A stretch of DNA of 64,000 nt, taken from a virus. Positions 1 to 64,000 of this stretch are shown here, piece by piece (position 1 is the first letter of the stretch; each line of letters begins with the position of its first letter). The stretch covers positions 1 to 64,000 of the IMG/VR virus record IMGVR_UViG_3300046461_000454. The stretch is one strand, 5' to 3'. The notes under the pieces were generated by a model that saw only the letters and a program-made list of their open reading frames with translations, searched no databases and was not told the DNA's origin. A program made the position numbers and the translations under genes.

Positions 1-339
1 ATGACAGCGATTCGAGATCAGAAGCGGCTCATGACCGCCGAGATACGCAGCGGATCGTTCTACGGCGATGAGAGGACTACATCGCTGCGGCCCGGGGAAG
101 ATGACGGCGGCGGCATGACCACTGAGGAGCTCGCTCAGATGTTGTCGGAGCCCCCGCCCACCGCCGAGAATTCAGATCAACTTTCTTCTGAGAACACGTC
201 GCAGCCCGCTGAGCTCAGTGTAGAGGGAGCTGAATCTGACGCACTAAGATTCCTCAGTGAGGGTGTACCGCGGCGGTTGGTTGGAACGGCAACGGCAGTC
301 GAGAACGCGGATTGGGAGGACCTACTCAAGGATGTGTAA
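1..339 (+). CDS. Hypothetical acidic protein, possibly 5'-truncated
   Basis: This reading frame begins with ATG at the first base of the window and ends at TAA 337-339, so the true start may lie upstream. The visible 112 residues are hydrophilic and rich in Glu, Ser and Thr, with no motif that I recognise. The C-terminus ends in an acidic stretch around WEDLLKDV. It lies upstream of the single-strand binding protein gene, separated by 164 bases, so it may be the last gene of a preceding transcription unit. An internal ATG at base 115 is a possible alternative start. Function unknown. Confidence 0.5.
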   Translation: MTAIRDQKRLMTAEIRSGSFYGDERTTSLRPGEDDGGGMTTEELAQMLSEPPPTAENSDQLSSENTSQPAELSVEGAESDALRFLSEGVPRRLVGTATAVENADWEDLLKDV

Positions 340-503
340 TCGCCTTGTGTCATTTCTCCATAGGACACTTGGCAGTCAACTAACGCTCCCGGGACCTCAC
401 TGGGATCTTCCGGACTGACAACTCCAAAGCCTGCCGATTCCCGACTTCCCGCCTAGCTGGCATTTGTGGTCGGGGCGGCCTGAAACAATAAGGAAGCTGA
501 AGC

Positions 504-1415
504 ATGTCTGACGACGATCTGGAATTGGATACAGATTACTCTTTCGACGACGACGCCTCTCTTGAGCCCGATCAAAAGAACGCCGGGCGTGACCGGCAAG
601 AGTGGTTCAAGTTCGGCAACAAGGGGCAGATGATTCGCGCGGCGTTCGTGTACCTGTACACGCTCGACGCCAACGCGGTTCAGAAGGCCATGAAGGACGC
701 CGGTAAGGCCGGTAAGCGCTTGTCGCGTGAGGAGACCGTCGCAGTTGCAAAAGCGGCTCTAACCAAGCGTGCACAGGACTTGGGCAAGTCGGTAGATCAG
801 TTGTCTGCTATCGAGCGGCTGGACACAACGGTCGCGCACTTCAAGTCGCTCAAGGCTCATTTTCACGATGACGTGGGCTACGTGATTTCACGGTATGGCA
901 AGGATGGACCAGACGCGGATCTGGTCTGGAAAAAGATCGGCCCGGTGAAGTCATACTTCACGACGCTGCTTCTCATCTATCCCACGGACAGCGAGGGCTC
1001 GATCAACAAGGAGGCGCTCGCGAATCAAGTCCACACTGCCAAGTTGAAGCTTGTGCCGTGGCGTTTCAGTGGGAAGACGTACGATGAGATTTACGGGTGC
1101 AACGAAGGGCTGCGGGACAACGGACTGAGCCTTGCCTCTCAGGACGTTAAGATCACCTGTGACAATCCGAAGTTCCAGGGGGTCAAAGTGGTAGCCGCTG
1201 GTCCGGCGACATGGCAGCGCAACGAGAAGATGAAGGCTGCCGTTTTGACTGGTGCTCTGAATCTGTACGACAAGCTGAATCCGTTTCGCGAGATGACGAC
1301 AGACCAGCTCCGAGAGAAGCTGGGTATTGGTGGCGGTAGTAGCTCGAGTGATGAAGGCAGCGGCGGTGTTGATGCCTCTGCCGACAACTTCAACGATATG
1401 CTGTCAGGCGTTTGA
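504..1415 (+). CDS. Putative single-stranded DNA-binding protein (gp32-like)
   Basis: The 303-residue product is probably the phage single-strand DNA-binding protein that coats ssDNA during replication and recombination. Both termini are acidic: residues 1-22 are Asp/Glu-rich, and the C-terminus, after a Gly/Ser linker near residues 276-290, ends in DNFNDMLSGV. An acidic tail is typical of gp32 and SSB proteins, where it recruits partners. The core contains SQDVKITCDNPKFQGVKV, which I associate with phage gp32-like proteins; this is recall, not a search result. The gene directly precedes ruvC and recA, which fits. A ribosome site (AAGGAAG) lies about 10 bases before ATG 504. It could instead be another abundant early DNA-binding protein. 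Confidence 0.6.
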   Translation: MSDDDLELDTDYSFDDDASLEPDQKNAGRDRQEWFKFGNKGQMIRAAFVYLYTLDANAVQKAMKDAGKAGKRLSREETVAVAKAALTKRAQDLGKSVDQLSAIERLDTTVAHFKSLKAHFHDDVGYVISRYGKDGPDADLVWKKIGPVKSYFTTLLLIYPTDSEGSINKEALANQVHTAKLKLVPWRFSGKTYDEIYGCNEGLRDNGLSLASQDVKITCDNPKFQGVKVVAAGPATWQRNEKMKAAVLTGALNLYDKLNPFREMTTDQLREKLGIGGGSSSSDEGSGGVDASADNFNDMLSGV

Positions 1416-1425
1416 AGGGAGGGGT

Positions 1426-1455
1426 GCGGGTCGAGGGCTGCGGCTCTCGACCCGC
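1426..1455 (+). promoter_or_regulatory. Perfect 10-bp hairpin between the SSB-like gene and ruvC
   Basis: The arms GCGGGTCGAG (1426-1435) and CTCGACCCGC (1446-1455) are exact reverse complements around a 10-base loop. The hairpin starts 10 bases after the stop codon of the SSB-like gene and ends 7 bases before the proposed ruvC ATG. There is no run of T after it, so it is a poor classical terminator. It could be a partial terminator, an mRNA 3'-end stabiliser or a block on ruvC translation. The structure is seen; the role is inferred. Confidence 0.55.
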
Positions 1456-1462
1456 ATTCATC

Positions 1463-2104
1463 ATGATAACCCTCGGTCTAGATCCGTCCCTCACGGGGTT
1501 TGGTTGGTGTGTCCACAACTCGCTTGCCGCTGGCAAGGAGCGCGTGATGGCGAAGGGGCGGTGGTCCACGTCCCCAAAAGAGATCTGGGTCTCTCGATAT
1601 GTTGAGCTCAGAGAGCAAGTCAAATCTCTCTTAGACCGCTACCTGGTGGTCGAAGCTGTCGGCGTAGAGTCGCCTCCGTTTGGAGAGCAGTTCAGCGAGG
1701 GCCTGTACGCCCTGTTCGTGATGGTCAATGAGGCAGTGTGGTCCAGGCGTCGCGACGTTGTTCACTTCGATCCCGGCACAGTGAAGATGCTTGCCAAGCA
1801 GGACCCGAAGCAACGCAAGGGCAAGATGTTCAAGTCAGACATGATCGACGCGGCGAAGCTGGATACTGACGTTAGTCGCTGGAATGCCGACGAGGCCGAC
1901 GCCTATCACATCGCTCGTTTCGCGGCCCGGTTCTGGTCGCTCCTACGCGGTGAGATCACGATCGACGATCTCACACCCTCTGAATATCAAGCCTTCTCCA
2001 GGGAGCACACGTTTGTACGCGGCAAGCGGGCCGGTCAAACAGTCTACACGGGGGCTGTCTTCAAAGAGAACCAACGGTACTTCCGATTCAGTTCACTACC
2101 ATGA
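1463..2104 (+). CDS. RuvC-like Holliday junction resolvase
   Basis: The product has the RNase H-like RuvC fold signature: Asp7 in the first strand (MITLGLDPSLTGFGW), Glu69 in VGVESPP, and Asp143/Asp146 in NADEADAYHIARFAARF. These are the expected metal-binding acidic residues. RuvC enzymes cut Holliday junctions symmetrically, and in phages they also debranch DNA before packaging. I chose ATG 1463 because the fold begins there. In-frame TTG 1412 and GTG 1424 are possible starts, but they would add a peptide overlapping the perfect hairpin at 1426-1455. No good ribosome site precedes 1463. RecA follows 14 bases downstream, so the two are probably co-transcribed. The C-terminal 45 residues extend beyond the usual domain. 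Confidence 0.88.
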   Translation: MITLGLDPSLTGFGWCVHNSLAAGKERVMAKGRWSTSPKEIWVSRYVELREQVKSLLDRYLVVEAVGVESPPFGEQFSEGLYALFVMVNEAVWSRRRDVVHFDPGTVKMLAKQDPKQRKGKMFKSDMIDAAKLDTDVSRWNADEADAYHIARFAARFWSLLRGEITIDDLTPSEYQAFSREHTFVRGKRAGQTVYTGAVFKENQRYFRFSSLP

Positions 2105-2118
2105 GGAAATAGAAGCCA

Positions 2119-3387
2119 ATGCCAGAGAAGAAGACTCCATCTGCAAACTCATCAGTTGCGGCGCGGGCACGTGCTGCCATTCTGAAAGCTACGGGCATGA
2201 AGCCTCTACAGCCAGGCTCCCACTCGTACGGCTATGTCTCTACCGGATCGTTTTCCGTGGACATGTTGATCGGCGGGACCAAGACGCTGGATGGGAAGGG
2301 CGTCATCTGCCCCGGCTTCCCGCGCCGTCGGATCACGGAAGTTTATGGTGCGGAGTCTAGCGGCAAGACCACGCTGCTCATCTCGGCGATGGTCCAGGCA
2401 CAGAAAGCAGGAGGCAAGGCGCTCCTGATCGACTTCGAGCACAGCCTTGACCTGAGCTACGCGCAGAAGCTCGGACTGTCGATGGATGAGGATAAGATCC
2501 TCGTCTACCAGCCCGACAATATGGAGGCCGGGTTCAACGTGATGTACCTCGGTATCATGGCCGGGTACGATATCATCGGCGTAGACTCGGTCGCCGCGAT
2601 GGTGCCCAAGGCGGAGCTCGAGAAGGGTTTTGACGATGCAGCAAAGATCGGTGCCGTGGCGGCGAAGTTCTCGCGCGAGCTCCCAAAGTTTGTGTCTTGG
2701 CTAAACAGGTATCCGGTCCTCCCTGGAGACAAAGAGAAGAAGGTTCGGGACCCGAATCATCCGGGAACTGCCTTGGTGTTCATCAACCAGGTGCGAGCTC
2801 TGATCAATACGGGCGGCTACGGAGGTGGCGGCGGGGAGCAGGAGAACACGAGCGGCGGTAAAGCACTCAAGTTCTTCGCCTACGAGCGGTTGCGGCTGGC
2901 GAAGATCAAAGCGGAGGTCATTGAGCGAATCGATCCTATGACCGGGAGAAAGAAGCGCTACCCATACGGCAACGTCACTGACGTCAAAGTGGTGAAGTCT
3001 AAGATCGACGCGAAGCAAGGGCACTCGACTCAGATCTTCATTCGATTCGGTAGTGGCATCGACGACTACTTCTCGGTCATCGAGACGGGCGTGGCCTACA
3101 AGTTGGTCCGGAAGGAGGGCGGCGGGTTCTATACGCTTGGAACCGAACGCTTCAAGGGGCGTGATGCCTTCCGCAAGTATCTGATGGACAACCCCACGGT
3201 GTATGACGCGCTGCGGCTCAAGCTGGCCCAGGTGGTCAACTCGGGTGCAGTGGCTGCAGAGGAAGATCCCGAGGAGGACGAGTTCATCACAGCGTTGGGT
3301 GATGTTGACGAGTCGGACGATGACGATGTGTCGGCTGCTGTTGAAGCGGTTGCCGAAGAGATCATCGCAGAGGACGCCGCGGAGTAA
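2119..3387 (+). CDS. recA: RecA-like recombinase
   Basis: This is a 422-residue RecA/UvsX-family strand-exchange ATPase that would form filaments on ssDNA. Seen: Walker A GAESSGKTT at residues 77-85, the Walker B region as IIGVDSVAAMVPKAE, and ALVFINQVR preceding the DNA-binding loop 2 region (GGYGGGGGEQENTSGGKALKF). The E. coli-type IDAEHALD is replaced by IDFEHSLD. The C-terminus is a long acidic tail rich in Asp, Glu and Ala, as in bacterial RecA, where the tail tunes DNA binding. An insertion of about 15 residues near KEKKVRDPNHPG precedes loop 2. It sits between ruvC and the Rad50-like gene, two bases before the latter, consistent with a recombination operon. Confidence 0.95.
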   Translation: MPEKKTPSANSSVAARARAAILKATGMKPLQPGSHSYGYVSTGSFSVDMLIGGTKTLDGKGVICPGFPRRRITEVYGAESSGKTTLLISAMVQAQKAGGKALLIDFEHSLDLSYAQKLGLSMDEDKILVYQPDNMEAGFNVMYLGIMAGYDIIGVDSVAAMVPKAELEKGFDDAAKIGAVAAKFSRELPKFVSWLNRYPVLPGDKEKKVRDPNHPGTALVFINQVRALINTGGYGGGGGEQENTSGGKALKFFAYERLRLAKIKAEVIERIDPMTGRKKRYPYGNVTDVKVVKSKIDAKQGHSTQIFIRFGSGIDDYFSVIETGVAYKLVRKEGGGFYTLGTERFKGRDAFRKYLMDNPTVYDALRLKLAQVVNSGAVAAEEDPEEDEFITALGDVDESDDDDVSAAVEAVAEEIIAEDAAE

Positions 3388-3389
3388 CA

Positions 3390-4628
3390 ATGGTTCGTGT
3401 CGAGGTGCATGACTTCCAATCCATCCAGGACGGGGTCGTCGATATCGACGGCTTCTCTGTGGTGGTTGGGCGGAGCAACATCGGCAAGAGCGCGCTGGTC
3501 AGGGCCATCAAGGCGTCCCTGACCGGCGCGCCCGCGGATACGTACGTTCGCCACGGTCCCGACTGCCAGCGCCTCCTGAAGGGCTCCAAGAGCTGCAAAT
3601 GCTTCTGCTCGGTGCGGCTTCAAGGCCCCGGGCTGGACCTGCTCTGGGAGAAGGGCGATTCGGTCAATCGCTACGTCCACAACGGCACTGAGCACACCGT
3701 GGTGGGTAAAGGTACGCCTGAGTTTCTCGGCCCCGGGTTCGCGCCCATACACATCGGCGGCGACACGACCGCGACTCTCTTGCAGGTGGCTGATCAGTTT
3801 CGACCGTTGTTCATATTGGATCGCTCGGGAACAGCTGTCGCAGACGTGCTGTCGGATGTTGCGAAGCTCGACCAAATCAACGATGCGTCCCGTGCGGTTG
3901 AGCGGGACCGGCGAGAATCTGCGGCCACACGCAGGGTGCGGGAGAAGGACCTCAAGGAGCTCGACGACACGCTCGCGCTGTACGCCGACCTGGATGCAGT
4001 GCTCGCACGGGTCAAAGCTGTTGAAGCGGGAGGCGAGGCGGTCGCGAGTCTAGAATCCAAGCTAAAGACCCTCGATCGACTCACTGCAGCATCGGAAGCT
4101 GTGACCAGTGCGATCAGTGCTTTGGCGCCTATCGGGGAGCTCGAGCTCAGTTCGTTGGCACAGGTCACGGAGCAATCGGCGAAGCTGAAGGCGTTGACTA
4201 GGTGGCTTGATCTCATCCAGGTCAAATCTGCATCAGTGGCAGCGCTCAAAGGTGTTGCCGACGTATCGATCCCCGATCTTTCGCGCATCACAGCTCAAGC
4301 GGCGACCCGCTCCAGGCTTGAGAGCTGGACGTCCCAGCTTGTTGCGATGAAGGCTTTCTTTGCGAAGTTCAAAGCGGCTGAGGCCGCAACCGTGCCCGAT
4401 AACTCACGGCTCGTATCGCTGCACGAGACCTACCGGACAATGTCCGGGTGGGCGGCGAAAATGTCCGGTGTAGAAACTGCCGCGATTCAACTGCAGAAGG
4501 CCACGGATTCGGCTGAAGCAGAAGTGGCAGCGGTACTAGCAGAGTTCAAAGCGCTGGCGGTGTGCCCAACCTGCAGGCAACCGATCCAGATCTCTGAGCA
4601 TCTACACGGGGGGACTGCCCATGCCTAG
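3390..4628 (+). CDS. SbcC/Rad50-type ATPase, N-terminal half ending just after the zinc-hook motif
   Basis: The 412-residue product carries the N-lobe of an SMC-like ATPase: Walker A GRSNIGKSAL at residues 27-36 and a Q-loop-like QFRPLFIL near residue 136. A long predicted coiled coil follows (about 150-385). It then reaches CPTCRQP (Cys392, Cys395), the CxxC zinc hook that in Rad50/SbcC marks the apex of the coiled coil. It stops 17 residues later with no returning coil, Walker B or signature motif. These missing parts appear in a separate gene at 8037-8705. A CKCFC cluster lies at about residues 69-73. The gene overlaps the Mre11-like gene by 8 bases, so the two are likely translationally coupled. 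A truncated ATPase is the alternative to a split one. Confidence 0.85.
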   Translation: MVRVEVHDFQSIQDGVVDIDGFSVVVGRSNIGKSALVRAIKASLTGAPADTYVRHGPDCQRLLKGSKSCKCFCSVRLQGPGLDLLWEKGDSVNRYVHNGTEHTVVGKGTPEFLGPGFAPIHIGGDTTATLLQVADQFRPLFILDRSGTAVADVLSDVAKLDQINDASRAVERDRRESAATRRVREKDLKELDDTLALYADLDAVLARVKAVEAGGEAVASLESKLKTLDRLTAASEAVTSAISALAPIGELELSSLAQVTEQSAKLKALTRWLDLIQVKSASVAALKGVADVSIPDLSRITAQAATRSRLESWTSQLVAMKAFFAKFKAAEAATVPDNSRLVSLHETYRTMSGWAAKMSGVETAAIQLQKATDSAEAEVAAVLAEFKALAVCPTCRQPIQISEHLHGGTAHA

Positions 4629-5595
4629 AGTAGCTCTGGTTTTCCGCACTGATACTCACGTCGCGGACAAGAGCCCGGCATCGTGGAAGGGCGACTACCC
4701 GGCTGAGATTTGGTCCAACCTTGAACAGATCGGGCAGCTCGCCAAGGCGCGAGACGCAACTGCCGTCCTTGATGGGGGCGACTATTTTCACATCAAGACG
4801 GCGCGACGAACGAGCCACGGGGCCATCCGCCAAACGGCGGAGCTCCACAAGGGCTACCCGTGCCCCGTGTTCTGTGTCGAGGGCAACCACGATCTCGAGT
4901 ACAACAATCTGGCCAGCATCGAGCATCAGCCCCTCGGGGTCCTGTACAGCTGCGGCGTGTTCCGCCACTTGCGGGAGGCCGTGTTCGAGGATGGCGGCTT
5001 GCGTGTTCGGGTGGTCGGGGTGCCCTATGACCCGCGGAGGTCACTCGCTGATCTGCTCGCGATTCAGAAGAAACCCGGTGACGACTTCCTAGTGGCCGTA
5101 GTGCACGCCCTGGCAAGTGAGAACCCACCCTCTAAAGTAGAGGACTTTTTCGGGGAGCCGGTGTTTCGATATGCCGACCTGGCGACGCCGGACGGGCCGG
5201 ATGTTTGGATGTTCGGTCACTGGCACCGAGATCAAGGGATCGTTGAGCTCGCCGGCAAACGCTTCGTGAACCAGGGGGCCGTGTCGCGCGGCGCTCTCAC
5301 TAGAGAGAACACTGAGCGAGCTCCCAAGGTTTCGTTGGTGGAGTTCTCGCCGTCACTGATTCAGACGACAGAACACCCGCTGGTGGTGGCACCAGCTGCC
5401 GATGTGTTTGACATGGAGCGTAAAGAGCGGGGTGAGGCTGAAGCCCGCAGTATCGACGCGTTCGTTCAACTGTTGCAGGCAGACGCCAGTTTCGATCCCA
5501 CGAAGACTATTGAATCGAACATCGAGGCCATGGACTTCGCGGCCGATGTCCGTGAGCTCGCGCTCAAGTACCTGGCTCAACCGAGGGGCGGCTGA
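4621..5595 (+). CDS. Mre11/SbcD-type DNA nuclease
   Basis: This 324-residue calcineurin-like metallophosphoesterase is the expected nuclease partner of the Rad50-like ATPase. The motifs occur in order: TDTH (Asp-x-His) near the N-terminus, DGGDYFH, GNHD, VVHAL and GHWHRDQ. These supply the two-metal active site. Mre11/SbcD enzymes open blocked or hairpin DNA ends and begin resection; T4 gp47 and T5 D12 are phage relatives. Its ATG lies inside the end of the preceding ATPase gene, and its stop overlaps the ATG of the Cas4-like nuclease, so the three genes are probably translated together. The C-terminal 60 residues are a likely partner-binding or capping region. Confidence 0.9.
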   Translation: MPRVALVFRTDTHVADKSPASWKGDYPAEIWSNLEQIGQLAKARDATAVLDGGDYFHIKTARRTSHGAIRQTAELHKGYPCPVFCVEGNHDLEYNNLASIEHQPLGVLYSCGVFRHLREAVFEDGGLRVRVVGVPYDPRRSLADLLAIQKKPGDDFLVAVVHALASENPPSKVEDFFGEPVFRYADLATPDGPDVWMFGHWHRDQGIVELAGKRFVNQGAVSRGALTRENTERAPKVSLVEFSPSLIQTTEHPLVVAPAADVFDMERKERGEAEARSIDAFVQLLQADASFDPTKTIESNIEAMDFAADVRELALKYLAQPRGG

Positions 5596-6491
5596 TGTAT
5601 ATTTCATATTCTGGCTACGACATTTTGGCGTCGTGCCGCAAATCATACTACCTGGGCTACATCGCCAAGGTCCGGCTCGAGGAACCAGAGAACCGGGTCA
5701 ACATGCTCTACGGCGATGCTGTAGGCAAGATCTTCGAGGCCTTCTATAGGGATGAGATCTGGCGGTCGAACACTACCGCGAGGCTTCAAGCGTTGGTTAC
5801 GCCGACCATCGAGCGCATCCTTACCAAGGAGACCGAAAAGGGCGGGGTTTTCAATTGGAAGGACCCATCGCTGAAGGAGGGGACCAAGTCTCTAGATGAG
5901 GTGATCTCCGAGGTCCGTACTACGATCCCTCGGGGGTTGAGCAGCATACGGCAGCATGGTCTGATTGGCCTAGATGCCAAGGCAGAGTTGAATCTGGACG
6001 TTGACTTTGGTGGGCATCGTATCGGCGGTCGTGCCGACTTTGTGATGACTCGGGTTCAGACCAAAGACCTGGTGTTGGTCGACGGCAAGGGGTCGAGGTA
6101 CCGCGACACCTATACGAATCATCGGCAGCTTCGATGGTACTCGATGCTTTACGAGATGAAGCACGGAGTCATCCCAGACAAGGTCGGGTTTCTCTATTGG
6201 CGGTCCGAACCGGCTGAGAGCATGGATTGGAGCACCCCGACTACTCAAGACTTAAGAGACCTGCGGGGCGCGGTTGTGGGGGCGCTGGAAGAGGTGGGGG
6301 TGGCTATCAAGCGGATCGAGCAAGGCGCTGACCCCTTCCAGCTGTTCCCTCCTACGCCGGGCTTTATGTGCAAGTTTTGCAAGTTTTTGTCTCAGTGCAA
6401 AGAGGGCAAGAAGGTGCAGTCGGATGAGTTCAAGGCCCAGCGAACAGCGGATCGAAAGCGCGGTGTAGAGGAGGGCGACGTCAGCTTTTGA
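5595..6491 (+). CDS. Cas4/AddB-like PD-(D/E)XK nuclease with Fe-S cysteines
   Basis: The 298-residue protein has the layout of Cas4/AddB-type exonucleases. One cysteine lies near the N-terminus (Cys14, in LASCRKSYYL), and three near the C-terminus (Cys259, Cys262, Cys268, in MCKFCKFLSQC). This is the usual 4Fe-4S arrangement around the nuclease core. The core has GGRADFVM followed by LVLVDGKGS, giving the Asp...(D)xK catalytic pair, then a downstream QLRWYSMLYE helix. Such enzymes resect DNA ends. It is joined to the Mre11-like gene by a TGATG overlap. No Cas1 or CRISPR array is present, so a recombination role is more likely than spacer acquisition. Confidence 0.85.
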   Translation: MYISYSGYDILASCRKSYYLGYIAKVRLEEPENRVNMLYGDAVGKIFEAFYRDEIWRSNTTARLQALVTPTIERILTKETEKGGVFNWKDPSLKEGTKSLDEVISEVRTTIPRGLSSIRQHGLIGLDAKAELNLDVDFGGHRIGGRADFVMTRVQTKDLVLVDGKGSRYRDTYTNHRQLRWYSMLYEMKHGVIPDKVGFLYWRSEPAESMDWSTPTTQDLRDLRGAVVGALEEVGVAIKRIEQGADPFQLFPPTPGFMCKFCKFLSQCKEGKKVQSDEFKAQRTADRKRGVEEGDVSF

Positions 6492-6508
6492 TTTAGGTGA
6501 GGTGAGTT

Positions 6509-6778
6509 TTGGATGAGATTCAGAAGCGTATTGAGGCTCTGCAGCGCCGCCACGCCGAAGTCATGCAGCGCAAGGCGACCGCCGCTGGGCAATTACAGGC
6601 GCGCAAGGATGAGCTTTCTGCGATCGTACAGGAGATTCGTGACTCCGGGTTTGACCCAAAGCAGATCACACAGATTCGCGATCAAGCGCGGGCCGAGTTG
6701 GTGAAAGAGATCGCCAAGCATGAGGCAGAGTTGGCAGAAGTTGAGAACGCTCTGCAAGGCTTCCCATCTATCAAGTAA
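6509..6778 (+). CDS. Small coiled-coil protein
   Basis: An 89-residue, highly charged protein, almost wholly predicted coiled coil, with Glu/Lys/Arg/Gln heptads and a break near DSGFDPKQ. It starts at TTG 6509 behind a purine-rich GGTGAGG site. I do not recognise a family. It lies in the same operon between the Cas4-like nuclease and the sliding clamp, 14 bases before the latter. One speculative idea is that it supplies coiled-coil material missing from the split Rad50-like ATPase. An adaptor role is equally possible. Confidence 0.7.
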   Translation: MDEIQKRIEALQRRHAEVMQRKATAAGQLQARKDELSAIVQEIRDSGFDPKQITQIRDQARAELVKEIAKHEAELAEVENALQGFPSIK

Positions 6779-6792
6779 CGAGAGAGACCCAG

Positions 6793-8073
6793 ATGGAAAT
6801 CACATTCACAGTTGACGCATCGGCTCTGAACCGGGCGATCGGGATCGCCTCAATCGTTGCCCCCCAAGTCACCCCGCAGACGGGCGGCGGATATCTCATG
6901 ATGGTCCGTCGGGACACCTGCGATGTGTACTCGCGAGATGGCAAGCACGAGGCGCGCTCGTCATTCCCGATCTTTGATGTAACTGGCGAAGGTGCCTTCA
7001 TCCTACCCTCTGAGGCCATCAAGGGGTTGGGTCATATCTCTGGGTCGATCAACTTCAAGGCCACTGAAGAGAACGGTGCTTGCAAGGTCAAGTACACGTT
7101 CGGCGAGTCGGGCTCTAATGAGCGGGTCTCGTTTGACCCACGAAGCACCCACATGTTCGAGAGGGATATCGCCGCTGCGCAGGAGTCGGTGCCTCCGAAG
7201 GAGTTCTCGATCAAGATCCTTCAGTTCGGGCTCGGGTTGGCAAAGTCTTTTTTGCCTAAGTCAGGGGACGTGCTTGACCAGGACGTTTTCAAAACGATTC
7301 GAATCTTTGGCAACGCTGACCCCGAGCTCGCACGGGCGAACGGCTACATGCTCGCGTCCAACAGCAAAGAGATCTGTTACGTGCAGTGCCCGGCCTTCAT
7401 GGACAAGGACCTGTCCTTGCCAGCCCAGCACCTGGGCTTGATCGAGTCCTTCTTGGGCCGCTCCACGGGGAACGTCTCGACGTACCAGACCGACACCAAG
7501 GTCTACATGATCAATGGGCGGGGCGACGTGCTCGGTTGGCCACGGCACACGATCGAGTACAAGAAATTCAGCTACTACGCCAAGACCGATGAGGTGGTCG
7601 TCCGGGTTGCCCGTGACCAGATCGGGTCGCAGCTCAAGTACATGCGAGACAGCTTGGCGAAGGACAAGGACAAGACCAAGACGAAGATCCGCATGCATTT
7701 TGATCCAGCTACGGGGGTCATCAGGTTATCGAGTGCGGAGGAGAGCAACACGCTGTCCTCTGACCCGGTGCCCACGGAGAAGATCGAGGTCAAGGTCTCC
7801 GAGCCTCTGGCGATGAACGTAAACGTGAACCAGATGCTGCATCTTTTTGAGGGGATTCGCGGCGACAAGGTGGAGTTCAGGATCAAGGTGATCCCTGCTG
7901 ACGAGCGCCGGCCCAAGGACCGTTTCATGTTCAGAACGATCGATGGCTTCCTGCTGAGTGAGGATGGCGTGGTCGTCGGAGGCCTAAGCGATAACCCGCC
8001 AGCAGACACGGAGTACCCACCTAAGGGGGCGTATGAATGTCGAGTGACCAGGTTCGCACCCGGGATCGATTGA
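6793..8073 (+). CDS. DNA polymerase sliding clamp (beta-clamp-like)
   Basis: This 426-residue product looks like a DnaN-type sliding clamp. It begins MEITFTVDASALNRAI, has the repeated beta-strand pattern of clamp domains (for example EGAFILPSEAIKGLG early and VEVKVSEPLAMNVNVNQMLH late), and ends in a short Arg-rich tail. Clamps ring DNA and tether polymerase and repair factors. The length is somewhat greater than the usual 360-380 residues of bacterial DnaN. A DnaX-like clamp-loader gene lies at 10962-12398, which supports the call. The next gene starts inside its last 37 bases in another frame, so it is translationally coupled to the second Rad50-like half. Similarity is fold-level and was not searched. 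Confidence 0.75.
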   Translation: MEITFTVDASALNRAIGIASIVAPQVTPQTGGGYLMMVRRDTCDVYSRDGKHEARSSFPIFDVTGEGAFILPSEAIKGLGHISGSINFKATEENGACKVKYTFGESGSNERVSFDPRSTHMFERDIAAAQESVPPKEFSIKILQFGLGLAKSFLPKSGDVLDQDVFKTIRIFGNADPELARANGYMLASNSKEICYVQCPAFMDKDLSLPAQHLGLIESFLGRSTGNVSTYQTDTKVYMINGRGDVLGWPRHTIEYKKFSYYAKTDEVVVRVARDQIGSQLKYMRDSLAKDKDKTKTKIRMHFDPATGVIRLSSAEESNTLSSDPVPTEKIEVKVSEPLAMNVNVNQMLHLFEGIRGDKVEFRIKVIPADERRPKDRFMFRTIDGFLLSEDGVVVGGLSDNPPADTEYPPKGAYECRVTRFAPGID

Positions 8074-8705
8074 TCGAAGTGCGGCAAGCGGCTGTCGCTC
8101 ACCAGACGCTTCGCCGGAGACTGCTGCAGGACAGAGAGGCCAAGAGCAAGGACGTTGGCGAGCTCACGCGTAGGCTCGATGTCCTTGCCAAGGTGAGCGA
8201 GCTGTTCCGGTCCTTGATGGACATGCTCGTCATGGCACATGTCAGGTCGATTGAAATGGTGGTCACGGAGGGCCTGAGAGCAGTCTTTGACGATCAGACG
8301 ATGGTGTTCGAGGCAGAGGTCCAGCAGCGCTACAACAAGGTGGCCATCGATTTCTACCTTCGGCAGGACCACAAGCGCGTGTCGATCAGAGCTCACCCCC
8401 TGGAGGCTTTTGGGGGTGGGCCGAGCAGTGTGGCCTCACTGATTCTGAAAGTCCTAACCATGACCCGCCTAGGAAAATGGCCGCTACTCGTGCTCGATGA
8501 GACTTTGGCGGCCGTCTCGGATGACTACATTGACCAGACCGGGGCATTCCTGAAAGGGCTGGCCGAGAAGACAGGCTTCTCTATTCTCTTGGTCACGCAC
8601 AAGCCTGCGTTCTTGGAGCACGCCAACGTTGCATATCGGGCTACCGAGCGTGTCGGTTCCGAGGGCCTCCCCCATGTGGATCTGCAGAGGTTGGGCAAGT
8701 CATGA
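8037..8705 (+). CDS. SbcC/Rad50-type ATPase, C-terminal half
   Basis: The 222-residue product has the parts missing from the ATPase gene at 3390-4628. Residues 8-60 are a short coiled coil. Then come a degenerate ABC signature AFGGGPSSVASLIL (124-137), Walker B PLLVLDET with Asp154 and Glu155, the D-loop region that follows, and an H-loop His188 in ILLVTHKPAF. There is no Walker A. A complete ATPase site therefore needs the other gene product. ATG 8037 lies within the clamp gene behind AAGGGGG, so it is translated from the same mRNA. The 37-base overlap with the clamp suggests coordinated output. It could also be a stand-alone RecF-like remnant, but the complementarity of motifs argues for a split subunit. 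Confidence 0.85.
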   Translation: MSSDQVRTRDRLIEVRQAAVAHQTLRRRLLQDREAKSKDVGELTRRLDVLAKVSELFRSLMDMLVMAHVRSIEMVVTEGLRAVFDDQTMVFEAEVQQRYNKVAIDFYLRQDHKRVSIRAHPLEAFGGGPSSVASLILKVLTMTRLGKWPLLVLDETLAAVSDDYIDQTGAFLKGLAEKTGFSILLVTHKPAFLEHANVAYRATERVGSEGLPHVDLQRLGKS

Positions 8706-9220
8706 GAACCGAGCTGGAAGTCCAAGACCGAATACGCTACCTGTTGACTCTAGAAGTTGATCGGAGGGTTGCGGAGGCTAGCGCTCGACTCCCGCACCTC
8801 TGTCGTCATAATCGCCGGCACCCCCTGGATGTCCGCAAAGAAGTCGCTGGAGAGGAAAATGAGCAGTACAACCGTATCGCGGGCAAAAGCTTGCCGGTGA
8901 TCGGGTTGTGTATGTTGGGTGCGGAGGACCCTACTTCGTGGCCGGGGACTATTTGTGAGGACCCGATCGATGCGAAGCGTTGTCCATATTTTTCCTCCGT
9001 TCTTAGCAAGGCGCTGCTAGAGGAGCAGTTCAAGGGGGAGCTCCGAGATCTTGAGTGGGTCAGCGCGAACCTACCAGAGGTCTATGGTCTCCTGTGGGCT
9101 CTTGGGTCGGAGATGGTCCCTAGGCTGCCATGGTGGAAGGCGCTTCTTTTTCGCCTACTGCAAATCCGACCCGAGCCCCTTGTTCGCGCCGCCCCGGCCC
9201 TATTACCCCCCGAGGGGTGA
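8702..9220 (+). CDS. Hypothetical protein with four spaced cysteines
   Basis: A 172-residue protein that starts with an ATGA overlap on the preceding ATPase gene. It has four cysteines, Cys34, Cys70, Cys85 and Cys94, in the contexts HLCRHN, IGLCML, GTICEDP and KRCPYF. This spacing suggests a zinc or Fe-S site. The C-terminal third is hydrophobic and Pro-rich (LPWWKALLFRLLQI), perhaps an amphipathic or membrane-touching helix. No family is assigned. Its position between recombination and primase genes suggests a role in DNA metabolism. Confidence 0.7.
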   Translation: MRTELEVQDRIRYLLTLEVDRRVAEASARLPHLCRHNRRHPLDVRKEVAGEENEQYNRIAGKSLPVIGLCMLGAEDPTSWPGTICEDPIDAKRCPYFSSVLSKALLEEQFKGELRDLEWVSANLPEVYGLLWALGSEMVPRLPWWKALLFRLLQIRPEPLVRAAPALLPPEG

Positions 9221-9222
9221 AG

Positions 9223-9756
9223 ATGCTCACCCTATTGTCTGAGATCTTCATTACAGAGAGGCATCGGCTGCGCGCCGGCCAAGTTGGGTACTCGATGCCT
9301 CTCGCTTCCGAGGTTGATGTTCAGGACCGCTCGATTGAGCCTCTCCTGATTACAACGACTCGCGGGACCTTCTTACAGAGCAGGGTGTCGAGCGCGGGCT
9401 ACGCAAGGTACGGCTTTTCGGAGTGTTCCGTGAAACAGGAAGGCACGCTTTTGCAGGAGTTCCATCGGGTGCTGCTCGACAGGACAAACGTGAACGGCTG
9501 GCGCTCTGCAGCCTCTACCGTGGGCGAGGCATTGCGCGTGATGTCGGACCACGGGGTCAAGCCCTATCACCTGGTGGGCGGGCCGTGGCTGGGGGGCGGC
9601 CCGGGTGACGTGAGGGTGTTGGATGGGGGCTTCTCCGATGGGCTCGCGCTGTTGGTGGCTGAGCCCTCCGCGGCTGGGCTCCATACCAGGGTTGGGGACT
9701 ATGTGGGCGTGCTTGCCTATCGTGTGGACCGTTGCTTTGTGGCAGTGGCCCCATGA
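9223..9756 (+). CDS. Hypothetical protein in the replication operon
   Basis: I chose ATG 9223, which follows the upstream stop by two bases and has CGAGGGGTGAAG before it; a longer form could start at 9130. The 177-residue product begins LTLLSEIFITERHRLRAGQ and contains Gly-rich stretches such as VGGPWLGGGPGDVRVLDGG. There are no recognised catalytic motifs. Its stop overlaps the primase start (ATGA), so it is probably co-translated with it. Function unknown. Confidence 0.6.
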   Translation: MLTLLSEIFITERHRLRAGQVGYSMPLASEVDVQDRSIEPLLITTTRGTFLQSRVSSAGYARYGFSECSVKQEGTLLQEFHRVLLDRTNVNGWRSAASTVGEALRVMSDHGVKPYHLVGGPWLGGGPGDVRVLDGGFSDGLALLVAEPSAAGLHTRVGDYVGVLAYRVDRCFVAVAP

Positions 9757-10442
9757 GCTGGATGGATGATTTGGTCGGCTATGCGGTCACTCGGGTTGAC
9801 GATCGGGTCCGAGACGCACTGCTTGACCGCGGAGTTTCTGACTCCCAGATGGCCCAATACGGGATTGGCTATCTGGACAACGAGTTGCCCGAGGGGGTGC
9901 CGGACGAGTTCCGTGCCTGGGCGGCGGGTAAGACCAAGGACGTCCTGCTGTTTCCGCTGACCAATGCACACGGCGAGGTCAAAGGGTTCCAGGTTCGCAA
10001 TGTCGAGCGGGGGAAGTCTGGGTATTCGGACTATCTGCCTGATCTGCATGAGGCTTGTCTATTTGGGCTTGGTCAGGCGGCCAAACCCATGAGCGAGACG
10101 CGTTCAGCGTTCATCGTTGAAGGCGCCTTCGATCTATTTCCGATCCAACGGGCCTTTGCCCCTGTGGTGGCCACGCTGACAGCTCGGGCCAACCCCAGGT
10201 TCGCGAGGCTGCTCAAACGAGTCGTTGACCGCGTTTGGGTTGGGTATGACATGGATGCGGCGGGTCGCCGTGGTTGTGCGGGCTTCGCGCGAGATCACGG
10301 CGGTGAGCTCGAGGTGTATATCGTGTCGTATCCAACACCCGGCAGCGTCAAGGACCCGGGAGACTTGTGGGAAGCATGGGGCGACTCGCGATTCATCCCG
10401 TTCATCCAAGAGCTGACCAGAGCTAAAGACCCCCTCGGGTGA
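9753..10442 (+). CDS. DnaG-type TOPRIM primase core
   Basis: The 229-residue protein (ATG 9753, overlapping the upstream TGA) matches the RNA-polymerase core of DnaG primases. Residues 34-110 resemble the N-terminal subdomain (YGIGYLDNELP, then VLLFPLTNAHGEVKGFQVRN, then CLFGLGQA). The TOPRIM motifs follow: Glu123 in AFIVEGAFD and Asp166-x-Asp168 in VGYDMDAAG. KDPGDLWEAWG is also typical. It lacks the N-terminal zinc-binding domain and any C-terminal helicase or helicase-binding domain, so it is a minimal primase. The zinc domain or helicase may be encoded elsewhere. It would make RNA primers at the phage fork. Confidence 0.85.
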   Translation: MSWMDDLVGYAVTRVDDRVRDALLDRGVSDSQMAQYGIGYLDNELPEGVPDEFRAWAAGKTKDVLLFPLTNAHGEVKGFQVRNVERGKSGYSDYLPDLHEACLFGLGQAAKPMSETRSAFIVEGAFDLFPIQRAFAPVVATLTARANPRFARLLKRVVDRVWVGYDMDAAGRRGCAGFARDHGGELEVYIVSYPTPGSVKDPGDLWEAWGDSRFIPFIQELTRAKDPLG

Positions 10443-10458
10443 AACTAGGAGACTCCAG

Positions 10459-10944
10459 ATGGCTAGAGAATACGGCCCAGCAGAAACGGTAGAAGAGATT
10501 GCGCTTCGTTTGATCCCAACCTATCACCCGGAGCTCGCGACAGCGCGCATTGTCTACATCTTCGTGGACAAGGCCGGTAAGAAGGCGGGGCGGGCGGTGC
10601 TCGGTAAGGCCCGCAAGATATCAGGGGCACTCGAGTTCCTATTGGAGCGGGACTTCTTGCTGGAGGTTGCGCTGGATGGCTGGAACGAGCTCTCCGAGCG
10701 GCAGCGTAATGCGCTCGTAGACCACCTACTCGAATCGTGCACCGGCGTCGAGGATGAGAAGAGTGGCGCAATGAAGTGGGTGATGCGTGAGGCAGACGTC
10801 AAGGAATTCACGTCGATCCTCAACCGGCATGGCGCATGGACGGACGAGCTCTCTGGCATGGTTGAAGTCGCGCAGCGCTTGAACCTTGAGGCTCGCGCAC
10901 AGGAGGTAGTGGAGACGATTGCGCAGACACAGATCCAAGCCTAG
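10459..10944 (+). CDS. Phage metallopeptidase-family protein with degenerate active site
   Basis: The 161-residue protein matches, from memory, the putative phage metallopeptidase family: TYHPELATARIVYIFVDKAG, GKARKIS, FLLEV, then W-NELSERQRNALVDHLLESC. In the family the last stretch is normally of the DHELCHC type, a zinc HExxH-like site. Here His89 is kept, but the expected Glu is Leu90 and the second His is Ser93. The downstream READVKEFTSILNRHG is retained. Protease activity is therefore doubtful, and a binding or regulatory role is more likely. It sits between primase and clamp-loader genes. The family name is recalled and should be checked. Confidence 0.65.
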   Translation: MAREYGPAETVEEIALRLIPTYHPELATARIVYIFVDKAGKKAGRAVLGKARKISGALEFLLERDFLLEVALDGWNELSERQRNALVDHLLESCTGVEDEKSGAMKWVMREADVKEFTSILNRHGAWTDELSGMVEVAQRLNLEARAQEVVETIAQTQIQA

Positions 10945-10961
10945 AAAGGGCCGATTGAACC

Positions 10962-12398
10962 GTGTGGGATATTTTGTATCGGCCACGCAAGTATTCGGAC
11001 GTTCTGGGTCAGGCCGGCAGTGTCCGGCTTCTCAAAACTCGGATCAGTAGGGGTACGGCGTTTGAGACTAGCTACATCTTCGCGGGTGGGTACGGCCAGG
11101 GAAAAACGACCCTGAGCCGTATCCACGCGATGGCGATGATTTGCCAGGATTTGGACAAGGCCGACCCCGAGCCGTGCGGGGCATGCGACAGCTGCAAAGC
11201 TATCCTGCAAGAGCAGTCTGAGGCGTTCACTGAGCGCGACGCCGCAAGCAGCGGATCAACGGACAGCATGCGGAGCTTGGTCGAGGAGCTCCCGTACATG
11301 CTCCCAAACGCCCCGAAGCGGATCTATCTGATCGACGAGTGCCAGCGTATGCACCACGCGGCTCAAGATGTGCTGTTGAAGCCCATCGAAGAAAAGAAGA
11401 TGGTCGCAATGCTCTGCACCACGGAGGCGGAAAAGATCCGTGGTGCGATACGCTCAAGATGTGAGGAGTACACGATCAAGAAGGTGACGCGGGACGACGT
11501 GTTGCCCCGCATGAAGATGGTGCTCAACGAGCAGGGGGTCCAGCACGAGGATGACGCTGTCTTGATCATCATCGATCGGGCCGGGGGGCACGTCCGCAAC
11601 GTGCTCAACAATCTCGAGATGATGGCGCAGCTCGGGCCGATCACCGTAGCAAGTGTCAGAGAGTATCTGAATCTCTCTGTGGTAACCCTGTACTATCAGA
11701 TCCTCCTGAGCCTCGACAACCCGCTCAAGGCCATCGATTTGGTTCGTCAAGCGTGCGAGGCGACGCCCGCAGATGAGGTTGCAGCCGGTCTGGCTGAAGC
11801 AGCCATGAACACCTATCGGATGGCTCATGGCTGGTATGCCGATCTCGCCTACGTCGACAAGACCTTAGCCGAGCAGGTCTACGATAAGTATCAGGACCAC
11901 GTGGTCAGATTCGCCAAGTGGTTTTTGGGGCATCGCAGTGTTACCCGTCTAGCTCTAGAGCTAGACGTTCTGGCTTTCTCTCAGAACGCTAGGAGCTTGC
12001 CCCCGGAGATGGCACCGCCGCCAGTGGTGTTCGCTAGTCAGGTACCTCAAATTGCAGTGGCGCCGCCGCCGTCGCAAGAGACCGTTCCAGAGCGAGCTCC
12101 TGTCGAGTCTTTGCCCCCGGTCGCGCCGAGCTCGCCCCGTAAAAGTACAGGTTCTGGAGCAATGCCGATTGCACCTGTAGGCGCAGAGTTTGGGCTTGGC
12201 TTTCCAGACCCGACGCCCAATTCGGCCATGGAGAAGACGGTATCTGAGCAACAGGCGCCCCGTTCACGCGCCAATCAGGCGCCAGCGCCGGCTCAGTCCA
12301 AGCCACGGGGTAATCACCAGCTCCTGGAGCCAGCCGAGTGGCGAGGAGAGTTAATGCGGTTATATCGAAAAAGAACAGTTTGGAATCCAGATTCTTAG
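10962..12398 (+). CDS. DnaX-like clamp-loader subunit (gamma/tau)
   Basis: The start is GTG 10962, giving MWDILYRPRKYSDVLGQ, the usual DnaX opening. Seen: Walker A GYGQGKTT (43-50); four cysteines Cys61, Cys72, Cys75, Cys78 forming the DnaX zinc module; Walker B region LIDECQRMH; sensor 1 CTTEAEK; and the SRC motif SRCEEY carrying the arginine finger. Clamp loaders open the sliding clamp onto primed DNA. The remaining C-terminal part (from about residue 345) is a Pro/Ala/Ser-rich linker ending in a basic segment. This resembles tau-type tails that bind polymerase or helicase. No delta or delta-prime genes are in the window. It may load the clamp encoded at 6793-8073. Confidence 0.92.
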   Translation: MWDILYRPRKYSDVLGQAGSVRLLKTRISRGTAFETSYIFAGGYGQGKTTLSRIHAMAMICQDLDKADPEPCGACDSCKAILQEQSEAFTERDAASSGSTDSMRSLVEELPYMLPNAPKRIYLIDECQRMHHAAQDVLLKPIEEKKMVAMLCTTEAEKIRGAIRSRCEEYTIKKVTRDDVLPRMKMVLNEQGVQHEDDAVLIIIDRAGGHVRNVLNNLEMMAQLGPITVASVREYLNLSVVTLYYQILLSLDNPLKAIDLVRQACEATPADEVAAGLAEAAMNTYRMAHGWYADLAYVDKTLAEQVYDKYQDHVVRFAKWFLGHRSVTRLALELDVLAFSQNARSLPPEMAPPPVVFASQVPQIAVAPPPSQETVPERAPVESLPPVAPSSPRKSTGSGAMPIAPVGAEFGLGFPDPTPNSAMEKTVSEQQAPRSRANQAPAPAQSKPRGNHQLLEPAEWRGELMRLYRKRTVWNPDS

Positions 12399-12425
12399 GA
12401 TCAGGTGTAGAGCCGATCACTAAGA

Positions 12426-14132
12426 ATGAGTTGTGACATTCAATGGGTGGTCCTTGAACTTACCTCCAAGGCAGAGGGTGCGGACCCGGCAGCAATCGCA
12501 GCCTCGATTCGACACCACATCAGGGATGCTGAGGTTTTCATACCCGCCTCGGTGGTCGAACGCGGACCCATCCGGGAGTTTAAGTATCTGGTAGACGGCT
12601 ACGCGTTCGTTCGCCATAGACATCCGGACCACTGCTATCTGCGGCTAGAAGAAACGAAGTACGTTCAGGCGCCGCTCTATCATGTGACGGGCAATCGGCG
12701 AGAGAAGAAGCTGGCGACGGTCACCAACGGCCAGATCGAGACTCTGCGAGCTCAGATCACGGTCGAGGTGGACCAAGGCATCGAGGTGGGCGATGCGGTG
12801 ACGATCATCTCCGGCCCCTACAAGAATATCAAGGCGACCGTTCGTGAGGAGATCCTCGAGCAAGACTCGGTTGTGGTGCACATCCACCTGAGGTCGACCG
12901 ATCGACTAGTTACGCTGCCAAGAGCTTTCCTTCGGCTGGAGTGTAAGTCGCCGGATACGGCGTATCGGGAACGGGTCCGGCGCATAGGGGCTTGGGTTGA
13001 GTCGGTTCGCAAGGTTTCCCAGTGGCCGGCTAATAAGCTGGACGGGCTGAAGGAGCGGGCGGAGACCGTCTACCGCCTAGATGGCTGGGTTGACCGGAGC
13101 GTGTCTCTGTACCGCTGGTTCAACGCTTTCTACTCGGTACTAGACCTCTCGCTCCTTGTGGAAAAGTCGCGCGCCCTTGGGACCCTGGAGGCGCTGTCAC
13201 ATCGGCTGAACTCGGAACCGGTTACACCTATGGAACAACAAAGCTCGGGATTAAATGTGGTCATTGACGGGACCCAACTGTTCATCCGGTGCTCCGAGGC
13301 GCCGGGGCTCTCGGGTCTGACTGATAGTCAGGGGCAACGCACTGGAGGGGTCGTCGGGTTTCTGCGCAGTGTGGCTGCGTACCGCAAGCGATTTCCTCGG
13401 TGTTCTATCTATATTTGTTGGGATGGTAGCTCTCAACGTCGAAAAGCGATGTTTGTGGGGTACAAGGGTAACCGGATCCCACGGTCCGAGACGCCCTCCT
13501 TTGGCTGGGCTTGGTTACGCGAGGTTCTGCCAATGCTGGGTGTGCATCAAGCCTTCAATGCTGAAGAGGAGGCTGACGACGTGATGGCCGCTCTTGTGCG
13601 AGGCCCGCTTAGTGGTGCGACTAACTTGATCATCACCTCTGATCGAGACCTACTTCAGGTGGTCAACGACTTCACGCATCAGCTGTGCCCGGCCATGGGC
13701 GGCGGCAAAGAGAAGTTGTACGATCCCGCTGCCGTCGAGGCTGAGTATGGGGTCCCGCCGCGCTCGATGGTCCAGCTACGCGCGATCAGTGGGGACACTT
13801 CTGACCATATCCCTGGTGCGCCGGGCTTTGGCTTGAAGACGGCCGCGAAGGCGTTGAAGCCGTACGGAACGGTTAGCAGTCTCTTCAAGTCAAATCTCGC
13901 CGGCTTGAGCAAGACGCAAGCCGTGAGCCTTCGGGCTAGTGAGAAGCAGGTGTTGCTGAACGTAGAGCTCATGTCTCTATGCGACGTCCCATTCAGCCAA
14001 ATCAAACCAAACAAAGATCAAGAGGCCGCCCGCGCACGGATCAAGGCGCTGAACATTCGTCCGGACCCAATCTTGACGGCGTTTTTCGAGGCGTCACGAC
14101 GCACCGAAGCCGTGTCCGACGTGGGCATGTGA
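12426..14132 (+). CDS. NusG-like domain fused to FEN-type 5'-3' exonuclease
   Basis: One uninterrupted 568-residue frame holds two parts. Residues 1-170 look like NusG/RfaH: an NGN domain (WVVLELTSK, then EVFIPASVVERG, then LVDGYAFVRH) and a KOW domain (VGDAVTIISGPYKNIKATV, 121-139). Residues 171-270 are a helical linker. Residues 276-550 are a flap endonuclease: Asp281 in VVIDGTQL, Asp333 in ICWDGS, the EEEADD cluster (380-385), Asp406/Asp408 in TSDRDLL, and Asp457/Asp460 in GDTSDHIPGAPGFGLKT with its helix-three-turn-helix. FEN removes RNA primers and flaps; NusG binds elongating RNA polymerase. An internal ATG at 13230 precedes the FEN part but lacks a clear ribosome site. Confidence 0.85.
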   Translation: MSCDIQWVVLELTSKAEGADPAAIAASIRHHIRDAEVFIPASVVERGPIREFKYLVDGYAFVRHRHPDHCYLRLEETKYVQAPLYHVTGNRREKKLATVTNGQIETLRAQITVEVDQGIEVGDAVTIISGPYKNIKATVREEILEQDSVVVHIHLRSTDRLVTLPRAFLRLECKSPDTAYRERVRRIGAWVESVRKVSQWPANKLDGLKERAETVYRLDGWVDRSVSLYRWFNAFYSVLDLSLLVEKSRALGTLEALSHRLNSEPVTPMEQQSSGLNVVIDGTQLFIRCSEAPGLSGLTDSQGQRTGGVVGFLRSVAAYRKRFPRCSIYICWDGSSQRRKAMFVGYKGNRIPRSETPSFGWAWLREVLPMLGVHQAFNAEEEADDVMAALVRGPLSGATNLIITSDRDLLQVVNDFTHQLCPAMGGGKEKLYDPAAVEAEYGVPPRSMVQLRAISGDTSDHIPGAPGFGLKTAAKALKPYGTVSSLFKSNLAGLSKTQAVSLRASEKQVLLNVELMSLCDVPFSQIKPNKDQEAARARIKALNIRPDPILTAFFEASRRTEAVSDVGM

Positions 14133-14153
14133 TTACCGTTTTGAGGAGGCACC

Positions 14154-14780
14154 ATGTCCAACGGTTATGTGATCCCTGTCGACCCCGCCGAGTTGGCCAA
14201 TCGCTTCGCGGCTCCCGCGGTGCTCTTAGATGACGAGGCGCCGCCCGAGTCGGAGGATGTCTCCGCGTTGTTCTCTAGCGGCGACTATGAGACAAGGATC
14301 GCTCCGCTGTTGGACCGGATCCCTGAGCGCGAAGCCGATTTGATCTACCTGTACTATGTGTGCAAGAAGCGGCAAGCGGACATCGCTGAGATTTTTGATG
14401 TGACGCAAGCGGCGATTAGCTACCGCCTAGACAGGGGGATCCAGCGGCTGAAGTTCTTGCTGGCCATCCCCGCTGTCACGGAAGAGGAGCTGCGCGAAGA
14501 CCTCTGCGAGCTGTTCGAGCAGATCGACGTCGATATCCTGGTCGGCATGTGGCAGACCACCTGTCAGTCGGAGGTTGCCAACAGCCTCCAGCTAACCCAG
14601 GGGCGCGTCCGGCACCGCTTCTTCAAGGCGGTCAGTAAGCTCAAGATCGCGGCGGCGCACAACGAGCTCTTTCGGCCGTACGAAAAGATCTTCACCTCGA
14701 TCTCATCAAAGAAGTTCAACATCCTACGCGCCGTGAGTCTTCCGCAGTGGAGCAATCGCGGCCTCGACCGCTGTCTGTAG
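14154..14780 (+). CDS. Sigma-70 region-4-like protein with two helix-turn-helix units
   Basis: The 208-residue protein starts at ATG 14154 behind TTTGAGGAGG. Residues about 55-100 (LLDRIPEREADLIYLYYV, then RQADIAEIFDVTQAAISYRL) fit sigma region 4, with the recognition helix near TQAAISYRL. A second unit follows at about 125-165 (VDILVGMWQTTCQSEVANS, then LTQGRVRHRFFKAVSKLK), apparently a diverged duplicate. No convincing region 2 is visible, so it is not a complete sigma factor. It may direct host RNA polymerase to phage late promoters or act as a transcription switch. It is the last gene before the structural region. Confidence 0.75.
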   Translation: MSNGYVIPVDPAELANRFAAPAVLLDDEAPPESEDVSALFSSGDYETRIAPLLDRIPEREADLIYLYYVCKKRQADIAEIFDVTQAAISYRLDRGIQRLKFLLAIPAVTEEELREDLCELFEQIDVDILVGMWQTTCQSEVANSLQLTQGRVRHRFFKAVSKLKIAAAHNELFRPYEKIFTSISSKKFNILRAVSLPQWSNRGLDRCL

Positions 14781-14838
14781 ACGTGGGGTGGAGCGAAGCG
14801 CCGCTCGGTCCCTGATTCCTTTTGTATCCTGGGGGTAG

Positions 14839-15747
14839 TTGAGGGCTTCCTTGGCGATCCAATCCCTACTCCGGTTCCAGGACTATCAGTTCGAGGTGTC
14901 GCTTGCGAGCGGGACTTGGCGGTGGACTACGCGTGTGGATGTCTCGAAGGCGCAAGTCCAGACAGAGATCCGGGACGTGATCACGCCGTACGGCTTGCTG
15001 CGGGATTCGATCCCGATCCCCGGCGAAGTCGTGCAGGAGATGGCGGATTCGATCCAGCAGGTTCTCCTGGCGTACCCACCGTCGATCCTGCTCGACCCGG
15101 CTTCGCTGGTCTTTGTGGTTGATGAGGGCCGTGGGGTGTCGGCCTCGGTGCCGATCCGGGTTACGAACAACGGCATCTTGGGGTCACTGCTGAGTATCCA
15201 GGTCACGTCGTCGGCTCCTTACGTGATTGCGATGCCGGCCAACGTGAGCGGGCTGGTTGCCAACGCATCGGGCAGCTTTGACGTGTCCGTTGACAGCACG
15301 TACCTGCTTGCAAGCGGGAGCCCATACACTGCGGGGCTGACTGTGCAGAGTAGCGCGGCTTCTAACAGTCCGCAGTTAATACCTGTCGCGGTGACGGTCA
15401 GACCGAAGGCGACGATCGCCCCGGCGCCCACGGCCCTGTCGTTCTACGTGGGGTTGCCGTTGACTGGAGTCTTTCCGCCAATCCCGTCTCAGCAGATTTC
15501 GCTATTCAACACCGGGCCGTCTACTAGCGTACTCGACTATCAGATTCGCAGCCTGGTGGGTGTACCTTGGCTTGCGAGTGTCTCGCCCGTCTATGGTTCG
15601 ATCAATAGCGGGGGCATGCAGCCTGTTATCGTCGCGGTGGCGCCGCCGACCGGGATGATGTCGGGCGTCTATATGGAGACGCTGAGGATCACCGGGTATA
15701 GCACTAACATGAGCGTGGACGTTGTTGTCACACTCAACATTGCGTGA
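14839..15747 (+). CDS. BACON/Ig-like repeat protein
   Basis: The start is TTG 14839 behind TGGGGGTAG. The 302-residue product has an N-terminal segment of about 75 residues followed by two beta-sandwich repeats. The second is typical of BACON domains: PTALSFYVG, then ISLFNTG, then VPWLASVSPVYGSINSGG, then a closing GVYMETLRITG strand. BACON domains occur in phage and bacterial carbohydrate-binding or adhesion proteins. It could decorate the capsid or bind glycans on host surfaces or mucus. It opens the structural gene region after the sigma-like gene. No signal peptide is seen. Confidence 0.7.
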   Translation: MRASLAIQSLLRFQDYQFEVSLASGTWRWTTRVDVSKAQVQTEIRDVITPYGLLRDSIPIPGEVVQEMADSIQQVLLAYPPSILLDPASLVFVVDEGRGVSASVPIRVTNNGILGSLLSIQVTSSAPYVIAMPANVSGLVANASGSFDVSVDSTYLLASGSPYTAGLTVQSSAASNSPQLIPVAVTVRPKATIAPAPTALSFYVGLPLTGVFPPIPSQQISLFNTGPSTSVLDYQIRSLVGVPWLASVSPVYGSINSGGMQPVIVAVAPPTGMMSGVYMETLRITGYSTNMSVDVVVTLNIA

Positions 15748-15754
15748 GGGGAAG

Positions 15755-16024
15755 ATGGCCGATTTTGATCTAGGCAATATGATGATGTCCGGTGCGGTTG
15801 GCTTGGATGCCATGCTTCAGCGCGAGGACCACATTCTGAAGCCGCATGGATCGGGGCGCAAGAAGGTGGCCTCGATGGGGGACCTCCAGTCGTTCATTCG
15901 CCTATCAGCTGAGACGCTGATTCACCGGAGTGAGCGCGACCTTTGGGCGCTCAAGAAGGAGGCGGATGGGCAATATTTTATCGAGCGCCTGTTTGACGAC
16001 AACGGAGAGGCGCTGAAGGGCTAA
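15755..16024 (+). CDS. Small hypothetical protein
   Basis: ATG 15755 has GAGGGGAAG immediately upstream. The 89-residue product is Met-rich near the N-terminus (GNMMMSGAVGLDAMLQ) and charged after that, with no recognised motif. It is followed two bases later by a large acidic protein gene. It is likely a virion or assembly-associated protein by position only. Confidence 0.65.
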   Translation: MADFDLGNMMMSGAVGLDAMLQREDHILKPHGSGRKKVASMGDLQSFIRLSAETLIHRSERDLWALKKEADGQYFIERLFDDNGEALKG

Positions 16025-16025
16025 C

Positions 16026-17939
16026 GTGGAATCTCGCAAGAAGACCATAGCGGCTCTACGGCGCCACGTGCGTGCGTCCGAACGAATGAACCTCAAGCAC
16101 CAGATGCGACTGGCTGGGCTGGAGGATGACGTTGAGCCCGCAGGTGTGGCAGCGCAACCGGAGCGTCCGGATAGGGCGTCGAGCGGTCCCTCGACCACGA
16201 TGCGGCGGGCCATCCCGAAAGATTTCGACTACGACCCCCAAGCCCTGAAGCCACTGGCTCGGATGCTGTGGACGCTGAGTATCTCGCTCGGGCATGCGAT
16301 GTCGGCGCACCGAGAGTTCACGAAGTTGAAGTCGGCGACCATCTCTCCCGATGGGCTCATCGGCGGTCGGGGCTATGTGATGTCAGTCAAGGATGTTCGT
16401 GGCGCGTTGCACGATGCGTGCGAGGCAATCTCATCTGTTTCGGACACGATCCACGATGAGCTCCACGCACCGCACTGGCGCCCAAAGTTGGGCGAGCTCG
16501 AAAGCCAAGACGTCGAGGGTGTCGAGCGCTTGGTTGGGGACGCCGAGCGCGTCTTAGAGAACCCCGAAGATGAATCCTTCGTAGAGGATGGTTTGAACAA
16601 GGCGGAGGAATCGGGCGAGCAAGCCGAGCTAGAAGAGGGTGAAGTCAATAACCCCGAGTCCGACCAGCGCTTTCACCCTCCACCTCCGCCAGCCTCCATG
16701 AAAAAGAAGGATGACGATGAGGAGGATGAAGACGAGGAGGATGAAGACGAGGATGAAGAAGGGGCTGGGGTCCCCGATGCGCGGGACATGCCTGACAGCG
16801 AGTCTGCCAAGGTAAAGACCGCATCTTGGGTTGACCCGATGATCGCTCGTATCGCGAATCGGTTCGCCAATTCCTCGATCCCTGTGGAAACCATGTCGGG
16901 CGGGCCTCGAGTCCAGCACATGGACCGCGCAGATACCGACCAAACGGGTCCATTCGGCTCCTACAACCAGGATGAACCGCCTTCCATGAAGGATGAGTGG
17001 AGCAGGGAGGACGGGGCTGGGAAGGACTACCTTTACGAGTCTGAGTGGGAGAATGCGCTGCCAGACAAGTCAGCGGCCTGGCCATCGCTTACTGACTACG
17101 ACTACGACCCGCGAATGAACGTGGATGCGCCGGACATGAACACGATTCGGGGCATTGTGGATTTGCTCAAGAAGGGGCGACCGCCAGCTCAGATCCTGAA
17201 CACCCACGGTGCGCGGAAGTACAAGCTTACGAAAAAGGACCTCGACGGTTTCATGCTGATGGATCAGCGGGGCCTGTTGAAGAGCGCCGACTCCAGGATG
17301 CCAGGCCGTTATACCGACAACACGCCAACAGAAGGTTGGGATTTTGGTATCGGGTACGGCGACGGCGATGACGCTCATGGCCAAGGGGCGGGCGGCTACG
17401 GTGAAAAGGACCCTGATGGAAAGGGCGTCTTTGGACCATCGTCCAAGTTGCCGAGCGATCCGGGCGGCAAGCTGCACGATGATGAAAGCGACACAACGCC
17501 GTCTATCGAGATGGAGATGGGCCGGAGCAACCGGCAAGCGCATAGAGGCCAGTCGCATTTGCCTAACGATGGTCAGCCTCCTGTTGCCAGATCTGACTAT
17601 TACCGCAGCGGCGACAAGGGCTCGAATCCGGTGAATGTGGGACCGAGCAACGTCGGTTCCTCCAAGATGCCGGACCAGGCTTTTCCAGGTCAACCTAGAC
17701 CTGTAACACCGCGGCCCGCGCATTATCGCGAGCACATGTTTGCTGACTCTGAGCTGCCTTCGGAACCAGACGCTTCTTACGACCATTCTATGGATGTCCA
17801 GCCGGGTATCGGCTACCGGCACGAACAGAATCAACCTTACGTGAAGTGGGACTATTCAACCCGCAATATGCGTCCGGACCCCTTGTCTCAACGGGACGAT
17901 GACGGGCCATACATCAATCAGAAGGACGGAGAGCGGTGA
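16026..17939 (+). CDS. Large acidic hypothetical protein, probably virion-associated
   Basis: The start is GTG 16026. The 637-residue protein is mostly low complexity and likely disordered. A helical N-terminal part (about 1-190) is followed by a poly-Pro patch, a run of alternating Asp and Glu (about residues 227-247), and a long Gly/Asp/Pro/Ser-rich C-terminal part. It contains MIARIANRFANSS, similar to short Arg-rich motifs in other virion-like proteins of this window. Its stop overlaps the next start. Disordered acidic proteins near the terminase may be head-internal or chaperone-like. Function unknown. Confidence 0.7.
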   Translation: MESRKKTIAALRRHVRASERMNLKHQMRLAGLEDDVEPAGVAAQPERPDRASSGPSTTMRRAIPKDFDYDPQALKPLARMLWTLSISLGHAMSAHREFTKLKSATISPDGLIGGRGYVMSVKDVRGALHDACEAISSVSDTIHDELHAPHWRPKLGELESQDVEGVERLVGDAERVLENPEDESFVEDGLNKAEESGEQAELEEGEVNNPESDQRFHPPPPPASMKKKDDDEEDEDEEDEDEDEEGAGVPDARDMPDSESAKVKTASWVDPMIARIANRFANSSIPVETMSGGPRVQHMDRADTDQTGPFGSYNQDEPPSMKDEWSREDGAGKDYLYESEWENALPDKSAAWPSLTDYDYDPRMNVDAPDMNTIRGIVDLLKKGRPPAQILNTHGARKYKLTKKDLDGFMLMDQRGLLKSADSRMPGRYTDNTPTEGWDFGIGYGDGDDAHGQGAGGYGEKDPDGKGVFGPSSKLPSDPGGKLHDDESDTTPSIEMEMGRSNRQAHRGQSHLPNDGQPPVARSDYYRSGDKGSNPVNVGPSNVGSSKMPDQAFPGQPRPVTPRPAHYREHMFADSELPSEPDASYDHSMDVQPGIGYRHEQNQPYVKWDYSTRNMRPDPLSQRDDDGPYINQKDGER

Positions 17940-19936
17940 TGGCTGAACTAGACCTAAGTGATTTTCTGAAAGATGCGTCCGTTGCCGATCTCGACTGGCT
18001 TGACGTGGACGAAGAGAAGTATCGCGCGGAAGCGGTGTTGCCTAAGCAGAACCTCAACATCGGACCGGACCTGGAAGCTCTGTGGGACCGTCAGGGTGAG
18101 TCGGCCACGGCATTCTTGGTCCCGAACGTGGTGCCGGTGCCCAATGTTGGGATCAACGATCCCCATACGATGGGTGACATGTCTCAGGCGCACGGCAAGC
18201 TTCGCTCGAGGGCCGAAGAGATTGCCAAGATCGCGCGGCTGGCTCTGCTGCAGTCAGATGACCTCGGGCGGATGCGCAGCGAGCTCCGACGCCGCTACCC
18301 AGCGGAGGCCCTGCAGGAGCACCGTACGGTTTTGGCCTCGGTGCTGCAGGAGCGCGGGCTTGTGGGCCGCTACTACGTTGTGGCGGAAGACTTCGCCGGG
18401 CTCGACCCGGTAAAGGCCACCTCGTTCATCAACAAGCACGCCCCCACCGCTCGGTACGTTCTCTCGAAGACCGCGTGCGGCGGATGCCCACATTGCCACA
18501 CGGCGCAGCCAGGTGGCGCTGGGCATTGCAGCCAGTTCGGGCGCGAGCTCGTCACTGAGGTGCCGTACACGGACAAGCTCGCGAGCGCCGTTGAGCAGTC
18601 TCAGGCGGCCCGTGGTCGCATCATCCAGGCCTCGGGTGCGGTCTCTGCCAAAGAGCGCATCAGGGCGGCTTACCTGGCCCCGCGCCCTGAACGATCCGGG
18701 GCATACGCCGGACAGGGCATCAGCCAGCACAAGCCGGCGCTGCCAACCCCGGTGCAAGCGCGTGAGCAGTTGATCGAGGCCACGTCGCTCGTGAAGGGCA
18801 AGCGGGCTCAGGAGCAGTTGGCAGTTGAAGCCAAGCCCGTGCTCGACTTTCTCCACCGCGAGATGGTGAAGGGCCTCTCCCACGCTGAGCTCGCTTCTTC
18901 TCTCAGGCTGGCATTCGACGAAAGTCTGCTGGTTCGCACGAACACTCATTGGGCGCCCGTTCTCAAAGAATCGGGCCTCTACGGCGTGATCTACTCGAAG
19001 CAGGCCAGCTTCCAAGATTGTCACGAGGGCGCTGATTTCCTGGCGAAGCACAACCCGACCGTGCGGGCAATCGTGGCCGGCGCGAAGTGTGGGTCGTGCA
19101 TCTACAACAAGACCCGCTGCCTACTCTACGGCAAGCCGCTGGTGAAACAAGCCGCGGATATTCTCACCCAGGAAACGGTCGACGCCGTCCTGCTGGAGCA
19201 TCGCACGGCTGGTCGGTTGCCGAATGTGAGCACAAGGACTGCGGCGAGCTGGGGGAGCACCCCAAGTCAGGCGCTGAAGGCAATTCATCAAGTTGTTCGA
19301 GTCTCCGCTGGGTGGGCGGCAAGTGCCCCCGTGCGTCTCGGAGCGATGACCGGCTTCTATGGCGGGACCCCCGAGTACGCGACAAGCGGTGTGGCGCGCA
19401 AGGAGATCATCAAGCAGGCCTCCCGGTACATGAACGAGGGCCTGTACGGCAGTGACCTTGCCACTGCTCTCAAGGCTCGATTCGACCCTCGCGACATCAA
19501 GGCGTCCAAGGCCGAGCTCCGGAAGGTCTTCGCCGAGCAGGGGCTGCAGGGCATCTACTACGTCGACCCGTCTGTGTATGACGATTACGGCAAGGGCTGC
19601 GATGAGGCGAGCCGCCTTCATGGCTCGCGCGGGGTGCCCTACCTCAAGTACGGCTCGAAGTGCATGAGCTGTGTGCACCAGGTGAAGACTGGGCATTGCT
19701 CGAAAATCAACAAGCCGCTGGTCAGCGAGCCGCCCTACATGGACAAGACGGCGCAGCAGCGCGCCGTCCTGGCGTCTGGTAGCTCGACGTCAATCGCCTA
19801 CGCGGAGCTTGTGAACAACGGGGCTTCGATGGTGGATGAGTTCCAGATGCAGAACGACATCGTGATCGATGTCAAAGCTACTGAAACTCCCCGGGACGTC
19901 ACAATCATGTTTGGCCAAGGCGAGGTGAAGCTTTGA
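17939..19936 (+). CDS. Protein with three cysteine-rich repeated modules
   Basis: ATG 17939 overlaps the previous stop. The 665-residue protein has three copies of a module of about 110-120 residues. Each has a helical segment, a Gly-Leu-x-Gly-x-Tyr core (GLVGRYYV, GLYGVIYS, GLQGIYYV), then a CxxC and a third Cys followed by a basic K/R-x-L-V (CGGCPHC with CSQFGRELV; CGSC with CLLYGKPLV; CMSC with CSKINKPLV). Modules 2 and 3 add an upstream Cys (QDCHEGAD, KGCDEAS), giving four cysteines per unit, suitable for zinc or Fe-S. Module 1 lacks that Cys but has an extra Cys in CPHC. I know no named family. It is likely a virion or packaging-related protein by position. Confidence 0.75.
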   Translation: MAELDLSDFLKDASVADLDWLDVDEEKYRAEAVLPKQNLNIGPDLEALWDRQGESATAFLVPNVVPVPNVGINDPHTMGDMSQAHGKLRSRAEEIAKIARLALLQSDDLGRMRSELRRRYPAEALQEHRTVLASVLQERGLVGRYYVVAEDFAGLDPVKATSFINKHAPTARYVLSKTACGGCPHCHTAQPGGAGHCSQFGRELVTEVPYTDKLASAVEQSQAARGRIIQASGAVSAKERIRAAYLAPRPERSGAYAGQGISQHKPALPTPVQAREQLIEATSLVKGKRAQEQLAVEAKPVLDFLHREMVKGLSHAELASSLRLAFDESLLVRTNTHWAPVLKESGLYGVIYSKQASFQDCHEGADFLAKHNPTVRAIVAGAKCGSCIYNKTRCLLYGKPLVKQAADILTQETVDAVLLEHRTAGRLPNVSTRTAASWGSTPSQALKAIHQVVRVSAGWAASAPVRLGAMTGFYGGTPEYATSGVARKEIIKQASRYMNEGLYGSDLATALKARFDPRDIKASKAELRKVFAEQGLQGIYYVDPSVYDDYGKGCDEASRLHGSRGVPYLKYGSKCMSCVHQVKTGHCSKINKPLVSEPPYMDKTAQQRAVLASGSSTSIAYAELVNNGASMVDEFQMQNDIVIDVKATETPRDVTIMFGQGEVKL

Positions 19937-20346
19937 CCTCCCGTCACATAGCCAAGCGCGTTGCGGCCCGCTTCAAGCAAGCAGCGCAACAGTCAAATAT
20001 ACGGAAAGAGGTCAAGGACCTGGTCAAGCCGATCAACAAGGCCAAAGGCATGTCTAGCACCACAATCAAAGACTATGTCAAGACCGACCTTAGACGCCCT
20101 GATACTGTGGACCCAAGCAGCCGAGACTTGCGCCCCCAGGATGTGTTTCAGCCAAAGCCGAGGAATATGAATGTCGTCGACCTGGTGAACAAGGGTTGGC
20201 CAGGTGTAAGCGATGACTACCGGGACATGGAGACGGCGCTCCGAAAGCAGATCCCCAAAGACAAGGGTTACGCCACGGTCAGCAACCTCAGTCAGTATTT
20301 GGTGGAGACCGATGGTGGGGGCGGCAGTAGGGCCGTCGGAAAATGA
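19933..20346 (+). CDS. Hypothetical basic protein
   Basis: TTG 19933 overlaps the upstream TGA (TTGA) and has GAGGTGAAG before it. The 137-residue product starts with a basic helix (HIAKRVAARFKQAAQQ) and ends in a Gly/Ser-rich tail. The N-terminal Arg/Ala helix resembles motifs in several other structural genes here. No known domain is seen. It lies upstream of the terminase genes. Confidence 0.65.
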   Translation: MTSRHIAKRVAARFKQAAQQSNIRKEVKDLVKPINKAKGMSSTTIKDYVKTDLRRPDTVDPSSRDLRPQDVFQPKPRNMNVVDLVNKGWPGVSDDYRDMETALRKQIPKDKGYATVSNLSQYLVETDGGGGSRAVGK

Positions 20347-20349
20347 GAT

Positions 20350-20976
20350 ATGAGCAGCGATATATTGGATGACAAGGATGCCGATGAGCTCCTAGCGGAG
20401 ATCACCGGCCCAGAGGAAAAAAGACAGCCAGCTCAACCAACGATACAAGTGCTGTTTGTCCCGCCGAAGAATCCGACCGGGGGTAAGGCTCTTGGCACTA
20501 GGCCACGCTCAATGGTGCGCAATCGTCCATCACAGGAGGACCTCGAATACTACGAGGCTCTGCAGGAAGAACGCGAGCAGTTCGTAGCCGGGGACCCTGT
20601 AGTTCAGAATGCAGCCGGTCGGGACCCTCTGCAGCTGCTTTCAGCCCTGAAGAAGGAGGTCGCGAGGGAGACGGCCAGCCTCGCATACCAGCGCATAATC
20701 AACGAGCGCATGGGTCGAGACTCGAGCTCGATCTCTGGTCGCCGTATCGATGCACTGAAGAAGATTGCAGATATTGAACTCGAGATGCACAAGATCGGCT
20801 TTGACCAGATCGACTTGCATGGCGAGAAGCTGCAGCGTGTTTTCCAGCTCTGGATCGAGATAGTCAAGGATGCGGCAGTCGCAACCCTCGGAGCCGAGCA
20901 ACTCGACCTGTTTTTCAATCGTTTGACTACGGCGATGGATGGCTGGGAAGAGAGAGCGGCGGACCTCGTTAGGTAG
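20350..20976 (+). CDS. Hypothetical protein upstream of terminase; small-terminase candidate
   Basis: The 208-residue protein has a disordered N-terminal third followed by a helical region (about 85-208) with coiled-coil character: DPLQLLSALKKEVARETASL, then RIDALKKIADIELEMHKIG. It sits 24 bases before the large terminase gene, where a small terminase subunit or terminase-associated protein is often found. There is no clear helix-turn-helix DNA-binding motif, so the assignment rests on position and helical content only. Confidence 0.5.
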   Translation: MSSDILDDKDADELLAEITGPEEKRQPAQPTIQVLFVPPKNPTGGKALGTRPRSMVRNRPSQEDLEYYEALQEEREQFVAGDPVVQNAAGRDPLQLLSALKKEVARETASLAYQRIINERMGRDSSSISGRRIDALKKIADIELEMHKIGFDQIDLHGEKLQRVFQLWIEIVKDAAVATLGAEQLDLFFNRLTTAMDGWEERAADLVR

Positions 20977-21000
20977 GTCTAGCTGCGTTCCTGGTGATAT

Positions 21001-23088
21001 GTGGCAGGGCAGAAGAAACGAACCGGGGAGGGCGTCGCTCGATTTATTCGGGAGGCCGCGTCCCAGGCCAAGTTAGAGTCCGAGCAGAAGTCGGCGGCGG
21101 CGACCGCGGCGGCAGCACAGGCTGAACAGGATGAGTCCGGGATAGAGGCGGAGTTCGTCATTGACGAGGTCAAGCCGTTCCGGCCCAAGATCTTCAACAT
21201 CCTGGACTACATCGAGTCTAGTTGGGGCCTCGGGATGCGGCTCTACCCGGTGCAGCGCTTCCTGGTCAAGCTCTACTATTTCATGCCGTTGGACGAAACG
21301 GAGAAGAGCATTGAGATCAAAGACATGCTCGGCACGAAGGTCCTGTACCGCTTCACTGAGCGTGAGTACCTGACCTTCTTGCACAACGAGGGCCGCTGCA
21401 ATATCGGTGAGCAGGATCGCGAGCGGCGGCAGCTGGTTCTGAGTATCGGTCGCCGTGGCGGCAAGACGACCCTGAGCTCGATCTTCGCCAGCTATGAGAT
21501 CTACCGCCTGCTGAACTTCGGCAACCCGCAAGCCTACTACGGCTTTCCGAACGGCAACCTGATTCAGATCATCTCGGTCGCAACAGACAAGGACCAAGCG
21601 GGTATCTTGTTCAATGAGGTGACCACTCACCTCGCGAAGTGCGACTACTTCAAGCCGTACATCGCCAACAACACTCAGTCGCAGATCAAGTTTAGGACGC
21701 CGTACGATATCGAGCGCTACGGGCCAACGTCCCGACACCAGAACGGCAAGTTCGTCAGCTTCAATGGTAAGGCCACGCTGCGAGTCACGTTCAAATCGTG
21801 CATCGCGAAGGGTCTCCGCGGTCACTCCAACGCCGTGGTGATCATGGACGAGATGGCGCACTACCAGGATAGTGGCCAGTCGAGCGCCAAGGATATCTAT
21901 GATTCGGTGACGCCGTCGACCGCGACGTACTCTCCGAAAGACCCGAAGACGGGCATGACGATGCTCAAGCCTGACGGGACCTCCTATCCCGTCGAGTCGA
22001 GGGTCATCGCCATTTCGTCGCCCTTGAACAAGAGCGGCAAGTTCTACGACCTGTATCACCTTGCGATGTCCGCTGGCCCCGGCTCGGAGAACATGCTCGC
22101 CATCCAGGCGCCGACCTGGGAGATCAACCCCACGGTTTCGCCGGACTACTACAAGCAGAAGTACCACGAAGACCCCGCGGTGTTCCTCACCGAGCACGGC
22201 GCTCAGTTCAGCAGCCGTGTTCGCGGCTGGATCGAGCGGGAAGAAGACCTCATGGCGTGCGTGGAGGAGGAGCACCGCCCGCAGAATCTCGGCATTCCGC
22301 GGTATCCGCACCAGATGGGGATCGACATCGGGCTCATGCGTGACGGCACGGCTATCTTCATCACGGCCGAGATTGGCGGCAAGGTTACTCTGATCTATCA
22401 CGAGGTCTGGCAGGCGGGCGTCGAATGGAAGAAGTCGAATCCGCACCTTGGCAACGAGTATTCAACCGACTATTGCCGGCTGTTGGGGGATGCCCCGCGG
22501 CTCGAGTTCGATGAGATCGGGGAGTGGATCTACAAGCTCACGAAGCGTTTTTACGTCACGGAGGGCATCTTCGACCGTTGGAACGGGATACCGCTTGAGC
22601 AGGCCCTGCTCAAGAAGGGGCTGACACAGTTCAAGTGCGAGTTCTTCACCCCCGACCTTCGATCGCGCATCTACCAGAACGCGAAGATGCTCATGTTCGA
22701 TAGGCGCCTCTTACTGTACGACCACCCGAAATTCATCATGGGTGAGATCTCCGGGAAGAAGCACTCCGCCTTCATTCAGGAGCTGCTGACGCTTGAAGCC
22801 AAGATCAAGAGCAAAAATATCGTTGAGGTCGCGGCCCCACAGGGGGTCGACTACCACGATGATATGAGTGACGCCTTCACTCGCGCCGTCTGGCTGACTG
22901 CGGAGCGCATGCGCAACCAGAAGTATGTCTATGGGGCCTTGCCCGGTATGCGTCTCGCCGATACGGGGGCGATGACGGCGCAGCGCTACCAGATGATGCG
23001 AGCTCGCAACCACGGGCTGCACTCGGACAGGAACCCGGCAGCCAGGCATCGGATGGTCCGACCTCGCACGCCCCGCGGCGTCCGGTGA
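21001..23088 (+). CDS. terL: Terminase large subunit
   Basis: The start is GTG 21001. The 695-residue protein is the packaging motor ATPase and nuclease. Seen: Walker A GRRGGKTT at residues 150-157, Walker B VVIMDEMAHY with Asp283/Glu284, and a C-terminal RNase H-like nuclease with Asp442 in GIDIGLMRDG and a late acidic motif YHDDMSDAFTRAVW. A basic C-terminal tail follows. It docks on the portal and cuts concatemeric DNA into heads. The N-terminal 60 residues are Ala/Glu-rich and probably flexible. The portal gene lies about 2.3 kb downstream. Confidence 0.95.
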   Translation: MAGQKKRTGEGVARFIREAASQAKLESEQKSAAATAAAAQAEQDESGIEAEFVIDEVKPFRPKIFNILDYIESSWGLGMRLYPVQRFLVKLYYFMPLDETEKSIEIKDMLGTKVLYRFTEREYLTFLHNEGRCNIGEQDRERRQLVLSIGRRGGKTTLSSIFASYEIYRLLNFGNPQAYYGFPNGNLIQIISVATDKDQAGILFNEVTTHLAKCDYFKPYIANNTQSQIKFRTPYDIERYGPTSRHQNGKFVSFNGKATLRVTFKSCIAKGLRGHSNAVVIMDEMAHYQDSGQSSAKDIYDSVTPSTATYSPKDPKTGMTMLKPDGTSYPVESRVIAISSPLNKSGKFYDLYHLAMSAGPGSENMLAIQAPTWEINPTVSPDYYKQKYHEDPAVFLTEHGAQFSSRVRGWIEREEDLMACVEEEHRPQNLGIPRYPHQMGIDIGLMRDGTAIFITAEIGGKVTLIYHEVWQAGVEWKKSNPHLGNEYSTDYCRLLGDAPRLEFDEIGEWIYKLTKRFYVTEGIFDRWNGIPLEQALLKKGLTQFKCEFFTPDLRSRIYQNAKMLMFDRRLLLYDHPKFIMGEISGKKHSAFIQELLTLEAKIKSKNIVEVAAPQGVDYHDDMSDAFTRAVWLTAERMRNQKYVYGALPGMRLADTGAMTAQRYQMMRARNHGLHSDRNPAARHRMVRPRTPRGVR

Positions 23089-23115
23089 GAATCTTTTTGG
23101 GTAGCTCCTACTACG

Positions 23116-23367
23116 ATGGATCAAGAGCAGAAACCAACAGTTCTGGCGAACAAGGTTATCTTGCAGCTGATCCAACACGGCGTGTCGGAGGAGCTGGCCC
23201 CTAGCTGGGAAGACTTTACGTCGATTCGGCTGGTGTTTCGGCAAATTGGGGGCTCCTGGATCGCCCTGTTGGACGGTGACCACTCGCAACTGGAGCTGCT
23301 CCGCAATGTCGTGACGGCCTGGGGGAAAATGCCGATGCGCAAAATTGAGCTCAAGAGGGTTGTCTAA
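23116..23367 (+). CDS. Small hypothetical protein
   Basis: The 83-residue product has an alpha/beta appearance (LVFRQIGGSWIALLDGDHSQ) with no recognised motif. It lies between the terminase and the three tandem paralogs. Its stop codon overlaps the first paralog start (TAATGG). It may belong to the same transcription unit. Confidence 0.6.
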   Translation: MDQEQKPTVLANKVILQLIQHGVSEELAPSWEDFTSIRLVFRQIGGSWIALLDGDHSQLELLRNVVTAWGKMPMRKIELKRVV

Positions 23368-23885
23368 TGGAAATACCTCGCACTCGAGACGTGATCACGT
23401 TCTTCAAGGGGGCAACCATAACGGTTGACGTGACCGAGGCGGACGCTGTGAGTGGGTGGAAAGGCGGCCAAGGCTTCCAATGGGCCAACACTACTGAAGA
23501 CCGGCTTATCGTCACGAAGTCAGACGGGCTCTACGCGGGCTTCGCACTTTGGGGCTCCGATGAGGTTTCAGACGATTTTACGGCCATGACCCGGAACCAG
23601 CCGGCCTACAAGTTCGTGGTCCTTGGTGCTGGCGGTTGGACGATCTCCACGGCGAACTACGAAAAGTACACCTATGCCTCGCGCACGGGCGGCGGGCCAC
23701 TTGTGCCGATCGACTATCACGCAAGTGACCGGCTGGTCTTTAGCTTGGCCGGCCTTTTTACCACGGAAGACGAGTGGACCCTCTCGGGCGACCCGAGGGG
23801 ACCTAATAGCTATTTCATTGCATTCGTCACACAGAGACCCATTGAAGAACGCAATTGGCACCTCGGAATACAGGTGAGCATCTGA
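23367..23885 (+). CDS. Tandem paralog 1 of 3, virion-like protein
   Basis: This 172-residue beta-rich protein is the first of three adjacent related genes. Shared features include an N-terminal PRTRD, a WxGGQG-type turn, GLYAGFALWGSDE near the middle, NYEKYTYASR, and a GLFTTEDEW segment before the C-terminus. The three likely arose by duplication. The family is not recognised. Location beside the terminase and portal genes suggests a structural or decoration protein. Confidence 0.75.
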   Translation: MEIPRTRDVITFFKGATITVDVTEADAVSGWKGGQGFQWANTTEDRLIVTKSDGLYAGFALWGSDEVSDDFTAMTRNQPAYKFVVLGAGGWTISTANYEKYTYASRTGGGPLVPIDYHASDRLVFSLAGLFTTEDEWTLSGDPRGPNSYFIAFVTQRPIEERNWHLGIQVSI

Positions 23886-23913
23886 TGATGGACACCGGGG
23901 AAAGGACTGGCTG

Positions 23914-24429
23914 ATGGATTTGCCACGCACTCGAGAGTGCATTGCGCTCGTCACAGATTTGTCGGTGCCGGTGATGGTCGACCAAGCGATGGTCACGAAC
24001 GGCTGGACCGGGGGCTCGGGTGCAACGTGGACCGCGTCGAGCTCCGACACCTTCCTCGTCACCTACTCTGATGGGACGTACGGCGGCTTTCTGCTGTGGG
24101 GATCAGATGAGCCCGCGGACCAGTTCATCGCCTATACCGGGAACCAGATCAAGTACACATTTGGCGTGTGTTGCTTTGGGACTTGGGTGATCTCGACGGT
24201 CTCCTATGAGAAGTACACGCTGCAGTCGAGGCTGACCGGCCCCCTTGTTCTAAACGACTACCCTGTAGGGCTTCGGCTCAGATTCAGCCTACGGGGGCTT
24301 TGGACACCCGAGGACGAGTGGAGCGTTTCTGGCGATCCCCGAGGCTCAAACGGCTTCCTAATCGGCTCGGTCATTCAAGCCCCTTCAAGTCAGAATAACT
24401 TTCAACTCATGGTTCAGACGGCCCTCTAA
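23914..24429 (+). CDS. Tandem paralog 2 of 3, virion-like protein
   Basis: The 171-residue product shares with its neighbours the N-terminal PRTRE, GTYGGFLLWGSDE, SYEKYTLQSR and GLWTPEDEWSVSGDPRG. The last segment is almost the same as in copy 1 (LSGDPRG). It contains a distinctive VCCFG cysteine pair. It starts after a 28-base gap from copy 1 and its stop overlaps the start of copy 3 (TAATG). Function unknown. Confidence 0.75.
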   Translation: MDLPRTRECIALVTDLSVPVMVDQAMVTNGWTGGSGATWTASSSDTFLVTYSDGTYGGFLLWGSDEPADQFIAYTGNQIKYTFGVCCFGTWVISTVSYEKYTLQSRLTGPLVLNDYPVGLRLRFSLRGLWTPEDEWSVSGDPRGSNGFLIGSVIQAPSSQNNFQLMVQTAL

Positions 24430-24998
24430 TGTCCTTTCCACCTCCAGTCGGATCATTCGAAATTGACTTCCGTGGGCTAGACATTGTCCGCTCGCGGGAT
24501 TGCGTCATCTTTGGCAAGGGGGACTCTCACGTTGTCACGGTTGATGAAGCCATGCTGCAGGGCGGTTGGGCCGGCGGCCAGGGGGTTACGTGGGTCGACT
24601 CACCGCTGCAGGACGTTGTGGTGAGCTATTCGACCGGGCTCTACGGCGGCTTCATGCTGTGGGGGAGCGATGAATCGGCAGACCAATTCGTAAGCAGCAC
24701 CAGGTCTCAGCTTGTGCACCCCAGCAGCGCTGTGATGATGGCCGGCAACGCCATCATGTCAACCTCGAGCTACGAGCGCTACACATACGCGTCTAGGGTT
24801 GCGGGCGGCCCCTACGTTCCATTGGTGTATACCCCTAAGGACCCGCTCTTTTTCTCGCGGCGTGGACTTTGGACCAATGAGGATGAAGCTTCGATGGCTC
24901 CGGCACTACCATTTGCCCCGTGTTTCTTCACCGGTTTTGTGATCCAGCGGCCCGCTCCGATCAATCAATTCTTCCTAGGGATTCAGACCAGTCTATGA
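24429..24998 (+). CDS. Tandem paralog 3 of 3, virion-like protein
   Basis: The 189-residue product has an N-terminal extension of about 20 residues relative to the other copies. It then shares VRSRDC, GGWAGGQGVTW, GLYGGFMLWGSDESADQF, SYERYTYASR and GLWTNEDE. It is the most diverged near the C-terminus, where GDPRG is replaced by a hydrophobic APCFFTG segment. It overlaps the next gene by an ATGA. Function unknown. Confidence 0.75.
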   Translation: MSFPPPVGSFEIDFRGLDIVRSRDCVIFGKGDSHVVTVDEAMLQGGWAGGQGVTWVDSPLQDVVVSYSTGLYGGFMLWGSDESADQFVSSTRSQLVHPSSAVMMAGNAIMSTSSYERYTYASRVAGGPYVPLVYTPKDPLFFSRRGLWTNEDEASMAPALPFAPCFFTGFVIQRPAPINQFFLGIQTSL

Positions 24999-25420
24999 AT
25001 CTGACTCCGCCCGATCGCATGGAGCCCGCTGCCATTGTCGCGGAGATCAATACCCTCCATCAGGAGCTGCAGTCTCGCGTGGCACGTATCCACGGCCTCT
25101 CTCAGAGCCTTTACCAGCGGGTGCGCCGAGCTCCGGCCAACGACAACACGGCTATTTACATGCGGTTCGCGACGACATGGTCTCGGTTTGCGGGCATGGC
25201 GGGGCAAGGGATTAAACGAGCGTCGGTGGGGGCCAGGATTCTCAAGGGCCTAACTCCTGAACCCGCAGCTGCAGAATCTATTGTCAAACCACCTCTCAAG
25301 CAGGCCCCCGTGGCCTCCACTCCAGTGGAGTCTCTGCTCAATATGTATGGAGAAGACTCAGACCTCACGGATGGCGTCATCCAAGCAGTGGTGGACGGGG
25401 ACGCAAGTGGTGCTGAGTGA
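24995..25420 (+). CDS. Hypothetical protein upstream of portal
   Basis: I chose ATG 24995, which overlaps the preceding TGA. The 141-residue protein has a helical N-terminal half (VAEINTLHQELQSRVARI) and an Ala/Pro-rich linker, ending acidic. Its stop overlaps the portal ATG (ATGA at 25420), so it is translated with the portal. It might be a portal-associated assembly factor. No domain is recognised. Confidence 0.65.
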   Translation: MNLTPPDRMEPAAIVAEINTLHQELQSRVARIHGLSQSLYQRVRRAPANDNTAIYMRFATTWSRFAGMAGQGIKRASVGARILKGLTPEPAAAESIVKPPLKQAPVASTPVESLLNMYGEDSDLTDGVIQAVVDGDASGAE

Positions 25421-27192
25421 TGGCAAAAGATTTCACCAACGTTAGACGCGGGGTACAGCTACCCCAGACCACGAAGCTTCAGAGCCGCCCGTACGTGGCC
25501 AAGAGCCCGGTCAACGGGCTTACTGAGAAGGAGCGAGAGGCCCGGCGCCTGAAGAAGGCCAATGATGGCGGTTCGATGAACACGTCGCTGGCCACAGCTG
25601 GCCAGTTCTTCTCGCCGCAGCTCTCAACCGACTTCCTGGAGTTGCCGCAGTCTCTGCGCGAGAAGCGCGAGCTCTACCGGCACTTTTACAACACGGACCC
25701 GATCGTTGGGCAATCGATCGACCTGCATACCGAGCTCCCGCTGTCCAAGGTGCGACTTGCTACGCCCAAGCCAACGTCCTTTCCGGAAGGATTCAAGGAC
25801 GCGCACGACTACGGCAACTACATCCTTTGGTTCTTTCAAGAGATGTGCGACCGAATCAAGCTGTTTCAGCGGTTGGTGACGATGGTTCACCACTACTGGC
25901 TGGATGGGTCGGTGTTCTCGTTCGCAGAGGACTCGACCGTGGATGTTCCCGATGACGTCGGGTTTGACTCGAAGTCGGTTGGGACAAAATCGAAGGTCAC
26001 CGAGGACGGCGAAGCGGTCGAAGAAGATGACGTCACTCGGGTTGAGCGGCCCGACCGAGAGGACCAGGAGCTCGCGTACTATCAGAAATACTACCGAGGA
26101 TGGGACCGGATCATCGTCTTGCCGATCGACCAGGTGAAGGTCACCACCTATTCGTTCACCGACAAGATGAAGGTCGAGTTGATCCCGGCAGACCGCGACC
26201 GCGCGCTCATCGAGCAAGCCAAGGCCGGCGATGACTTCGCGGAGGAGATGGTTCGCGAGATCCCGGAAGAGGTGCGCAACCACCTAGAGCAGGGCAAGCT
26301 CATCCCACTGGGGACCGACGCGGATGAGGGCTCGTTCGTGTATTACCTGGCGGGGCGCCGTGGCGCGGGCGAGGACCTTGGCCAGAGCATTCTCGATCGC
26401 GTACTGCGCACTTTGATGTACCGCGAGAAGCTGCGGCAAGCACAGACGCAGATCGCATCCCGCGCCATGACACCGAAGCGCATCGTTTGGGGTGACAAAA
26501 TCTCCGAGCTCGACGTGATGGATCTACGCGAGCAGGTCGACCTGTCGCTGGTGGATCCGGACTACTCGATCGTCGCGAACTACGAGGTCCATTGGGAGGA
26601 AATGGGGTCCAAGGACCGGCTGCTGGACCTCTCGAGCGAGTACGAGATCACAGATAAGCAGCTGTTCGCTGGGCTTGGCGTTACAGAGAGCTTGCTCTCC
26701 GGCGAGCAACTGTACTCGGGAGATCGCCTCAAGCTGGAGGTGATCAACACCCGGTACATGTTCCTGCGCGAGATGCTGCAGGAATATGTCGAGAAGCACA
26801 TTTTCAAGCCCGTGGCTCGCCGTAAGGGTTTCGTTGAGAAGAACCAGTGGGGCGGGGAGGTTGTGTTGTTTCCGCGCCTCTCGTTCACCCGGTTGCCTTT
26901 GCGCGATTCGCAGGACACGTACGACGCCCTGTTCAATCTCTACAACAAGGGCTCGATCGATATCTCGCTCATCTTGGAGATGTTCAACATCGACCCCGAT
27001 GACACCAGAGTTAAGTTGGAGCGCGACCTGTTTACGGTCAACGACGCCCTGTTCAACGAGCTGATGCGCGGTATCTACGGCGCGGTATCGACTGAACTGA
27101 TCGGCAAGACTGACGTGACGGATCGCCTGATCAAGACTCTTGGCCTCAAGAAGGTGGAGCAAGAGGCGCCCCCCGATGACCGCTTTGGGTGA
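25420..27192 (+). CDS. Portal protein
   Basis: The 590-residue protein (ATG 25420; GTG 25417 also possible) has features of phage portal proteins. These are an N-terminal region with LREKRELYRHFYNTDPIVGQSIDLH, a middle beta-rich wing with an acidic insert, and a long helical stem region with RVLRTLMYREKLRQAQTQ before an ISELDVMDLREQV segment. The clip/crown-like C-terminal part has GVTESLLSGEQLYSGDRLKLE. Portals form the dodecameric vertex ring through which the terminase packs DNA. Order (terminase, portal, protease, scaffold, capsid) supports the call. Confidence 0.88.
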   Translation: MAKDFTNVRRGVQLPQTTKLQSRPYVAKSPVNGLTEKEREARRLKKANDGGSMNTSLATAGQFFSPQLSTDFLELPQSLREKRELYRHFYNTDPIVGQSIDLHTELPLSKVRLATPKPTSFPEGFKDAHDYGNYILWFFQEMCDRIKLFQRLVTMVHHYWLDGSVFSFAEDSTVDVPDDVGFDSKSVGTKSKVTEDGEAVEEDDVTRVERPDREDQELAYYQKYYRGWDRIIVLPIDQVKVTTYSFTDKMKVELIPADRDRALIEQAKAGDDFAEEMVREIPEEVRNHLEQGKLIPLGTDADEGSFVYYLAGRRGAGEDLGQSILDRVLRTLMYREKLRQAQTQIASRAMTPKRIVWGDKISELDVMDLREQVDLSLVDPDYSIVANYEVHWEEMGSKDRLLDLSSEYEITDKQLFAGLGVTESLLSGEQLYSGDRLKLEVINTRYMFLREMLQEYVEKHIFKPVARRKGFVEKNQWGGEVVLFPRLSFTRLPLRDSQDTYDALFNLYNKGSIDISLILEMFNIDPDDTRVKLERDLFTVNDALFNELMRGIYGAVSTELIGKTDVTDRLIKTLGLKKVEQEAPPDDRFG

Positions 27193-27218
27193 TCTTTCGA
27201 TGAATCCGTTCCTATCGA

Positions 27219-30200
27219 ATGGATCGCGAAGCTACGAAAAGCCGCGGAGAGCGGGAGGATGAAGAAGTCGAGAGGCTTGTTCGCCCGAGCCCCAAGGTTA
27301 AGCCGGCACGGCATGACCTACGTAGGGAGCGGGTGGAAGTTGACGACGATCCTGACCTAGCCGGTAGGGATAAGGACCTCTCCAAGAACTTCAAAGACAT
27401 CGGCGGGTCGGTCGCGGCGAGGGTTTTGCGCCGGTGGGCCGCGGCTCCGGGGACCAAGGCTACTAAGCCCGAAGCCAAGAAGGTCAAAGTCCGATCCAAA
27501 GCCACTGGCTGGGTTGGTCAGATCAGTGAAGACAAACTCAAGGAGCTGCCTGGTAAATATGAGCTCGCGGACGATTCCGCAGAGGAGACGTTCAAGTCAA
27601 AGGGCAAGCCTAAGCCAGAAGAGAAGAAGGCCCCGCAGTCCGACGCGCCGGCCCCTGGGAATGTCGAGAAGGACATGGCGGCGCGTGATGCGCTGCGAGA
27701 GTTGGCGAAGGACGATCCCAAGTTCGACAGCTTCCTAAAGTCATTCCGGAAGCCCGAGTCGGACAGTTCCCAGTTCGCTAAGAACAACCCCGGGTATAGC
27801 GCTAAGGCGTTCATGCAGGGCAAGACCCCGCCCGAGGGTGTCAAGACGATGGGGGACCTCGCGCGGGTTCTTGCCGTTCAAGGCGAAGCACCGAAGCCCA
27901 AGAAAGGCCCAAAAAAACCTGGTGCTAAGGAACCAGAGCAGGAGGCCAAGCCGGTTGATACGAGCCGTGATCGTGCTCAGCTCCAAGAGCGTTTGAAAGG
28001 CATTAAGGAGGAGCTGAAAGAGGATCCGAAGTCGGAGGGCGCAAAGGCGGACAGAGCTGCCATCAAGGAGGCCCTCAAGGCGCTCGCGGAATATGACCAG
28101 ATCGCCAAGGAGCTGGCAGAGACAAAAGCCGCTCTTGCCGCAAAAGAGCAAGCAGAAGCTGCTGCGCAGAAAAAGCCGAAACAGAAAAAGCCTAAAGGCC
28201 CGGCCTCCGGAGCCCCGCCAGCCCCTGCCGCAGAAGGTACCCCGCCCGCAGAACCAGGCGCGGCGCCCGCTCCAGGGGCAGCCCCTGCACAACCAGGAGC
28301 AGCGCCAGCCCCAGGTGCAGCGCCAGCGCAACCAGGAGCAGCCCCCGGAGCTCCTGCTGCACCGGCTCAACCGACCCCACCCGCAACCGGAGCTCCGCCA
28401 GCACCTGGCGCCGCTGCACCCGCCGCGGGTCAGCCACCTGCAGGCAAGGGTAAAGGCAAGGGCAAGGGTAAAGGCAATGGCAAGAGCGAGGAGGAACCCC
28501 CGCCTAAGTTTGACCCATCACAACCGCAGCGCCCCGTCCGACACTCTGAAGTCGCGGCGGCAGACCGCCTTCTAATGCAGACGTTTCCGATGGACATCGC
28601 CAAAAAGCTGATGTTCTCCAAGCCGAGCTATCACCCGGATGAGATACAGCAGATCATCAAAGACTACAATGTGGCGAGGGCGACGCCGGCCCCCAAGAAT
28701 ATCCAATCTCTACTGAAACAGGCGGCGCCATTCTACACCACTGATCCGAATGCCGTGGCGTCTCCCACAACGGTCGAATTGGCCGATGGGAGCACTGTCC
28801 CATTCGATAGTATTACGGACCCAGTCGAGAAGGCGCGAGCTAACCGTAAGCATCAAGTCCAAGGCGTTGCGATGAGCCTGGCGGCTCAAGACGCGCTGGC
28901 TGGTAGCTTTCGGCAGCGCGGAGCTCCCAAGGAGCTCGCAAGCGTGATCTCTAACTTCGCGCTGTCTAGCTTTTCAGAGATGCCCACTGATCGTTTCCAG
29001 CGGGCGACGCAAGAGGCCTCCGACCTGTTCAAGGCAGGCTTGGATAAAAGAACGCCTGTGCCGCCAGTGTCAGACCAGGAGGTTCAGAAGCTCTTGAGCT
29101 CGACCAAGGATCCGGCGATGCAGAAGCTGATCGTCGGTTATTGCCAGGCCAATGACTATCGTCAGGCCCGGAAGCTGTTTCTGACTTCGGCGGACGGAAA
29201 GAACATTTCCGAGCATCAGTCCCCCAAAGAGATCGCGGAAGGTATCCGTGAGGCCAGCGCCTATTTGGAGGAAAAGGACAAGCGTTATCCCCAGGGCACA
29301 ACGGTCCAGGATACGCACCGGACATTTCGCGACCGTGTGATGAAACAGCTCGCAGGCCTCCGGCCGGAGAAGCTGAGTGCCGTGCAGGAGTTGTTCGATC
29401 ACGATGACAGTCGGCGGTACGACAAAGACCTGAAACAGTATGAGAAGGCCGCCAAGGGCTACGAAAAGCACAAGGAACGGGCGACCCAGGAATACGACGC
29501 CGAGCTCAAGGAATACAAAGCGAAGAAGAAGGCTGGTGGCAAACCTGGGAAGCGCCCTCTCAAGGTCGAAGATCGTCTACTCCAGTCGAACATCATAGCC
29601 CCGCAGATACCGATCAAGCCGCCTAGGTATACCGGGAAGGCCAAGGTCCCGAAGTGGTTGGCGGACGCCTCATCAGCCGTTTGGGACAGCTTCATGTCTC
29701 GGTTCGCCTCGGACCAGAGCATCGCTCTGCGCGTAGCGGCCAGAAGCTCGGGCCACACCTTTTCCTTTTATTCCGCTACTAGTCCGATGGATCGATCAGC
29801 TGTCTATTGGGGTGTTGCCCCCTATCCGAAAGGCCACGAGGGGTTTGAGCCTTACCGCGGGTGGGAGCAGCCACAGGCTAGAGACCTGGCTGCGTCGGAC
29901 TATACCCGACTGCTAAAGGCAGCTCGTGAGTGGCTCTCCACGCCCGCGTTGTCGACGAAGATCGATGGCGTTGTTCGCGACACCCAGTTGCGTGCCGCCC
30001 TAGACCTCGCGTTGCGCGCTGAGAACTACGACCACGCAATCCATCCGACTGTTTACAACAAGCTTTTGGCGCGCCTAGCGGGCGTGTCTGAGGACGAGAC
30101 CTTACTGACGGTTAGATCACGAACTGCGAGGAACACCATGCCGAACAACAAACTACAACTCGAGACCGCCCAAGCCGACAAGCTGTTGGCCCGCTTGGAC

Positions 30201-30542
30201 CGCGTGGCCTCTGTTGTCCAGTCTAACCACAGCAAGTGGGGGATGGACTTCACGGCGGCTAAGAATCTGGTGAACGCGATCGATAAGATCGCTGATGACC
30301 TCGAAACCGCTACCTACGGGACTGATTCGCTGCTGAATCGCCAGGCGAGCGAGATCGGTCGGGGGAAGCTGGCTCAGGTGCTCCAGCGTGACTCCGATGA
30401 GAAGTACATGGACGCGTTCAAGAATCCAATGCAGCCGATTCAGACCGAGGCTGACGAGCCGTACATGAAGGCCTACAAGGATGACCAGTCATCGGCGGTC
30501 CACACTGGAAAGTCTACTTCCGGTCGCCCGCTAGCTAAGTGA
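27219..30542 (+). CDS. Very large low-complexity virion-like protein
   Basis: The 1107-residue protein follows the portal gene. Parts in order: a charged N-terminal region with SVAARVLRRWAAAPG (near residues 65-79); a Lys/Glu-rich helical region; a Pro/Ala/Gly/Gln low-complexity stretch encoded at about 28200-28440; a GKGKGK basic run; then a more globular C-terminal half that is mostly helical (for example EEKDKRYPQGTTVQDTHRTF), with a second motif RVAARSSG and a C-terminal helical bundle. No enzyme motif is found. Position suggests a head-internal or neck protein. The ATG has no strong ribosome site, so its exact start is uncertain. Confidence 0.75.
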   Translation: MDREATKSRGEREDEEVERLVRPSPKVKPARHDLRRERVEVDDDPDLAGRDKDLSKNFKDIGGSVAARVLRRWAAAPGTKATKPEAKKVKVRSKATGWVGQISEDKLKELPGKYELADDSAEETFKSKGKPKPEEKKAPQSDAPAPGNVEKDMAARDALRELAKDDPKFDSFLKSFRKPESDSSQFAKNNPGYSAKAFMQGKTPPEGVKTMGDLARVLAVQGEAPKPKKGPKKPGAKEPEQEAKPVDTSRDRAQLQERLKGIKEELKEDPKSEGAKADRAAIKEALKALAEYDQIAKELAETKAALAAKEQAEAAAQKKPKQKKPKGPASGAPPAPAAEGTPPAEPGAAPAPGAAPAQPGAAPAPGAAPAQPGAAPGAPAAPAQPTPPATGAPPAPGAAAPAAGQPPAGKGKGKGKGKGNGKSEEEPPPKFDPSQPQRPVRHSEVAAADRLLMQTFPMDIAKKLMFSKPSYHPDEIQQIIKDYNVARATPAPKNIQSLLKQAAPFYTTDPNAVASPTTVELADGSTVPFDSITDPVEKARANRKHQVQGVAMSLAAQDALAGSFRQRGAPKELASVISNFALSSFSEMPTDRFQRATQEASDLFKAGLDKRTPVPPVSDQEVQKLLSSTKDPAMQKLIVGYCQANDYRQARKLFLTSADGKNISEHQSPKEIAEGIREASAYLEEKDKRYPQGTTVQDTHRTFRDRVMKQLAGLRPEKLSAVQELFDHDDSRRYDKDLKQYEKAAKGYEKHKERATQEYDAELKEYKAKKKAGGKPGKRPLKVEDRLLQSNIIAPQIPIKPPRYTGKAKVPKWLADASSAVWDSFMSRFASDQSIALRVAARSSGHTFSFYSATSPMDRSAVYWGVAPYPKGHEGFEPYRGWEQPQARDLAASDYTRLLKAAREWLSTPALSTKIDGVVRDTQLRAALDLALRAENYDHAIHPTVYNKLLARLAGVSEDETLLTVRSRTARNTMPNNKLQLETAQADKLLARLDRVASVVQSNHSKWGMDFTAAKNLVNAIDKIADDLETATYGTDSLLNRQASEIGRGKLAQVLQRDSDEKYMDAFKNPMQPIQTEADEPYMKAYKDDQSSAVHTGKSTSGRPLAK
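28200..28440 (+). repeat. Pro/Ala/Gly/Gln low-complexity coding repeat
   Basis: Imperfect repeats of codons for PGAAPAPGAAPAQ occupy about 240 bases within the large gene at 27219-30542. The repeated DNA (gcgccagcc, caaccagga and variants) could change length by slippage or unequal recombination. The encoded stretch would be an extended flexible linker. Confidence 0.75.
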
Positions 30543-30604
30543 ACTGAGAGATCCATGCCTGCAATCGTTCCAAGGGGACATCTGAAGAAGTACGAGGAAA
30601 GTCG

Positions 30605-31324
30605 ATGATAGACCTCTGGAAACTTGCGGCTGGTTTCAAGCGAGGGGACATCGTGCATAGGTTTGTGCCGACGTCCATCGCATTGTCGCCTTTCGTTGGT
30701 AGGGTGACGGCGGTCCACCGCGGCCTTGGCTACTTAGACGTTCAATGGCCTCACGGCAACGAACGAGTGAGCGCGGATGATGTTGTCAAGGTCAACCCAG
30801 CGGTCGCGCAATTCTTGCCCCCTGAGTTCGACCAGTCTTACAGCAGTTACGATATCGAGAAGGCCCGTAAGAAGTGGGCGACTACGAGCCCATGGGCCGG
30901 CTCTAAGCTCCCGCGTGGGTTCTACACAAGCCTAGCTAAGAGCTGGGCCTCGGGGTCTTCCGAGGTGGCCGCTTACGATGACGCCTGGCATCGATACGCC
31001 GCTCAAGGCGTGGATGATGACGGGCTACGGGCCGAAGTTCAGAAGTTCTATCGACTGGGGGAGCGGCTACGAGATCTGCGGATCAAGCAGCACATTGCTA
31101 GAACGGCAGCATATTGGGTCGCGCAGAACCGCCAGTATCGTCTCACGTCAGACGAAGTGACGGGCGGAAAGCCTCGTTGCCCAAAGTGTGCGACCGAGAT
31201 GCGTCGCACAACCTACAAGATGGACAAGGGCGCCCGCGTCCGTTTGTTCGCGTGCCCGAAAGACCTCTTTTTGCTCAAGTCCGACGCACTCGTTGGGCCA
31301 CTGGGTGAACCGATTGGATGGTGA
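30605..31324 (+). CDS. Hypothetical protein with C-terminal zinc-ribbon-like cysteines
   Basis: ATG 30605 is preceded by GAGGAAA. The 239-residue protein starts with a small beta domain that resembles a KOW- or SH3-like fold (FKRGDIVHRFVP, then VGRVTAVHRGLGYLDVQWPHG), which is an inference. A helical middle follows. The C-terminus has CPKC and a later ACPKD, so three cysteines could bind a metal with another residue. Located between the large virion-like gene and the protease. Function unknown. Confidence 0.65.
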   Translation: MIDLWKLAAGFKRGDIVHRFVPTSIALSPFVGRVTAVHRGLGYLDVQWPHGNERVSADDVVKVNPAVAQFLPPEFDQSYSSYDIEKARKKWATTSPWAGSKLPRGFYTSLAKSWASGSSEVAAYDDAWHRYAAQGVDDDGLRAEVQKFYRLGERLRDLRIKQHIARTAAYWVAQNRQYRLTSDEVTGGKPRCPKCATEMRRTTYKMDKGARVRLFACPKDLFLLKSDALVGPLGEPIGW

Positions 31325-31330
31325 GTAGTC

Positions 31331-32896
31331 TTGGCGTTTCTCAAGTTCGCTAAAGCAAAACTCCAGAAGCCGGGAATCAAGTTCGCCGAGTGGGATGCTT
31401 TGCGTCGTACAGCGATCTTGCCGGAGCTCGATTTTCAGAAGCGGACCGCTCGGGTCATCCTACAGGAATACGACCCCAGCAGGTACATGTTGAGTCACGC
31501 GACGATCGTCGCATCCGTTGACGTTGACAATGCGAGCGCCCCTGTTGGACGTCACTTCGTCGAGGGCTTCGAGGTCAACCGGCCCTTTCAAGACTACTAC
31601 GTCACGCCCGCAACGCAGCGGTTTATCAACAACAACAACGATGCGTTCGAGCGCAAGCTGCTCATGTCATCGTTCAAGTCGTTTGTTGGGGCGCAGTCGT
31701 ACATCGAGCACGTCCAGATCCCCGAGCTCTCTCAGGGACGCATCATTGATGCGGCGGCTCGTGACATCGGGGATTCGGTCTACGTCGACATTCTGATCGC
31801 CAACGACTTGAAGCACGCGGCGCTCATCCGCTCGATCAAGTCTGGCCAGCTCGGGACGCTCTCCATGGGTTGCTCCACGAGCTCAACGACCTGCACGAAG
31901 TGCGGCAACGTCGCCAAAGACGAAACGCAGTTGTGTGCGTGCATCCGCTATTTCAAGGGTCAGCAGTTCGTCGACGAATCGGGGACCCCACGAAAGGTGG
32001 CCGAGCTCTGCGGGCACCACACGGACCCTACGTCGGTTAGGTTTATCGAGGCCTCGTGGGTAGCTAATCCGGCTTTCAAGGGTGCGGTGTTGCGTGGGGT
32101 GCTGTCTGCCAAAGAAGTCGCGCAGGTTGAAAACAAGCTCCACATGGCTTTCTCGAAAGCCGCCCCGGCGCCGATCCCAGGAGGGGTCGCGAAAGCCGCT
32201 CGCTCATTGCTTGGCCAAGGGCAACAGCAGCAGACACAGGCCCCTGCACAGCAACAAGCACCGGCAGAGCAAGCGCCCGCAGAGCAGGCCGCTCCCGAGC
32301 AGGGTCAAGCTCCTGCGGAAGCTCCCGCGGAGGGTGCACCGGCGCCAGCTCCCCCCGGAGGTGAAGATGAAGACCCCATCAACAAGGCGGTCAAGGATCT
32401 CTCTACTGCGTTGCGGGACAAGGCCATTGAGCATGTTCGCGAAGAGATCAGCAAGGGCGGACCGAACGAGGTTCGTGAAGTCGTCGACAACAACAAACAG
32501 AATGAGAGCTTGATCCGCTCGGCTCTAGTGCACCCTCAGTGGCGCCGCATTGCTAGGATCGTTCTTTCGTTTGTTGGAAAAGCTCAAGCCAAGCGGGTCT
32601 TACAAGGGCTGATCCTCCAGAAGAATGGTGGATGGCGTCGAGTGAGGCAAGCCGGTCTAACAGGCCGAGAGATCCTCGCGGTTTCTCGCATGCTGGATGT
32701 TTTGACGAAGAAATCGTCAATGGCTGGTGAAACAAGAGTTTATAGGACGGTACTAAGTGTGGGCGGTACCGCTCCATATGAAGATGATGAGACCTACTTG
32801 GCGGCGTGCCGTCAGGTAATTGGCCGGGTAGTGACCGGCTCTGAGGCGAGTAAGCTTCTTGAGAAGGGCAGACTCTACGCCTTAGGTCGGTCGTGA
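31331..32896 (+). CDS. Prohead maturation protease (HK97/S78-like) with cysteine-rich insert
   Basis: The start is TTG 31331. The 521-residue protein has His127 in SYIEHVQIPELSQGRIIDA and Ser178 in GTLSMGCS. The spacing matches the His...Ser pair of phage head-maturation serine proteases, whose Ser lies in an (S)xGx motif. Directly after the Ser comes a cysteine-rich insert (Cys188, Cys191, Cys202, Cys204, Cys227 and His229), a possible zinc site. Residues about 285-350 are Gln/Ala/Pro-rich, then a helical C-terminal domain. Such proteases cleave scaffold and capsid proteins and themselves. Position before the scaffold and capsid genes supports this. Confidence 0.78.
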   Translation: MAFLKFAKAKLQKPGIKFAEWDALRRTAILPELDFQKRTARVILQEYDPSRYMLSHATIVASVDVDNASAPVGRHFVEGFEVNRPFQDYYVTPATQRFINNNNDAFERKLLMSSFKSFVGAQSYIEHVQIPELSQGRIIDAAARDIGDSVYVDILIANDLKHAALIRSIKSGQLGTLSMGCSTSSTTCTKCGNVAKDETQLCACIRYFKGQQFVDESGTPRKVAELCGHHTDPTSVRFIEASWVANPAFKGAVLRGVLSAKEVAQVENKLHMAFSKAAPAPIPGGVAKAARSLLGQGQQQQTQAPAQQQAPAEQAPAEQAAPEQGQAPAEAPAEGAPAPAPPGGEDEDPINKAVKDLSTALRDKAIEHVREEISKGGPNEVREVVDNNKQNESLIRSALVHPQWRRIARIVLSFVGKAQAKRVLQGLILQKNGGWRRVRQAGLTGREILAVSRMLDVLTKKSSMAGETRVYRTVLSVGGTAPYEDDETYLAACRQVIGRVVTGSEASKLLEKGRLYALGRS

Positions 32897-32944
32897 TTCT
32901 TTCTATACAACTGCAAGCCTACGAGGAAAAAAGGAAACCCTGCC

Positions 32945-34267
32945 ATGCGTGAACGCTCAACCTGGAATCTTCAAGAGATCGCGAGGCAGGCTGCCAAGAA
33001 GCAGGCAGCTGAAGTCGCGGGCGATATCTATTCGATGAACCAAGATCACCCTCAACCTGGAATGGACGAGTACGTGATCGGCGACCCGTCTGACTTCGCC
33101 GAAGATGTTCATTCACCCAACACTTGGGAAGCCGAGTACTCGGATGGCCAGACTGCACGCGATGAGATCGGACTACCGGAGATGCGTAAAGACACGTTTA
33201 ACCACGCTGAGAAGACTGCCTCTGATCGAGTTCGCCTGAAGAAGGCTGAGCTCTGTGTCGCGGTTGCGAAGCTTATGTTGAAGGGCGGCAAGGTCGCGGG
33301 AATCGATGCAATCGAGGACCAGGCGTTCGCTCTCATGTATGTGCCGGACCAGGAGCTCATCAATACGCACAAGCGGTTGGCTGCTGAGCAGACCGAGGCG
33401 GATGACGAGGAGGAGGCCGATGATGATGATGACGGCTTCGCCGAAGATGATGACGATGCTGACGAAGGTCAGGAGAAGCAGGCCGGTGAGGTGCCCCCTC
33501 AGTTCAAAGAGAACATCGAGAAGATGAAGGCGAAGTCTCAGGGCGGCGAGGACGACGACGACGATGATGATGATGACGGCCAGCAGAAGCAGGCTGCCGC
33601 TCGGAAACTCTTGGCGAAGAAGAAGCGCTCGGAGCAGTCGAAGGACGATGGCGGCGATCAGAACGCTAAGTCCAATGAGAACTGGCCCACGAGCAAGTCT
33701 GCGAACCAGCAGCAGGTAGCGCAGATGCAACAGATGATGTCGCAGCTGCAACAGATGATTCAGCAGGCTCAAGGCCAGCAACAGGGCCAACAGCAACAGT
33801 CTGTAGGTCAGCAGCAGGGCCTCGGACAGCAGCAAGGTCTTGGCCAGCAGCAGGGCCTCGGACAGCAACAGGCCCCCGTGGGCAATGATGACGAGCTCGA
33901 GCAGCTGCTTGCGGACGAGTCTTGCGGCCCGATGGCAGAGGGCGATATCGAGATGGAGCCCGCGCCGATGGACGTGGATCAAGTGGTCCTTGCCGGCGAG
34001 GATGAGATCCTCCGCACCCTGTTCGCACAGGATGAGCAGGCCGACGAAGAAGAGTCGGACCAGGGTCAAGGCCAGGGTCAGGCGCAACAGAAGCAGGGTT
34101 CGCGTCGTACCGCGAGCACTCGCACCGTTGGCACCCGCCCCCGCGATGGCGTGTCCAAGCTAGGCGGCGGCACTTCGAAGACGGCTAGTAACAACGCCGT
34201 AGTCGATAAGTTGTCGAGTCTCTGGCAGTCGGCTCCGGATGTCCGTGATGCCTTCGGCCTGAAGTGA
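32945..34267 (+). CDS. Acidic Gln-rich scaffold/core-like protein
   Basis: The 440-residue protein lies between the protease and the capsid genes, where scaffold or prohead-core proteins usually lie. A helical N-terminal region (about 1-155, including VRLKKAELCVAVAKLMLKGG) is followed by two runs of Asp (DDDDD types), a Lys-rich hinge, a Gln-rich stretch with repeated GLGQQQ, and a C-terminal helix (KLSSLWQSAPDVRDAFGLK). Long acidic helical proteins of this type form the inner core around which capsid protein assembles, and they are often cut by the head protease. The role is inferred from position and composition. Confidence 0.6.
   Translation: MRERSTWNLQEIARQAAKKQAAEVAGDIYSMNQDHPQPGMDEYVIGDPSDFAEDVHSPNTWEAEYSDGQTARDEIGLPEMRKDTFNHAEKTASDRVRLKKAELCVAVAKLMLKGGKVAGIDAIEDQAFALMYVPDQELINTHKRLAAEQTEADDEEEADDDDDGFAEDDDDADEGQEKQAGEVPPQFKENIEKMKAKSQGGEDDDDDDDDDGQQKQAAARKLLAKKKRSEQSKDDGGDQNAKSNENWPTSKSANQQQVAQMQQMMSQLQQMIQQAQGQQQGQQQQSVGQQQGLGQQQGLGQQQGLGQQQAPVGNDDELEQLLADESCGPMAEGDIEMEPAPMDVDQVVLAGEDEILRTLFAQDEQADEEESDQGQGQGQAQQKQGSRRTASTRTVGTRPRDGVSKLGGGTSKTASNNAVVDKLSSLWQSAPDVRDAFGLK
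33703..33875 (+). repeat. Gln-rich coding repeat
   Basis: The DNA repeats cag/caa-rich units with a GGCCTCGGACAG-type core, giving three near-identical QQQGLG units. They lie inside the scaffold-like gene. Such repeats are prone to slippage and may vary between related phages. Confidence 0.7.
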
Positions 34268-34274
34268 AGTGTTT

Positions 34275-34303
34275 AGGGGGAGTTCGGCTCCCCCTCAGAT
34301 TTA
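34275..34303 (+). terminator. Possible intrinsic terminator after the scaffold-like gene
   Basis: AGGGGGAG (34275-34282) pairs with CTCCCCCT (34288-34295) around loop TTCGG. It lies 8 bases after the stop. The following sequence has only a short T-rich stretch (GATTTAG), so it may be a partial terminator that lowers transcription into or out of the capsid genes, or an mRNA stabiliser. Confidence 0.55.
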
Positions 34304-34353
34304 GATCGAATGTAAAGCACCCTGTTTTCACGCCCTAAGGAGAAAAGTCAATA

Positions 34354-34980
34354 ATGACTACTTTCGCAATCGGCGGCCAAAGCTCGGGTGATTTTCGGGA
34401 AACGTCTGGTCGTGTTCAACTGTTCCACGTAGTGACCCGCAACAGCGTCGGTCTGCTATCGCCGGATGGTTTCACACAGGCTAATCCTCCCGGGGGTCTC
34501 GCGATTGGCGCCACGTCTACAACTCTAGCCAGCATCACTAAGGTTGGCGTTCTTGGTGGATCGGTGGCTTTCACGCGCCGCGACATCGGGAATAACTATA
34601 TCGGCGGCCCCAAGGCTGCCTCTGCGGCTGCCAGTGGCGTGGCTGCGGGCATCCTGCCTCTCGGGATCTTCTTGAATGATGCGCTTGGTAACGCATTCGA
34701 GAACACGCCGGGTGTTGCATCAGGTCGTGCGCCTTACGTGACCGGCAGTGGCTCGTGCGTCGGCGTTTCGATCTATGAGACGAAGGTGCAATCGGGCGGT
34801 TTTGCTGCTCTCACATATGCCGTTGGTGACAAGCTCTATGCTTCGATCAACGGTCTGCTGACGAACACCATCGCTGACTCTCTGGACAGCATCACCCCTG
34901 GCGTTGCCACGGTGATTGGTATCGTCAAGGTCGCTCCGGACGCCAACTCCTCACTCCTAGTCCTGGACCTCCGGGTCTGA
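34354..34980 (+). CDS. Probable capsid decoration or head protein
   Basis: ATG 34354 is preceded by AAGGAGA. The 208-residue product is small-residue-rich (Gly, Ala, Ser, Thr), with beta-like patches such as GGSVAFTRRDIGNNY and a C-terminal strand SSLLVLDLRV. It lies 38 bases before the major capsid protein gene, the usual place for a decoration or cement protein. It has a strong ribosome site, as expected for an abundant virion protein. No named family is recognised. Confidence 0.5.
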   Translation: MTTFAIGGQSSGDFRETSGRVQLFHVVTRNSVGLLSPDGFTQANPPGGLAIGATSTTLASITKVGVLGGSVAFTRRDIGNNYIGGPKAASAAASGVAAGILPLGIFLNDALGNAFENTPGVASGRAPYVTGSGSCVGVSIYETKVQSGGFAALTYAVGDKLYASINGLLTNTIADSLDSITPGVATVIGIVKVAPDANSSLLVLDLRV

Positions 34981-35018
34981 GTCATTAGGCAAAGAAGAAT
35001 AGGAGCCCAGGAAAAACC

Positions 35019-35900
35019 ATGGCACACCAAGTTTCTAATCAACTCAAGCAGCAGGTCATTAGTGAGTACATTAAGACCGCTGCAGGCCGCCAGAAGCTCG
35101 CCGCTTCGATGGTGCAGCCCCTGCGTCTGCGTCGCGACTATTCGGCTGTAGGTCGTAAGACCTTCCTGGTCGAGCAGCTGCCTGATGGCGCTCTCCCAAT
35201 CTACGACAAGGACCCGGATGTTACGGCGTTCGTTGTCGGCGAAGAGGGCGAGAACATCCTTGCGATTCAGAAGCCACGGCGCGTGATCTTCCCGCTGTTC
35301 GAGATTGCTTCGAACCCGGAGATCCCGCTCACGCAAATCAAGGAGCGTCGCTTCGATCTGATCGAGCGTGCTCAGGATCTTGCGAAGGCACAGATTCAGG
35401 CCGCGGAAGATGAGCGTACGTTTGCGATCATGGACAGCATCGCTGTCTCTGGTTTCGACACGCTGCCCGGCCAGACGAACCCGGACGTTCCGGTCGTCGC
35501 CCCAATCAGCCCGTCTGTTTTGGCTGATGCGTTTGCTGAGATCGAGCGTCACGACCTTCGTGTCGCCCGCATCTACATGAACGCGGTCGACTATGCCGAC
35601 ATTCGTAAGTTCGGTCGCGACATCCTGGACATTGAGAGCCAGGCCACGTTGCTCAAGACAGGTCTCCAGGCCGTTCTCTGGGGAGCTCAGATCATCACGT
35701 CACGTCTCGTGCCCGCTGGCTTCACATACGTGTGCTGCGAGCCCGAGCAGTTCGGTCGTATCCCGGTTCGTACCGAGATCACCGTCCTTTCGGCAGACGA
35801 TCCGAAGGCTCGTACGATTGGTTTCTCATGTTTTGAGAACTTGGGCATCGGTGCGTTCAACCCGCGTGGTCTGACCCGCGTGGTCATCACCCGCGTCTGA
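35019..35900 (+). CDS. Major capsid protein (HK97 fold)
   Basis: The 293-residue product is the best major capsid candidate. A helical N-terminal segment (QVISEYIKTAAGRQKLAAS) is followed by VGRKTFLVEQLPDGALPIYD and a spine-helix-like region (RRFDLIERAQDLAKAQIQAAEDE). The C-terminal part, VRTEITVLSADDPKARTIGF and ENLGIGAFNPRGLTRV, is characteristic of capsid proteins from large phages. An AGGAA ribosome site and a strong downstream terminator fit high expression. At 293 residues it is short for a T4-type gp23. An N-terminal cut by the head protease is possible but not visible. Confidence 0.88.
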   Translation: MAHQVSNQLKQQVISEYIKTAAGRQKLAASMVQPLRLRRDYSAVGRKTFLVEQLPDGALPIYDKDPDVTAFVVGEEGENILAIQKPRRVIFPLFEIASNPEIPLTQIKERRFDLIERAQDLAKAQIQAAEDERTFAIMDSIAVSGFDTLPGQTNPDVPVVAPISPSVLADAFAEIERHDLRVARIYMNAVDYADIRKFGRDILDIESQATLLKTGLQAVLWGAQIITSRLVPAGFTYVCCEPEQFGRIPVRTEITVLSADDPKARTIGFSCFENLGIGAFNPRGLTRVVITRV

Positions 35901-35933
35901 TCTAAGTAGCTTGAAATGACTTGACGTAACCTG

Positions 35934-35971
35934 AGAGGCCGATCCAGAGATGGATTGGCCTCTTGTTCTTT
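35934..35971 (+). terminator. Intrinsic terminator after the major capsid gene
   Basis: AGAGGCC-G-ATCC (35934-35945) pairs with GGAT-T-GGCCTCT (35952-35963) around loop AGAGAT, with one internal mismatch. A T-rich tail (TGTTCTTT) follows. This is a good Rho-independent terminator on the + strand, 34 bases after the capsid stop codon, and probably ends a head-gene transcript. Confidence 0.82.
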
Positions 35972-36010
35972 GGGGCTGCGGATGCAGAACTTCTTATCTT
36001 GGGGTGAAGT

Positions 36011-36328
36011 ATGGCGAATGTACGCGATGAATTTGAAGCGGCGCTTAGGGCTGAACGGGTAGCGGCTCGCAGTAAGGTTGCTGGTCATGACGGCGATGAG
36101 TTCTACGAGCTCATGAACGACCACTGGAACCACGTCAAGTACGACGAAAAAACCGGAAAGGGTGAGGCTCGCGCTGGGCAGCTCGGCATGATTCGTTGGC
36201 ATACTTCCGGTAGTGATGCGGCCGTTGTTGTTACAATCGACCAGTTTCCACGAATCAAGGCGAGCGCCGACCAGGCTGCCAAGGCGTTGGAGGAGTTGGC
36301 GAAGGTTCTCGATCGGTACGGCATATAG
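36011..36328 (+). CDS. Hypothetical protein
   Basis: The 105-residue protein starts at ATG 36011 behind TTGGGGTGAAG. It is charged and helical (DEFEAALRAERVAARSK, and KASADQAAKALEELAKVLDRYGI at the end), with a central strand (AAVVVTIDQFPRI). No family is recognised. It is the first gene after the capsid terminator. Confidence 0.65.
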   Translation: MANVRDEFEAALRAERVAARSKVAGHDGDEFYELMNDHWNHVKYDEKTGKGEARAGQLGMIRWHTSGSDAAVVVTIDQFPRIKASADQAAKALEELAKVLDRYGI

Positions 36329-36337
36329 CCCGCTGAT

Positions 36338-37111
36338 ATGACCTACGACTTCCGAGACAGGCTTGCTGGCGACGTGATCCCGTTCGGGGGTAAGCACGTC
36401 AAGAATCCGCACGTGATCAAGATTCACGGCGAGAAGTATTTCTTGTCGGATGATGGTGGCCCGCTAGGTACCGCAGAGGAGCAGGCCGAGTGGGCGGGTG
36501 ATGCTCGGATCATCATGGGGCCTGGTGCCGGCAAGTTCAAATACCTGTGGGTGCACGACACCGACCGCCAGCTTGTGGTGATGTGGCGAGCTCACGACGG
36601 CAACGAGAAGTTGTCGGACCGCGCGAGCGGCATGACGCATAAGCTGGTACAGCTCGGCAAGAAGAGCCAGCTCAACCGGGTGGATCACGGGACCTTCGTG
36701 GTCATCGAGCGTGCAATGGCTGAAGCGGCACGCGAGAACGAGGATGCTCTGAGGCAATACATCTCGGAGATCGAGTCTGATTTTCAGAAGTCGGTGAATG
36801 AGCTGACGCAGCAGTACTTCGATCAGTACGTTCGCCCAGATGTTGAGCGGGCAATCTCGGCGGTCCAATCCGGGGCTGTACCGTTGGGTTTCAAGCCATT
36901 CGGGAATCCCGAGGATCGCGAGCGCCAGATGACGACCAAGGTCATCTCGGATGTGATGGCGCGGAACTTTTCAGAGAAGCTTGTCGAGCAGTACGTTCGT
37001 GATCAGGGCGTTGACCTGGACGCTCCTAACGCAGACAATCAGGCCGTGCAGTGGGCTGTTGGGGACGTTCATGACGCTGTGTACCGCGAGTACTTGCCGG
37101 ACCGCGCCTGA
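36338..37111 (+). CDS. Hypothetical protein
   Basis: The 257-residue protein has an N-terminal beta-rich half (YFLSDDGGP, then FKYLWVHDTDRQLVVMWRAHDG) and a helical C-terminal half (SEIESDFQKSVNELTQQYFDQ). No catalytic motif is recognised. It begins 9 bases after the previous stop and lies in a group of small accessory genes. Function unknown. Confidence 0.65.
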   Translation: MTYDFRDRLAGDVIPFGGKHVKNPHVIKIHGEKYFLSDDGGPLGTAEEQAEWAGDARIIMGPGAGKFKYLWVHDTDRQLVVMWRAHDGNEKLSDRASGMTHKLVQLGKKSQLNRVDHGTFVVIERAMAEAARENEDALRQYISEIESDFQKSVNELTQQYFDQYVRPDVERAISAVQSGAVPLGFKPFGNPEDRERQMTTKVISDVMARNFSEKLVEQYVRDQGVDLDAPNADNQAVQWAVGDVHDAVYREYLPDRA

Positions 37112-37135
37112 AAGCTTTTATCGCTTGGCGTGGGT

Positions 37136-37507
37136 ATGCAATACGACTTTCGGCGCCGCCAGGCCGGTCAACGTGACTTGATCGATACCTTTGAGTCATA
37201 CATTCAAAAGGTAGAGGAGACAGCCAAGAAGGCTGCTAGGAAGGCCGCACGGGTGACGCTTAGCATTGCTGCGGAGCAACTTAGCAACTTTGGGTTGGAG
37301 TTGGACCTCGACAAGTCGCAGATCTCGAAGTTTCGCGTGGGTAGCGATTCAGCAATGATCGACGGGTCTTTGACGATCATTGACCCTACGGGCAAGTTCG
37401 ACGAGAAGTTCCTCAAGGATGCGATCTTCGACGCAACCAATGTCACGTGCAAGAGGGTGCAACAGCGCGGCAACGAGTGGTTCTGCCAGTTCAGCGTCGG
37501 CGGCTGA
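37136..37507 (+). CDS. Hypothetical protein
   Basis: ATG 37136 was chosen; GTG 37130 is also possible. The 123-residue protein has a Lys/Ala-rich coiled coil (IQKVEETAKKAARKAARVTL) followed by a small alpha/beta domain ending near CKRVQQRGNEWFCQF. The two C-terminal cysteines are 13 residues apart. No named family. It lies just before the HAD phosphatase gene. Confidence 0.6.
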   Translation: MQYDFRRRQAGQRDLIDTFESYIQKVEETAKKAARKAARVTLSIAAEQLSNFGLELDLDKSQISKFRVGSDSAMIDGSLTIIDPTGKFDEKFLKDAIFDATNVTCKRVQQRGNEWFCQFSVGG

Positions 37508-37530
37508 GTGCTCTGGTGTAGCGCCGCTGT

Positions 37531-37863
37531 ATGGCAAACGGTTGGTATGCAGTAGACTTGGACGGGACCCTCGCATACTACGATGAGTGGCGCGGCCCCA
37601 AGCACATCGGCGAGCCCATTCCATTGATGGCGGCTCGGGTCGAGACTTGGCTCGCAGACGGTAAGACGGTGAAGATCTTCACTGCCCGCGCAGCCTCCAC
37701 GTACACGGAGCGTGAGCTCGCCATCGAGGCCATCCAGGATTGGACCGAGAAACACTTCGGTGTTCGGCTGGAGGTGACCGCCGAGAAGGATTTCAGGATG
37801 GTGCAGCTCTGGGATGACTTGGCCCGGCAGGTCAAGGAAAACACTGGGGTCTTGGTCAAGTAA
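37531..37863 (+). CDS. HAD-superfamily phosphatase-like protein
   Basis: The 110-residue product has the HAD signature Asp9-x-Asp11-GT in AVDLDGTLAYY, then HIGEPIPLMAARVETWLADGKTVKIFTARA, then a C-terminal acidic motif near LWDDLA, preceded by a KDF. This short family is common in phages and resembles the phosphatase half of polynucleotide kinase. Whether it acts on nucleotides, DNA ends or another phosphate ester cannot be told from sequence. The kinase half is absent. It is flanked by unknown genes. Confidence 0.85.
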   Translation: MANGWYAVDLDGTLAYYDEWRGPKHIGEPIPLMAARVETWLADGKTVKIFTARAASTYTERELAIEAIQDWTEKHFGVRLEVTAEKDFRMVQLWDDLARQVKENTGVLVK

Positions 37864-37899
37864 GCGGTCGCAATAATCTGTGCCTTTGCTGGCTCATAC

Positions 37900-38148
37900 A
37901 TGAGCGAGGCATTGGCGAGCAGGGTCTTTCAGCGTTGGGCACACGCGCAGCGTCCGCCCTTGATGACTACCCTGGAAATGAAGGCTGAGATCGCGGCGCT
38001 TGATAGTAAGCTCAAGACGCTGACCTTTCAAAAGGGTCACGCTACGAGCATCGGGCGGCGAAACGCGCTTGTCAACGCTATCAACGCCGCGATCCGCGAG
38101 CGCAACCAGTTGGCAAAACGGTACAACGAGACCGCCGGCCACGTCTAA
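37900..38148 (+). CDS. Small helical hypothetical protein
   Basis: The 82-residue protein begins with ALASRVFQRWAHAQ, similar to short Arg-rich motifs in other structural proteins here. A coiled-coil segment (MKAEIAALDSKLKTLTFQK) and a basic helix follow. It may be a small virion component. No known family. Confidence 0.6.
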   Translation: MSEALASRVFQRWAHAQRPPLMTTLEMKAEIAALDSKLKTLTFQKGHATSIGRRNALVNAINAAIRERNQLAKRYNETAGHV

Positions 38149-38236
38149 TGGCCAGATCAGAAGCTGCCGCATAAATAGTCTACCTATGGTTATCCTATTG
38201 GGAGGGCATCGTTCACGCCCTTCGATGGAGATCATA

Positions 38237-39310
38237 ATGGACCAAATCAGATTTAAGACAGGGGAGTTCCAAGCCTTCACGGCCACTCGTAGCTTCGCAC
38301 TTGGGAACTTCAATGTGCGGGTCGAGAACGGCACGGAGCTCGAGTTCGACGGCTCTACGGTGAAGTACGCTGGTGCGGAATATGCTTTTCCCCAGCTCCG
38401 CGGGGCTCTCTCTGCAGCGTGGATTGTGCTGACTGAGAGCTACGACTCAACCGACCCGGCATACGGACGGCCGCTTGCAGCTAAGATCCAGGTGCGTTCT
38501 GCCACAGAGCGAGACCAGCCCAAAACGATGATCGCCACTGTCGAGCAGGACGAGCGCATCGTGATGAACTATAGCGAGCACGCCTCCAACACGAAGGCAG
38601 CAAATCGCCGCACGGCATCTGAAGCCGGATCCGATGGCGTCCCGGTGCGTAAGCTCAAGACCCCTGCGGTCTCGACCACGAACATAGCTGAGGCCCGGGA
38701 GGTCTTGAATGCGCTCGACCACGTGAGCATCACTCCTGGCCAGGGCATCTCCGTAGAGGAGATGCTGGAGCGCATGAGCGATGTGGAGCGGGAGGCCTAC
38801 TTGCTCAAGAAGGAGGCCGTCAAAGCCAGCTATGCGCAGGCTGTGGCGAGCTCGGGGTCCGGTAGGACCGTCGGCAAGATAAGGACAGCGTCGGGGTCCA
38901 AGACGACGTCCGAGGGCATGACCGTCACGGGCTCCACGGGCGGCGGGATCGAGACCTGGGATGGCGGCGACGCGGAGGTTGTGGCCAGTGTGGGGGAGGT
39001 CACCTCAAAGACCGTCGAGGATGGCATCACGTTCTCGAATACGAACGTCCCGACCGCAAAAGCCGCGAGGAAGCCTACAGTCAAGGCGGCCATACCGCCG
39101 ATGAGTGCGGCGGTGCGTCTGAGGATCGCCAAGGCCCTTTGCCCGGACTTCCCTGAGTCCTACGACTTCACGGCCCCGACAAAGAAGAAGCTGGCGCGTC
39201 TGCAGGCCGATTTTGAGGACCGGCTAGACATTCTGCGTGCCGTGTTTGCTGCGGAAGAAGAAGTCATCAAATCGCAGATCCTCGCGCTGTTCCCTCAGGC
39301 CTTTGCCTGA
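38237..39310 (+). CDS. Hypothetical virion-like protein
   Basis: I chose ATG 38237 with GGAG 6 bases upstream; a longer frame from 38069 lacks a ribosome site. The 357-residue protein has an N-terminal beta domain (GEFQAFTATRSFALGNFNVRVENG), a middle low-complexity Ser/Thr/Gly-rich region and a C-terminal helical domain (KKLARLQADFEDRLDILRAVFAAEEE). Probably structural. No known family is recognised. Confidence 0.65.
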   Translation: MDQIRFKTGEFQAFTATRSFALGNFNVRVENGTELEFDGSTVKYAGAEYAFPQLRGALSAAWIVLTESYDSTDPAYGRPLAAKIQVRSATERDQPKTMIATVEQDERIVMNYSEHASNTKAANRRTASEAGSDGVPVRKLKTPAVSTTNIAEAREVLNALDHVSITPGQGISVEEMLERMSDVEREAYLLKKEAVKASYAQAVASSGSGRTVGKIRTASGSKTTSEGMTVTGSTGGGIETWDGGDAEVVASVGEVTSKTVEDGITFSNTNVPTAKAARKPTVKAAIPPMSAAVRLRIAKALCPDFPESYDFTAPTKKKLARLQADFEDRLDILRAVFAAEEEVIKSQILALFPQAFA

Positions 39311-39337
39311 AGGTCGGGCTCGGCGCCCTGAAGTGTG

Positions 39338-40735
39338 ATGTTTTCTTTGTGGGAACGCTCACGTGACCCATTTGCGACCTGGGAGCGTGTTCCATTGGAC
39401 GATCGGTGCTTGAAGCAAGCCAAGACAGCCTCGGGGATCTCTGTCTTCCTCCTTGAGGAACTTGGCGATGCTCGGCTTAGAACTAATCAGCTCAAGAACT
39501 ACATCGATGAGGCTAACGAACTGATCGAGAAGTCGGAGCACCGCGACCACTTTTTCGAGGTCGCGGGCCATCTGTTGCATGCCATCCCAGACACCTTGAT
39601 GCGCGTGACCAAGTCATTGGATGCGGCAGCGATGGCCGTAGCGCGATGGGATTACGAAGAGATCAAAGACGACCTCAGACCTGAGAAAGTCGAACAGCTG
39701 GAGGACGCTCTGAAAGACGTCCGAGTGCGTCGTGTCAAGCGAAAGTCATCACAACCGGAGTCACGCATGAGAGTTCAAGATGCTGCAGTACAGTTGAAGC
39801 GGGTCGCCGCTCAGATCGAAGAGACGGGACATGTCGATACGGAGTCTTTGACTCGGCTGATCGCTTCCCTTGAGGGGGACGCGGTGCGTACTGCGTCATC
39901 CAATCAAGAAGTGGCGGTAACGCTGCGTCGGCTGGCTCATGGGCTCGGCAATGAAAAGAAGCGTCCGAGCCGTCTAATGCTCGCGGCCATTCTCCGGCGT
40001 GTGTTGGGAGACAGTCTTGAGGTCAAGGCGGCGGCAGGGGTCAAGACCGCCGACGCTGGGGACCTCGGGGTTGATGGACCATACAACATGTCCCTTGGCT
40101 TTGATTATATCCGCGATGCTGCTCGTATTGCCTATATTCGAGGCACCTCGGGGAGCCAGATGCGTCAGGCATTCGACCAGCTGGCAAGCATCGTCTCGGA
40201 GATCGGACTCATGTGTGACAGCATCGGCGCGAGCGATGTGGCAGGTCTAGCCATTCGTATGAGCAAGGCCGTCCGGCTCGCGCGGCGTTACCTGAAGCCC
40301 GATGTGATGGATTCGATGGTGCTGGCGTCGGATGAGAAGGAGTCACGGTTCGAAGAGGGTAAGCCCGCGGATCCTACGAAAGACATGTCCGAAGAGGATG
40401 CCAAAGCATGGAAAGCCAACACCGATAAGTACGAGGACAAGTTCAAGTCCGCGTCGGATGAGAAGGAGTCAAGATTCGAAGAGGGCAAGCCCGCGGATCC
40501 TACGAAAGACATGTCCGAAGAGGATGCCAAAGCATGGAAAGCCAATACCGATAAGTACGAGGACAAATTCAAATCCGCGTCGGATGAGAAGGAGTCACGG
40601 TTCGAAGAAGGCAAACCGGCTGATCCTACAGACAACATGTCCGATGAGGAGGCGAAGGAGTGGGAATCTAACACCGATAAGTACAAGGACAAGTTCAAGA
40701 AGGCTAGCGGGGGCTCGGATCCCTGGAAGGTCTAG
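39338..40735 (+). CDS. Hypothetical protein with a 3 x 42-residue C-terminal repeat
   Basis: The 465-residue product (ATG 39338; GTG 39335 also possible) is mostly helical. The N-terminal part (about 1-320) is coiled-coil-like, for example LKNYIDEANELIEKSEHRDH. The last third is three near-identical 42-residue repeats of the type ASDEKESRFEEGKPADPT followed by a WKANTDKYEDKFK end, and a short tail DPWKV. The repeats are highly charged and may form extended helices. Unknown function; position suggests a virion or neck-associated protein. Confidence 0.7.
   Translation: MFSLWERSRDPFATWERVPLDDRCLKQAKTASGISVFLLEELGDARLRTNQLKNYIDEANELIEKSEHRDHFFEVAGHLLHAIPDTLMRVTKSLDAAAMAVARWDYEEIKDDLRPEKVEQLEDALKDVRVRRVKRKSSQPESRMRVQDAAVQLKRVAAQIEETGHVDTESLTRLIASLEGDAVRTASSNQEVAVTLRRLAHGLGNEKKRPSRLMLAAILRRVLGDSLEVKAAAGVKTADAGDLGVDGPYNMSLGFDYIRDAARIAYIRGTSGSQMRQAFDQLASIVSEIGLMCDSIGASDVAGLAIRMSKAVRLARRYLKPDVMDSMVLASDEKESRFEEGKPADPTKDMSEEDAKAWKANTDKYEDKFKSASDEKESRFEEGKPADPTKDMSEEDAKAWKANTDKYEDKFKSASDEKESRFEEGKPADPTDNMSDEEAKEWESNTDKYKDKFKKASGGSDPWKV
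40325..40702 (+). repeat. Three tandem 126-bp coding repeats
   Basis: Units begin at 40325, 40451 and 40577. Units 1 and 2 encode the same 42 residues and differ by only a few bases. Unit 3 is more diverged near its end (DNMSDEEAKEWES). This suggests a recent duplication of a unit and an older one. Each unit carries the ASDEKESRFEEGKPADPT core. Confidence 0.92.
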
Positions 40736-40740
40736 AGTGA

Positions 40741-41649
40741 GTGCCCGATCTGAAGCAACCGTTGATGACCAGGCCTGCTTATGGTGAGGGCGATCCAGCT
40801 CTGCCCAAGGGAGGCGAGCGCCTTGGTGAGTCGGGATTGCCAGGCGGCGGGCCGTCCAATGGCGCGAAGTTGCCGGGTGATGATGAGCCCGCGAGCAAGG
40901 GGTTGTCGCTCGACAACAAGATCCCCGGAACGTCTGTCCATGACAAAGATGAGAAGGACATTCGTGACTTCGACAAGGGCGATGATGAGAGCATCTATCG
41001 CACGGATAACGCTGATGATCAGCTGACGCATCGCGAGCGGATCGAATTCAAAGACGAGAACGCGAACAAGCACGATGGGATTGGAGCGTGGGGTAAGGGT
41101 GAATGGGAAGGCCCTAAGACCAAATACCCGTACCGTGACGACATCCCGAATACGGTGAATGCGTCAGCCGAGTTCGTGCTTGCCAGATGGGATGCGGAGC
41201 ACGCTCCTGTCAGGCGGATCGAAGCGGCCAAGCGGACCAAGATCGCTCTGCGCTTAGACTCGATCGTAAGCGGGTTGAATCCTAGGGTGAAATGGCGCTC
41301 GCGACGCTGTGGTGTGAAGCTCAAGCGAGCTGACACAAAGAACCTGCGATGGCTCTTGGCTGTGAACTGCGGGAACGTGGACCGGGTCGTCAAGATCAAG
41401 GGGGTCAGGAATGCGCGCATCACGAAGCTAACCAAGATGGACCTGGACCTTACTTGCTCGTGCCCGGCGTGGCGTTGGCAGGGGCCGGAGCACCATTCGA
41501 AGCGGGAGGATTACTTGGATGGCAAGCCCAGGGGGACTGCCTCGGTGCCGGTGATTCGCGACCCGACGATGGTCAACCGAGTCTGTAAGCACGTGGCTGC
41601 TGTACTCGCTCACGTGAAAGATTGGACTGTAGCAAAGCGAAAGATTTAG
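40741..41649 (+). CDS. SWIM-type zinc-finger protein
   Basis: The start is GTG 40741. The 302-residue protein has a disordered charged N-terminal part (Gly/Asp/Lys-rich, about 1-130), then an alpha/beta region. Its C-terminus contains a SWIM finger: CSC at residues 239-241 and VCKH at 282-284, i.e. CxC with a CxH 41 residues later. SWIM domains bind zinc and occur in DNA-binding and protein-interaction contexts. An FmdB-like zinc-ribbon gene follows immediately. The phage role is unknown. Confidence 0.75.
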   Translation: MPDLKQPLMTRPAYGEGDPALPKGGERLGESGLPGGGPSNGAKLPGDDEPASKGLSLDNKIPGTSVHDKDEKDIRDFDKGDDESIYRTDNADDQLTHRERIEFKDENANKHDGIGAWGKGEWEGPKTKYPYRDDIPNTVNASAEFVLARWDAEHAPVRRIEAAKRTKIALRLDSIVSGLNPRVKWRSRRCGVKLKRADTKNLRWLLAVNCGNVDRVVKIKGVRNARITKLTKMDLDLTCSCPAWRWQGPEHHSKREDYLDGKPRGTASVPVIRDPTMVNRVCKHVAAVLAHVKDWTVAKRKI

Positions 41650-41651
41650 AT

Positions 41652-42107
41652 ATGCCGCTATACGACACGCAATGTTCGACTTGTCAGAAGCAAGAGATAC
41701 GCAAGCTTTCCTTCGAGCAGTATGAGGGGGTGAGCTCGGGGACTGTCGTGCTGGCCTGTGCGTGCGGTGGAAAGCCGGACCTCGTGTTCGAACCGTCGGC
41801 TGTCAGCTTCGTGTTGAAGGACGGTGAGGCTGGCGGTTGGATTTCAAAGGCCACCAAAGAGAACAAGTATAGAGCTGCTCGCCGGCAGATCATGGGTCGC
41901 CGCGAGCGCGACCATGTGACGCCTAAGCGACTGGTTCCGAACCACAATGGGCAGGTGACTGGTTCGTGGTCGGAGGCCAAGGACGCGGCATACCAGTCTA
42001 CCTATGCGCGCGTGAATAGAGAGCACGGAGCTCGGGATGCGGCTCGCGCAGCCGCGGCGAGCGCCAAGACTTTCGATCCCCACATCAAGCGAGAGGCTGC
42101 CTCATGA
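41652..42107 (+). CDS. FmdB-like zinc-ribbon protein
   Basis: ATG 41652 is directly after the upstream stop. The 151-residue protein opens with PLYDTQCSTCQ and later has ACACGG, the four-cysteine zinc ribbon seen in FmdB-type regulatory proteins. A charged helical C-terminal half follows. In bacteria the family is small and poorly understood; in phages such ribbons may regulate transcription or be structural. It overlaps the fibre gene start by 4 bases (ATGA). Confidence 0.72.
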   Translation: MPLYDTQCSTCQKQEIRKLSFEQYEGVSSGTVVLACACGGKPDLVFEPSAVSFVLKDGEAGGWISKATKENKYRAARRQIMGRRERDHVTPKRLVPNHNGQVTGSWSEAKDAAYQSTYARVNREHGARDAARAAAASAKTFDPHIKREAAS

Positions 42108-44014
42108 AACGACTATTTAGTATCTTCCCTCGACTTCCCAACGTGGTCAACATCATGACCCCGAGGGTCCCGGGGGTTGAAGGGTATCGCTTGAAGTGGG
42201 CTGAGAATTTTGACCAGTCCCCTCAGCTCCTCCTTACGTCGACGAATATTGGGTTTCTCGATCCGAATGTCGATCGCCAAAAGTTGAGTGTTCAGCCGCT
42301 GGAAGATCAGATCCGCATTGTTTTTGACCCGGCGTCGTATGGCATCCCGGATGGGATAGCCTTCTGGATGCAGTTTGTGACTGTGACCAACGGGGTAGAG
42401 GGCACGCCTGGGGCAATGACTCTAGTTTTGCCTGCTAGCTTCATTTCTAGCACGGGGCTTATCCTCATAGCCGGCACACCTATCGGGACGCAGCAGCTCG
42501 ACTTGCCGTTGATGCGCGATTTTAACTTTCAGTGCGATGCTGACATCGAGATCGGAACTGAAGACGGCGGCGCAACCTTCAATGTCCCAGGAAGCACAAC
42601 GGAGACTCATTCGCTCAGCTTCTTGGGGTCTCTCGCTACCATCTATGTGAGTGGGGGAGCTTTCTCGATGTCCGCGCGATTGGCTTTGGGGGTCGACCTT
42701 CAGCCATCGACTCAGGACGGAACGTCGATTGTCCCCACCCCATCGGTGCCAGGTCAGCCGAGCGTGATGGGTACCTCGACGGAAGTTCCGCATGCGGATC
42801 ACCGCCATGGTCTTCCGCCTTTTGGTGAAATTTCTGGGACGTTCGCGGAAGGCGATGATGAAAGACTGTCTGATGACAGGGTAGCCTCGGGGCTACGCAC
42901 CGCGGCAGGCGTCGTCTCGGTGTCGACTGCGGCGGCTCCGAGTGCAGGGCAGGTGCTCACGGCACAAGGGCCTACGGCGGCGAGCTGGACCACAGTAGCG
43001 GGCGGTGGCGGGGTCACGTCGACAATTGATCCGCTCGGGTCGATCCCAGGTCAGCCCAGTGCGATCGGCACATCGGATGAAGCGTCACGCGCAGACCACG
43101 CACATGAAATTCCAATTTTTGGTTCGACTGCGGGGGCGTTCGCGGAAGGTAACGATCCCAGATTGTTTGATGACCGCACGAGTACCGGTCTGCGCACGGC
43201 GCAGCAGACAATAGTGTCGACTGTTGCGGCTGACACGCCCGCAACGAACGCCGTGCTTACTGCGACGTCGTCAAATACAGCGACATGGAAGATGCCGCTT
43301 GCCCTCAGCAACGTCGCGCCGGCTGCCGTTAAGCCTCAAACGGCGAGCGCTGGAGCTTCGCCGAGTGCATCTCGGCTTGACCATCTACACGATGTTGTGA
43401 CTGCGGCGCCAGCAGCTCTTTTGATTGCTTCGACAGTGGTAGCTGGGACGGCGGCTTCGCTTTCTCGGAGCGATCATGTGCATGCAATGCCAGGGGCTGG
43501 AACACCCGTGGCGCTTACCTTGGCCGGAGCGAGTGCGGCTGGTTCAGCTGCGACGCTTGCTCGGAGTGACCATGTGCATGCACTACCAGCGACGGCCGCT
43601 GCTCTTGCGCTCACCGTCGGCGGAGCGAGCGCAGTTGGTTCAGCAGTGACGCTTGCTCGGAGCGACCATTTGCATGGTTTGCCTCCCTTTGGTTCCGCCG
43701 CTGGAAATCTCGTGGAAGGCGTGGACCCGAGATTGTCGAATGATCGTACGGCTTCGGGGGTACGTACGGCGTCAAGCGTGGTTGTGGTGTCGGCCGCTGT
43801 GGCTCCGAGCGCTGGGCAGGCACTTGTTGCGAGTGGCCCTGCAGCGGCGAGCTGGGCCAGCGTGAGCGCGACGATCCGCGATGACCCTGCCACTGAGTTT
43901 GACGTTGGGGATAAGGTGATTAGTAACGCGCTCGACCCTGTCGGGCCACAGGACGTCGCGACCCGAGCCTACGTTGATGCGGCGATCGCGGCTGCGATCG
44001 CGGCTCTTGGCTGA
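42104..44014 (+). CDS. Tail-fibre-like protein with repeated DHxH motifs
   Basis: The 636-residue protein has an N-terminal beta domain (about 1-210) and then tandem fibre repeats. Six DHxH motifs appear in contexts such as HADHRHGLP, RADHAHEIP and RSDHVHAMP. A FAEGDDERLSDDR-type motif typical of fibre repeats occurs three times, at about 42840, 43140 and 43710. HxH pairs bind iron in T4 long-fibre needles and other phage fibres, so each may coordinate a metal along a trimeric shaft. The C-terminus ends DVATRAYVDAAIAAAI, typical of fibre coiled coils. Receptor unknown. Confidence 0.75.
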   Translation: MKRLFSIFPRLPNVVNIMTPRVPGVEGYRLKWAENFDQSPQLLLTSTNIGFLDPNVDRQKLSVQPLEDQIRIVFDPASYGIPDGIAFWMQFVTVTNGVEGTPGAMTLVLPASFISSTGLILIAGTPIGTQQLDLPLMRDFNFQCDADIEIGTEDGGATFNVPGSTTETHSLSFLGSLATIYVSGGAFSMSARLALGVDLQPSTQDGTSIVPTPSVPGQPSVMGTSTEVPHADHRHGLPPFGEISGTFAEGDDERLSDDRVASGLRTAAGVVSVSTAAAPSAGQVLTAQGPTAASWTTVAGGGGVTSTIDPLGSIPGQPSAIGTSDEASRADHAHEIPIFGSTAGAFAEGNDPRLFDDRTSTGLRTAQQTIVSTVAADTPATNAVLTATSSNTATWKMPLALSNVAPAAVKPQTASAGASPSASRLDHLHDVVTAAPAALLIASTVVAGTAASLSRSDHVHAMPGAGTPVALTLAGASAAGSAATLARSDHVHALPATAAALALTVGGASAVGSAVTLARSDHLHGLPPFGSAAGNLVEGVDPRLSNDRTASGVRTASSVVVVSAAVAPSAGQALVASGPAAASWASVSATIRDDPATEFDVGDKVISNALDPVGPQDVATRAYVDAAIAAAIAALG

Positions 44015-44042
44015 AGCACTCTGATTCTAAAGGACTGGTCGT

Positions 44043-44369
44043 GTGTATCTTCTCAACCCGCTATCGTTACAGGTTGCGCAGCAGTTATTCATAGCTGTTG
44101 ATCGATACAGGGTTGGCCAGAATCTGGTCGGATCTCGGGACGGGCTCAACGTGATGTTCACGACGCCTGGGTTAGAGAAGTTCTCCCACAACTTGCCGTT
44201 CCTAGACATCTCGATCTTCTTCAACGGCAGCCGTTTGGCGCTGTTGGATGACTACCTTGTCATGGAGTCCGGAGGCCCCGGGACTGGGTTTGACACAGTC
44301 ATGCTCTTGGTTCCCGCGCCGCGGCCTGATGATCATCTCTTGGCCGACTACATATTGCGGGCCGGCTGA
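44043..44369 (+). CDS. Virion-like protein, copy A of a shared domain
   Basis: GTG 44043 starts the 108-residue protein. It shares with the next gene a domain with GLNVMFTTPGLEKFSHNL, FFNGSRL, and GGPGTGFDTVMLL. The same domain appears in the C-terminal half of the protein at 44369-44902. It is probably a small structural protein at a tail or fibre interface. The stop overlaps the next start (ATGA-type). Confidence 0.7.
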   Translation: MYLLNPLSLQVAQQLFIAVDRYRVGQNLVGSRDGLNVMFTTPGLEKFSHNLPFLDISIFFNGSRLALLDDYLVMESGGPGTGFDTVMLLVPAPRPDDHLLADYILRAG

Positions 44370-44902
44370 TGGCAAATACCCTCAAACGCTTCAACAGCAT
44401 TCGGCGTACGGATGACGTAGACGATCAGCAGGGGTCCGCGGCTATCTCAGGAGCGTTGGTGGCCTCCGAGACACAGGAGCAGCTCCAGGTCTTCATCTTG
44501 AGCCGGTTGCGCCAGATCATTTTTGGCGAGACAGCTCCAGAGCACTGGTACGACGACCTGTTCAGTGACGGGATCTTGTCGCTCAAGGAGCTGTCGGGCT
44601 CGAGCTCGGCGGCCGTTGTCCGGATCGGGGTGAGCCTGGTCGGTCCCATGAACGGCATGAATCGCGTGTTTCGGACAACGCCGGAGCACTTCGTTCATGA
44701 CTTGGGCGGGACCGGGAAGACCATCGAGCTCTGGCACAATGGCCGGCGCCTGGTTCAGACCCCAGTGTCGGATCCCAGTCTAGGAGACTTCACCGTCGAG
44801 GAGAGCGGTGGGGTAGGGACGGGGTTCGACACGGTAAACCTTTTGACTTTTTCTCCAGTAGGTAGGTCCAGTCTATTGGCGAGCTACCACAAGGCTTCTT
44901 AG
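44369..44902 (+). CDS. Virion-like protein, copy B of a shared domain
   Basis: The 177-residue protein has a unique N-terminal half and a C-terminal domain like the previous gene: GMNRVFRTTPEHFVHDL, WHNGRRL, GGVGTGFDTVNLL. It may be a longer paralog that arose by duplication and domain gain. Function unknown; the location is in the fibre region. Confidence 0.7.
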   Translation: MANTLKRFNSIRRTDDVDDQQGSAAISGALVASETQEQLQVFILSRLRQIIFGETAPEHWYDDLFSDGILSLKELSGSSSAAVVRIGVSLVGPMNGMNRVFRTTPEHFVHDLGGTGKTIELWHNGRRLVQTPVSDPSLGDFTVEESGGVGTGFDTVNLLTFSPVGRSSLLASYHKAS

Positions 44903-44913
44903 GAGAATATACC

Positions 44914-46404
44914 GTGGCTCAATTTTCACGTTTCAATGCACTGGACCAAATCCTAGACATCCAGGGATCGTTCTCACAGGACCCTACGAGGGTGCTGACT
45001 GACGAACCTGCAGGCCTAGGTGCCTCCACCGGGCAGACGGGTGTGGCTGGCACCATCACCGCGTTCAACGCTGGACAGTCGACCGTCGCTGGTTTGACGG
45101 GAATGACCGCCAGCTCGGTTGGCAACTTCTTGACCGTTTCTGGCGCCACCAGTCCGGGCAACAACGGTACGTTCCTGATCGTCGCATATGTCTCGGCGAC
45201 CAGTGTTGTCATTTCCAACGCTGCTGGCGTTTCTCCAGAGACTGGTCTCACGTGGACCGAGCGTCGCGCTTATTGCTTGAACGACGACCTCGACTTCGAG
45301 CGTACTGATCGTGCGGCTATCAAGGGTGTCGCGTATAGCGCAACCGTCCCTCCGTATGAGCGACCGACCGCGATTGGCACCCCGGTGCCGACCAATCTCG
45401 CGAACATTTCTGGGAAGACCACGGATGCGCGTGGCTTCATCTTCAATCGCCAGTTCGTCGGAGCGACTGTAGCGGCGACCAACACCGTGATCACTCTAAC
45501 GAGTGTCGGTAACTTAGAGCATGCTGATGCCGTCGATAAGACTGGTATTCCTTGCTTCGACGCGGCCCCCTACATCAACGACTATCTAGCCTGTTACGTA
45601 CGCATCACGAATCCGGCGGACGGCACGGAGCTCAAGGTTCTGGCTGGCGCCCATGCCGGTGAAAAGATTTACGGTCTGACTCTGAATGGGACGTCGACCT
45701 CTCCGGATTCGGTACAGGTTAAGTTCTACTCAGTTCCGCTCAGTGGCAACCTCTCGACCCAGTCGACCGCTTACACATGGGAAGCGGGCCTACCGACGAC
45801 GCTCAATCTTGTCTACGGCTATTTTGAGCGGCTGGACCAGGCGAGCGAGTACATACTCCGCACGCTTGAGACTCTGGGCGTAGAGGAGTCTGGCGCCCTG
45901 CGTCAGGACGTTACGGACATCCAGCAAGTCATTGGCATGGACGACGGGGACACGTTCCTCGATAGCCTCACCAATACGGGCAACTACTTCCCGTTCGTCA
46001 ACTTGCCGGATGCCACGCCCTCGGTCACCGAAGCTCTCAACACATTGAATGCGCAGATCGGAAGCCGAGATTACAACGGGCCTCTCCTGACAGATGGGCA
46101 GACGATCACCGCTTCGTTGCAGGCGCTGTCTGATTCGATAGCTAACGCGAACGTCGTGCGTTACATCGAGCGCTTGAGTGCCGATCTTCTGCCGAACACG
46201 GCGCACACGCTGCCCGGAGCCGCGACCTACGTGCTAGATGGCACGAACAACGGCAGGGGGCTGAGTGTCTATACCCGCGGCATTCTGAGAGACCCTGGCA
46301 CAGTCATCAATGGCGACGACTACGTCGAGACTAGCGTCACGCAGGTAACGTTCTACGCCAAGCAGAAGCTTGGCGATCACATCAACTACTACGTCTACGG
46401 CTGA
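44914..46404 (+). CDS. Structural, possibly tail or baseplate-associated protein
   Basis: The start is GTG 44914 with AGGAGA upstream. The 496-residue protein is beta-rich. Its N-terminal region has Gly/Thr-rich strands (GTITAFNAGQSTVAGL), a middle domain contains HADAVDKTGIPCFDAAPYIND, a helical segment follows (LDQASEYILRTLETLGVEE), and the C-terminus is a strand-rich module ending LGDHINYYVYG. That end resembles a recurring phage structural module with an NG turn and a GDY motif. A fibre, baseplate or collar role cannot be separated by eye. Confidence 0.6.
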   Translation: MAQFSRFNALDQILDIQGSFSQDPTRVLTDEPAGLGASTGQTGVAGTITAFNAGQSTVAGLTGMTASSVGNFLTVSGATSPGNNGTFLIVAYVSATSVVISNAAGVSPETGLTWTERRAYCLNDDLDFERTDRAAIKGVAYSATVPPYERPTAIGTPVPTNLANISGKTTDARGFIFNRQFVGATVAATNTVITLTSVGNLEHADAVDKTGIPCFDAAPYINDYLACYVRITNPADGTELKVLAGAHAGEKIYGLTLNGTSTSPDSVQVKFYSVPLSGNLSTQSTAYTWEAGLPTTLNLVYGYFERLDQASEYILRTLETLGVEESGALRQDVTDIQQVIGMDDGDTFLDSLTNTGNYFPFVNLPDATPSVTEALNTLNAQIGSRDYNGPLLTDGQTITASLQALSDSIANANVVRYIERLSADLLPNTAHTLPGAATYVLDGTNNGRGLSVYTRGILRDPGTVINGDDYVETSVTQVTFYAKQKLGDHINYYVYG

Positions 46405-46634
46405 TGCAACCGAAGGCTGATCTTCAGGTCAAACAGGTGCCGGCGACTCACGGCAGGTGGTGCTCGTCTGGGCACACAGCACCGGAGAGCTGGTCGAGAG
46501 AGGGGCGGGGGACACCGCCCCTGCCCACCGCGTTTTTCCAAGTTACGGGCGTCGGCGATCACAATGTGCGCGGCATCTATTGCGAGCCGTGCTTGATGGT
46601 CGCCAACGCAATGGCACGACAAAAGAAGAGATGA
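46404..46634 (+). CDS. Small protein with zinc-binding-like cysteines
   Basis: ATG 46404 overlaps the preceding stop. The 76-residue protein contains WCSSGH and later YCEPC, so four cysteine/histidine ligands could make a small zinc finger. The C-terminus is basic (MARQKKR). No named family is known, and the gene is probably real because of its tight packing. Confidence 0.55.
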   Translation: MQPKADLQVKQVPATHGRWCSSGHTAPESWSREGRGTPPLPTAFFQVTGVGDHNVRGIYCEPCLMVANAMARQKKR

Positions 46635-46637
46635 AAT

Positions 46638-47030
46638 ATGGACAACAGTTTTCAGATTGACCTGCTGAAACTTCGGAAGCGAGTCAACGACCTTCAGGCT
46701 CTAGGCTACATGACCCCGGAATCCGCGGGGATGTACGAGCAGACTATTTTGCAGACTTGGCAGGAAGCTGATCGGCGTCGCCAGACGCTCCTGAGTCAGG
46801 CGGAGACCCTTCGCCGGCAAGCTGCAGCAGCGGACGCTCAAGCAGGTGCGTTCGCGACGATGGCATCTATTCTGTACAGCATCGTCAACGGCTTTGTGGA
46901 GGCCGGTCAAAAGCGTGCACAGGAGGAAGCTGAGCGAAAGGCTGCGCGAGATGCACAGGCCGCGGAAGAGGCTGCGGAGCCTCGGGCGGCAGTGACCCCA
47001 ATCAAACGGGCACGAGCCAAAAAGAGCTAG
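46638..47030 (+). CDS. Coiled-coil protein
   Basis: The 130-residue protein is nearly all helix, with RRRQTLLSQAETLRRQAAAAD and a Glu/Arg/Ala-rich end finishing in a basic tail. A middle hydrophobic stretch (FATMASILYSIVNGFVEAG) could be a membrane or interface helix. It lies between structural genes. Function unknown. Confidence 0.65.
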   Translation: MDNSFQIDLLKLRKRVNDLQALGYMTPESAGMYEQTILQTWQEADRRRQTLLSQAETLRRQAAAADAQAGAFATMASILYSIVNGFVEAGQKRAQEEAERKAARDAQAAEEAAEPRAAVTPIKRARAKKS

Positions 47031-47033
47031 GTA

Positions 47034-48161
47034 GTGGTCAATCAGATCAGCAAGACGGACGTGGTCGATAGCGAGTTCCTCGACCAGGAGGAGCTCGAAA
47101 GCGACGGCACGTTCGTCTACCTGACTACTACCGTGGTCTCGACTACTTCGGGCACGAAGGTAGTGGTCATCAACCTTCCCGCCGACGGGGAGGGGATTCT
47201 GCTTGGTCGAGATCATCCAGGTGAGTCGGGCGACTTCGTGGTTATCACGGGGACGAGCGGCGGCTTGGGCAACGGCAAATTCACGATCGACGTGGTGATA
47301 AGCGACACCTCGTTCTCGGTTCTCGGGGGGATCGGCACCTCCACCGGCGGCTCGATCAGCTTTCACTACCGATCTGGTGCGGAGCGGATTGGGCTGGACC
47401 CGACGGGGCTGGCGCATGTGACGTCCAACAACCTCCAAGGGGCGATTGAAGAGCTCGATGCGGCGGTTGGCACTGGTGGAAGCGAGGGTCTAAGTGAGGC
47501 CGAGCATAAAGCGCTACGGCAGCTGATCCACTTGGCCGATGAAGGCGGACCGTTTGAGGGGTTCACCACTGGCGCTTTTCAGGAAACGTTGCCTTCGGCG
47601 ACCCCATTTCCTGTCTTGGTGACTTGGTGGACTGACTCAAGCAAGACCGCAAAGATTCTTGAAGAGACCGTCACGTACAATCCGAACAGCACGATCGCGA
47701 GTGACAGCTGGGTTGTGTATGACACAGATGGCGTGACTCTGATGGCAGAGATCACGGACACGATTTCGTACTCTGGTGTGTTCGAGCTGAGTCGAGTCCG
47801 CACGATTATTGACCACTTTGCGGGTGCTTCGGCGACGGTCACGATCGACAGCCACAAAACCTTGCGCCAGCTTATCCACTTGGCGGAAGGGGGCGGGCCG
47901 TACGAGGGGTTTGCCTCGGGGGCATACCAAGAGACGTTGCCCGCGGCCACCCCGTTTCCGAGCTCAGTGATCTGGTGGACCAATGCCGCCAAGGTTTCAA
48001 AGATCGTCGAGGAGACGGTCACCTATAACTTGAACAGCACCGTCGCTACCGATCAGTGGAAAGTCTATTCCACTGACGGGGTCACGGTCTTGGCCACGGT
48101 CACAGACACGATGACCTATTCCGGCGTGTTCGAGCTTAGCCGAGTGAGGACCATCACATGA
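47034..48161 (+). CDS. Fibre-like protein with an internal duplication
   Basis: The start is GTG 47034. The 375-residue protein has an N-terminal beta domain (VVITGTSGGLGNGKFTI) and a linker of the type found in phage fibres (GLAHVTSNNLQGAIEELDAAVG). Two copies of a 116-residue module follow, beginning LRQLIHLADEGGP and LRQLIHLAEGGGP and ending SGVFELSRVRTI in both. A probable virion adhesin or spike. Confidence 0.72.
   Translation: MVNQISKTDVVDSEFLDQEELESDGTFVYLTTTVVSTTSGTKVVVINLPADGEGILLGRDHPGESGDFVVITGTSGGLGNGKFTIDVVISDTSFSVLGGIGTSTGGSISFHYRSGAERIGLDPTGLAHVTSNNLQGAIEELDAAVGTGGSEGLSEAEHKALRQLIHLADEGGPFEGFTTGAFQETLPSATPFPVLVTWWTDSSKTAKILEETVTYNPNSTIASDSWVVYDTDGVTLMAEITDTISYSGVFELSRVRTIIDHFAGASATVTIDSHKTLRQLIHLAEGGGPYEGFASGAYQETLPAATPFPSSVIWWTNAAKVSKIVEETVTYNLNSTVATDQWKVYSTDGVTVLATVTDTMTYSGVFELSRVRTIT
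47502..48158 (+). repeat. Two-copy 348-bp coding duplication in a fibre gene
   Basis: The two modules share motifs such as LRQLIHLA, ETLP-ATPFP, EETVTYN and SGVFELSRVRTI. Start points are about 347-350 bases apart. The copies differ at many bases, so the duplication is not recent. Confidence 0.75.
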
Positions 48162-48197
48162 ACCTGCTTTTGTTTAAAGCGGTAGGAGGTACCCTAG

Positions 48198-51100
48198 ATG
48201 GCTAAGTCCCCCGCAGTTATCCTATTCGACTCTAACGGCGTGGCGATGGCCGTGGAGGATGGCCTTGCAATCCCGGTGGGGACCCAAGCTCTATTGGCGG
48301 CCGGCACTGATGGGACTGACGCCCATATCATAGCGGTGGACGCTGCTGGTCGGCTTAGCATCGTTGGCGCGGGAACAGCGGGGACTCCGGCAGGCGGTGT
48401 TCTTACTGTCCAGGGAGACGCCGCGGGCGAGCCGGTGCGGGTCTCCGCGCCTTCAGTTCGCGACGCGACCAATAGTGTTGAGTTTAGGGAGTTTGCGCCC
48501 AATGAGTCGTTCGTCGGCGAATGGGTGTACGCACCAGATGTCGCGGCGGTTAGTGTTAGTGTCTATTCGTTGCTGGACAGCGCGACGGATGGTCTTGTCT
48601 TGTGGTGGAGTTTTGCTGTCGATGAGTCTGATGAGGCGCTGAGGTTTACACATCACCTTGGGCCAGGCAAAACATATGTAGCCGGTCCCAGAGGCGACTA
48701 TTTTCGGGTCTCTTATCTGAACGGTGCGGGTAGTGGATCATTCGTCCGGATTCACACGACTCTGCACTATAAAGACGTGCGAGCTGATACCGTTCGGATT
48801 GCAGAGGATGGTAGCGTAGACTCCAGTGCCACGCTGGTCAAATCCGTTCTTGCCGGTATTTCTGTTGAGGATGGTAGTCTTCGGTATCGTAATGTCAGTG
48901 TGACACAAAATGGCGCTCTATATGTCTTCGGCAATGTCAGCTCAGGCGCAGATGGAAATAACAATGATGGTGCTCCCGGATCGTCTACGCAGATTGGCGG
49001 TCCAGATGAGAGCGGTAATCTTCAAGCCGCTCATGTATTCGATGGGGATGCGGGCGCTGGTACGCAATACGTACTAGGCGCGATCCTTCGCAAGAGTGCG
49101 TCTGGTGGCACCGTTGAGGCAGGCACTGCTTCAAACCCTCTCCGCACCGATCCGACGGGTACAACCAGTCAGCCCATCTCAGCGACCTCGCTGCCTTTGC
49201 CAGCGGGTGCAGCCACAGAGGCCACGCTCGCCACTCGTGTGGCTGAGGCCACCTTCGCGGCTCGCATCAACACGCAAGGCCAGAAGGCCATGGCGGGCTC
49301 GACCCCTGTCGTGTTGGCGAGCGATCAGACGCCTGTCTCTATCGCGGACGGCGGCGGCTCCATTACCGTCGATACGCCGCAGCTTCCCGCCGCGCTGGTT
49401 GGCAGCCGTCTAGATGTCAACAGCGGTGCGTGGCTAGGCTCGACGGCTCCCACGGTTGGCCAGAAGACGATGGCAGCATCGCTGCCGGTCGTCGTCTCGA
49501 GCGACCAAACAGCCCTCCCGATCACGGCTGCATCTCTGCCTTTGCCGACAGGGGCTGCCACTGAAGCGACCCTTGCCACCAGATTAGCTGAAGCGACGTT
49601 CACATCTCGGGTCAACACGCTGGGTCAAAAGGCCATGGCGGACTCTACGCCCGTGGTACTGGCGAGTGACCAGAGCTCGCTGCCAATCTCCGACGGGGGC
49701 GGGTCGTTGACCATCGATGGGGCGATCACCGCGAACATCGGGACTACGAACGGCCTTGCCCTTGATGCGACTTTGACGGGCGGAGCAGCTCGAACTCGCA
49801 TCACTGACGGCACCAGCAACGCCGCCGTCAAAGCGGCGAGCACACCTGCAGTCGCTGCAGACCCAGCGCTTGTCGTAGCGTTCAGCCCCAATAATACCGT
49901 CGTAACTTCAAACGCTTCAGTGGCCACCAACAATGGAGCGGTCCCCAGTTTCTCCACGCACATAGGTGGAACTGATGGAAGCACCTTGCGGGGAATCCGG
50001 GTTTTCGACGGGGACACCGGGGCCGGTACGCAATTTGTGCTCGGCGCGATCCTTCGCAAGGGTGCGGCGGGCGGCACCGTTGAGGCAGGCACTGCCACAG
50101 ATCCCCTGCGAGTTGATCCGACGGGCACGACCAGTCAGCCCATCTCAGCAACGTCCTTGCCTTTACCGACGGGCGCGGCCACGGAAGCCACACTCGCAAC
50201 AAGGCTAGCGGATGCGACCTTCACGGCCCGGGTAAACACGCTGGGTCAGAAGGCGATGGCAGATTCCACGCCGGTTGTGTTGGCGAGTGATCAGACCTCG
50301 ATACCCATCTCTGACGGGGGCGGCTCGCTGACCATCGATGGTACGGTTACCGCCAACATCGGGACTACGAATGGTCTGGCTCTCGACGCGACGTTGACGG
50401 GCGGTACGCAGCGCACGCGGATCACTGACGGCACGAGCAATGCCGCCGTGAAGCCTGCTTCAACGGCTGCTCTTGCCACGGACCCGGCGCTGGTGGTCGC
50501 GATCAGTCCGAACAACCCTGTCGCCACTTCGAACCTTTCGGTCGGCCTCAACAACGCCGCGTTGCCGACTTCGTCGACTGAAATCGGCGGCTCTGACGGC
50601 ACGAACCTACAGGCAATCCGTGTCTTCGATGCGGATAGCGGCGCCGGCACCCAGTATGTTCTTGGGGCGACCCTCCGCAAGACCGCCTCGGGCGGCTCTG
50701 TAGAAGCGGGTACGGCGACCGATCCTCTTCGGGTCGATCCCACGGGGACAACCACACAACCTATTTCGGCAGTTTCGTTGCCTCTCCCCGCGGGCGCGGC
50801 GACGGAAGCGACGCTGGCCACGCGTCTAGCCGATGCGACCTTCACGGCTCGCATCAACACGTTAGGGCAAAAGACGGCGGCGAGCTCGACCCCTGTCGTC
50901 TTGGCGTCGGACCAGAGCCCCCTCGCGATCACTGATAACGGTGGTTCGATCACGGTCGACACTCCGCAACTCCCTGCAGCGTTGGTGGGCGGCAGACTCG
51001 ACACGAATAACGGGGCTTGGCTCGGGTCGACAGCTCCAACTGTTGGTCAGAAGACCATGGCCAACAGCGTTCCGATCGTTATCGCGAGCGACCAGACCCC

Positions 51101-51413
51101 TTCGCCGACCGCTGTGGTAGGGACGCATGCCAATGCGTGGAATGCAGTTTCTACCGGAACTAACGGAAACTCGACAGCCATTGATTGTCAGTACACGCCC
51201 TACGTCAGCGTGTTTGGGACTGTTAACGGAACAACGACTATCTCGATCCAGGTGTCTCAGAACAACACGAACTTCTACACGGTCGACTCCATCACGATAT
51301 CGAGCTTAGGCGGCGGTGACTTTGGTGGGAACTATATGATTGGGGCGAGATACGTGAGGTTGCAGAGCGGCACCAGCAGAACCGCTACGGCAACGATCGC
51401 AGGCAAGGCTTAG
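48198..51413 (+). CDS. Giant repeat-containing fibre/adhesin-like protein
   Basis: The 1071-residue protein has an N-terminal unique region (about 1-250), then repeated modules. Four copies of GAATEATLATR lie near bases 49204, 49548, 50168 and 50794, and three copies of a GAGTQ(Y/F)VLGA-type segment lie near 49060, 50030 and 50650. The last 100 residues form a distinct beta-rich end. The repeats contain STPVVLASDQ, common in phage fibres. It likely projects from the virion and contacts the host. The next gene shares the same modules. Confidence 0.72.
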   Translation: MAKSPAVILFDSNGVAMAVEDGLAIPVGTQALLAAGTDGTDAHIIAVDAAGRLSIVGAGTAGTPAGGVLTVQGDAAGEPVRVSAPSVRDATNSVEFREFAPNESFVGEWVYAPDVAAVSVSVYSLLDSATDGLVLWWSFAVDESDEALRFTHHLGPGKTYVAGPRGDYFRVSYLNGAGSGSFVRIHTTLHYKDVRADTVRIAEDGSVDSSATLVKSVLAGISVEDGSLRYRNVSVTQNGALYVFGNVSSGADGNNNDGAPGSSTQIGGPDESGNLQAAHVFDGDAGAGTQYVLGAILRKSASGGTVEAGTASNPLRTDPTGTTSQPISATSLPLPAGAATEATLATRVAEATFAARINTQGQKAMAGSTPVVLASDQTPVSIADGGGSITVDTPQLPAALVGSRLDVNSGAWLGSTAPTVGQKTMAASLPVVVSSDQTALPITAASLPLPTGAATEATLATRLAEATFTSRVNTLGQKAMADSTPVVLASDQSSLPISDGGGSLTIDGAITANIGTTNGLALDATLTGGAARTRITDGTSNAAVKAASTPAVAADPALVVAFSPNNTVVTSNASVATNNGAVPSFSTHIGGTDGSTLRGIRVFDGDTGAGTQFVLGAILRKGAAGGTVEAGTATDPLRVDPTGTTSQPISATSLPLPTGAATEATLATRLADATFTARVNTLGQKAMADSTPVVLASDQTSIPISDGGGSLTIDGTVTANIGTTNGLALDATLTGGTQRTRITDGTSNAAVKPASTAALATDPALVVAISPNNPVATSNLSVGLNNAALPTSSTEIGGSDGTNLQAIRVFDADSGAGTQYVLGATLRKTASGGSVEAGTATDPLRVDPTGTTTQPISAVSLPLPAGAATEATLATRLADATFTARINTLGQKTAASSTPVVLASDQSPLAITDNGGSITVDTPQLPAALVGGRLDTNNGAWLGSTAPTVGQKTMANSVPIVIASDQTPSPTAVVGTHANAWNAVSTGTNGNSTAIDCQYTPYVSVFGTVNGTTTISIQVSQNNTNFYTVDSITISSLGGGDFGGNYMIGARYVRLQSGTSRTATATIAGKA

Positions 51414-54100
51414 ATATGACATATCCACAACAGATCATTCCGACCGAGCCTGACTCCGGCAGTACATACGTACATAGCAACTCTACCATCACGGCTTCTG
51501 GCTCCATCGTGATGACCGGGGTTGGCTCCAAAGAGGTCACACTGGTTGTCAATGTCACGGCGGCCCCGACAGGCACGACCCCGACGCTGACCTACTCGCT
51601 TCAGGAGGTTGACCCGGGGGATCAGACAGCCGTCTTTGGCCCGATATCGTCTACGCCTTCGATCTCAGCCATAGGGGTCTATACGGCGGCGCTGGGCTCG
51701 ACCGTCGGCGGGGCGGTCAAGATCAGCTGGGTAGTCACGGGGGCGGGCGCATCCTTCACGGGTGTCTACGCTACGGCCTCTTCGAAGGTCGGCACAGCCT
51801 CCACACCGGCGGGGGCGGTTATTGTCTCCGATGCGTCCATCGGCCCCAACAACGCCGCGGCTCCGGCTTCTTCTTCGCAGATGGGTGGCTCCGACGGTAC
51901 CAATCTGCAATCGGTCCGGGTCTTTGACGCCGACAGTGGCGCGGGGTCCCAGTATGTGCTGGGCGCGGTGCTCAGAAAGTCCGCGGCAGGCGGTTCGGTT
52001 GAGACGGGCACCCTTTCGGACCCTTTGCGCGTCGACCCCACGGGGACAACCACGCAACCCATCTCGGCCGCTTCACTGCCACTGCCCACTGGCGCCGCCA
52101 CAGAAGCGACGCTCGCGACCCGATTGGCAGAAGCTACCTTCACGGGGCGGATCAACACGCTCGGGTCGAAGACTTCGGCGAGCTCGACGCCGGTTGTGCT
52201 GGCGAGCGATCAGGCGCCCCTGCCTGTCACCGATAACGGCGGGTCGCTCACGGTTGACGGTTCCGTGGCGATCACCTCGGTTATCCCGGGGGTCGGGTCG
52301 ACCAGTCTCGGTAAAGCGGAAGATGCCGCTGCGGCCTCAGGAGACACTGGGATTGCGATGCTCGGCGTGTATCAGCCGGATACCGTGGGGGTCAGCTCGA
52401 GCAGCATAGGCGACTATGCAACGCTCAACATCGATGACAAGGGCCGGCTCAGGGTTTCGCCTGGCGGGGTCGTCATAATAGACACCTTCGATTCTGCCAC
52501 TGGAATTACCGCGGTCAACAGTGATGTGACAAACATCGCTGTCTCGACCAATCACGTGCGAGGCACAGGCGCCATATCGTTCGACGTCGTCAACAGCGCT
52601 GCCAACAGTGCGTTTGCGTTGATCCAGAAGACCATCCCCGCTGTAAACCTTGTGAATCTGGCGACGGGCATCACGTTTGTTCAGCTGCTTGTGTTCATAC
52701 CCAACATCTCAAACGTAAACAACGTAGTCATCCGGTTGGGTACCGATGACAGTAACTATAACTCGTGGAGTGTTTCTGTCGCGAATAGTAGTGCCGTTGG
52801 AGGCGTCTGGCAGAGCTTTCGCGCACCGCTTGGTACTTCCAATGCCAGCGTAGGTAACGGATGGGACCTGTCGGCGATCACATACTACGCGGTCGGCCTT
52901 GAGTTTACTAACGTGAACTCCACCCTTGCTGGAGTGGTGGTGGATTCGTTGTGGGCGATCGGCGGCCAGGTCCATGGCAGTGATGTCAACAGCGAGATCA
53001 GCAGTGTTGTGTCGACCTCGAAGATCGACCTGGCTAAGGTTGCCGGGCGGAACACCGACGTTGACAAGGGCAATTCATCAACTGCGACTCTCAGGGTAGC
53101 GATCGCCGCAGACGACGACAACTTGTCGGTTATCAAGACCAATCAGACAAGTGGCAGTCAACAGACCAAGATTACCGACGGCACGAATGTCGCTGCGGTC
53201 AAGGCTGCGAGCACAGCAGCCGTGGTCACGGATCCGGCACTCGTGGTCGCGATCTCTCCGAATAGCACACTGCCAATCAGCGCGACTTCGCTTCCTTTGC
53301 CTACCGGCGCAGCCACGGAAGTCACGCTCGCAACACGCTTAGCGGATTCGACGTTCACGTCCCGTGTCAACACGTTGGGTCAGAAGACTTCGGCGAGCTC
53401 GACCCCTGTGGTTCTGGCATCCGATCAAACTGCGGTCCCAGTCAGCGGCACGGTGACCGCGAACATCGGCACCGCAGGTACTCTTGCCTTGAATGCAACC
53501 CTCACGGGCGGCACGGCGAAGGCCATTGCACGAGGTGGTGCTAAGGGCAGCACAACGGCGGCAGATGTCACGAGCAGTGCGTCCGGCGCTAACCATCAGG
53601 CGTTGGACGTTGCCATCTATGATGCAGCGGGCAATCAGGTCACGTCGTTTGGCGGTGGTGGCACTCAGTATGCTGATGGGGTAGCCAGAGGTACGGCTAC
53701 CGGCAATCTCCTGATGGTGGATGACGGGACCAACATCCAGAGCGTTTCTGGTGACACTACGGGCCGTCTCAATACGAACGCACGCGTCACGGATGGCACT
53801 AACTTTGGCACCGTCAAGCCCGCGAGTGCAGCTGCCGTCGCCACGGATACAGCCCTTGTTGTCGCGGTCTCACCCAACAATACGGTCTCGGTCAGTGCTG
53901 GCTCTCTTCCGTTGCCCGCAGGAGCTGCTACCGAGGCGACGCTTGCGACCCGCCTAGCCGATGCAACGTTCACGGGTCGGATCAACACGCTCGGGCAAAA
54001 GACTTCGGCGGCCTCTACTCCGGTTGTCTTGGCGAGTGACCAGAGCGCGGTTCCGGTCAGCGGCACAGTAACGTCGAACATCGGGACCACCAACGGCCTG
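49000..54100 (+). repeat. Shared repeat modules across two giant fibre genes
   Basis: Similar coding blocks recur in both giant genes. GAATE(A/V)TLATR appears seven times in total (near 49204, 49548, 50168, 50794, 52088, 53303 and 53921), usually followed by an N-T-x-G-x-K turn and STPVVLASDQ. The segments between them vary. This pattern allows homologous recombination and reshuffling between neighbouring genes. Confidence 0.8.
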
Positions 54101-55948
54101 GCTTTGGATGCAACCCTCACAGGCGGTACAGCCAAGGCCATCATCAGGGGTGGCGCGAAGGGCAGCACGGCGGCGGCAGATCTCACGAGCACCGCCTCGG
54201 GGGCGAACCACCAACCATTGGATGTCGCGATCTACGACGCTGCCGGCAACCAGGTCACAACGTTTGGGGGTGGGTCTCAGTACGCGGATGGCGCCGCTCG
54301 GGGGACCGCTACTGGCACCCTTTCAATGGTCGACGATGGAACCAACATCCAGAGTGTTTCTGGTGACGTCAACGGGCGAATAAATACAAATGCCCGAATC
54401 ACGGACGGCACCAATTTTGGCACCGTGAAGCCTGCCAGCAGCCCGGCACTTGCGACTGACACCGCGTTGGTAGTGGCCGTCTCGCCCAATAGCACAAGCG
54501 CTACTGTCACTCCAGATGTAACGGCAACGGGAGCTCTAGGTGCGCTGAATGCAGCAGTTCAAATCGCGACCAGTGGCATCGGGTCTGTAGGTTTTCAGCT
54601 GGCCGCTGGTACCTTGATTGGAACGATACTGCCGGAGGTTTCATTCGACGGGGGAACCACCTGGGTCACCACTTTCCTAGATGATCCGTCAACAGCACTT
54701 AAAGCTAACTCCGTTGCGTTTGCCGCTGCTAACACAGCGACTGCTCGTGTTGTCGTTGGCGTGGGCGGCGCCGGGCACACACGAATCCGTGTCTCGGCCT
54801 ATACGTCTGGAACCGCAAATATCACGCTCCGGGGCTCGGCCCGTCCGGGAGCCGTTTTGGCTCGGTACACGACTGCGGGAGCTGGATATAGTGTCCTGAC
54901 TTCCCCGGGCGCGCTCGCTCTAGGGATAACCGGGCAAGTCACTGCTTACGGAACGCTGAAGGTTAGCACTGAAGGCTCCGAGATATTTACGGAGCCGTTC
55001 GATGGCACCGTTGTAGATACCACAAACCGATGGATTCAGACATTGGTTGGCGGCGCCACCATGACACAGGGGAACGGCGCTCTCGCGATGACTACTGGTA
55101 CGACGGCCTCGAATGGCGCGGCTTTAACCTCTCAGGCTCTATTTCGACCCGTCGGGCTCAGCTACCAGATCTTCGGAGGGTCGGTGCAGCTTGAGGCTAC
55201 GGCGCTGACCAATAACCACAGATTTTGGGGCTTGGCTACGGCTCCTGGTGGTTGGACTGCGGCTACTCCGATCCAGGATGGGGTGGGCTATGAGCAAGAC
55301 CTTACCGGCGCGTTGAACGCCGTGGTTTATGCCGGCGGATCAAAAACAACCTCGTTGCCAATTGTGCGGCCAGTCGACGGTCTGCAGCACCGCTACGCCA
55401 TATATGTTCGAGCGGATCTGATCTACTGGTACATCGACACCCTTGAGGTTCCTGTCTCGGGTGCCAACTTTCCCATCATCGGCCAACAGGCGTTGCCAGT
55501 TCGCCTTCATAGCATCAATCACACGACGCCACCTGCTAGTGCTCCGACCTTCAATCTGATTGGCGTCGCTGTGAGTGAGACCTCTCATAGCGGCATGCAG
55601 ATCAGTGACGGCACGTTTGCGTGGCGCAAGGCAACGGTCGATACGGCCGGCCGCCTGCAGGTTGCGTCAGCCCCAGCCTCGTCCCCTACTTCGAATCAAA
55701 CGAATGTGGCTAGCAGCGCCTCCACTGTCGTGCTCCTGGCTGCGAACGCAGCTCGGAAAGGGGCGACCGTCTTCAACGACTCGGCGTCAGTCTTGTATTT
55801 GAAGCTCGGCTCAACAGCGAGTGTCACGAGCTTCACCACTAGGATGGTCGCCTACGCTTACTACGAGGTCCCTTTCCAGTATACGGGTACGATAGACGGA
55901 ATCTGGGCGTCCGCCACTGGAAGCGCTCGTATGACGGAACTCACCTAG
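51416..55948 (+). CDS. Giant fibre/adhesin-like protein with C-terminal binding-like domains
   Basis: At 1510 residues this is the longest product here. An N-terminal region with Ig-like strands is followed by modules shared with the previous gene (three GAATE(A/V)TLATR copies). Between the first and second copies lies a domain of about 280 residues (IDTFDSATGITAVNSDVTN onward). Near the C-terminus, FTEPFDGTVVDTTNRWIQ begins a region of about 220 residues resembling a concanavalin-like jellyroll (WYIDTLEVPV). The last 80 residues form another beta domain ending in MTELT. It is probably a receptor-binding or adhesion protein. Fold assignments are inferred by eye. Confidence 0.7.
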   Translation: MTYPQQIIPTEPDSGSTYVHSNSTITASGSIVMTGVGSKEVTLVVNVTAAPTGTTPTLTYSLQEVDPGDQTAVFGPISSTPSISAIGVYTAALGSTVGGAVKISWVVTGAGASFTGVYATASSKVGTASTPAGAVIVSDASIGPNNAAAPASSSQMGGSDGTNLQSVRVFDADSGAGSQYVLGAVLRKSAAGGSVETGTLSDPLRVDPTGTTTQPISAASLPLPTGAATEATLATRLAEATFTGRINTLGSKTSASSTPVVLASDQAPLPVTDNGGSLTVDGSVAITSVIPGVGSTSLGKAEDAAAASGDTGIAMLGVYQPDTVGVSSSSIGDYATLNIDDKGRLRVSPGGVVIIDTFDSATGITAVNSDVTNIAVSTNHVRGTGAISFDVVNSAANSAFALIQKTIPAVNLVNLATGITFVQLLVFIPNISNVNNVVIRLGTDDSNYNSWSVSVANSSAVGGVWQSFRAPLGTSNASVGNGWDLSAITYYAVGLEFTNVNSTLAGVVVDSLWAIGGQVHGSDVNSEISSVVSTSKIDLAKVAGRNTDVDKGNSSTATLRVAIAADDDNLSVIKTNQTSGSQQTKITDGTNVAAVKAASTAAVVTDPALVVAISPNSTLPISATSLPLPTGAATEVTLATRLADSTFTSRVNTLGQKTSASSTPVVLASDQTAVPVSGTVTANIGTAGTLALNATLTGGTAKAIARGGAKGSTTAADVTSSASGANHQALDVAIYDAAGNQVTSFGGGGTQYADGVARGTATGNLLMVDDGTNIQSVSGDTTGRLNTNARVTDGTNFGTVKPASAAAVATDTALVVAVSPNNTVSVSAGSLPLPAGAATEATLATRLADATFTGRINTLGQKTSAASTPVVLASDQSAVPVSGTVTSNIGTTNGLALDATLTGGTAKAIIRGGAKGSTAAADLTSTASGANHQPLDVAIYDAAGNQVTTFGGGSQYADGAARGTATGTLSMVDDGTNIQSVSGDVNGRINTNARITDGTNFGTVKPASSPALATDTALVVAVSPNSTSATVTPDVTATGALGALNAAVQIATSGIGSVGFQLAAGTLIGTILPEVSFDGGTTWVTTFLDDPSTALKANSVAFAAANTATARVVVGVGGAGHTRIRVSAYTSGTANITLRGSARPGAVLARYTTAGAGYSVLTSPGALALGITGQVTAYGTLKVSTEGSEIFTEPFDGTVVDTTNRWIQTLVGGATMTQGNGALAMTTGTTASNGAALTSQALFRPVGLSYQIFGGSVQLEATALTNNHRFWGLATAPGGWTAATPIQDGVGYEQDLTGALNAVVYAGGSKTTSLPIVRPVDGLQHRYAIYVRADLIYWYIDTLEVPVSGANFPIIGQQALPVRLHSINHTTPPASAPTFNLIGVAVSETSHSGMQISDGTFAWRKATVDTAGRLQVASAPASSPTSNQTNVASSASTVVLLAANAARKGATVFNDSASVLYLKLGSTASVTSFTTRMVAYAYYEVPFQYTGTIDGIWASATGSARMTELT

Positions 55949-55958
55949 GGAGGTCTAG

Positions 55959-56843
55959 ATGCCATTATATGAGCCCAACAATCAGCCGGACATCAACAGC
56001 TTTCGACTGACCGGCGTCACGGGAAGTCCCATCATGACGACAGACAACGTCGGTCTGAACACGATTTACCTGACTCCGTTCAACGGAAATCGAATCGCCT
56101 TATATAATGGCGCGACTTGGGATGTCTTTTACAGTGGGCAGGTATCGTTGGCTGTGACTGGCAGGACGGCGGATCTGCCCTTTGATCTCTTTGTTTTCAA
56201 TCTCAACGGCGTCCTTACGCTTGAGACGCTCAATTGGACCAATGCAACAGCACGTGCCACTCCATTGGTACTTCAAGATGGGGTGTGGTCTCGTTCTGGT
56301 GCCATTACCCACCGGTACGTCGGTACGTGTCGCCCGAGAACTGCCACTTCATATTCTTGGGTTACGCAAGGGATCAATGCTCCAGCTCGATTAGACCTTT
56401 GGAATGCCTCTAATCGCGTGATTGCTGCTTGGAACGTTGAAACGAACGTTGACTCCTGGACGTATACTACACAGACGTTCCGCCAGGCCCAGGGGTCGGC
56501 TAACTATCAACTTGATGTTGTGGCAGGACTGCAGGAGTGCGTTCTCGCTGGCCGGTTGTTGATTGCATCTGGTAACTCTGATGCAATTCTTCCTCGTGAG
56601 CGTGGTGTCGGCTTTGGCTTTGACTCAACGACTGCGACGCTCACAGGTAGCGTCAACGGTGGTGTCGCCGACAACGGTAGCATCGTTCATGAGCACAGTG
56701 CAGTGTGTTCACTCTTAGTGCCTATCGGGCGCCACTTTCTCGCCTGGTTAGAGATTTCTGCAGCCAACGGGACAACCACCTGGTACGGCGACAACGGTGC
56801 CACCAGAGCGCAGAGCGGTATGAGCGGGGTTTGGCCTTGCTAA
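55959..56843 (+). CDS. Tail-fibre-like protein
   Basis: The 294-residue protein has a beta-rich module I recognise as common in phage and prophage fibres: YLTPFNGNRIALYNGATW, then LPFDLFVFNLNGVLTLE, then LVLQDGVWSRSG, then HRYVGTCRPR. Its C-terminal half has a different beta domain with FLAWLEISAANG. It starts behind AGGGAGG, 10 bases after the previous stop. It may be an adhesin module attached to the fibre system. Receptor unknown. Confidence 0.75.
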   Translation: MPLYEPNNQPDINSFRLTGVTGSPIMTTDNVGLNTIYLTPFNGNRIALYNGATWDVFYSGQVSLAVTGRTADLPFDLFVFNLNGVLTLETLNWTNATARATPLVLQDGVWSRSGAITHRYVGTCRPRTATSYSWVTQGINAPARLDLWNASNRVIAAWNVETNVDSWTYTTQTFRQAQGSANYQLDVVAGLQECVLAGRLLIASGNSDAILPRERGVGFGFDSTTATLTGSVNGGVADNGSIVHEHSAVCSLLVPIGRHFLAWLEISAANGTTTWYGDNGATRAQSGMSGVWPC

Positions 56844-56870
56844 TGAAGCCACTTATGGGTTTCCGTCTGC

Positions 56871-57755
56871 ATGAGAGCTTTGGTTCTTAGTGGCGGCGGG
56901 TCAAAGGGGGCCTACGAGGTCGGGGTACTAAAGAAGTGGATGGCAGAGGACGGGGTCGATTACGACCTGATCGCCGGTATCTCTGTCGGCGCTCTGAATG
57001 CGGCCGTCCTGTGTCAAGCACCAAAGGGGTCTCCGAAGGTGGCATGGGGAGACTTGAATCGGTTCTGGCTGGACGTGGACACCTCGAAGGTTCGCAAGTC
57101 TTGGTGGCCGTTTGGCATGGCATCAGCCTTGTGGAAGCCCTCTGTCTATAACTCGGAGCCGCTGCATAAGTGGGTCCGCAGCTCGTTGGACGTGGAGAAG
57201 ATCCGGAGCTCGGGTAGGATGCTCCGCATCTTGGCGGTCTCTTGGGACTCCGGTGAGAGCCGCACCGTGGATGAGACCGAGATGGACATCTTGTCTTGGG
57301 TGCTGGCGTCGTCGGCGTTCCCCGGGATGTTCCTGCCCGTCAAAGTCGAGGGCGAGCTCTGGGCGGACGGGGCGCTACGGTCGGTTACCCCACTGGGTGA
57401 GGCTGTCCGGGCCGGAGCAACCGAGATTGACGTGATCCTGTGCACCGACCCCCGGTTGCCAGCCCCGTTCAAGTGCGCGGGGAAATCGGCGCTGCCTGAC
57501 TTGGCGTTGCGGGCCGTCAACCTTTTGATCAACGAGGTCATGCGCGACGACCTGAAGATCTGTGACCTACGGAATGCGCATGCGGACTATCGGAAGGTCA
57601 CCCTCCGCGTTCTAAAACCCAAGATTGACTTGGGCACCATCGCGGGGGATGGGTTGACGTTTGAGCCGGGTGCCGTGCGTGAGCTGATCGAGCTCGGGTA
57701 TGAGGATGCCTGCGCTTTGGGTCGCGGCGCACCGCCAACTTGCACAGATAAGTAG
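56871..57755 (+). CDS. Patatin-like phospholipase
   Basis: The 294-residue product has the patatin features: an oxyanion-hole GGGSKG (residues 8-13), the nucleophile Ser38 in GISVG (36-40), and Asp166-Gly in WADGALR, the second half of the catalytic dyad. Patatins hydrolyse acyl chains from lipids. No signal peptide is visible, so it would act in the host cytoplasm or be carried in the virion. It lies between fibre genes, so a role in lysis, membrane damage or entry is possible. The ATG at 56871 follows the previous stop by 27 bases. Confidence 0.9.
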   Translation: MRALVLSGGGSKGAYEVGVLKKWMAEDGVDYDLIAGISVGALNAAVLCQAPKGSPKVAWGDLNRFWLDVDTSKVRKSWWPFGMASALWKPSVYNSEPLHKWVRSSLDVEKIRSSGRMLRILAVSWDSGESRTVDETEMDILSWVLASSAFPGMFLPVKVEGELWADGALRSVTPLGEAVRAGATEIDVILCTDPRLPAPFKCAGKSALPDLALRAVNLLINEVMRDDLKICDLRNAHADYRKVTLRVLKPKIDLGTIAGDGLTFEPGAVRELIELGYEDACALGRGAPPTCTDK

Positions 57756-57794
57756 GGCGCCAAACCCCGCACTTCCTTTTATCGCCTATCTCTC

Positions 57795-57811
57795 ACGAGA
57801 CATTTTCTCGT
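57795..57811 (+). promoter_or_regulatory. Short hairpin upstream of an Ig-like gene
   Basis: ACGAGA (57795-57800) and TCTCGT (57806-57811) are complementary around a 5-base loop. There is no U-tract after it. It may be a leader structure or chance. Confidence 0.3.
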
Positions 57812-57835
57812 ACTCGCCTAGGAGAGAGCACCCTA

Positions 57836-58696
57836 ATGTACCGAATTCAGCACAATCAATCCGTGGCTGGTGCCATCCTGATCGATGACATCGACGATGG
57901 CCTCCCCAACAAAGAGGTCCATCGCATCGGCTCTCTGGGTAACCCGGACGCGTACCCTCGCGACGGCTATGCAAACAAGCCCAAGCAGCCTTGCTACGTA
58001 CCACGGACGCAAGCCAGCACCGGCAACCCAACGGTTCCCGGCTACATCGATCTCAATCAGACCCCGCGGGTCGTGCTGTCTGCAGGTAAAGGCAAGATCA
58101 GCAAGTTGAAGGCGGCGGGACTAGTCACGGTGACTTCGGTGCTAGCAGCGAACGTTCAGACCCCCAACTTGACTGGCGCAAGCCTTTCCGCTGGTGGTGT
58201 TCTTACTATAACGGGCGTCACTCTCCTATCGGTGGCTCCTGATAGCACGACGGTTGTGATCACGGGCAACGGTGCGATCACCCTGACGCAGGCACAGATT
58301 ACGGGTGGTAGCGGTACTGTTACGGCAACCACAATCACCATCCCCGCGTCGCTGGCTCCGACCATCGCTGCTGGTACTTCGTCTGTGAAGGTGATTGCCA
58401 ACGCGAAACCCAGCAACGTTCTTACCCTGGCAGCACCGCCTACGTTGACGACTGCCGTCAAGCCTGTTGGTGGCACCCTCACTTTGACCGGTACCAACTT
58501 CCAGGCCCCGCTGACTGTAGCCATCACTGGCGCAGGCGCGATCACTTTGACGAGCACGCAGATCACGGGGGGCGGCGGCGCAATCGCGGGCACTTCGGTC
58601 ACGATTCCGAATGCTCTCCTCCCGGGCGTCGTAGTTGGCTCATCCGCGAAGGTCACGACAAACGGCGGAGCTACCTCAGTTGTGGTGTTGACCTGA
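57836..58696 (+). CDS. Virion-like protein with Ig-like C-terminal repeats
   Basis: ATG 57836 is preceded by AGGAGAGAG. The 286-residue protein has an N-terminal segment (about 1-100) and then Ser/Thr/Gly-rich beta repeats, each with a GxxLTITG or GTLTLTG turn and a VTIP or TITIP strand. These resemble IPT/TIG or Ig-like domains. Two to three repeats seem present. It may be a decoration or adhesion protein. Its upstream 80 bases hold a short hairpin. Confidence 0.65.
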   Translation: MYRIQHNQSVAGAILIDDIDDGLPNKEVHRIGSLGNPDAYPRDGYANKPKQPCYVPRTQASTGNPTVPGYIDLNQTPRVVLSAGKGKISKLKAAGLVTVTSVLAANVQTPNLTGASLSAGGVLTITGVTLLSVAPDSTTVVITGNGAITLTQAQITGGSGTVTATTITIPASLAPTIAAGTSSVKVIANAKPSNVLTLAAPPTLTTAVKPVGGTLTLTGTNFQAPLTVAITGAGAITLTSTQITGGGGAIAGTSVTIPNALLPGVVVGSSAKVTTNGGATSVVVLT

Positions 58697-58760
58697 GAGG
58701 TAAGCATTGCGTGGGAAGCGACACAACAGTGGATTGTCCGGTGGAAAGCTCTGAATCGAG

Positions 58761-59153
58761 ATGCCGTATCCAAACCTCTCATGGATCTTGGAGCAGGAGC
58801 CGAACCACGAATTCCAGTCGATTCATCAAGTCTGGCAGCCGCGTAGACTGCTCTTTCTGCACCAAGTGCAGGTCCTGCTCAAGGACATCGAGGCGCGGTA
58901 CCTCAATCTGGAGCTCGCAGAACACGAGCTCCAGATGCTCGAGTTCGCACCAAAGTACATCAAGTATCTGCGCCGCATGCGTCTCTGGGTCCGACAAGCT
59001 TCGTTTGCTTGGCAAGCGGATCACCTCAAGTTCATCAAGTCCGTGGCCGCGTTCTACGCGGATTACGGGGCGGTGCTGAGAATGCTCAGAATCGATCAAC
59101 AACGTGGGAAGTTCTCTGAACCCGCAATCGGCGGGATTACAACAGGAGTTTAG
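58761..59153 (+). CDS. Helical hypothetical protein
   Basis: The 130-residue protein is predicted helical, with coiled-coil-like segments (VLLKDIEARYLNLELAEHELQM) and a Gly/Thr-rich end. Many aromatic residues (Trp, Tyr, Phe) suggest packing surfaces. No family is recognised. It is likely structural and lies just before the virion-like gene at 59157. Confidence 0.6.
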   Translation: MPYPNLSWILEQEPNHEFQSIHQVWQPRRLLFLHQVQVLLKDIEARYLNLELAEHELQMLEFAPKYIKYLRRMRLWVRQASFAWQADHLKFIKSVAAFYADYGAVLRMLRIDQQRGKFSEPAIGGITTGV

Positions 59154-59156
59154 GTC

Positions 59157-60275
59157 ATGGCGTATATTGGAGTTATTCGCGGAGACATGCAGGGTCCAAT
59201 AGCGATCATGGACCTGGAGCCTGTCAGTCGTTACAACCCCCCAACGGAGCCACGCGGGCAGGAGCGTCGTTTCAGTCGCCCCACACCTGCGACGGTTGGT
59301 GTTCCTTTGGCCGCAGTTCCAGCGGGCATCGCTGGCACCACTGCCATCACAGCTACCGTAACCATCACGGCGGCAAGCAACGATGTGCTGAGTTTCAAAG
59401 TAGTATCCACGGCTGGGCTCACCAACGTGACGATACCTCCGGGTGTTTATGCCAGTGGTGTTGCCCTAGCTAAGGCTGTCGATGGAGCTCTCGGCGTAAC
59501 TGGGCTCGCCAGCGCGTTCTTGAATAGCGGCGGCTTCCTCGTTGTGCAGAGCAAAGTAGGGGGTGCTGGCAGCTACATTGAGATCGGCGGTGGGACGTTC
59601 AACACACCGGGCGGTCTTGCGGCGGGCACGTTCACGATGCCTGACGCGGCGGCTATCATCACGGCATTGTTCCCGCCGCCTGCGGGTCCTTTGGACGTGT
59701 CGCCAGCAACGGTCAAGACTACAATCGGCTCTGGGGGCTCAGAGGCTCAACGCGATGCCCTGATTGGCGCGATTGCGCCGCACTTTGTCGAGACTGACGC
59801 GTTCTTTAAGAGCTTCCAGGTCGGCATGATCTCGGGCTACCTCAGCCCGACATACAACCCAGACCCGAGTCGCGTGCCGGCGCTGACTCCAGGGCCTGCG
59901 ATCACTGTCGTAAAAGAGGATGGCACAACTGTTTTCACGGCTCCGCTGACGGTGATCACAGCCGCCGTTGCGAGCGCTGGCAATCTCACCATCACCGGAA
60001 CCAATCTCGGCGACCCCGAGTATCAGGCGACAGTGGTACGCGTCTATTCGGCCGACGGGTCGCGTTCGGTTCAGATTCACCAGAAGAAGATCCAGACGCC
60101 GATTGCGGGAGCCATTGCGGGTGTGATCTCTCCCACGTCGATTGTCATTCCGTCTCCCTTGCTCGCCGGTCTTGGCGTCGCGGGCTCTAAGGTTCAACTG
60201 CAGTACACGAGCCTGGTCAACGTCAAGGCTGCTGATCCGAACAAGGGCAAGCCTGAACTGTTTGTTGTGACGTGA
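59157..60275 (+). CDS. Virion structural protein
   Basis: The 372-residue protein begins AYIGVIRGDMQGPIAIMDLEPVSRYNP, which I associate with structural proteins of large phages; this is recall, not a search. The middle and C-terminal parts are beta-rich with Ig-like character (ASAGNLTITGTNLGDPEY). Its position suggests a tail or fibre component. Exact role is unknown. Confidence 0.65.
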   Translation: MAYIGVIRGDMQGPIAIMDLEPVSRYNPPTEPRGQERRFSRPTPATVGVPLAAVPAGIAGTTAITATVTITAASNDVLSFKVVSTAGLTNVTIPPGVYASGVALAKAVDGALGVTGLASAFLNSGGFLVVQSKVGGAGSYIEIGGGTFNTPGGLAAGTFTMPDAAAIITALFPPPAGPLDVSPATVKTTIGSGGSEAQRDALIGAIAPHFVETDAFFKSFQVGMISGYLSPTYNPDPSRVPALTPGPAITVVKEDGTTVFTAPLTVITAAVASAGNLTITGTNLGDPEYQATVVRVYSADGSRSVQIHQKKIQTPIAGAIAGVISPTSIVIPSPLLAGLGVAGSKVQLQYTSLVNVKAADPNKGKPELFVVT

Positions 60276-60333
60276 TCAAGCTCTGCCGGCTCCATTGAGC
60301 TCGGCCAGATGTGACTTGCTTTTCTTACGCTTT

Positions 60334-60356
60334 GCCCGGGTCCTCGTGACCCGGGC
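60334..60356 (+). promoter_or_regulatory. Perfect 9-bp hairpin
   Basis: GCCCGGGTC (60334-60342) and GACCCGGGC (60348-60356) pair exactly around loop CTCGT. It follows the virion gene stop by 58 bases. There is no U-tract, so it is a weak terminator candidate. It may be an mRNA 3'-end structure. Confidence 0.5.
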
Positions 60357-60398
60357 CACATGAACACCAAGAATTGAATGTGTCGACTTACGCTAACT

Positions 60399-60416
60399 AG
60401 CGCCCCTAGCGGCGCT
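60399..60416 (+). promoter_or_regulatory. Short hairpin before the DUF5659-like gene
   Basis: AGCGCC (60399-60404) pairs with GGCGCT (60411-60416) around a 6-base loop. It ends just before the ribosome site of the gene at 60434. It could affect translation start. Low weight. Confidence 0.3.
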
Positions 60417-60433
60417 CAGATGGAGACTCAGAA

Positions 60434-60679
60434 GTGAAGAATTCAAGACCCGGCGAGTTTCGCACTCCAGACCTCTACTATGCGGCTTACCTTCAGACAG
60501 CCGGGGTTGAGATGATTCGGACCGATAGGGAAGGCAACAGGACCTACTTCGTGTTCGACACGTCCCTCGGAAACATGGACGAACTGAAGCAGGCGTGGAT
60601 CAATAACACCGGCAAGGTGGCGGCGCAGCCATACGCGTATTCGATCCGTTCCCTCAAGTCCGTCGTTCACATGCAGTAG
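60434..60679 (+). CDS. DUF5659-like small protein
   Basis: The start is GTG 60434 with GGAG upstream. The 81-residue protein has the DUF5659-like pattern YYAAYLQTAGVEM, then TYFVFDTSLG, then ELKQAWIN, ending YAYSIRSLKSVVH. The family is small and widespread in phages, and its role is unknown. The recall-based family match should be checked. Confidence 0.6.
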   Translation: MKNSRPGEFRTPDLYYAAYLQTAGVEMIRTDREGNRTYFVFDTSLGNMDELKQAWINNTGKVAAQPYAYSIRSLKSVVHMQ

Positions 60680-60801
60680 GTGTTGGCCGCGAGTGTCCCG
60701 TTAATCCTTAGATACGATCGTCTAGTCGTATTGGTCTGTTGCCTCGCTTTGGTCGAGACAGGGCCAGACCAGATGGTCCTCTAAACCAAACGGGGTAGAA
60801 C

Positions 60802-61188
60802 ATGGCTGCCAAAAAGACAACTCTCTCTAACGCGCTGCTCAATGCTGTTTTGACGGGCGCCGCCTATACGTCTCCTTCGGCGCGCTACATTGCGCTTTTC
60901 ACTACGGCGCCGGACGCTGGTGCCGGTGGCACTGAGGTAACGGGCGGAGCCTATGTTCGCGTAGCCGTTACGTTCTCAGCTGCGGCGGCAGGTTCCACAG
61001 CTAACACTGCTGCTGTGACTTTCCCTGTTGCTACCGCTTCATGGGGCACGGTTGAGGCGGTCGCGATTTGCGATGCGCTCACTGCTGGCAATCAACTCTA
61101 CTATGGCGACCTCGGAACTGAGAAGCTTGTCGACATTGGGGATCAGCTGAACTTTGCCGTAGGCGCGATCACCGTTACAGAGAGCTGA
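60802..61188 (+). CDS. Virion-like protein, paralog A
   Basis: The 128-residue protein begins with a short Lys/Thr-rich stretch, then LLNAVLTGAAY and RYIALFTTAPDAGAGGTEV, and ends LNFAVGAITVTES. The protein at 62441-62824 shares this layout (LNAALRGIPF, YVALYTVAPGVDSAGTEV, ILYIGNL). This domain occurs in many phage fibre-associated proteins. A 122-base region before it may hold a promoter, but none is clear. Confidence 0.7.
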   Translation: MAAKKTTLSNALLNAVLTGAAYTSPSARYIALFTTAPDAGAGGTEVTGGAYVRVAVTFSAAAAGSTANTAAVTFPVATASWGTVEAVAICDALTAGNQLYYGDLGTEKLVDIGDQLNFAVGAITVTES

Positions 61189-61273
61189 TTCTCGGTGACC
61201 CGCAGGTCCCGAGTTATCTGTGGGCCTAACTGGTCATAGGTGCATCAGAGTTCGACTCTTTTCGGGGGTGATG

Positions 61274-61858
61274 ATGGCTACTATAGAGGGCACGGTCGCT
61301 ATAGATGGTGACTCGACATGGTCAGCAGTTGGGGGGTTCCTATTCGATGAGACCTCCTTTCTGCTCGGCGGATCTGGATGGATTGCCACTGTCATCCGCA
61401 AGTCTGCTGCGGCGCCATCGGCTCTGGTAGGTAACTCCGACCTGGCCTCTAATGCCGTACGCATCGTTCCGGCAGGTGTTTCTATGCCTGGCCTTGCTGG
61501 TGCTTCTTCAAGTTCATCGGCGAAGTATGCTGCCGTGGCAGCATTGCTCGGCGAATCCGCCGTGCCTGCGAATGCAAGACGCTTGGTTCCGATTACGGCT
61601 TCCATAGCTGGCGCTGCGCTATTCGCCGCGACTTCAGAGTCCGACATGAACGCTATTGTGGCCATCGCCACCAACTCAGCGCTCATCGTCGACCCCACTA
61701 AAGTGACGGTGCCCAACCTTAGCCGTGGCCATCAGGTCCCGTCGACGGCTCCGCCGCCCACGATTCCTACGCTCAGGATCGTGCCTCCGGCTCCCCCGCC
61801 ACCGTCCTATTCAGTGACGCCTGCAGCAAATCGAAACAGACGCAGAGAGGAACGCTAA
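61274..61858 (+). CDS. Hypothetical virion-like protein
   Basis: I chose ATG 61274, next to GGGGGTG; ATG 61271 or GTG 61220 are other starts. The 194-residue protein is Ala/Ser-rich with alternating strand and turn stretches (SALVGNSDLASNAVRIVP) and a Pro-rich C-terminus ending in a basic NRNRRREER. No known family. It lies between paralogs A and B. Confidence 0.6.
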   Translation: MATIEGTVAIDGDSTWSAVGGFLFDETSFLLGGSGWIATVIRKSAAAPSALVGNSDLASNAVRIVPAGVSMPGLAGASSSSSAKYAAVAALLGESAVPANARRLVPITASIAGAALFAATSESDMNAIVAIATNSALIVDPTKVTVPNLSRGHQVPSTAPPPTIPTLRIVPPAPPPPSYSVTPAANRNRRREER

Positions 61859-62025
61859 TGCCGCTCATCAATGTCGAGACTCATATCACCGGGTCCGCCG
61901 AAACACAGGCCGCGATTGTCCGACAAGTTAGTGTCGCGGCTGTAATGCGCGGCTCGTCTGCCAATGCCCCGGTTCGTCGCCCGACGCCCGAGCCTAGGCC
62001 GGAGCCACGCAAGCAAGGAGCCTGA
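61858..62025 (+). CDS. 55-residue small protein, overlapped at both ends
   Basis: ATG 61858 overlaps the preceding TAA and TGA 62023-62025 overlaps the next ATG. The 55-residue product begins MPLINVETHI and ends Pro/Arg-rich (PTPEPRPEPRKQGA). The tight fit between neighbours supports it as a real gene. It is rich in Ala and Val in the middle. Function unknown. Confidence 0.55.
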   Translation: MPLINVETHITGSAETQAAIVRQVSVAAVMRGSSANAPVRRPTPEPRPEPRKQGA

Positions 62026-62438
62026 TGGCAACTACACGCGGCAGAATCGTTCAGGCCAATCAGGTCGTACTGGACCAGGTCGACTTCTTCGCGCCTGACG
62101 GGTTTACGCGAGTGCAGGGGCTCGTTCCTGGGGTGTTAGTCTCGCAGGTCTTTTTCAACAACACGATCCAGCCGTGGCCGTTGGTCTCGGGGACAGCGGT
62201 CACCGATGCTCAGGTGACGGCGGGCCGCATCTATTTCAACGAGATCACGGGGCATCCTGGCTTCTATAGCGTTCGCTTTCGGCCAGATGCCCTCGGATAC
62301 TGGCGCAACCTACTCACGTACCCAGCCGGCCAGCAGATCTCCGCTCAAGATTTCGACGTAGTGCAATCTGCACCTGCGATGGAGTCCGGTCTCTCTGCTT
62401 CATTTATCAAGCCTCCTGGAAGTGGGGGTTGCTGCTAG
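62025..62438 (+). CDS. Virion-like beta-rich protein
   Basis: The 137-residue protein has regular strand patterns (VQGLVPGVLVSQVFFNNTIQPW, then GRIYFNEITGHPGFYSVRFRP) and a C-terminal Gly/Cys tail. I recall similar proteins in large phages near fibre genes, but I cannot give a function. It overlaps the upstream stop and precedes paralog B. Confidence 0.65.
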   Translation: MATTRGRIVQANQVVLDQVDFFAPDGFTRVQGLVPGVLVSQVFFNNTIQPWPLVSGTAVTDAQVTAGRIYFNEITGHPGFYSVRFRPDALGYWRNLLTYPAGQQISAQDFDVVQSAPAMESGLSASFIKPPGSGGCC

Positions 62439-62440
62439 CT

Positions 62441-62824
62441 ATGCCTAAGTCGATCTATCTTGACAATAATTTCTTGAACGCGGCGCTTCGTGGCATCCCG
62501 TTCGTGCCGCCACCGGCAGTTTATGTGGCGCTCTACACGGTAGCCCCTGGTGTCGACAGCGCTGGCACCGAGGTTGCGGGCGGCGGCTATTTTCGCCAGC
62601 TCGTAACGTTCACGGAGCCGGTGAACGGCCAAGTTGTAAGTGCCGTTGAGGTGTTGTTCCCCGTAGCTCAAGCGCTTTGGGGTTCGATTGTCGCGTTTGC
62701 CTTCATAGACGCGAGCTCGGGTGGCAACATCCTGTACATCGGCAACTTGAGTGCGCCGAAGTTGGTGGATGTGTCGGACCAGGTCCGTATGCCAGCCGGG
62801 CAGCTGATTTGCATCGAAGGGTAG
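62441..62824 (+). CDS. Virion-like protein, paralog B
   Basis: ATG 62441 was chosen over TTG 62429. The 127-residue protein shares with the product at 60802 the sequence pattern LNAALRGIPF, YVALYTVAP, AGTEVAGGGYFRQLVTF, and LYIGNLSAPKLVDVSDQ. The two copies are separated by three unrelated genes. It is probably a small fibre-associated or decoration protein. Confidence 0.7.
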   Translation: MPKSIYLDNNFLNAALRGIPFVPPPAVYVALYTVAPGVDSAGTEVAGGGYFRQLVTFTEPVNGQVVSAVEVLFPVAQALWGSIVAFAFIDASSGGNILYIGNLSAPKLVDVSDQVRMPAGQLICIEG

Positions 62825-62872
62825 AGCGCCGCTTGCGTTTGCCCGTTGAAAATAGATGAAGGAGAGATAGAT

Positions 62873-63142
62873 ATGTTAGCCGTTGAAGTTGTAACGATAG
62901 TGGTGTCGATCCTTCTGTTGCTGAGTCGGTTCCTGCACGTCGCTCGGCCTGTGTGGAGCCACGTTCCGAAGCTAGTCGCTATACTGCTTCCCGCGGCCGT
63001 TGCTATTGTACCGCATACTGTGTGGTTGTACTTCCAGACCGACCCAGTGAATGACCTATTGTACTATGTGGTTTTCGGCCTGGCACTCACATCCCTAAGT
63101 GTACTTCCTGAGTTTGATGATGACGAAAAGTCCGGCGAGTAG
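62873..63142 (+). CDS. Small membrane protein, weak holin candidate
   Basis: ATG 62873 has GGAGA 7 bases upstream; ATG 62846 is less likely. The 89-residue protein has three likely membrane segments: VVTIVVSILLLLSRFLHVA, LVAILLPAAVAIVPHTVW and LLYYVVFGLALTSLSVL, then a charged tail (EFDDDEKSGE). Three segments and small size fit class I holins, but no endolysin is adjacent. It could also be a superinfection-exclusion or unrelated membrane protein. Confidence 0.5.
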   Translation: MLAVEVVTIVVSILLLLSRFLHVARPVWSHVPKLVAILLPAAVAIVPHTVWLYFQTDPVNDLLYYVVFGLALTSLSVLPEFDDDEKSGE

Positions 63143-63173
63143 CAGCACATCACCGCGTAGTTGACGCGTTGGG

Positions 63174-63211
63174 TCATCTCGGGGGCGTGGTTTCCCGGGA
63201 TGATTTTGTTT
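63174..63211 (+). terminator. Intrinsic terminator after the small membrane protein
   Basis: TCATCTCGGG (63174-63183) pairs with CCCGGGATGA (63194-63203) with one T-G wobble, around a 10-base loop, and is followed by TTTTGTTT. This is a strong Rho-independent terminator on the + strand. Confidence 0.85.
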
Positions 63212-63228
63212 GAAGCGTGGATTAGGCG

Positions 63229-64000
63229 ATGGACCTCATCATTGACGTAGTCGGGACCGTGGTTGGAGCGGGGGAGCCGTCGGGTTCGCTGGCGGTGACG
63301 TTTGGCTTTGCCGGTTTGACTGGCGGCCAAGGCGCGCTAGGCGGGACGGCGCAGATAGACCCTGTGGTCACTCACACGTTCGAGGGTGTTGGAAGCCTCG
63401 CTGCGTCCCCTGTGAGCGTCTTCAATCTGTCCGGGCTCACTCGCGGCTCTGCGACCGTGGTCGAGCTGCCAATCCCAGGCGTCGAGGGAATCGCGACGGG
63501 CTCAGGTGATGCGAGCGTTGTCATCTCCAGGGGCATCGTCATCGGCGGCTACGCCATCGGCTCGAGCTCGGCGGTTCTTTCGGAACCGGAGCCAGTCTAT
63601 GGGCTCGCGGTTGTCACGGGGTTCATGGAAGTGATCTGTGTCCCGTACTCGATTTGTCGGACGCCCCTGGTCAAACAGAGCTTCCGGTGGGGCCATCAGT
63701 TCGGAATGGGGGACCTCACGATTTGCGTGACCGGCAAGGGCGGCAATCCCGTGGGGCCGGTCTGCATCAGCTACACGCTGTATCAGATTCAGCAGGGGTG
63801 CCAGCCTAAGCAAGTGGGGCCGTCCGGACGCAAGCCGGGCAACAGCAGCCTCGGTTGCTACTACGCAACCGGAACGGCGGGGGAGTGCGGCCAGCCGGGG
63901 TTGTGGGTGATTCGATGGAACTATCAAATATCCTTTGGTGCTAGCCCCATAGAGAAGGATTGCTACTTCTACGTGTTCGACTCGGTGTTGTGCCCTGTGC
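63229..64000 (+). CDS. Structural protein, truncated by the window end
   Basis: ATG 63229 opens a frame that stays open to the last base (257 residues seen). The N-terminal part is Gly/Ala/Val-rich, with FGFAGLTGG and strand repeats. From about residue 140 comes a domain with FRWGHQFGMGDLTICVTG, GNPVGPVCISYTLYQ and CYYATGTAGECGQPGLW, which I recognise as recurring in structural proteins of large phages. The C-terminus is outside the window. Role unknown but probably virion-associated. Confidence 0.7.
   Translation, partial: MDLIIDVVGTVVGAGEPSGSLAVTFGFAGLTGGQGALGGTAQIDPVVTHTFEGVGSLAASPVSVFNLSGLTRGSATVVELPIPGVEGIATGSGDASVVISRGIVIGGYAIGSSSAVLSEPEPVYGLAVVTGFMEVICVPYSICRTPLVKQSFRWGHQFGMGDLTICVTGKGGNPVGPVCISYTLYQIQQGCQPKQVGPSGRKPGNSSLGCYYATGTAGECGQPGLWVIRWNYQISFGASPIEKDCYFYVFDSVLCPV

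Follow-up and report, generated by a model that had tools for sequence, protein, structure and literature searches.

A phage NusG-like transcription factor joined in one reading frame to a flap endonuclease, with a conserved inner start codon

The DNA analysed here, hereafter the window, is a stretch of 64,000 nucleotides (positions 1 to 64,000) of the IMG/VR virus record IMGVR_UViG_3300046461_000454, which comprises 174,646 bases in all. An uninterrupted frame of 568 codons lies on its plus strand at 12426-14132 and occurs only once in the record; NGN-KOW and FEN are the only domains that hmmscan assigns to its product, and no polymerase domain is found. An earlier note had read this frame as a NusG-like NGN-KOW pair followed by a FEN-type 5'-3' exonuclease, and sequence profiles, AlphaFold models and Foldseek searches all bear this assignment out, with the coordinates and residue ranges given at that time correct to within a few residues. 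The gene, its parts and its nearest neighbours are as follows.

6793..8073, plus strand: putative sliding clamp (weak match to phrog_947, DNA polymerase processivity factor, at 5e-6 and confined to residues 1-96; nothing in Pfam)
9732..10442, plus strand: TOPRIM primase-like protein (PF13155, 1e-6; phrog_47, 7e-19)
10459..10944, plus strand: phage metallopeptidase (PF18894, 2e-26), syntenic in relatives
10962..12398, plus strand: clamp loader (DnaX-like), directly upstream of the fusion gene (phrog_5846, 6e-47; PF13177, 2e-25), syntenic
12426..14132, plus strand: NusG-FEN fusion ORF, 568 aa, one open frame that is kept in 30 non-redundant proteins
12426..12773, plus strand: NGN domain, residues 1-116 (AlphaFold2 pLDDT 91; Foldseek matches to NusG/RfaH; profile against PDB NusG, 7e-10)
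12783..12944, plus strand: KOW domain, predicted five-stranded barrel, residues ~120-173 (KOW match 0.0015; strands at 124-173 in the models)
12951..13211, plus strand: helical linker, residues 176-262 (AlphaFold2 helices 176-198, 202-235 and 242-262, at modest pLDDT)
13214..13222, plus strand: weak Shine-Dalgarno-like stretch ggaaccggt (dG -4.1; background mean about -2.9)
13230..13232, plus strand: in-frame inner ATG (Met269), at which a 300-aa free FEN putatively begins (codon conservation)
13254..14087, plus strand: FEN / 5'-3' exonuclease, residues 277-554 (PF02739/PF01367, alignment with Taq Pol I, invariant columns, Foldseek)
14154..14780, plus strand: sigma-70 region 4 protein, directly downstream of the fusion gene (PF04545, 3e-15; two region-4 stretches), syntenic

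The order clamp loader, NusG(-FEN), sigma-region-4 protein and late genes is fixed across the lineage that carries the fusion. Also upstream of the fusion gene in the window are genes for RuvC-like, RecA/UvsX, SbcC/SbcD-like and PD-(D/E)XK nuclease proteins, and the terminase large subunit gene lies downstream of it. The PF18894 metallopeptidase-like gene sits between the primase and clamp loader genes both in this lineage and in a NusG-only lineage described below. The product of 14154-14780 matches sigma-70 region 4 twice and has no region 2 match, and it may be a coactivator or a partial sigma instead of a full sigma factor. Two sister phages, L036 (12490-12813) and L039 (12687-12959), carry a second short sigma-region-4-like ORF after the first, a possible duplication or split gene. 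Intein-like inserts were seen at two sites in the DnaX genes of four relatives, L030 (gene at 7227-9965), L043 (7225-9999), L045 (7278-9992) and L062 (8167-10053): those of L030, L043 and L045 fall in the P-loop (GRGK/GQGK, with C...HN and TT) and have room for a homing endonuclease, and that of L062 is short and lies past LYLFDE (C...SN, CH).

When the NusG half is searched as a single sequence, its NusG-type matches all remain below curated cut-offs (TIGR00922 nusG, 1e-7; phrog_6386 'transcription antiterminator', 1e-6; KOW, 0.0015), and the best PDB match of the first 270 residues is T. maritima NusG at 4e-4. A 46-member profile matches T. maritima NusG (2lq8) at 7e-10, the other strong PDB matches being NusG/Spt5 chains, and W7, L12, P40, G58, Y59 and F61 are invariant in 46/46 aligned NusG-like sequences. 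Residues 1-184 were modelled by AlphaFold2 from the window and locus proteins only, with a mean pLDDT of 91. The top PDB matches of this model by Foldseek are NusG chains of antitermination complexes (lambda N and rrn), Aquifex/Thermotoga NusG, RfaH and Spt5 (NusG 6gov_G and 9a56_B and RfaH 8phk among them), so that the structural match of residues 1-170 to NGN/KOW domains, on which the earlier reading hinged, was indeed found. The TM-scores across NGN and KOW together are ~0.4, which we attribute to a different relative placement of the two domains in the model; KOW alone superposes on the M. tuberculosis NusG CTD with a TMt of 0.79 and an rmsd of 1.1 A. The curated scores of the named subfamilies are not reached (29.8 versus 135.7 bits for the NusG equivalog, 22.5 versus 125 for LoaP and 22.1 versus 100 for UpxY), and the NGN-KOW module is best classified from these profiles as a divergent NusG/Spt5 family member that stands outside the NusG equivalog, LoaP and UpxY groups. 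With bacterial NusG, RfaH, LoaP and UpxY it shares the order NGN then KOW, the fold and the W..P..GYxF motif; unlike them, it is phage-encoded, falls below the curated subfamily cut-offs, and continues into a long linker of helices followed by a complete nuclease. The module is single-copy in 16/16 records tested, no second NusG-type module being found in them.

In the second half, hmmscan places PF02739 at residues 278-442 (E=5e-23; 82 bits versus a curated cut-off of 34.3) and PF01367 at residues 443-523 (E=6e-14; 52.7 bits versus a cut-off of 40). The best PDB sequence match is Taq Pol I (alignment E=1e-24), whose metal-binding carboxylates we take to be D18, D67, E117, D119, D120, D142, D144, D188 and D191. 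The nine residues aligned with these, D281, D333, E382, D384, D385, D406, D408, D457 and D460, are invariant in 24 fused proteins, and the FEN that had been called complete thus has all of its metal-ligand carboxylates in place. Structure prediction puts the FEN at 277-554, with M. smegmatis FEN (6c35, 7e-18) as the best fold match by Foldseek and Taq and M. smegmatis Pol I, ExoIX and T5 D15 as further matches. Both Pfam FEN domains and the nine carboxylates are shared with the Pol I 5'-nuclease domain, M. smegmatis FEN, ExoIX and T5 D15. It is a FEN of the Pol I repair/replication type, complete as judged by its residues, and a predicted nuclease; FENs strip 5' flaps and RNA primers. Unlike in Pol I, however, this FEN is joined to NusG and not to a polymerase, and the phages encode their Pol I-type polymerase at a different place (DNA_pol_A, in a separate ORF at 142822-143988 of the record, and in a different ORF in 11/11 fusion-lineage records tested). 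We also considered reading the conserved C-terminal I-L-x-x-F-F motif as a PIP-box, a clamp-binding element, but dropped this as evidence, since the corresponding position in Taq Pol I presumably holds the helix that ordinarily ends the FEN domain.

The two halves are also recognized in a single model of the full-length protein (pLDDT 81, pTM 0.52), which comprises the NGN domain, KOW (124-173), three helices (176-262) and the FEN (277-554), and for which Foldseek against the PDB returns FEN-type matches and, separately, NusG 6gov_G (8e-10); the low pTM means that the model leaves the mutual placement of the NusG and FEN halves unpredicted. Between relatives, the linker differs in both length and sequence. 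Close pairs gave dN/dS values of 0.03-0.08 (NGN-KOW), 0.08-0.20 (linker) and 0.05-0.11 (FEN); these ratios are rough, as several dS values are ~1 or higher, and two more pairs showed saturation in one or more of the parts. The linker value is in the range of purifying selection, and because of it we read the linker as translated and constrained, though loosely.

Scans of IMG/VR for phage proteins holding NGN/KOW and FEN in one chain retrieved the identical fused-ORF layout from many phage contigs, the carriers being a group of large uncultivated phages. After removal of near-copies, there are 30 fused proteins non-redundant at 95%, of 557-679 aa, whose identity to the window protein falls to 38%. 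Since the sources are metagenomic contigs only, an assembly or frame artefact has to be considered; many independent assemblies from different samples nevertheless agree, and we give such an artefact practically no weight. Chance read-through, against which the earlier note had also argued, and assembly error are ruled out by these independent assemblies, by the same frame in the 30 conserved proteins and by the dN/dS of the linker.

The earlier note knew of no described phage NusG-FEN fusion, and this holds in the sources that we searched. Among GenBank phages, no record matches 80% of the protein at a single place; in BFVD, viral FENs and viral NusG-like proteins occur separately, with none bridging both halves among the 50 matches listed; and a scan of 84,980 cellular genomes with two patterns gave Pol I-type FEN matches only. 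The open-access literature searched holds no description of a NusG-FEN fusion or of a dual-start design, and NusG is unmentioned in a paper on moraphages (PMC12619734) and in an overview of jumbo phages (PMC7824862). The families of both halves are known; these sources describe neither the joining of the two, nor how deep it reaches in the phylogeny, nor the dual-start design considered next.

An in-frame start codon lies just 5' of the FEN core in 31/31 fused genes. In the subclade of the window it is ATG in 9/9 members, and in subclade B (n=22) it falls at one alignment column in 20 genes (14 ATG, 4 GTG and 2 TTG), the remaining two having GTG one or two codons off and the neighbouring columns scoring 0-3 of 22. 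The inner start of subclade B is preceded by a strong Shine-Dalgarno sequence, with a mean dG of -5.8 kcal/mol versus -1.4 (SD 0.48) for a null made by the same best-of-window procedure elsewhere in the same genes, the candidate being the best of a nine-codon window; 0 of 20,000 resamples were as low, a P value that overstates independence, given the kinship of the members and the inclusion of a few near-copies. This mean is about equal to that of control gene starts (-5.3, n=87), and the start of the fusion itself is weaker (-2.5). In the subclade of the window the Shine-Dalgarno sequence of the inner start is weak (mean -3.4, P 0.01), with -4.1 in the window and none in L002. One relative, L039, has a separate FEN gene whose true start falls at this same column and carries a Shine-Dalgarno sequence. 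Descent from an ancestral separate gene could explain the position of the inner start as a relic, but not the lasting strength of its Shine-Dalgarno sequence in a fast-changing linker.

Because the start codon is present in every relative and the Shine-Dalgarno sequence is strong in one subclade, we consider that the fusion gene probably makes free FEN as well as NusG-FEN, two products being likely for subclade B and a possibility for the window. Such an arrangement has precedents, as gene 4 of T7 yields the full gp4A and, from an inner start, the short C-terminal gp4B. In Salmonella, SpaO is likewise made as a full and a short C-terminal product by means of an inner start (PMC13059759). The likeness lies in an in-frame inner start that gives the C-terminal domain alone, which for the fusion is predicted from the conservation of the codon and of the Shine-Dalgarno sequence.

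A more radical reading is that the FEN is made from the inner ATG only, the upstream part being a decayed or separately processed NusG. The conserved inner start codon, its Shine-Dalgarno sequence in subclade B and the often weaker Shine-Dalgarno sequence at the fusion's own start would all suit it. We nevertheless think it very unlikely, as decay is at odds with the low dN/dS of NGN-KOW and the constraint on the linker, no stop separates the two parts in 30 proteins, and no other copy of NGN-KOW was found in 16 records; with no intervening stop and no second NGN-KOW, any translation of NusG must yield the fusion. Of the possibility raised earlier, that ATG 13230 is the sole start of the FEN, one part therefore stands, namely a start codon kept in all fused relatives, but exclusive use of it does not fit with an NGN-KOW module and linker that are both constrained.

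The distribution of the FEN gives the fusion a clear evolutionary setting. Each of 20 fusion-lineage records (19 fused, 1 split) yields a single PF02739 match, so that in the 19 fused records the fused FEN is the sole FEN found, and 20 NusG-only records yield none. Profiles and models together identify the protein as a phage NusG paralogue fused to the only detectable flap endonuclease of its phage. The NusG-only records belong to a more distant sister lineage with a stand-alone NusG at the same operon place, between the same clamp-loader and sigma neighbours; they comprise L052-L081 and L008, reach up to 485 kb, and yielded no FEN or RNase H1 in the records tested. In a tree of DnaX and sigma, the fused/unfused trait needs one change and L039 is sister to a fused form, although the direction (FEN gain or loss) depends on the root and three intein-bearing DnaX rows form a long branch. 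In L039 (9983-11871) the single frame is replaced by two genes that overlap by ATGA: one codes for NusG together with the linker (320 aa), the other for the FEN (309 aa); this split could stem from a sequencing indel. Given the single trait change and the place of L039, the fusion is old and the split secondary, unless there is such an indel in L039.

As for the partners of the two halves, RNAP beta (PF00562) was found in 0/22 records, though divergent phage RNAPs could escape detection, and Pol III alpha and RNase H1 were likewise each found in 0/22; a beta clamp (PF00712) gave no match above cut-off in these 22 records. These absences are provisional, since many of the records are probably partial. 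On this basis we set aside a phage RNA polymerase as the NusG partner, no canonical RNAP beta being detected in the 22 records, and a Pol III-type replicase, for which there was no match in them.

NGN domains contact the clamp helices and gate loop of RNAP (PMC7819879), and for this reason the fusion should ride on RNAP, with the host enzyme as the expected partner in view of the lack of a detected canonical phage RNAP beta. The best explanation, in our view, is a NusG-FEN tethered to RNAP that couples replication and transcription, together with free FEN for primer removal; we infer the tethering and hold the whole to be about evenly poised. The NGN domain would dock on host RNA polymerase and keep it processive on phage DNA, and the linker would give the FEN access to the transcription bubble or to an oncoming fork. 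There, the tethered FEN would remove 5'-ended RNA/DNA flaps and hybrid RNA, as in R-loops, primer transcripts and lagging-strand primers, and this flap and primer processing at RNAP would couple replication and transcription of one template. The free FEN from the inner start would carry out routine removal of primers alongside the Pol I-type polymerase that the phage encodes in another ORF. A role of the fusion in R-loops or transcription-replication encounters, as proposed in the earlier note, is plausible.

Three observations count against parts of this scheme. The Shine-Dalgarno sequence of the inner start is weak in the subclade of the window; L039 does without the covalent link (unless an indel is responsible), which would then not be strictly required there; and no FEN at all is seen in the NusG-only phages, whose syntenic setting is the same, so that coupling is not essential to the operon. 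The strongest rival is one of co-expression only, in which an ordinary NusG factor and an ordinary primer-removal FEN are joined for linked amounts, with no action at RNAP. It agrees with the presence of NusG and FEN within one operon, with a variable linker, with an inner start that would furnish free FEN and with L039, which manages unfused. On the other hand, coupling through an ATGA overlap of the L039 type would be enough for linked amounts, yet the frame is retained in 30 divergent proteins whose linkers are unequal in length and still under purifying selection. We regard co-expression only as a real but lesser possibility.

It can also be asked whether the fusion attacks the host, cutting host transcribed DNA or nascent RNA from host RNAP in a torpedo-like shut-off. 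Host RNAP would be used here too, as no phage RNAP beta was detected, and a cellular precedent for a guided 5'-3' nuclease exists in the stimulation of Xrn2 by Spt5 (PMC11695829). But the neighbours are replication, recombination and sigma genes and not early takeover genes, and the FEN, the sole one found in fusion-lineage records, belongs to the Pol I repair/replication type, all of which makes host attack improbable. The Spt5-Xrn2 pair resembles the fusion in bringing together a NusG-family elongation factor and a 5'-3' nuclease, and differs from it in being two separate proteins that act in RNA termination with eukaryotic Pol II (PMC11695829).

Returning to the coupling of replication and transcription, a comparison with phage T4 is instructive. 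There, late transcription is switched on by the sliding clamp gp45 acting with gp55 and gp33 (PMC2988020, PMC7892883). A putative sliding clamp, a clamp loader and a sigma-like factor are likewise encoded here, clustered directly before late-type genes. The resemblance is one of gene content; the T4 activator is without NusG or FEN, and coupling in the present phages is suggested by gene order and the fusion alone.

Taken together, these features may define a new class of transcription-coupled nuclease, in which a NusG-type factor would carry a FEN on host RNAP and an inner start would supply free FEN; we place this somewhat short of an even chance. To our knowledge, transcription-replication conflicts and R-loops are met in known cells by separate factors that are recruited ad hoc. 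If the proposal is true, evolution has wired an RNAP rider directly to a replication nuclease, and one purifiable protein would be available for testing. The inner start would offer a natural comparison of fused and free FEN, and ready evolutionary controls exist in L039, where the frame is split, and in the sister lineage with NusG alone. The layout of the fusion suggests a direct physical link between the reading of the phage genome and its copying.
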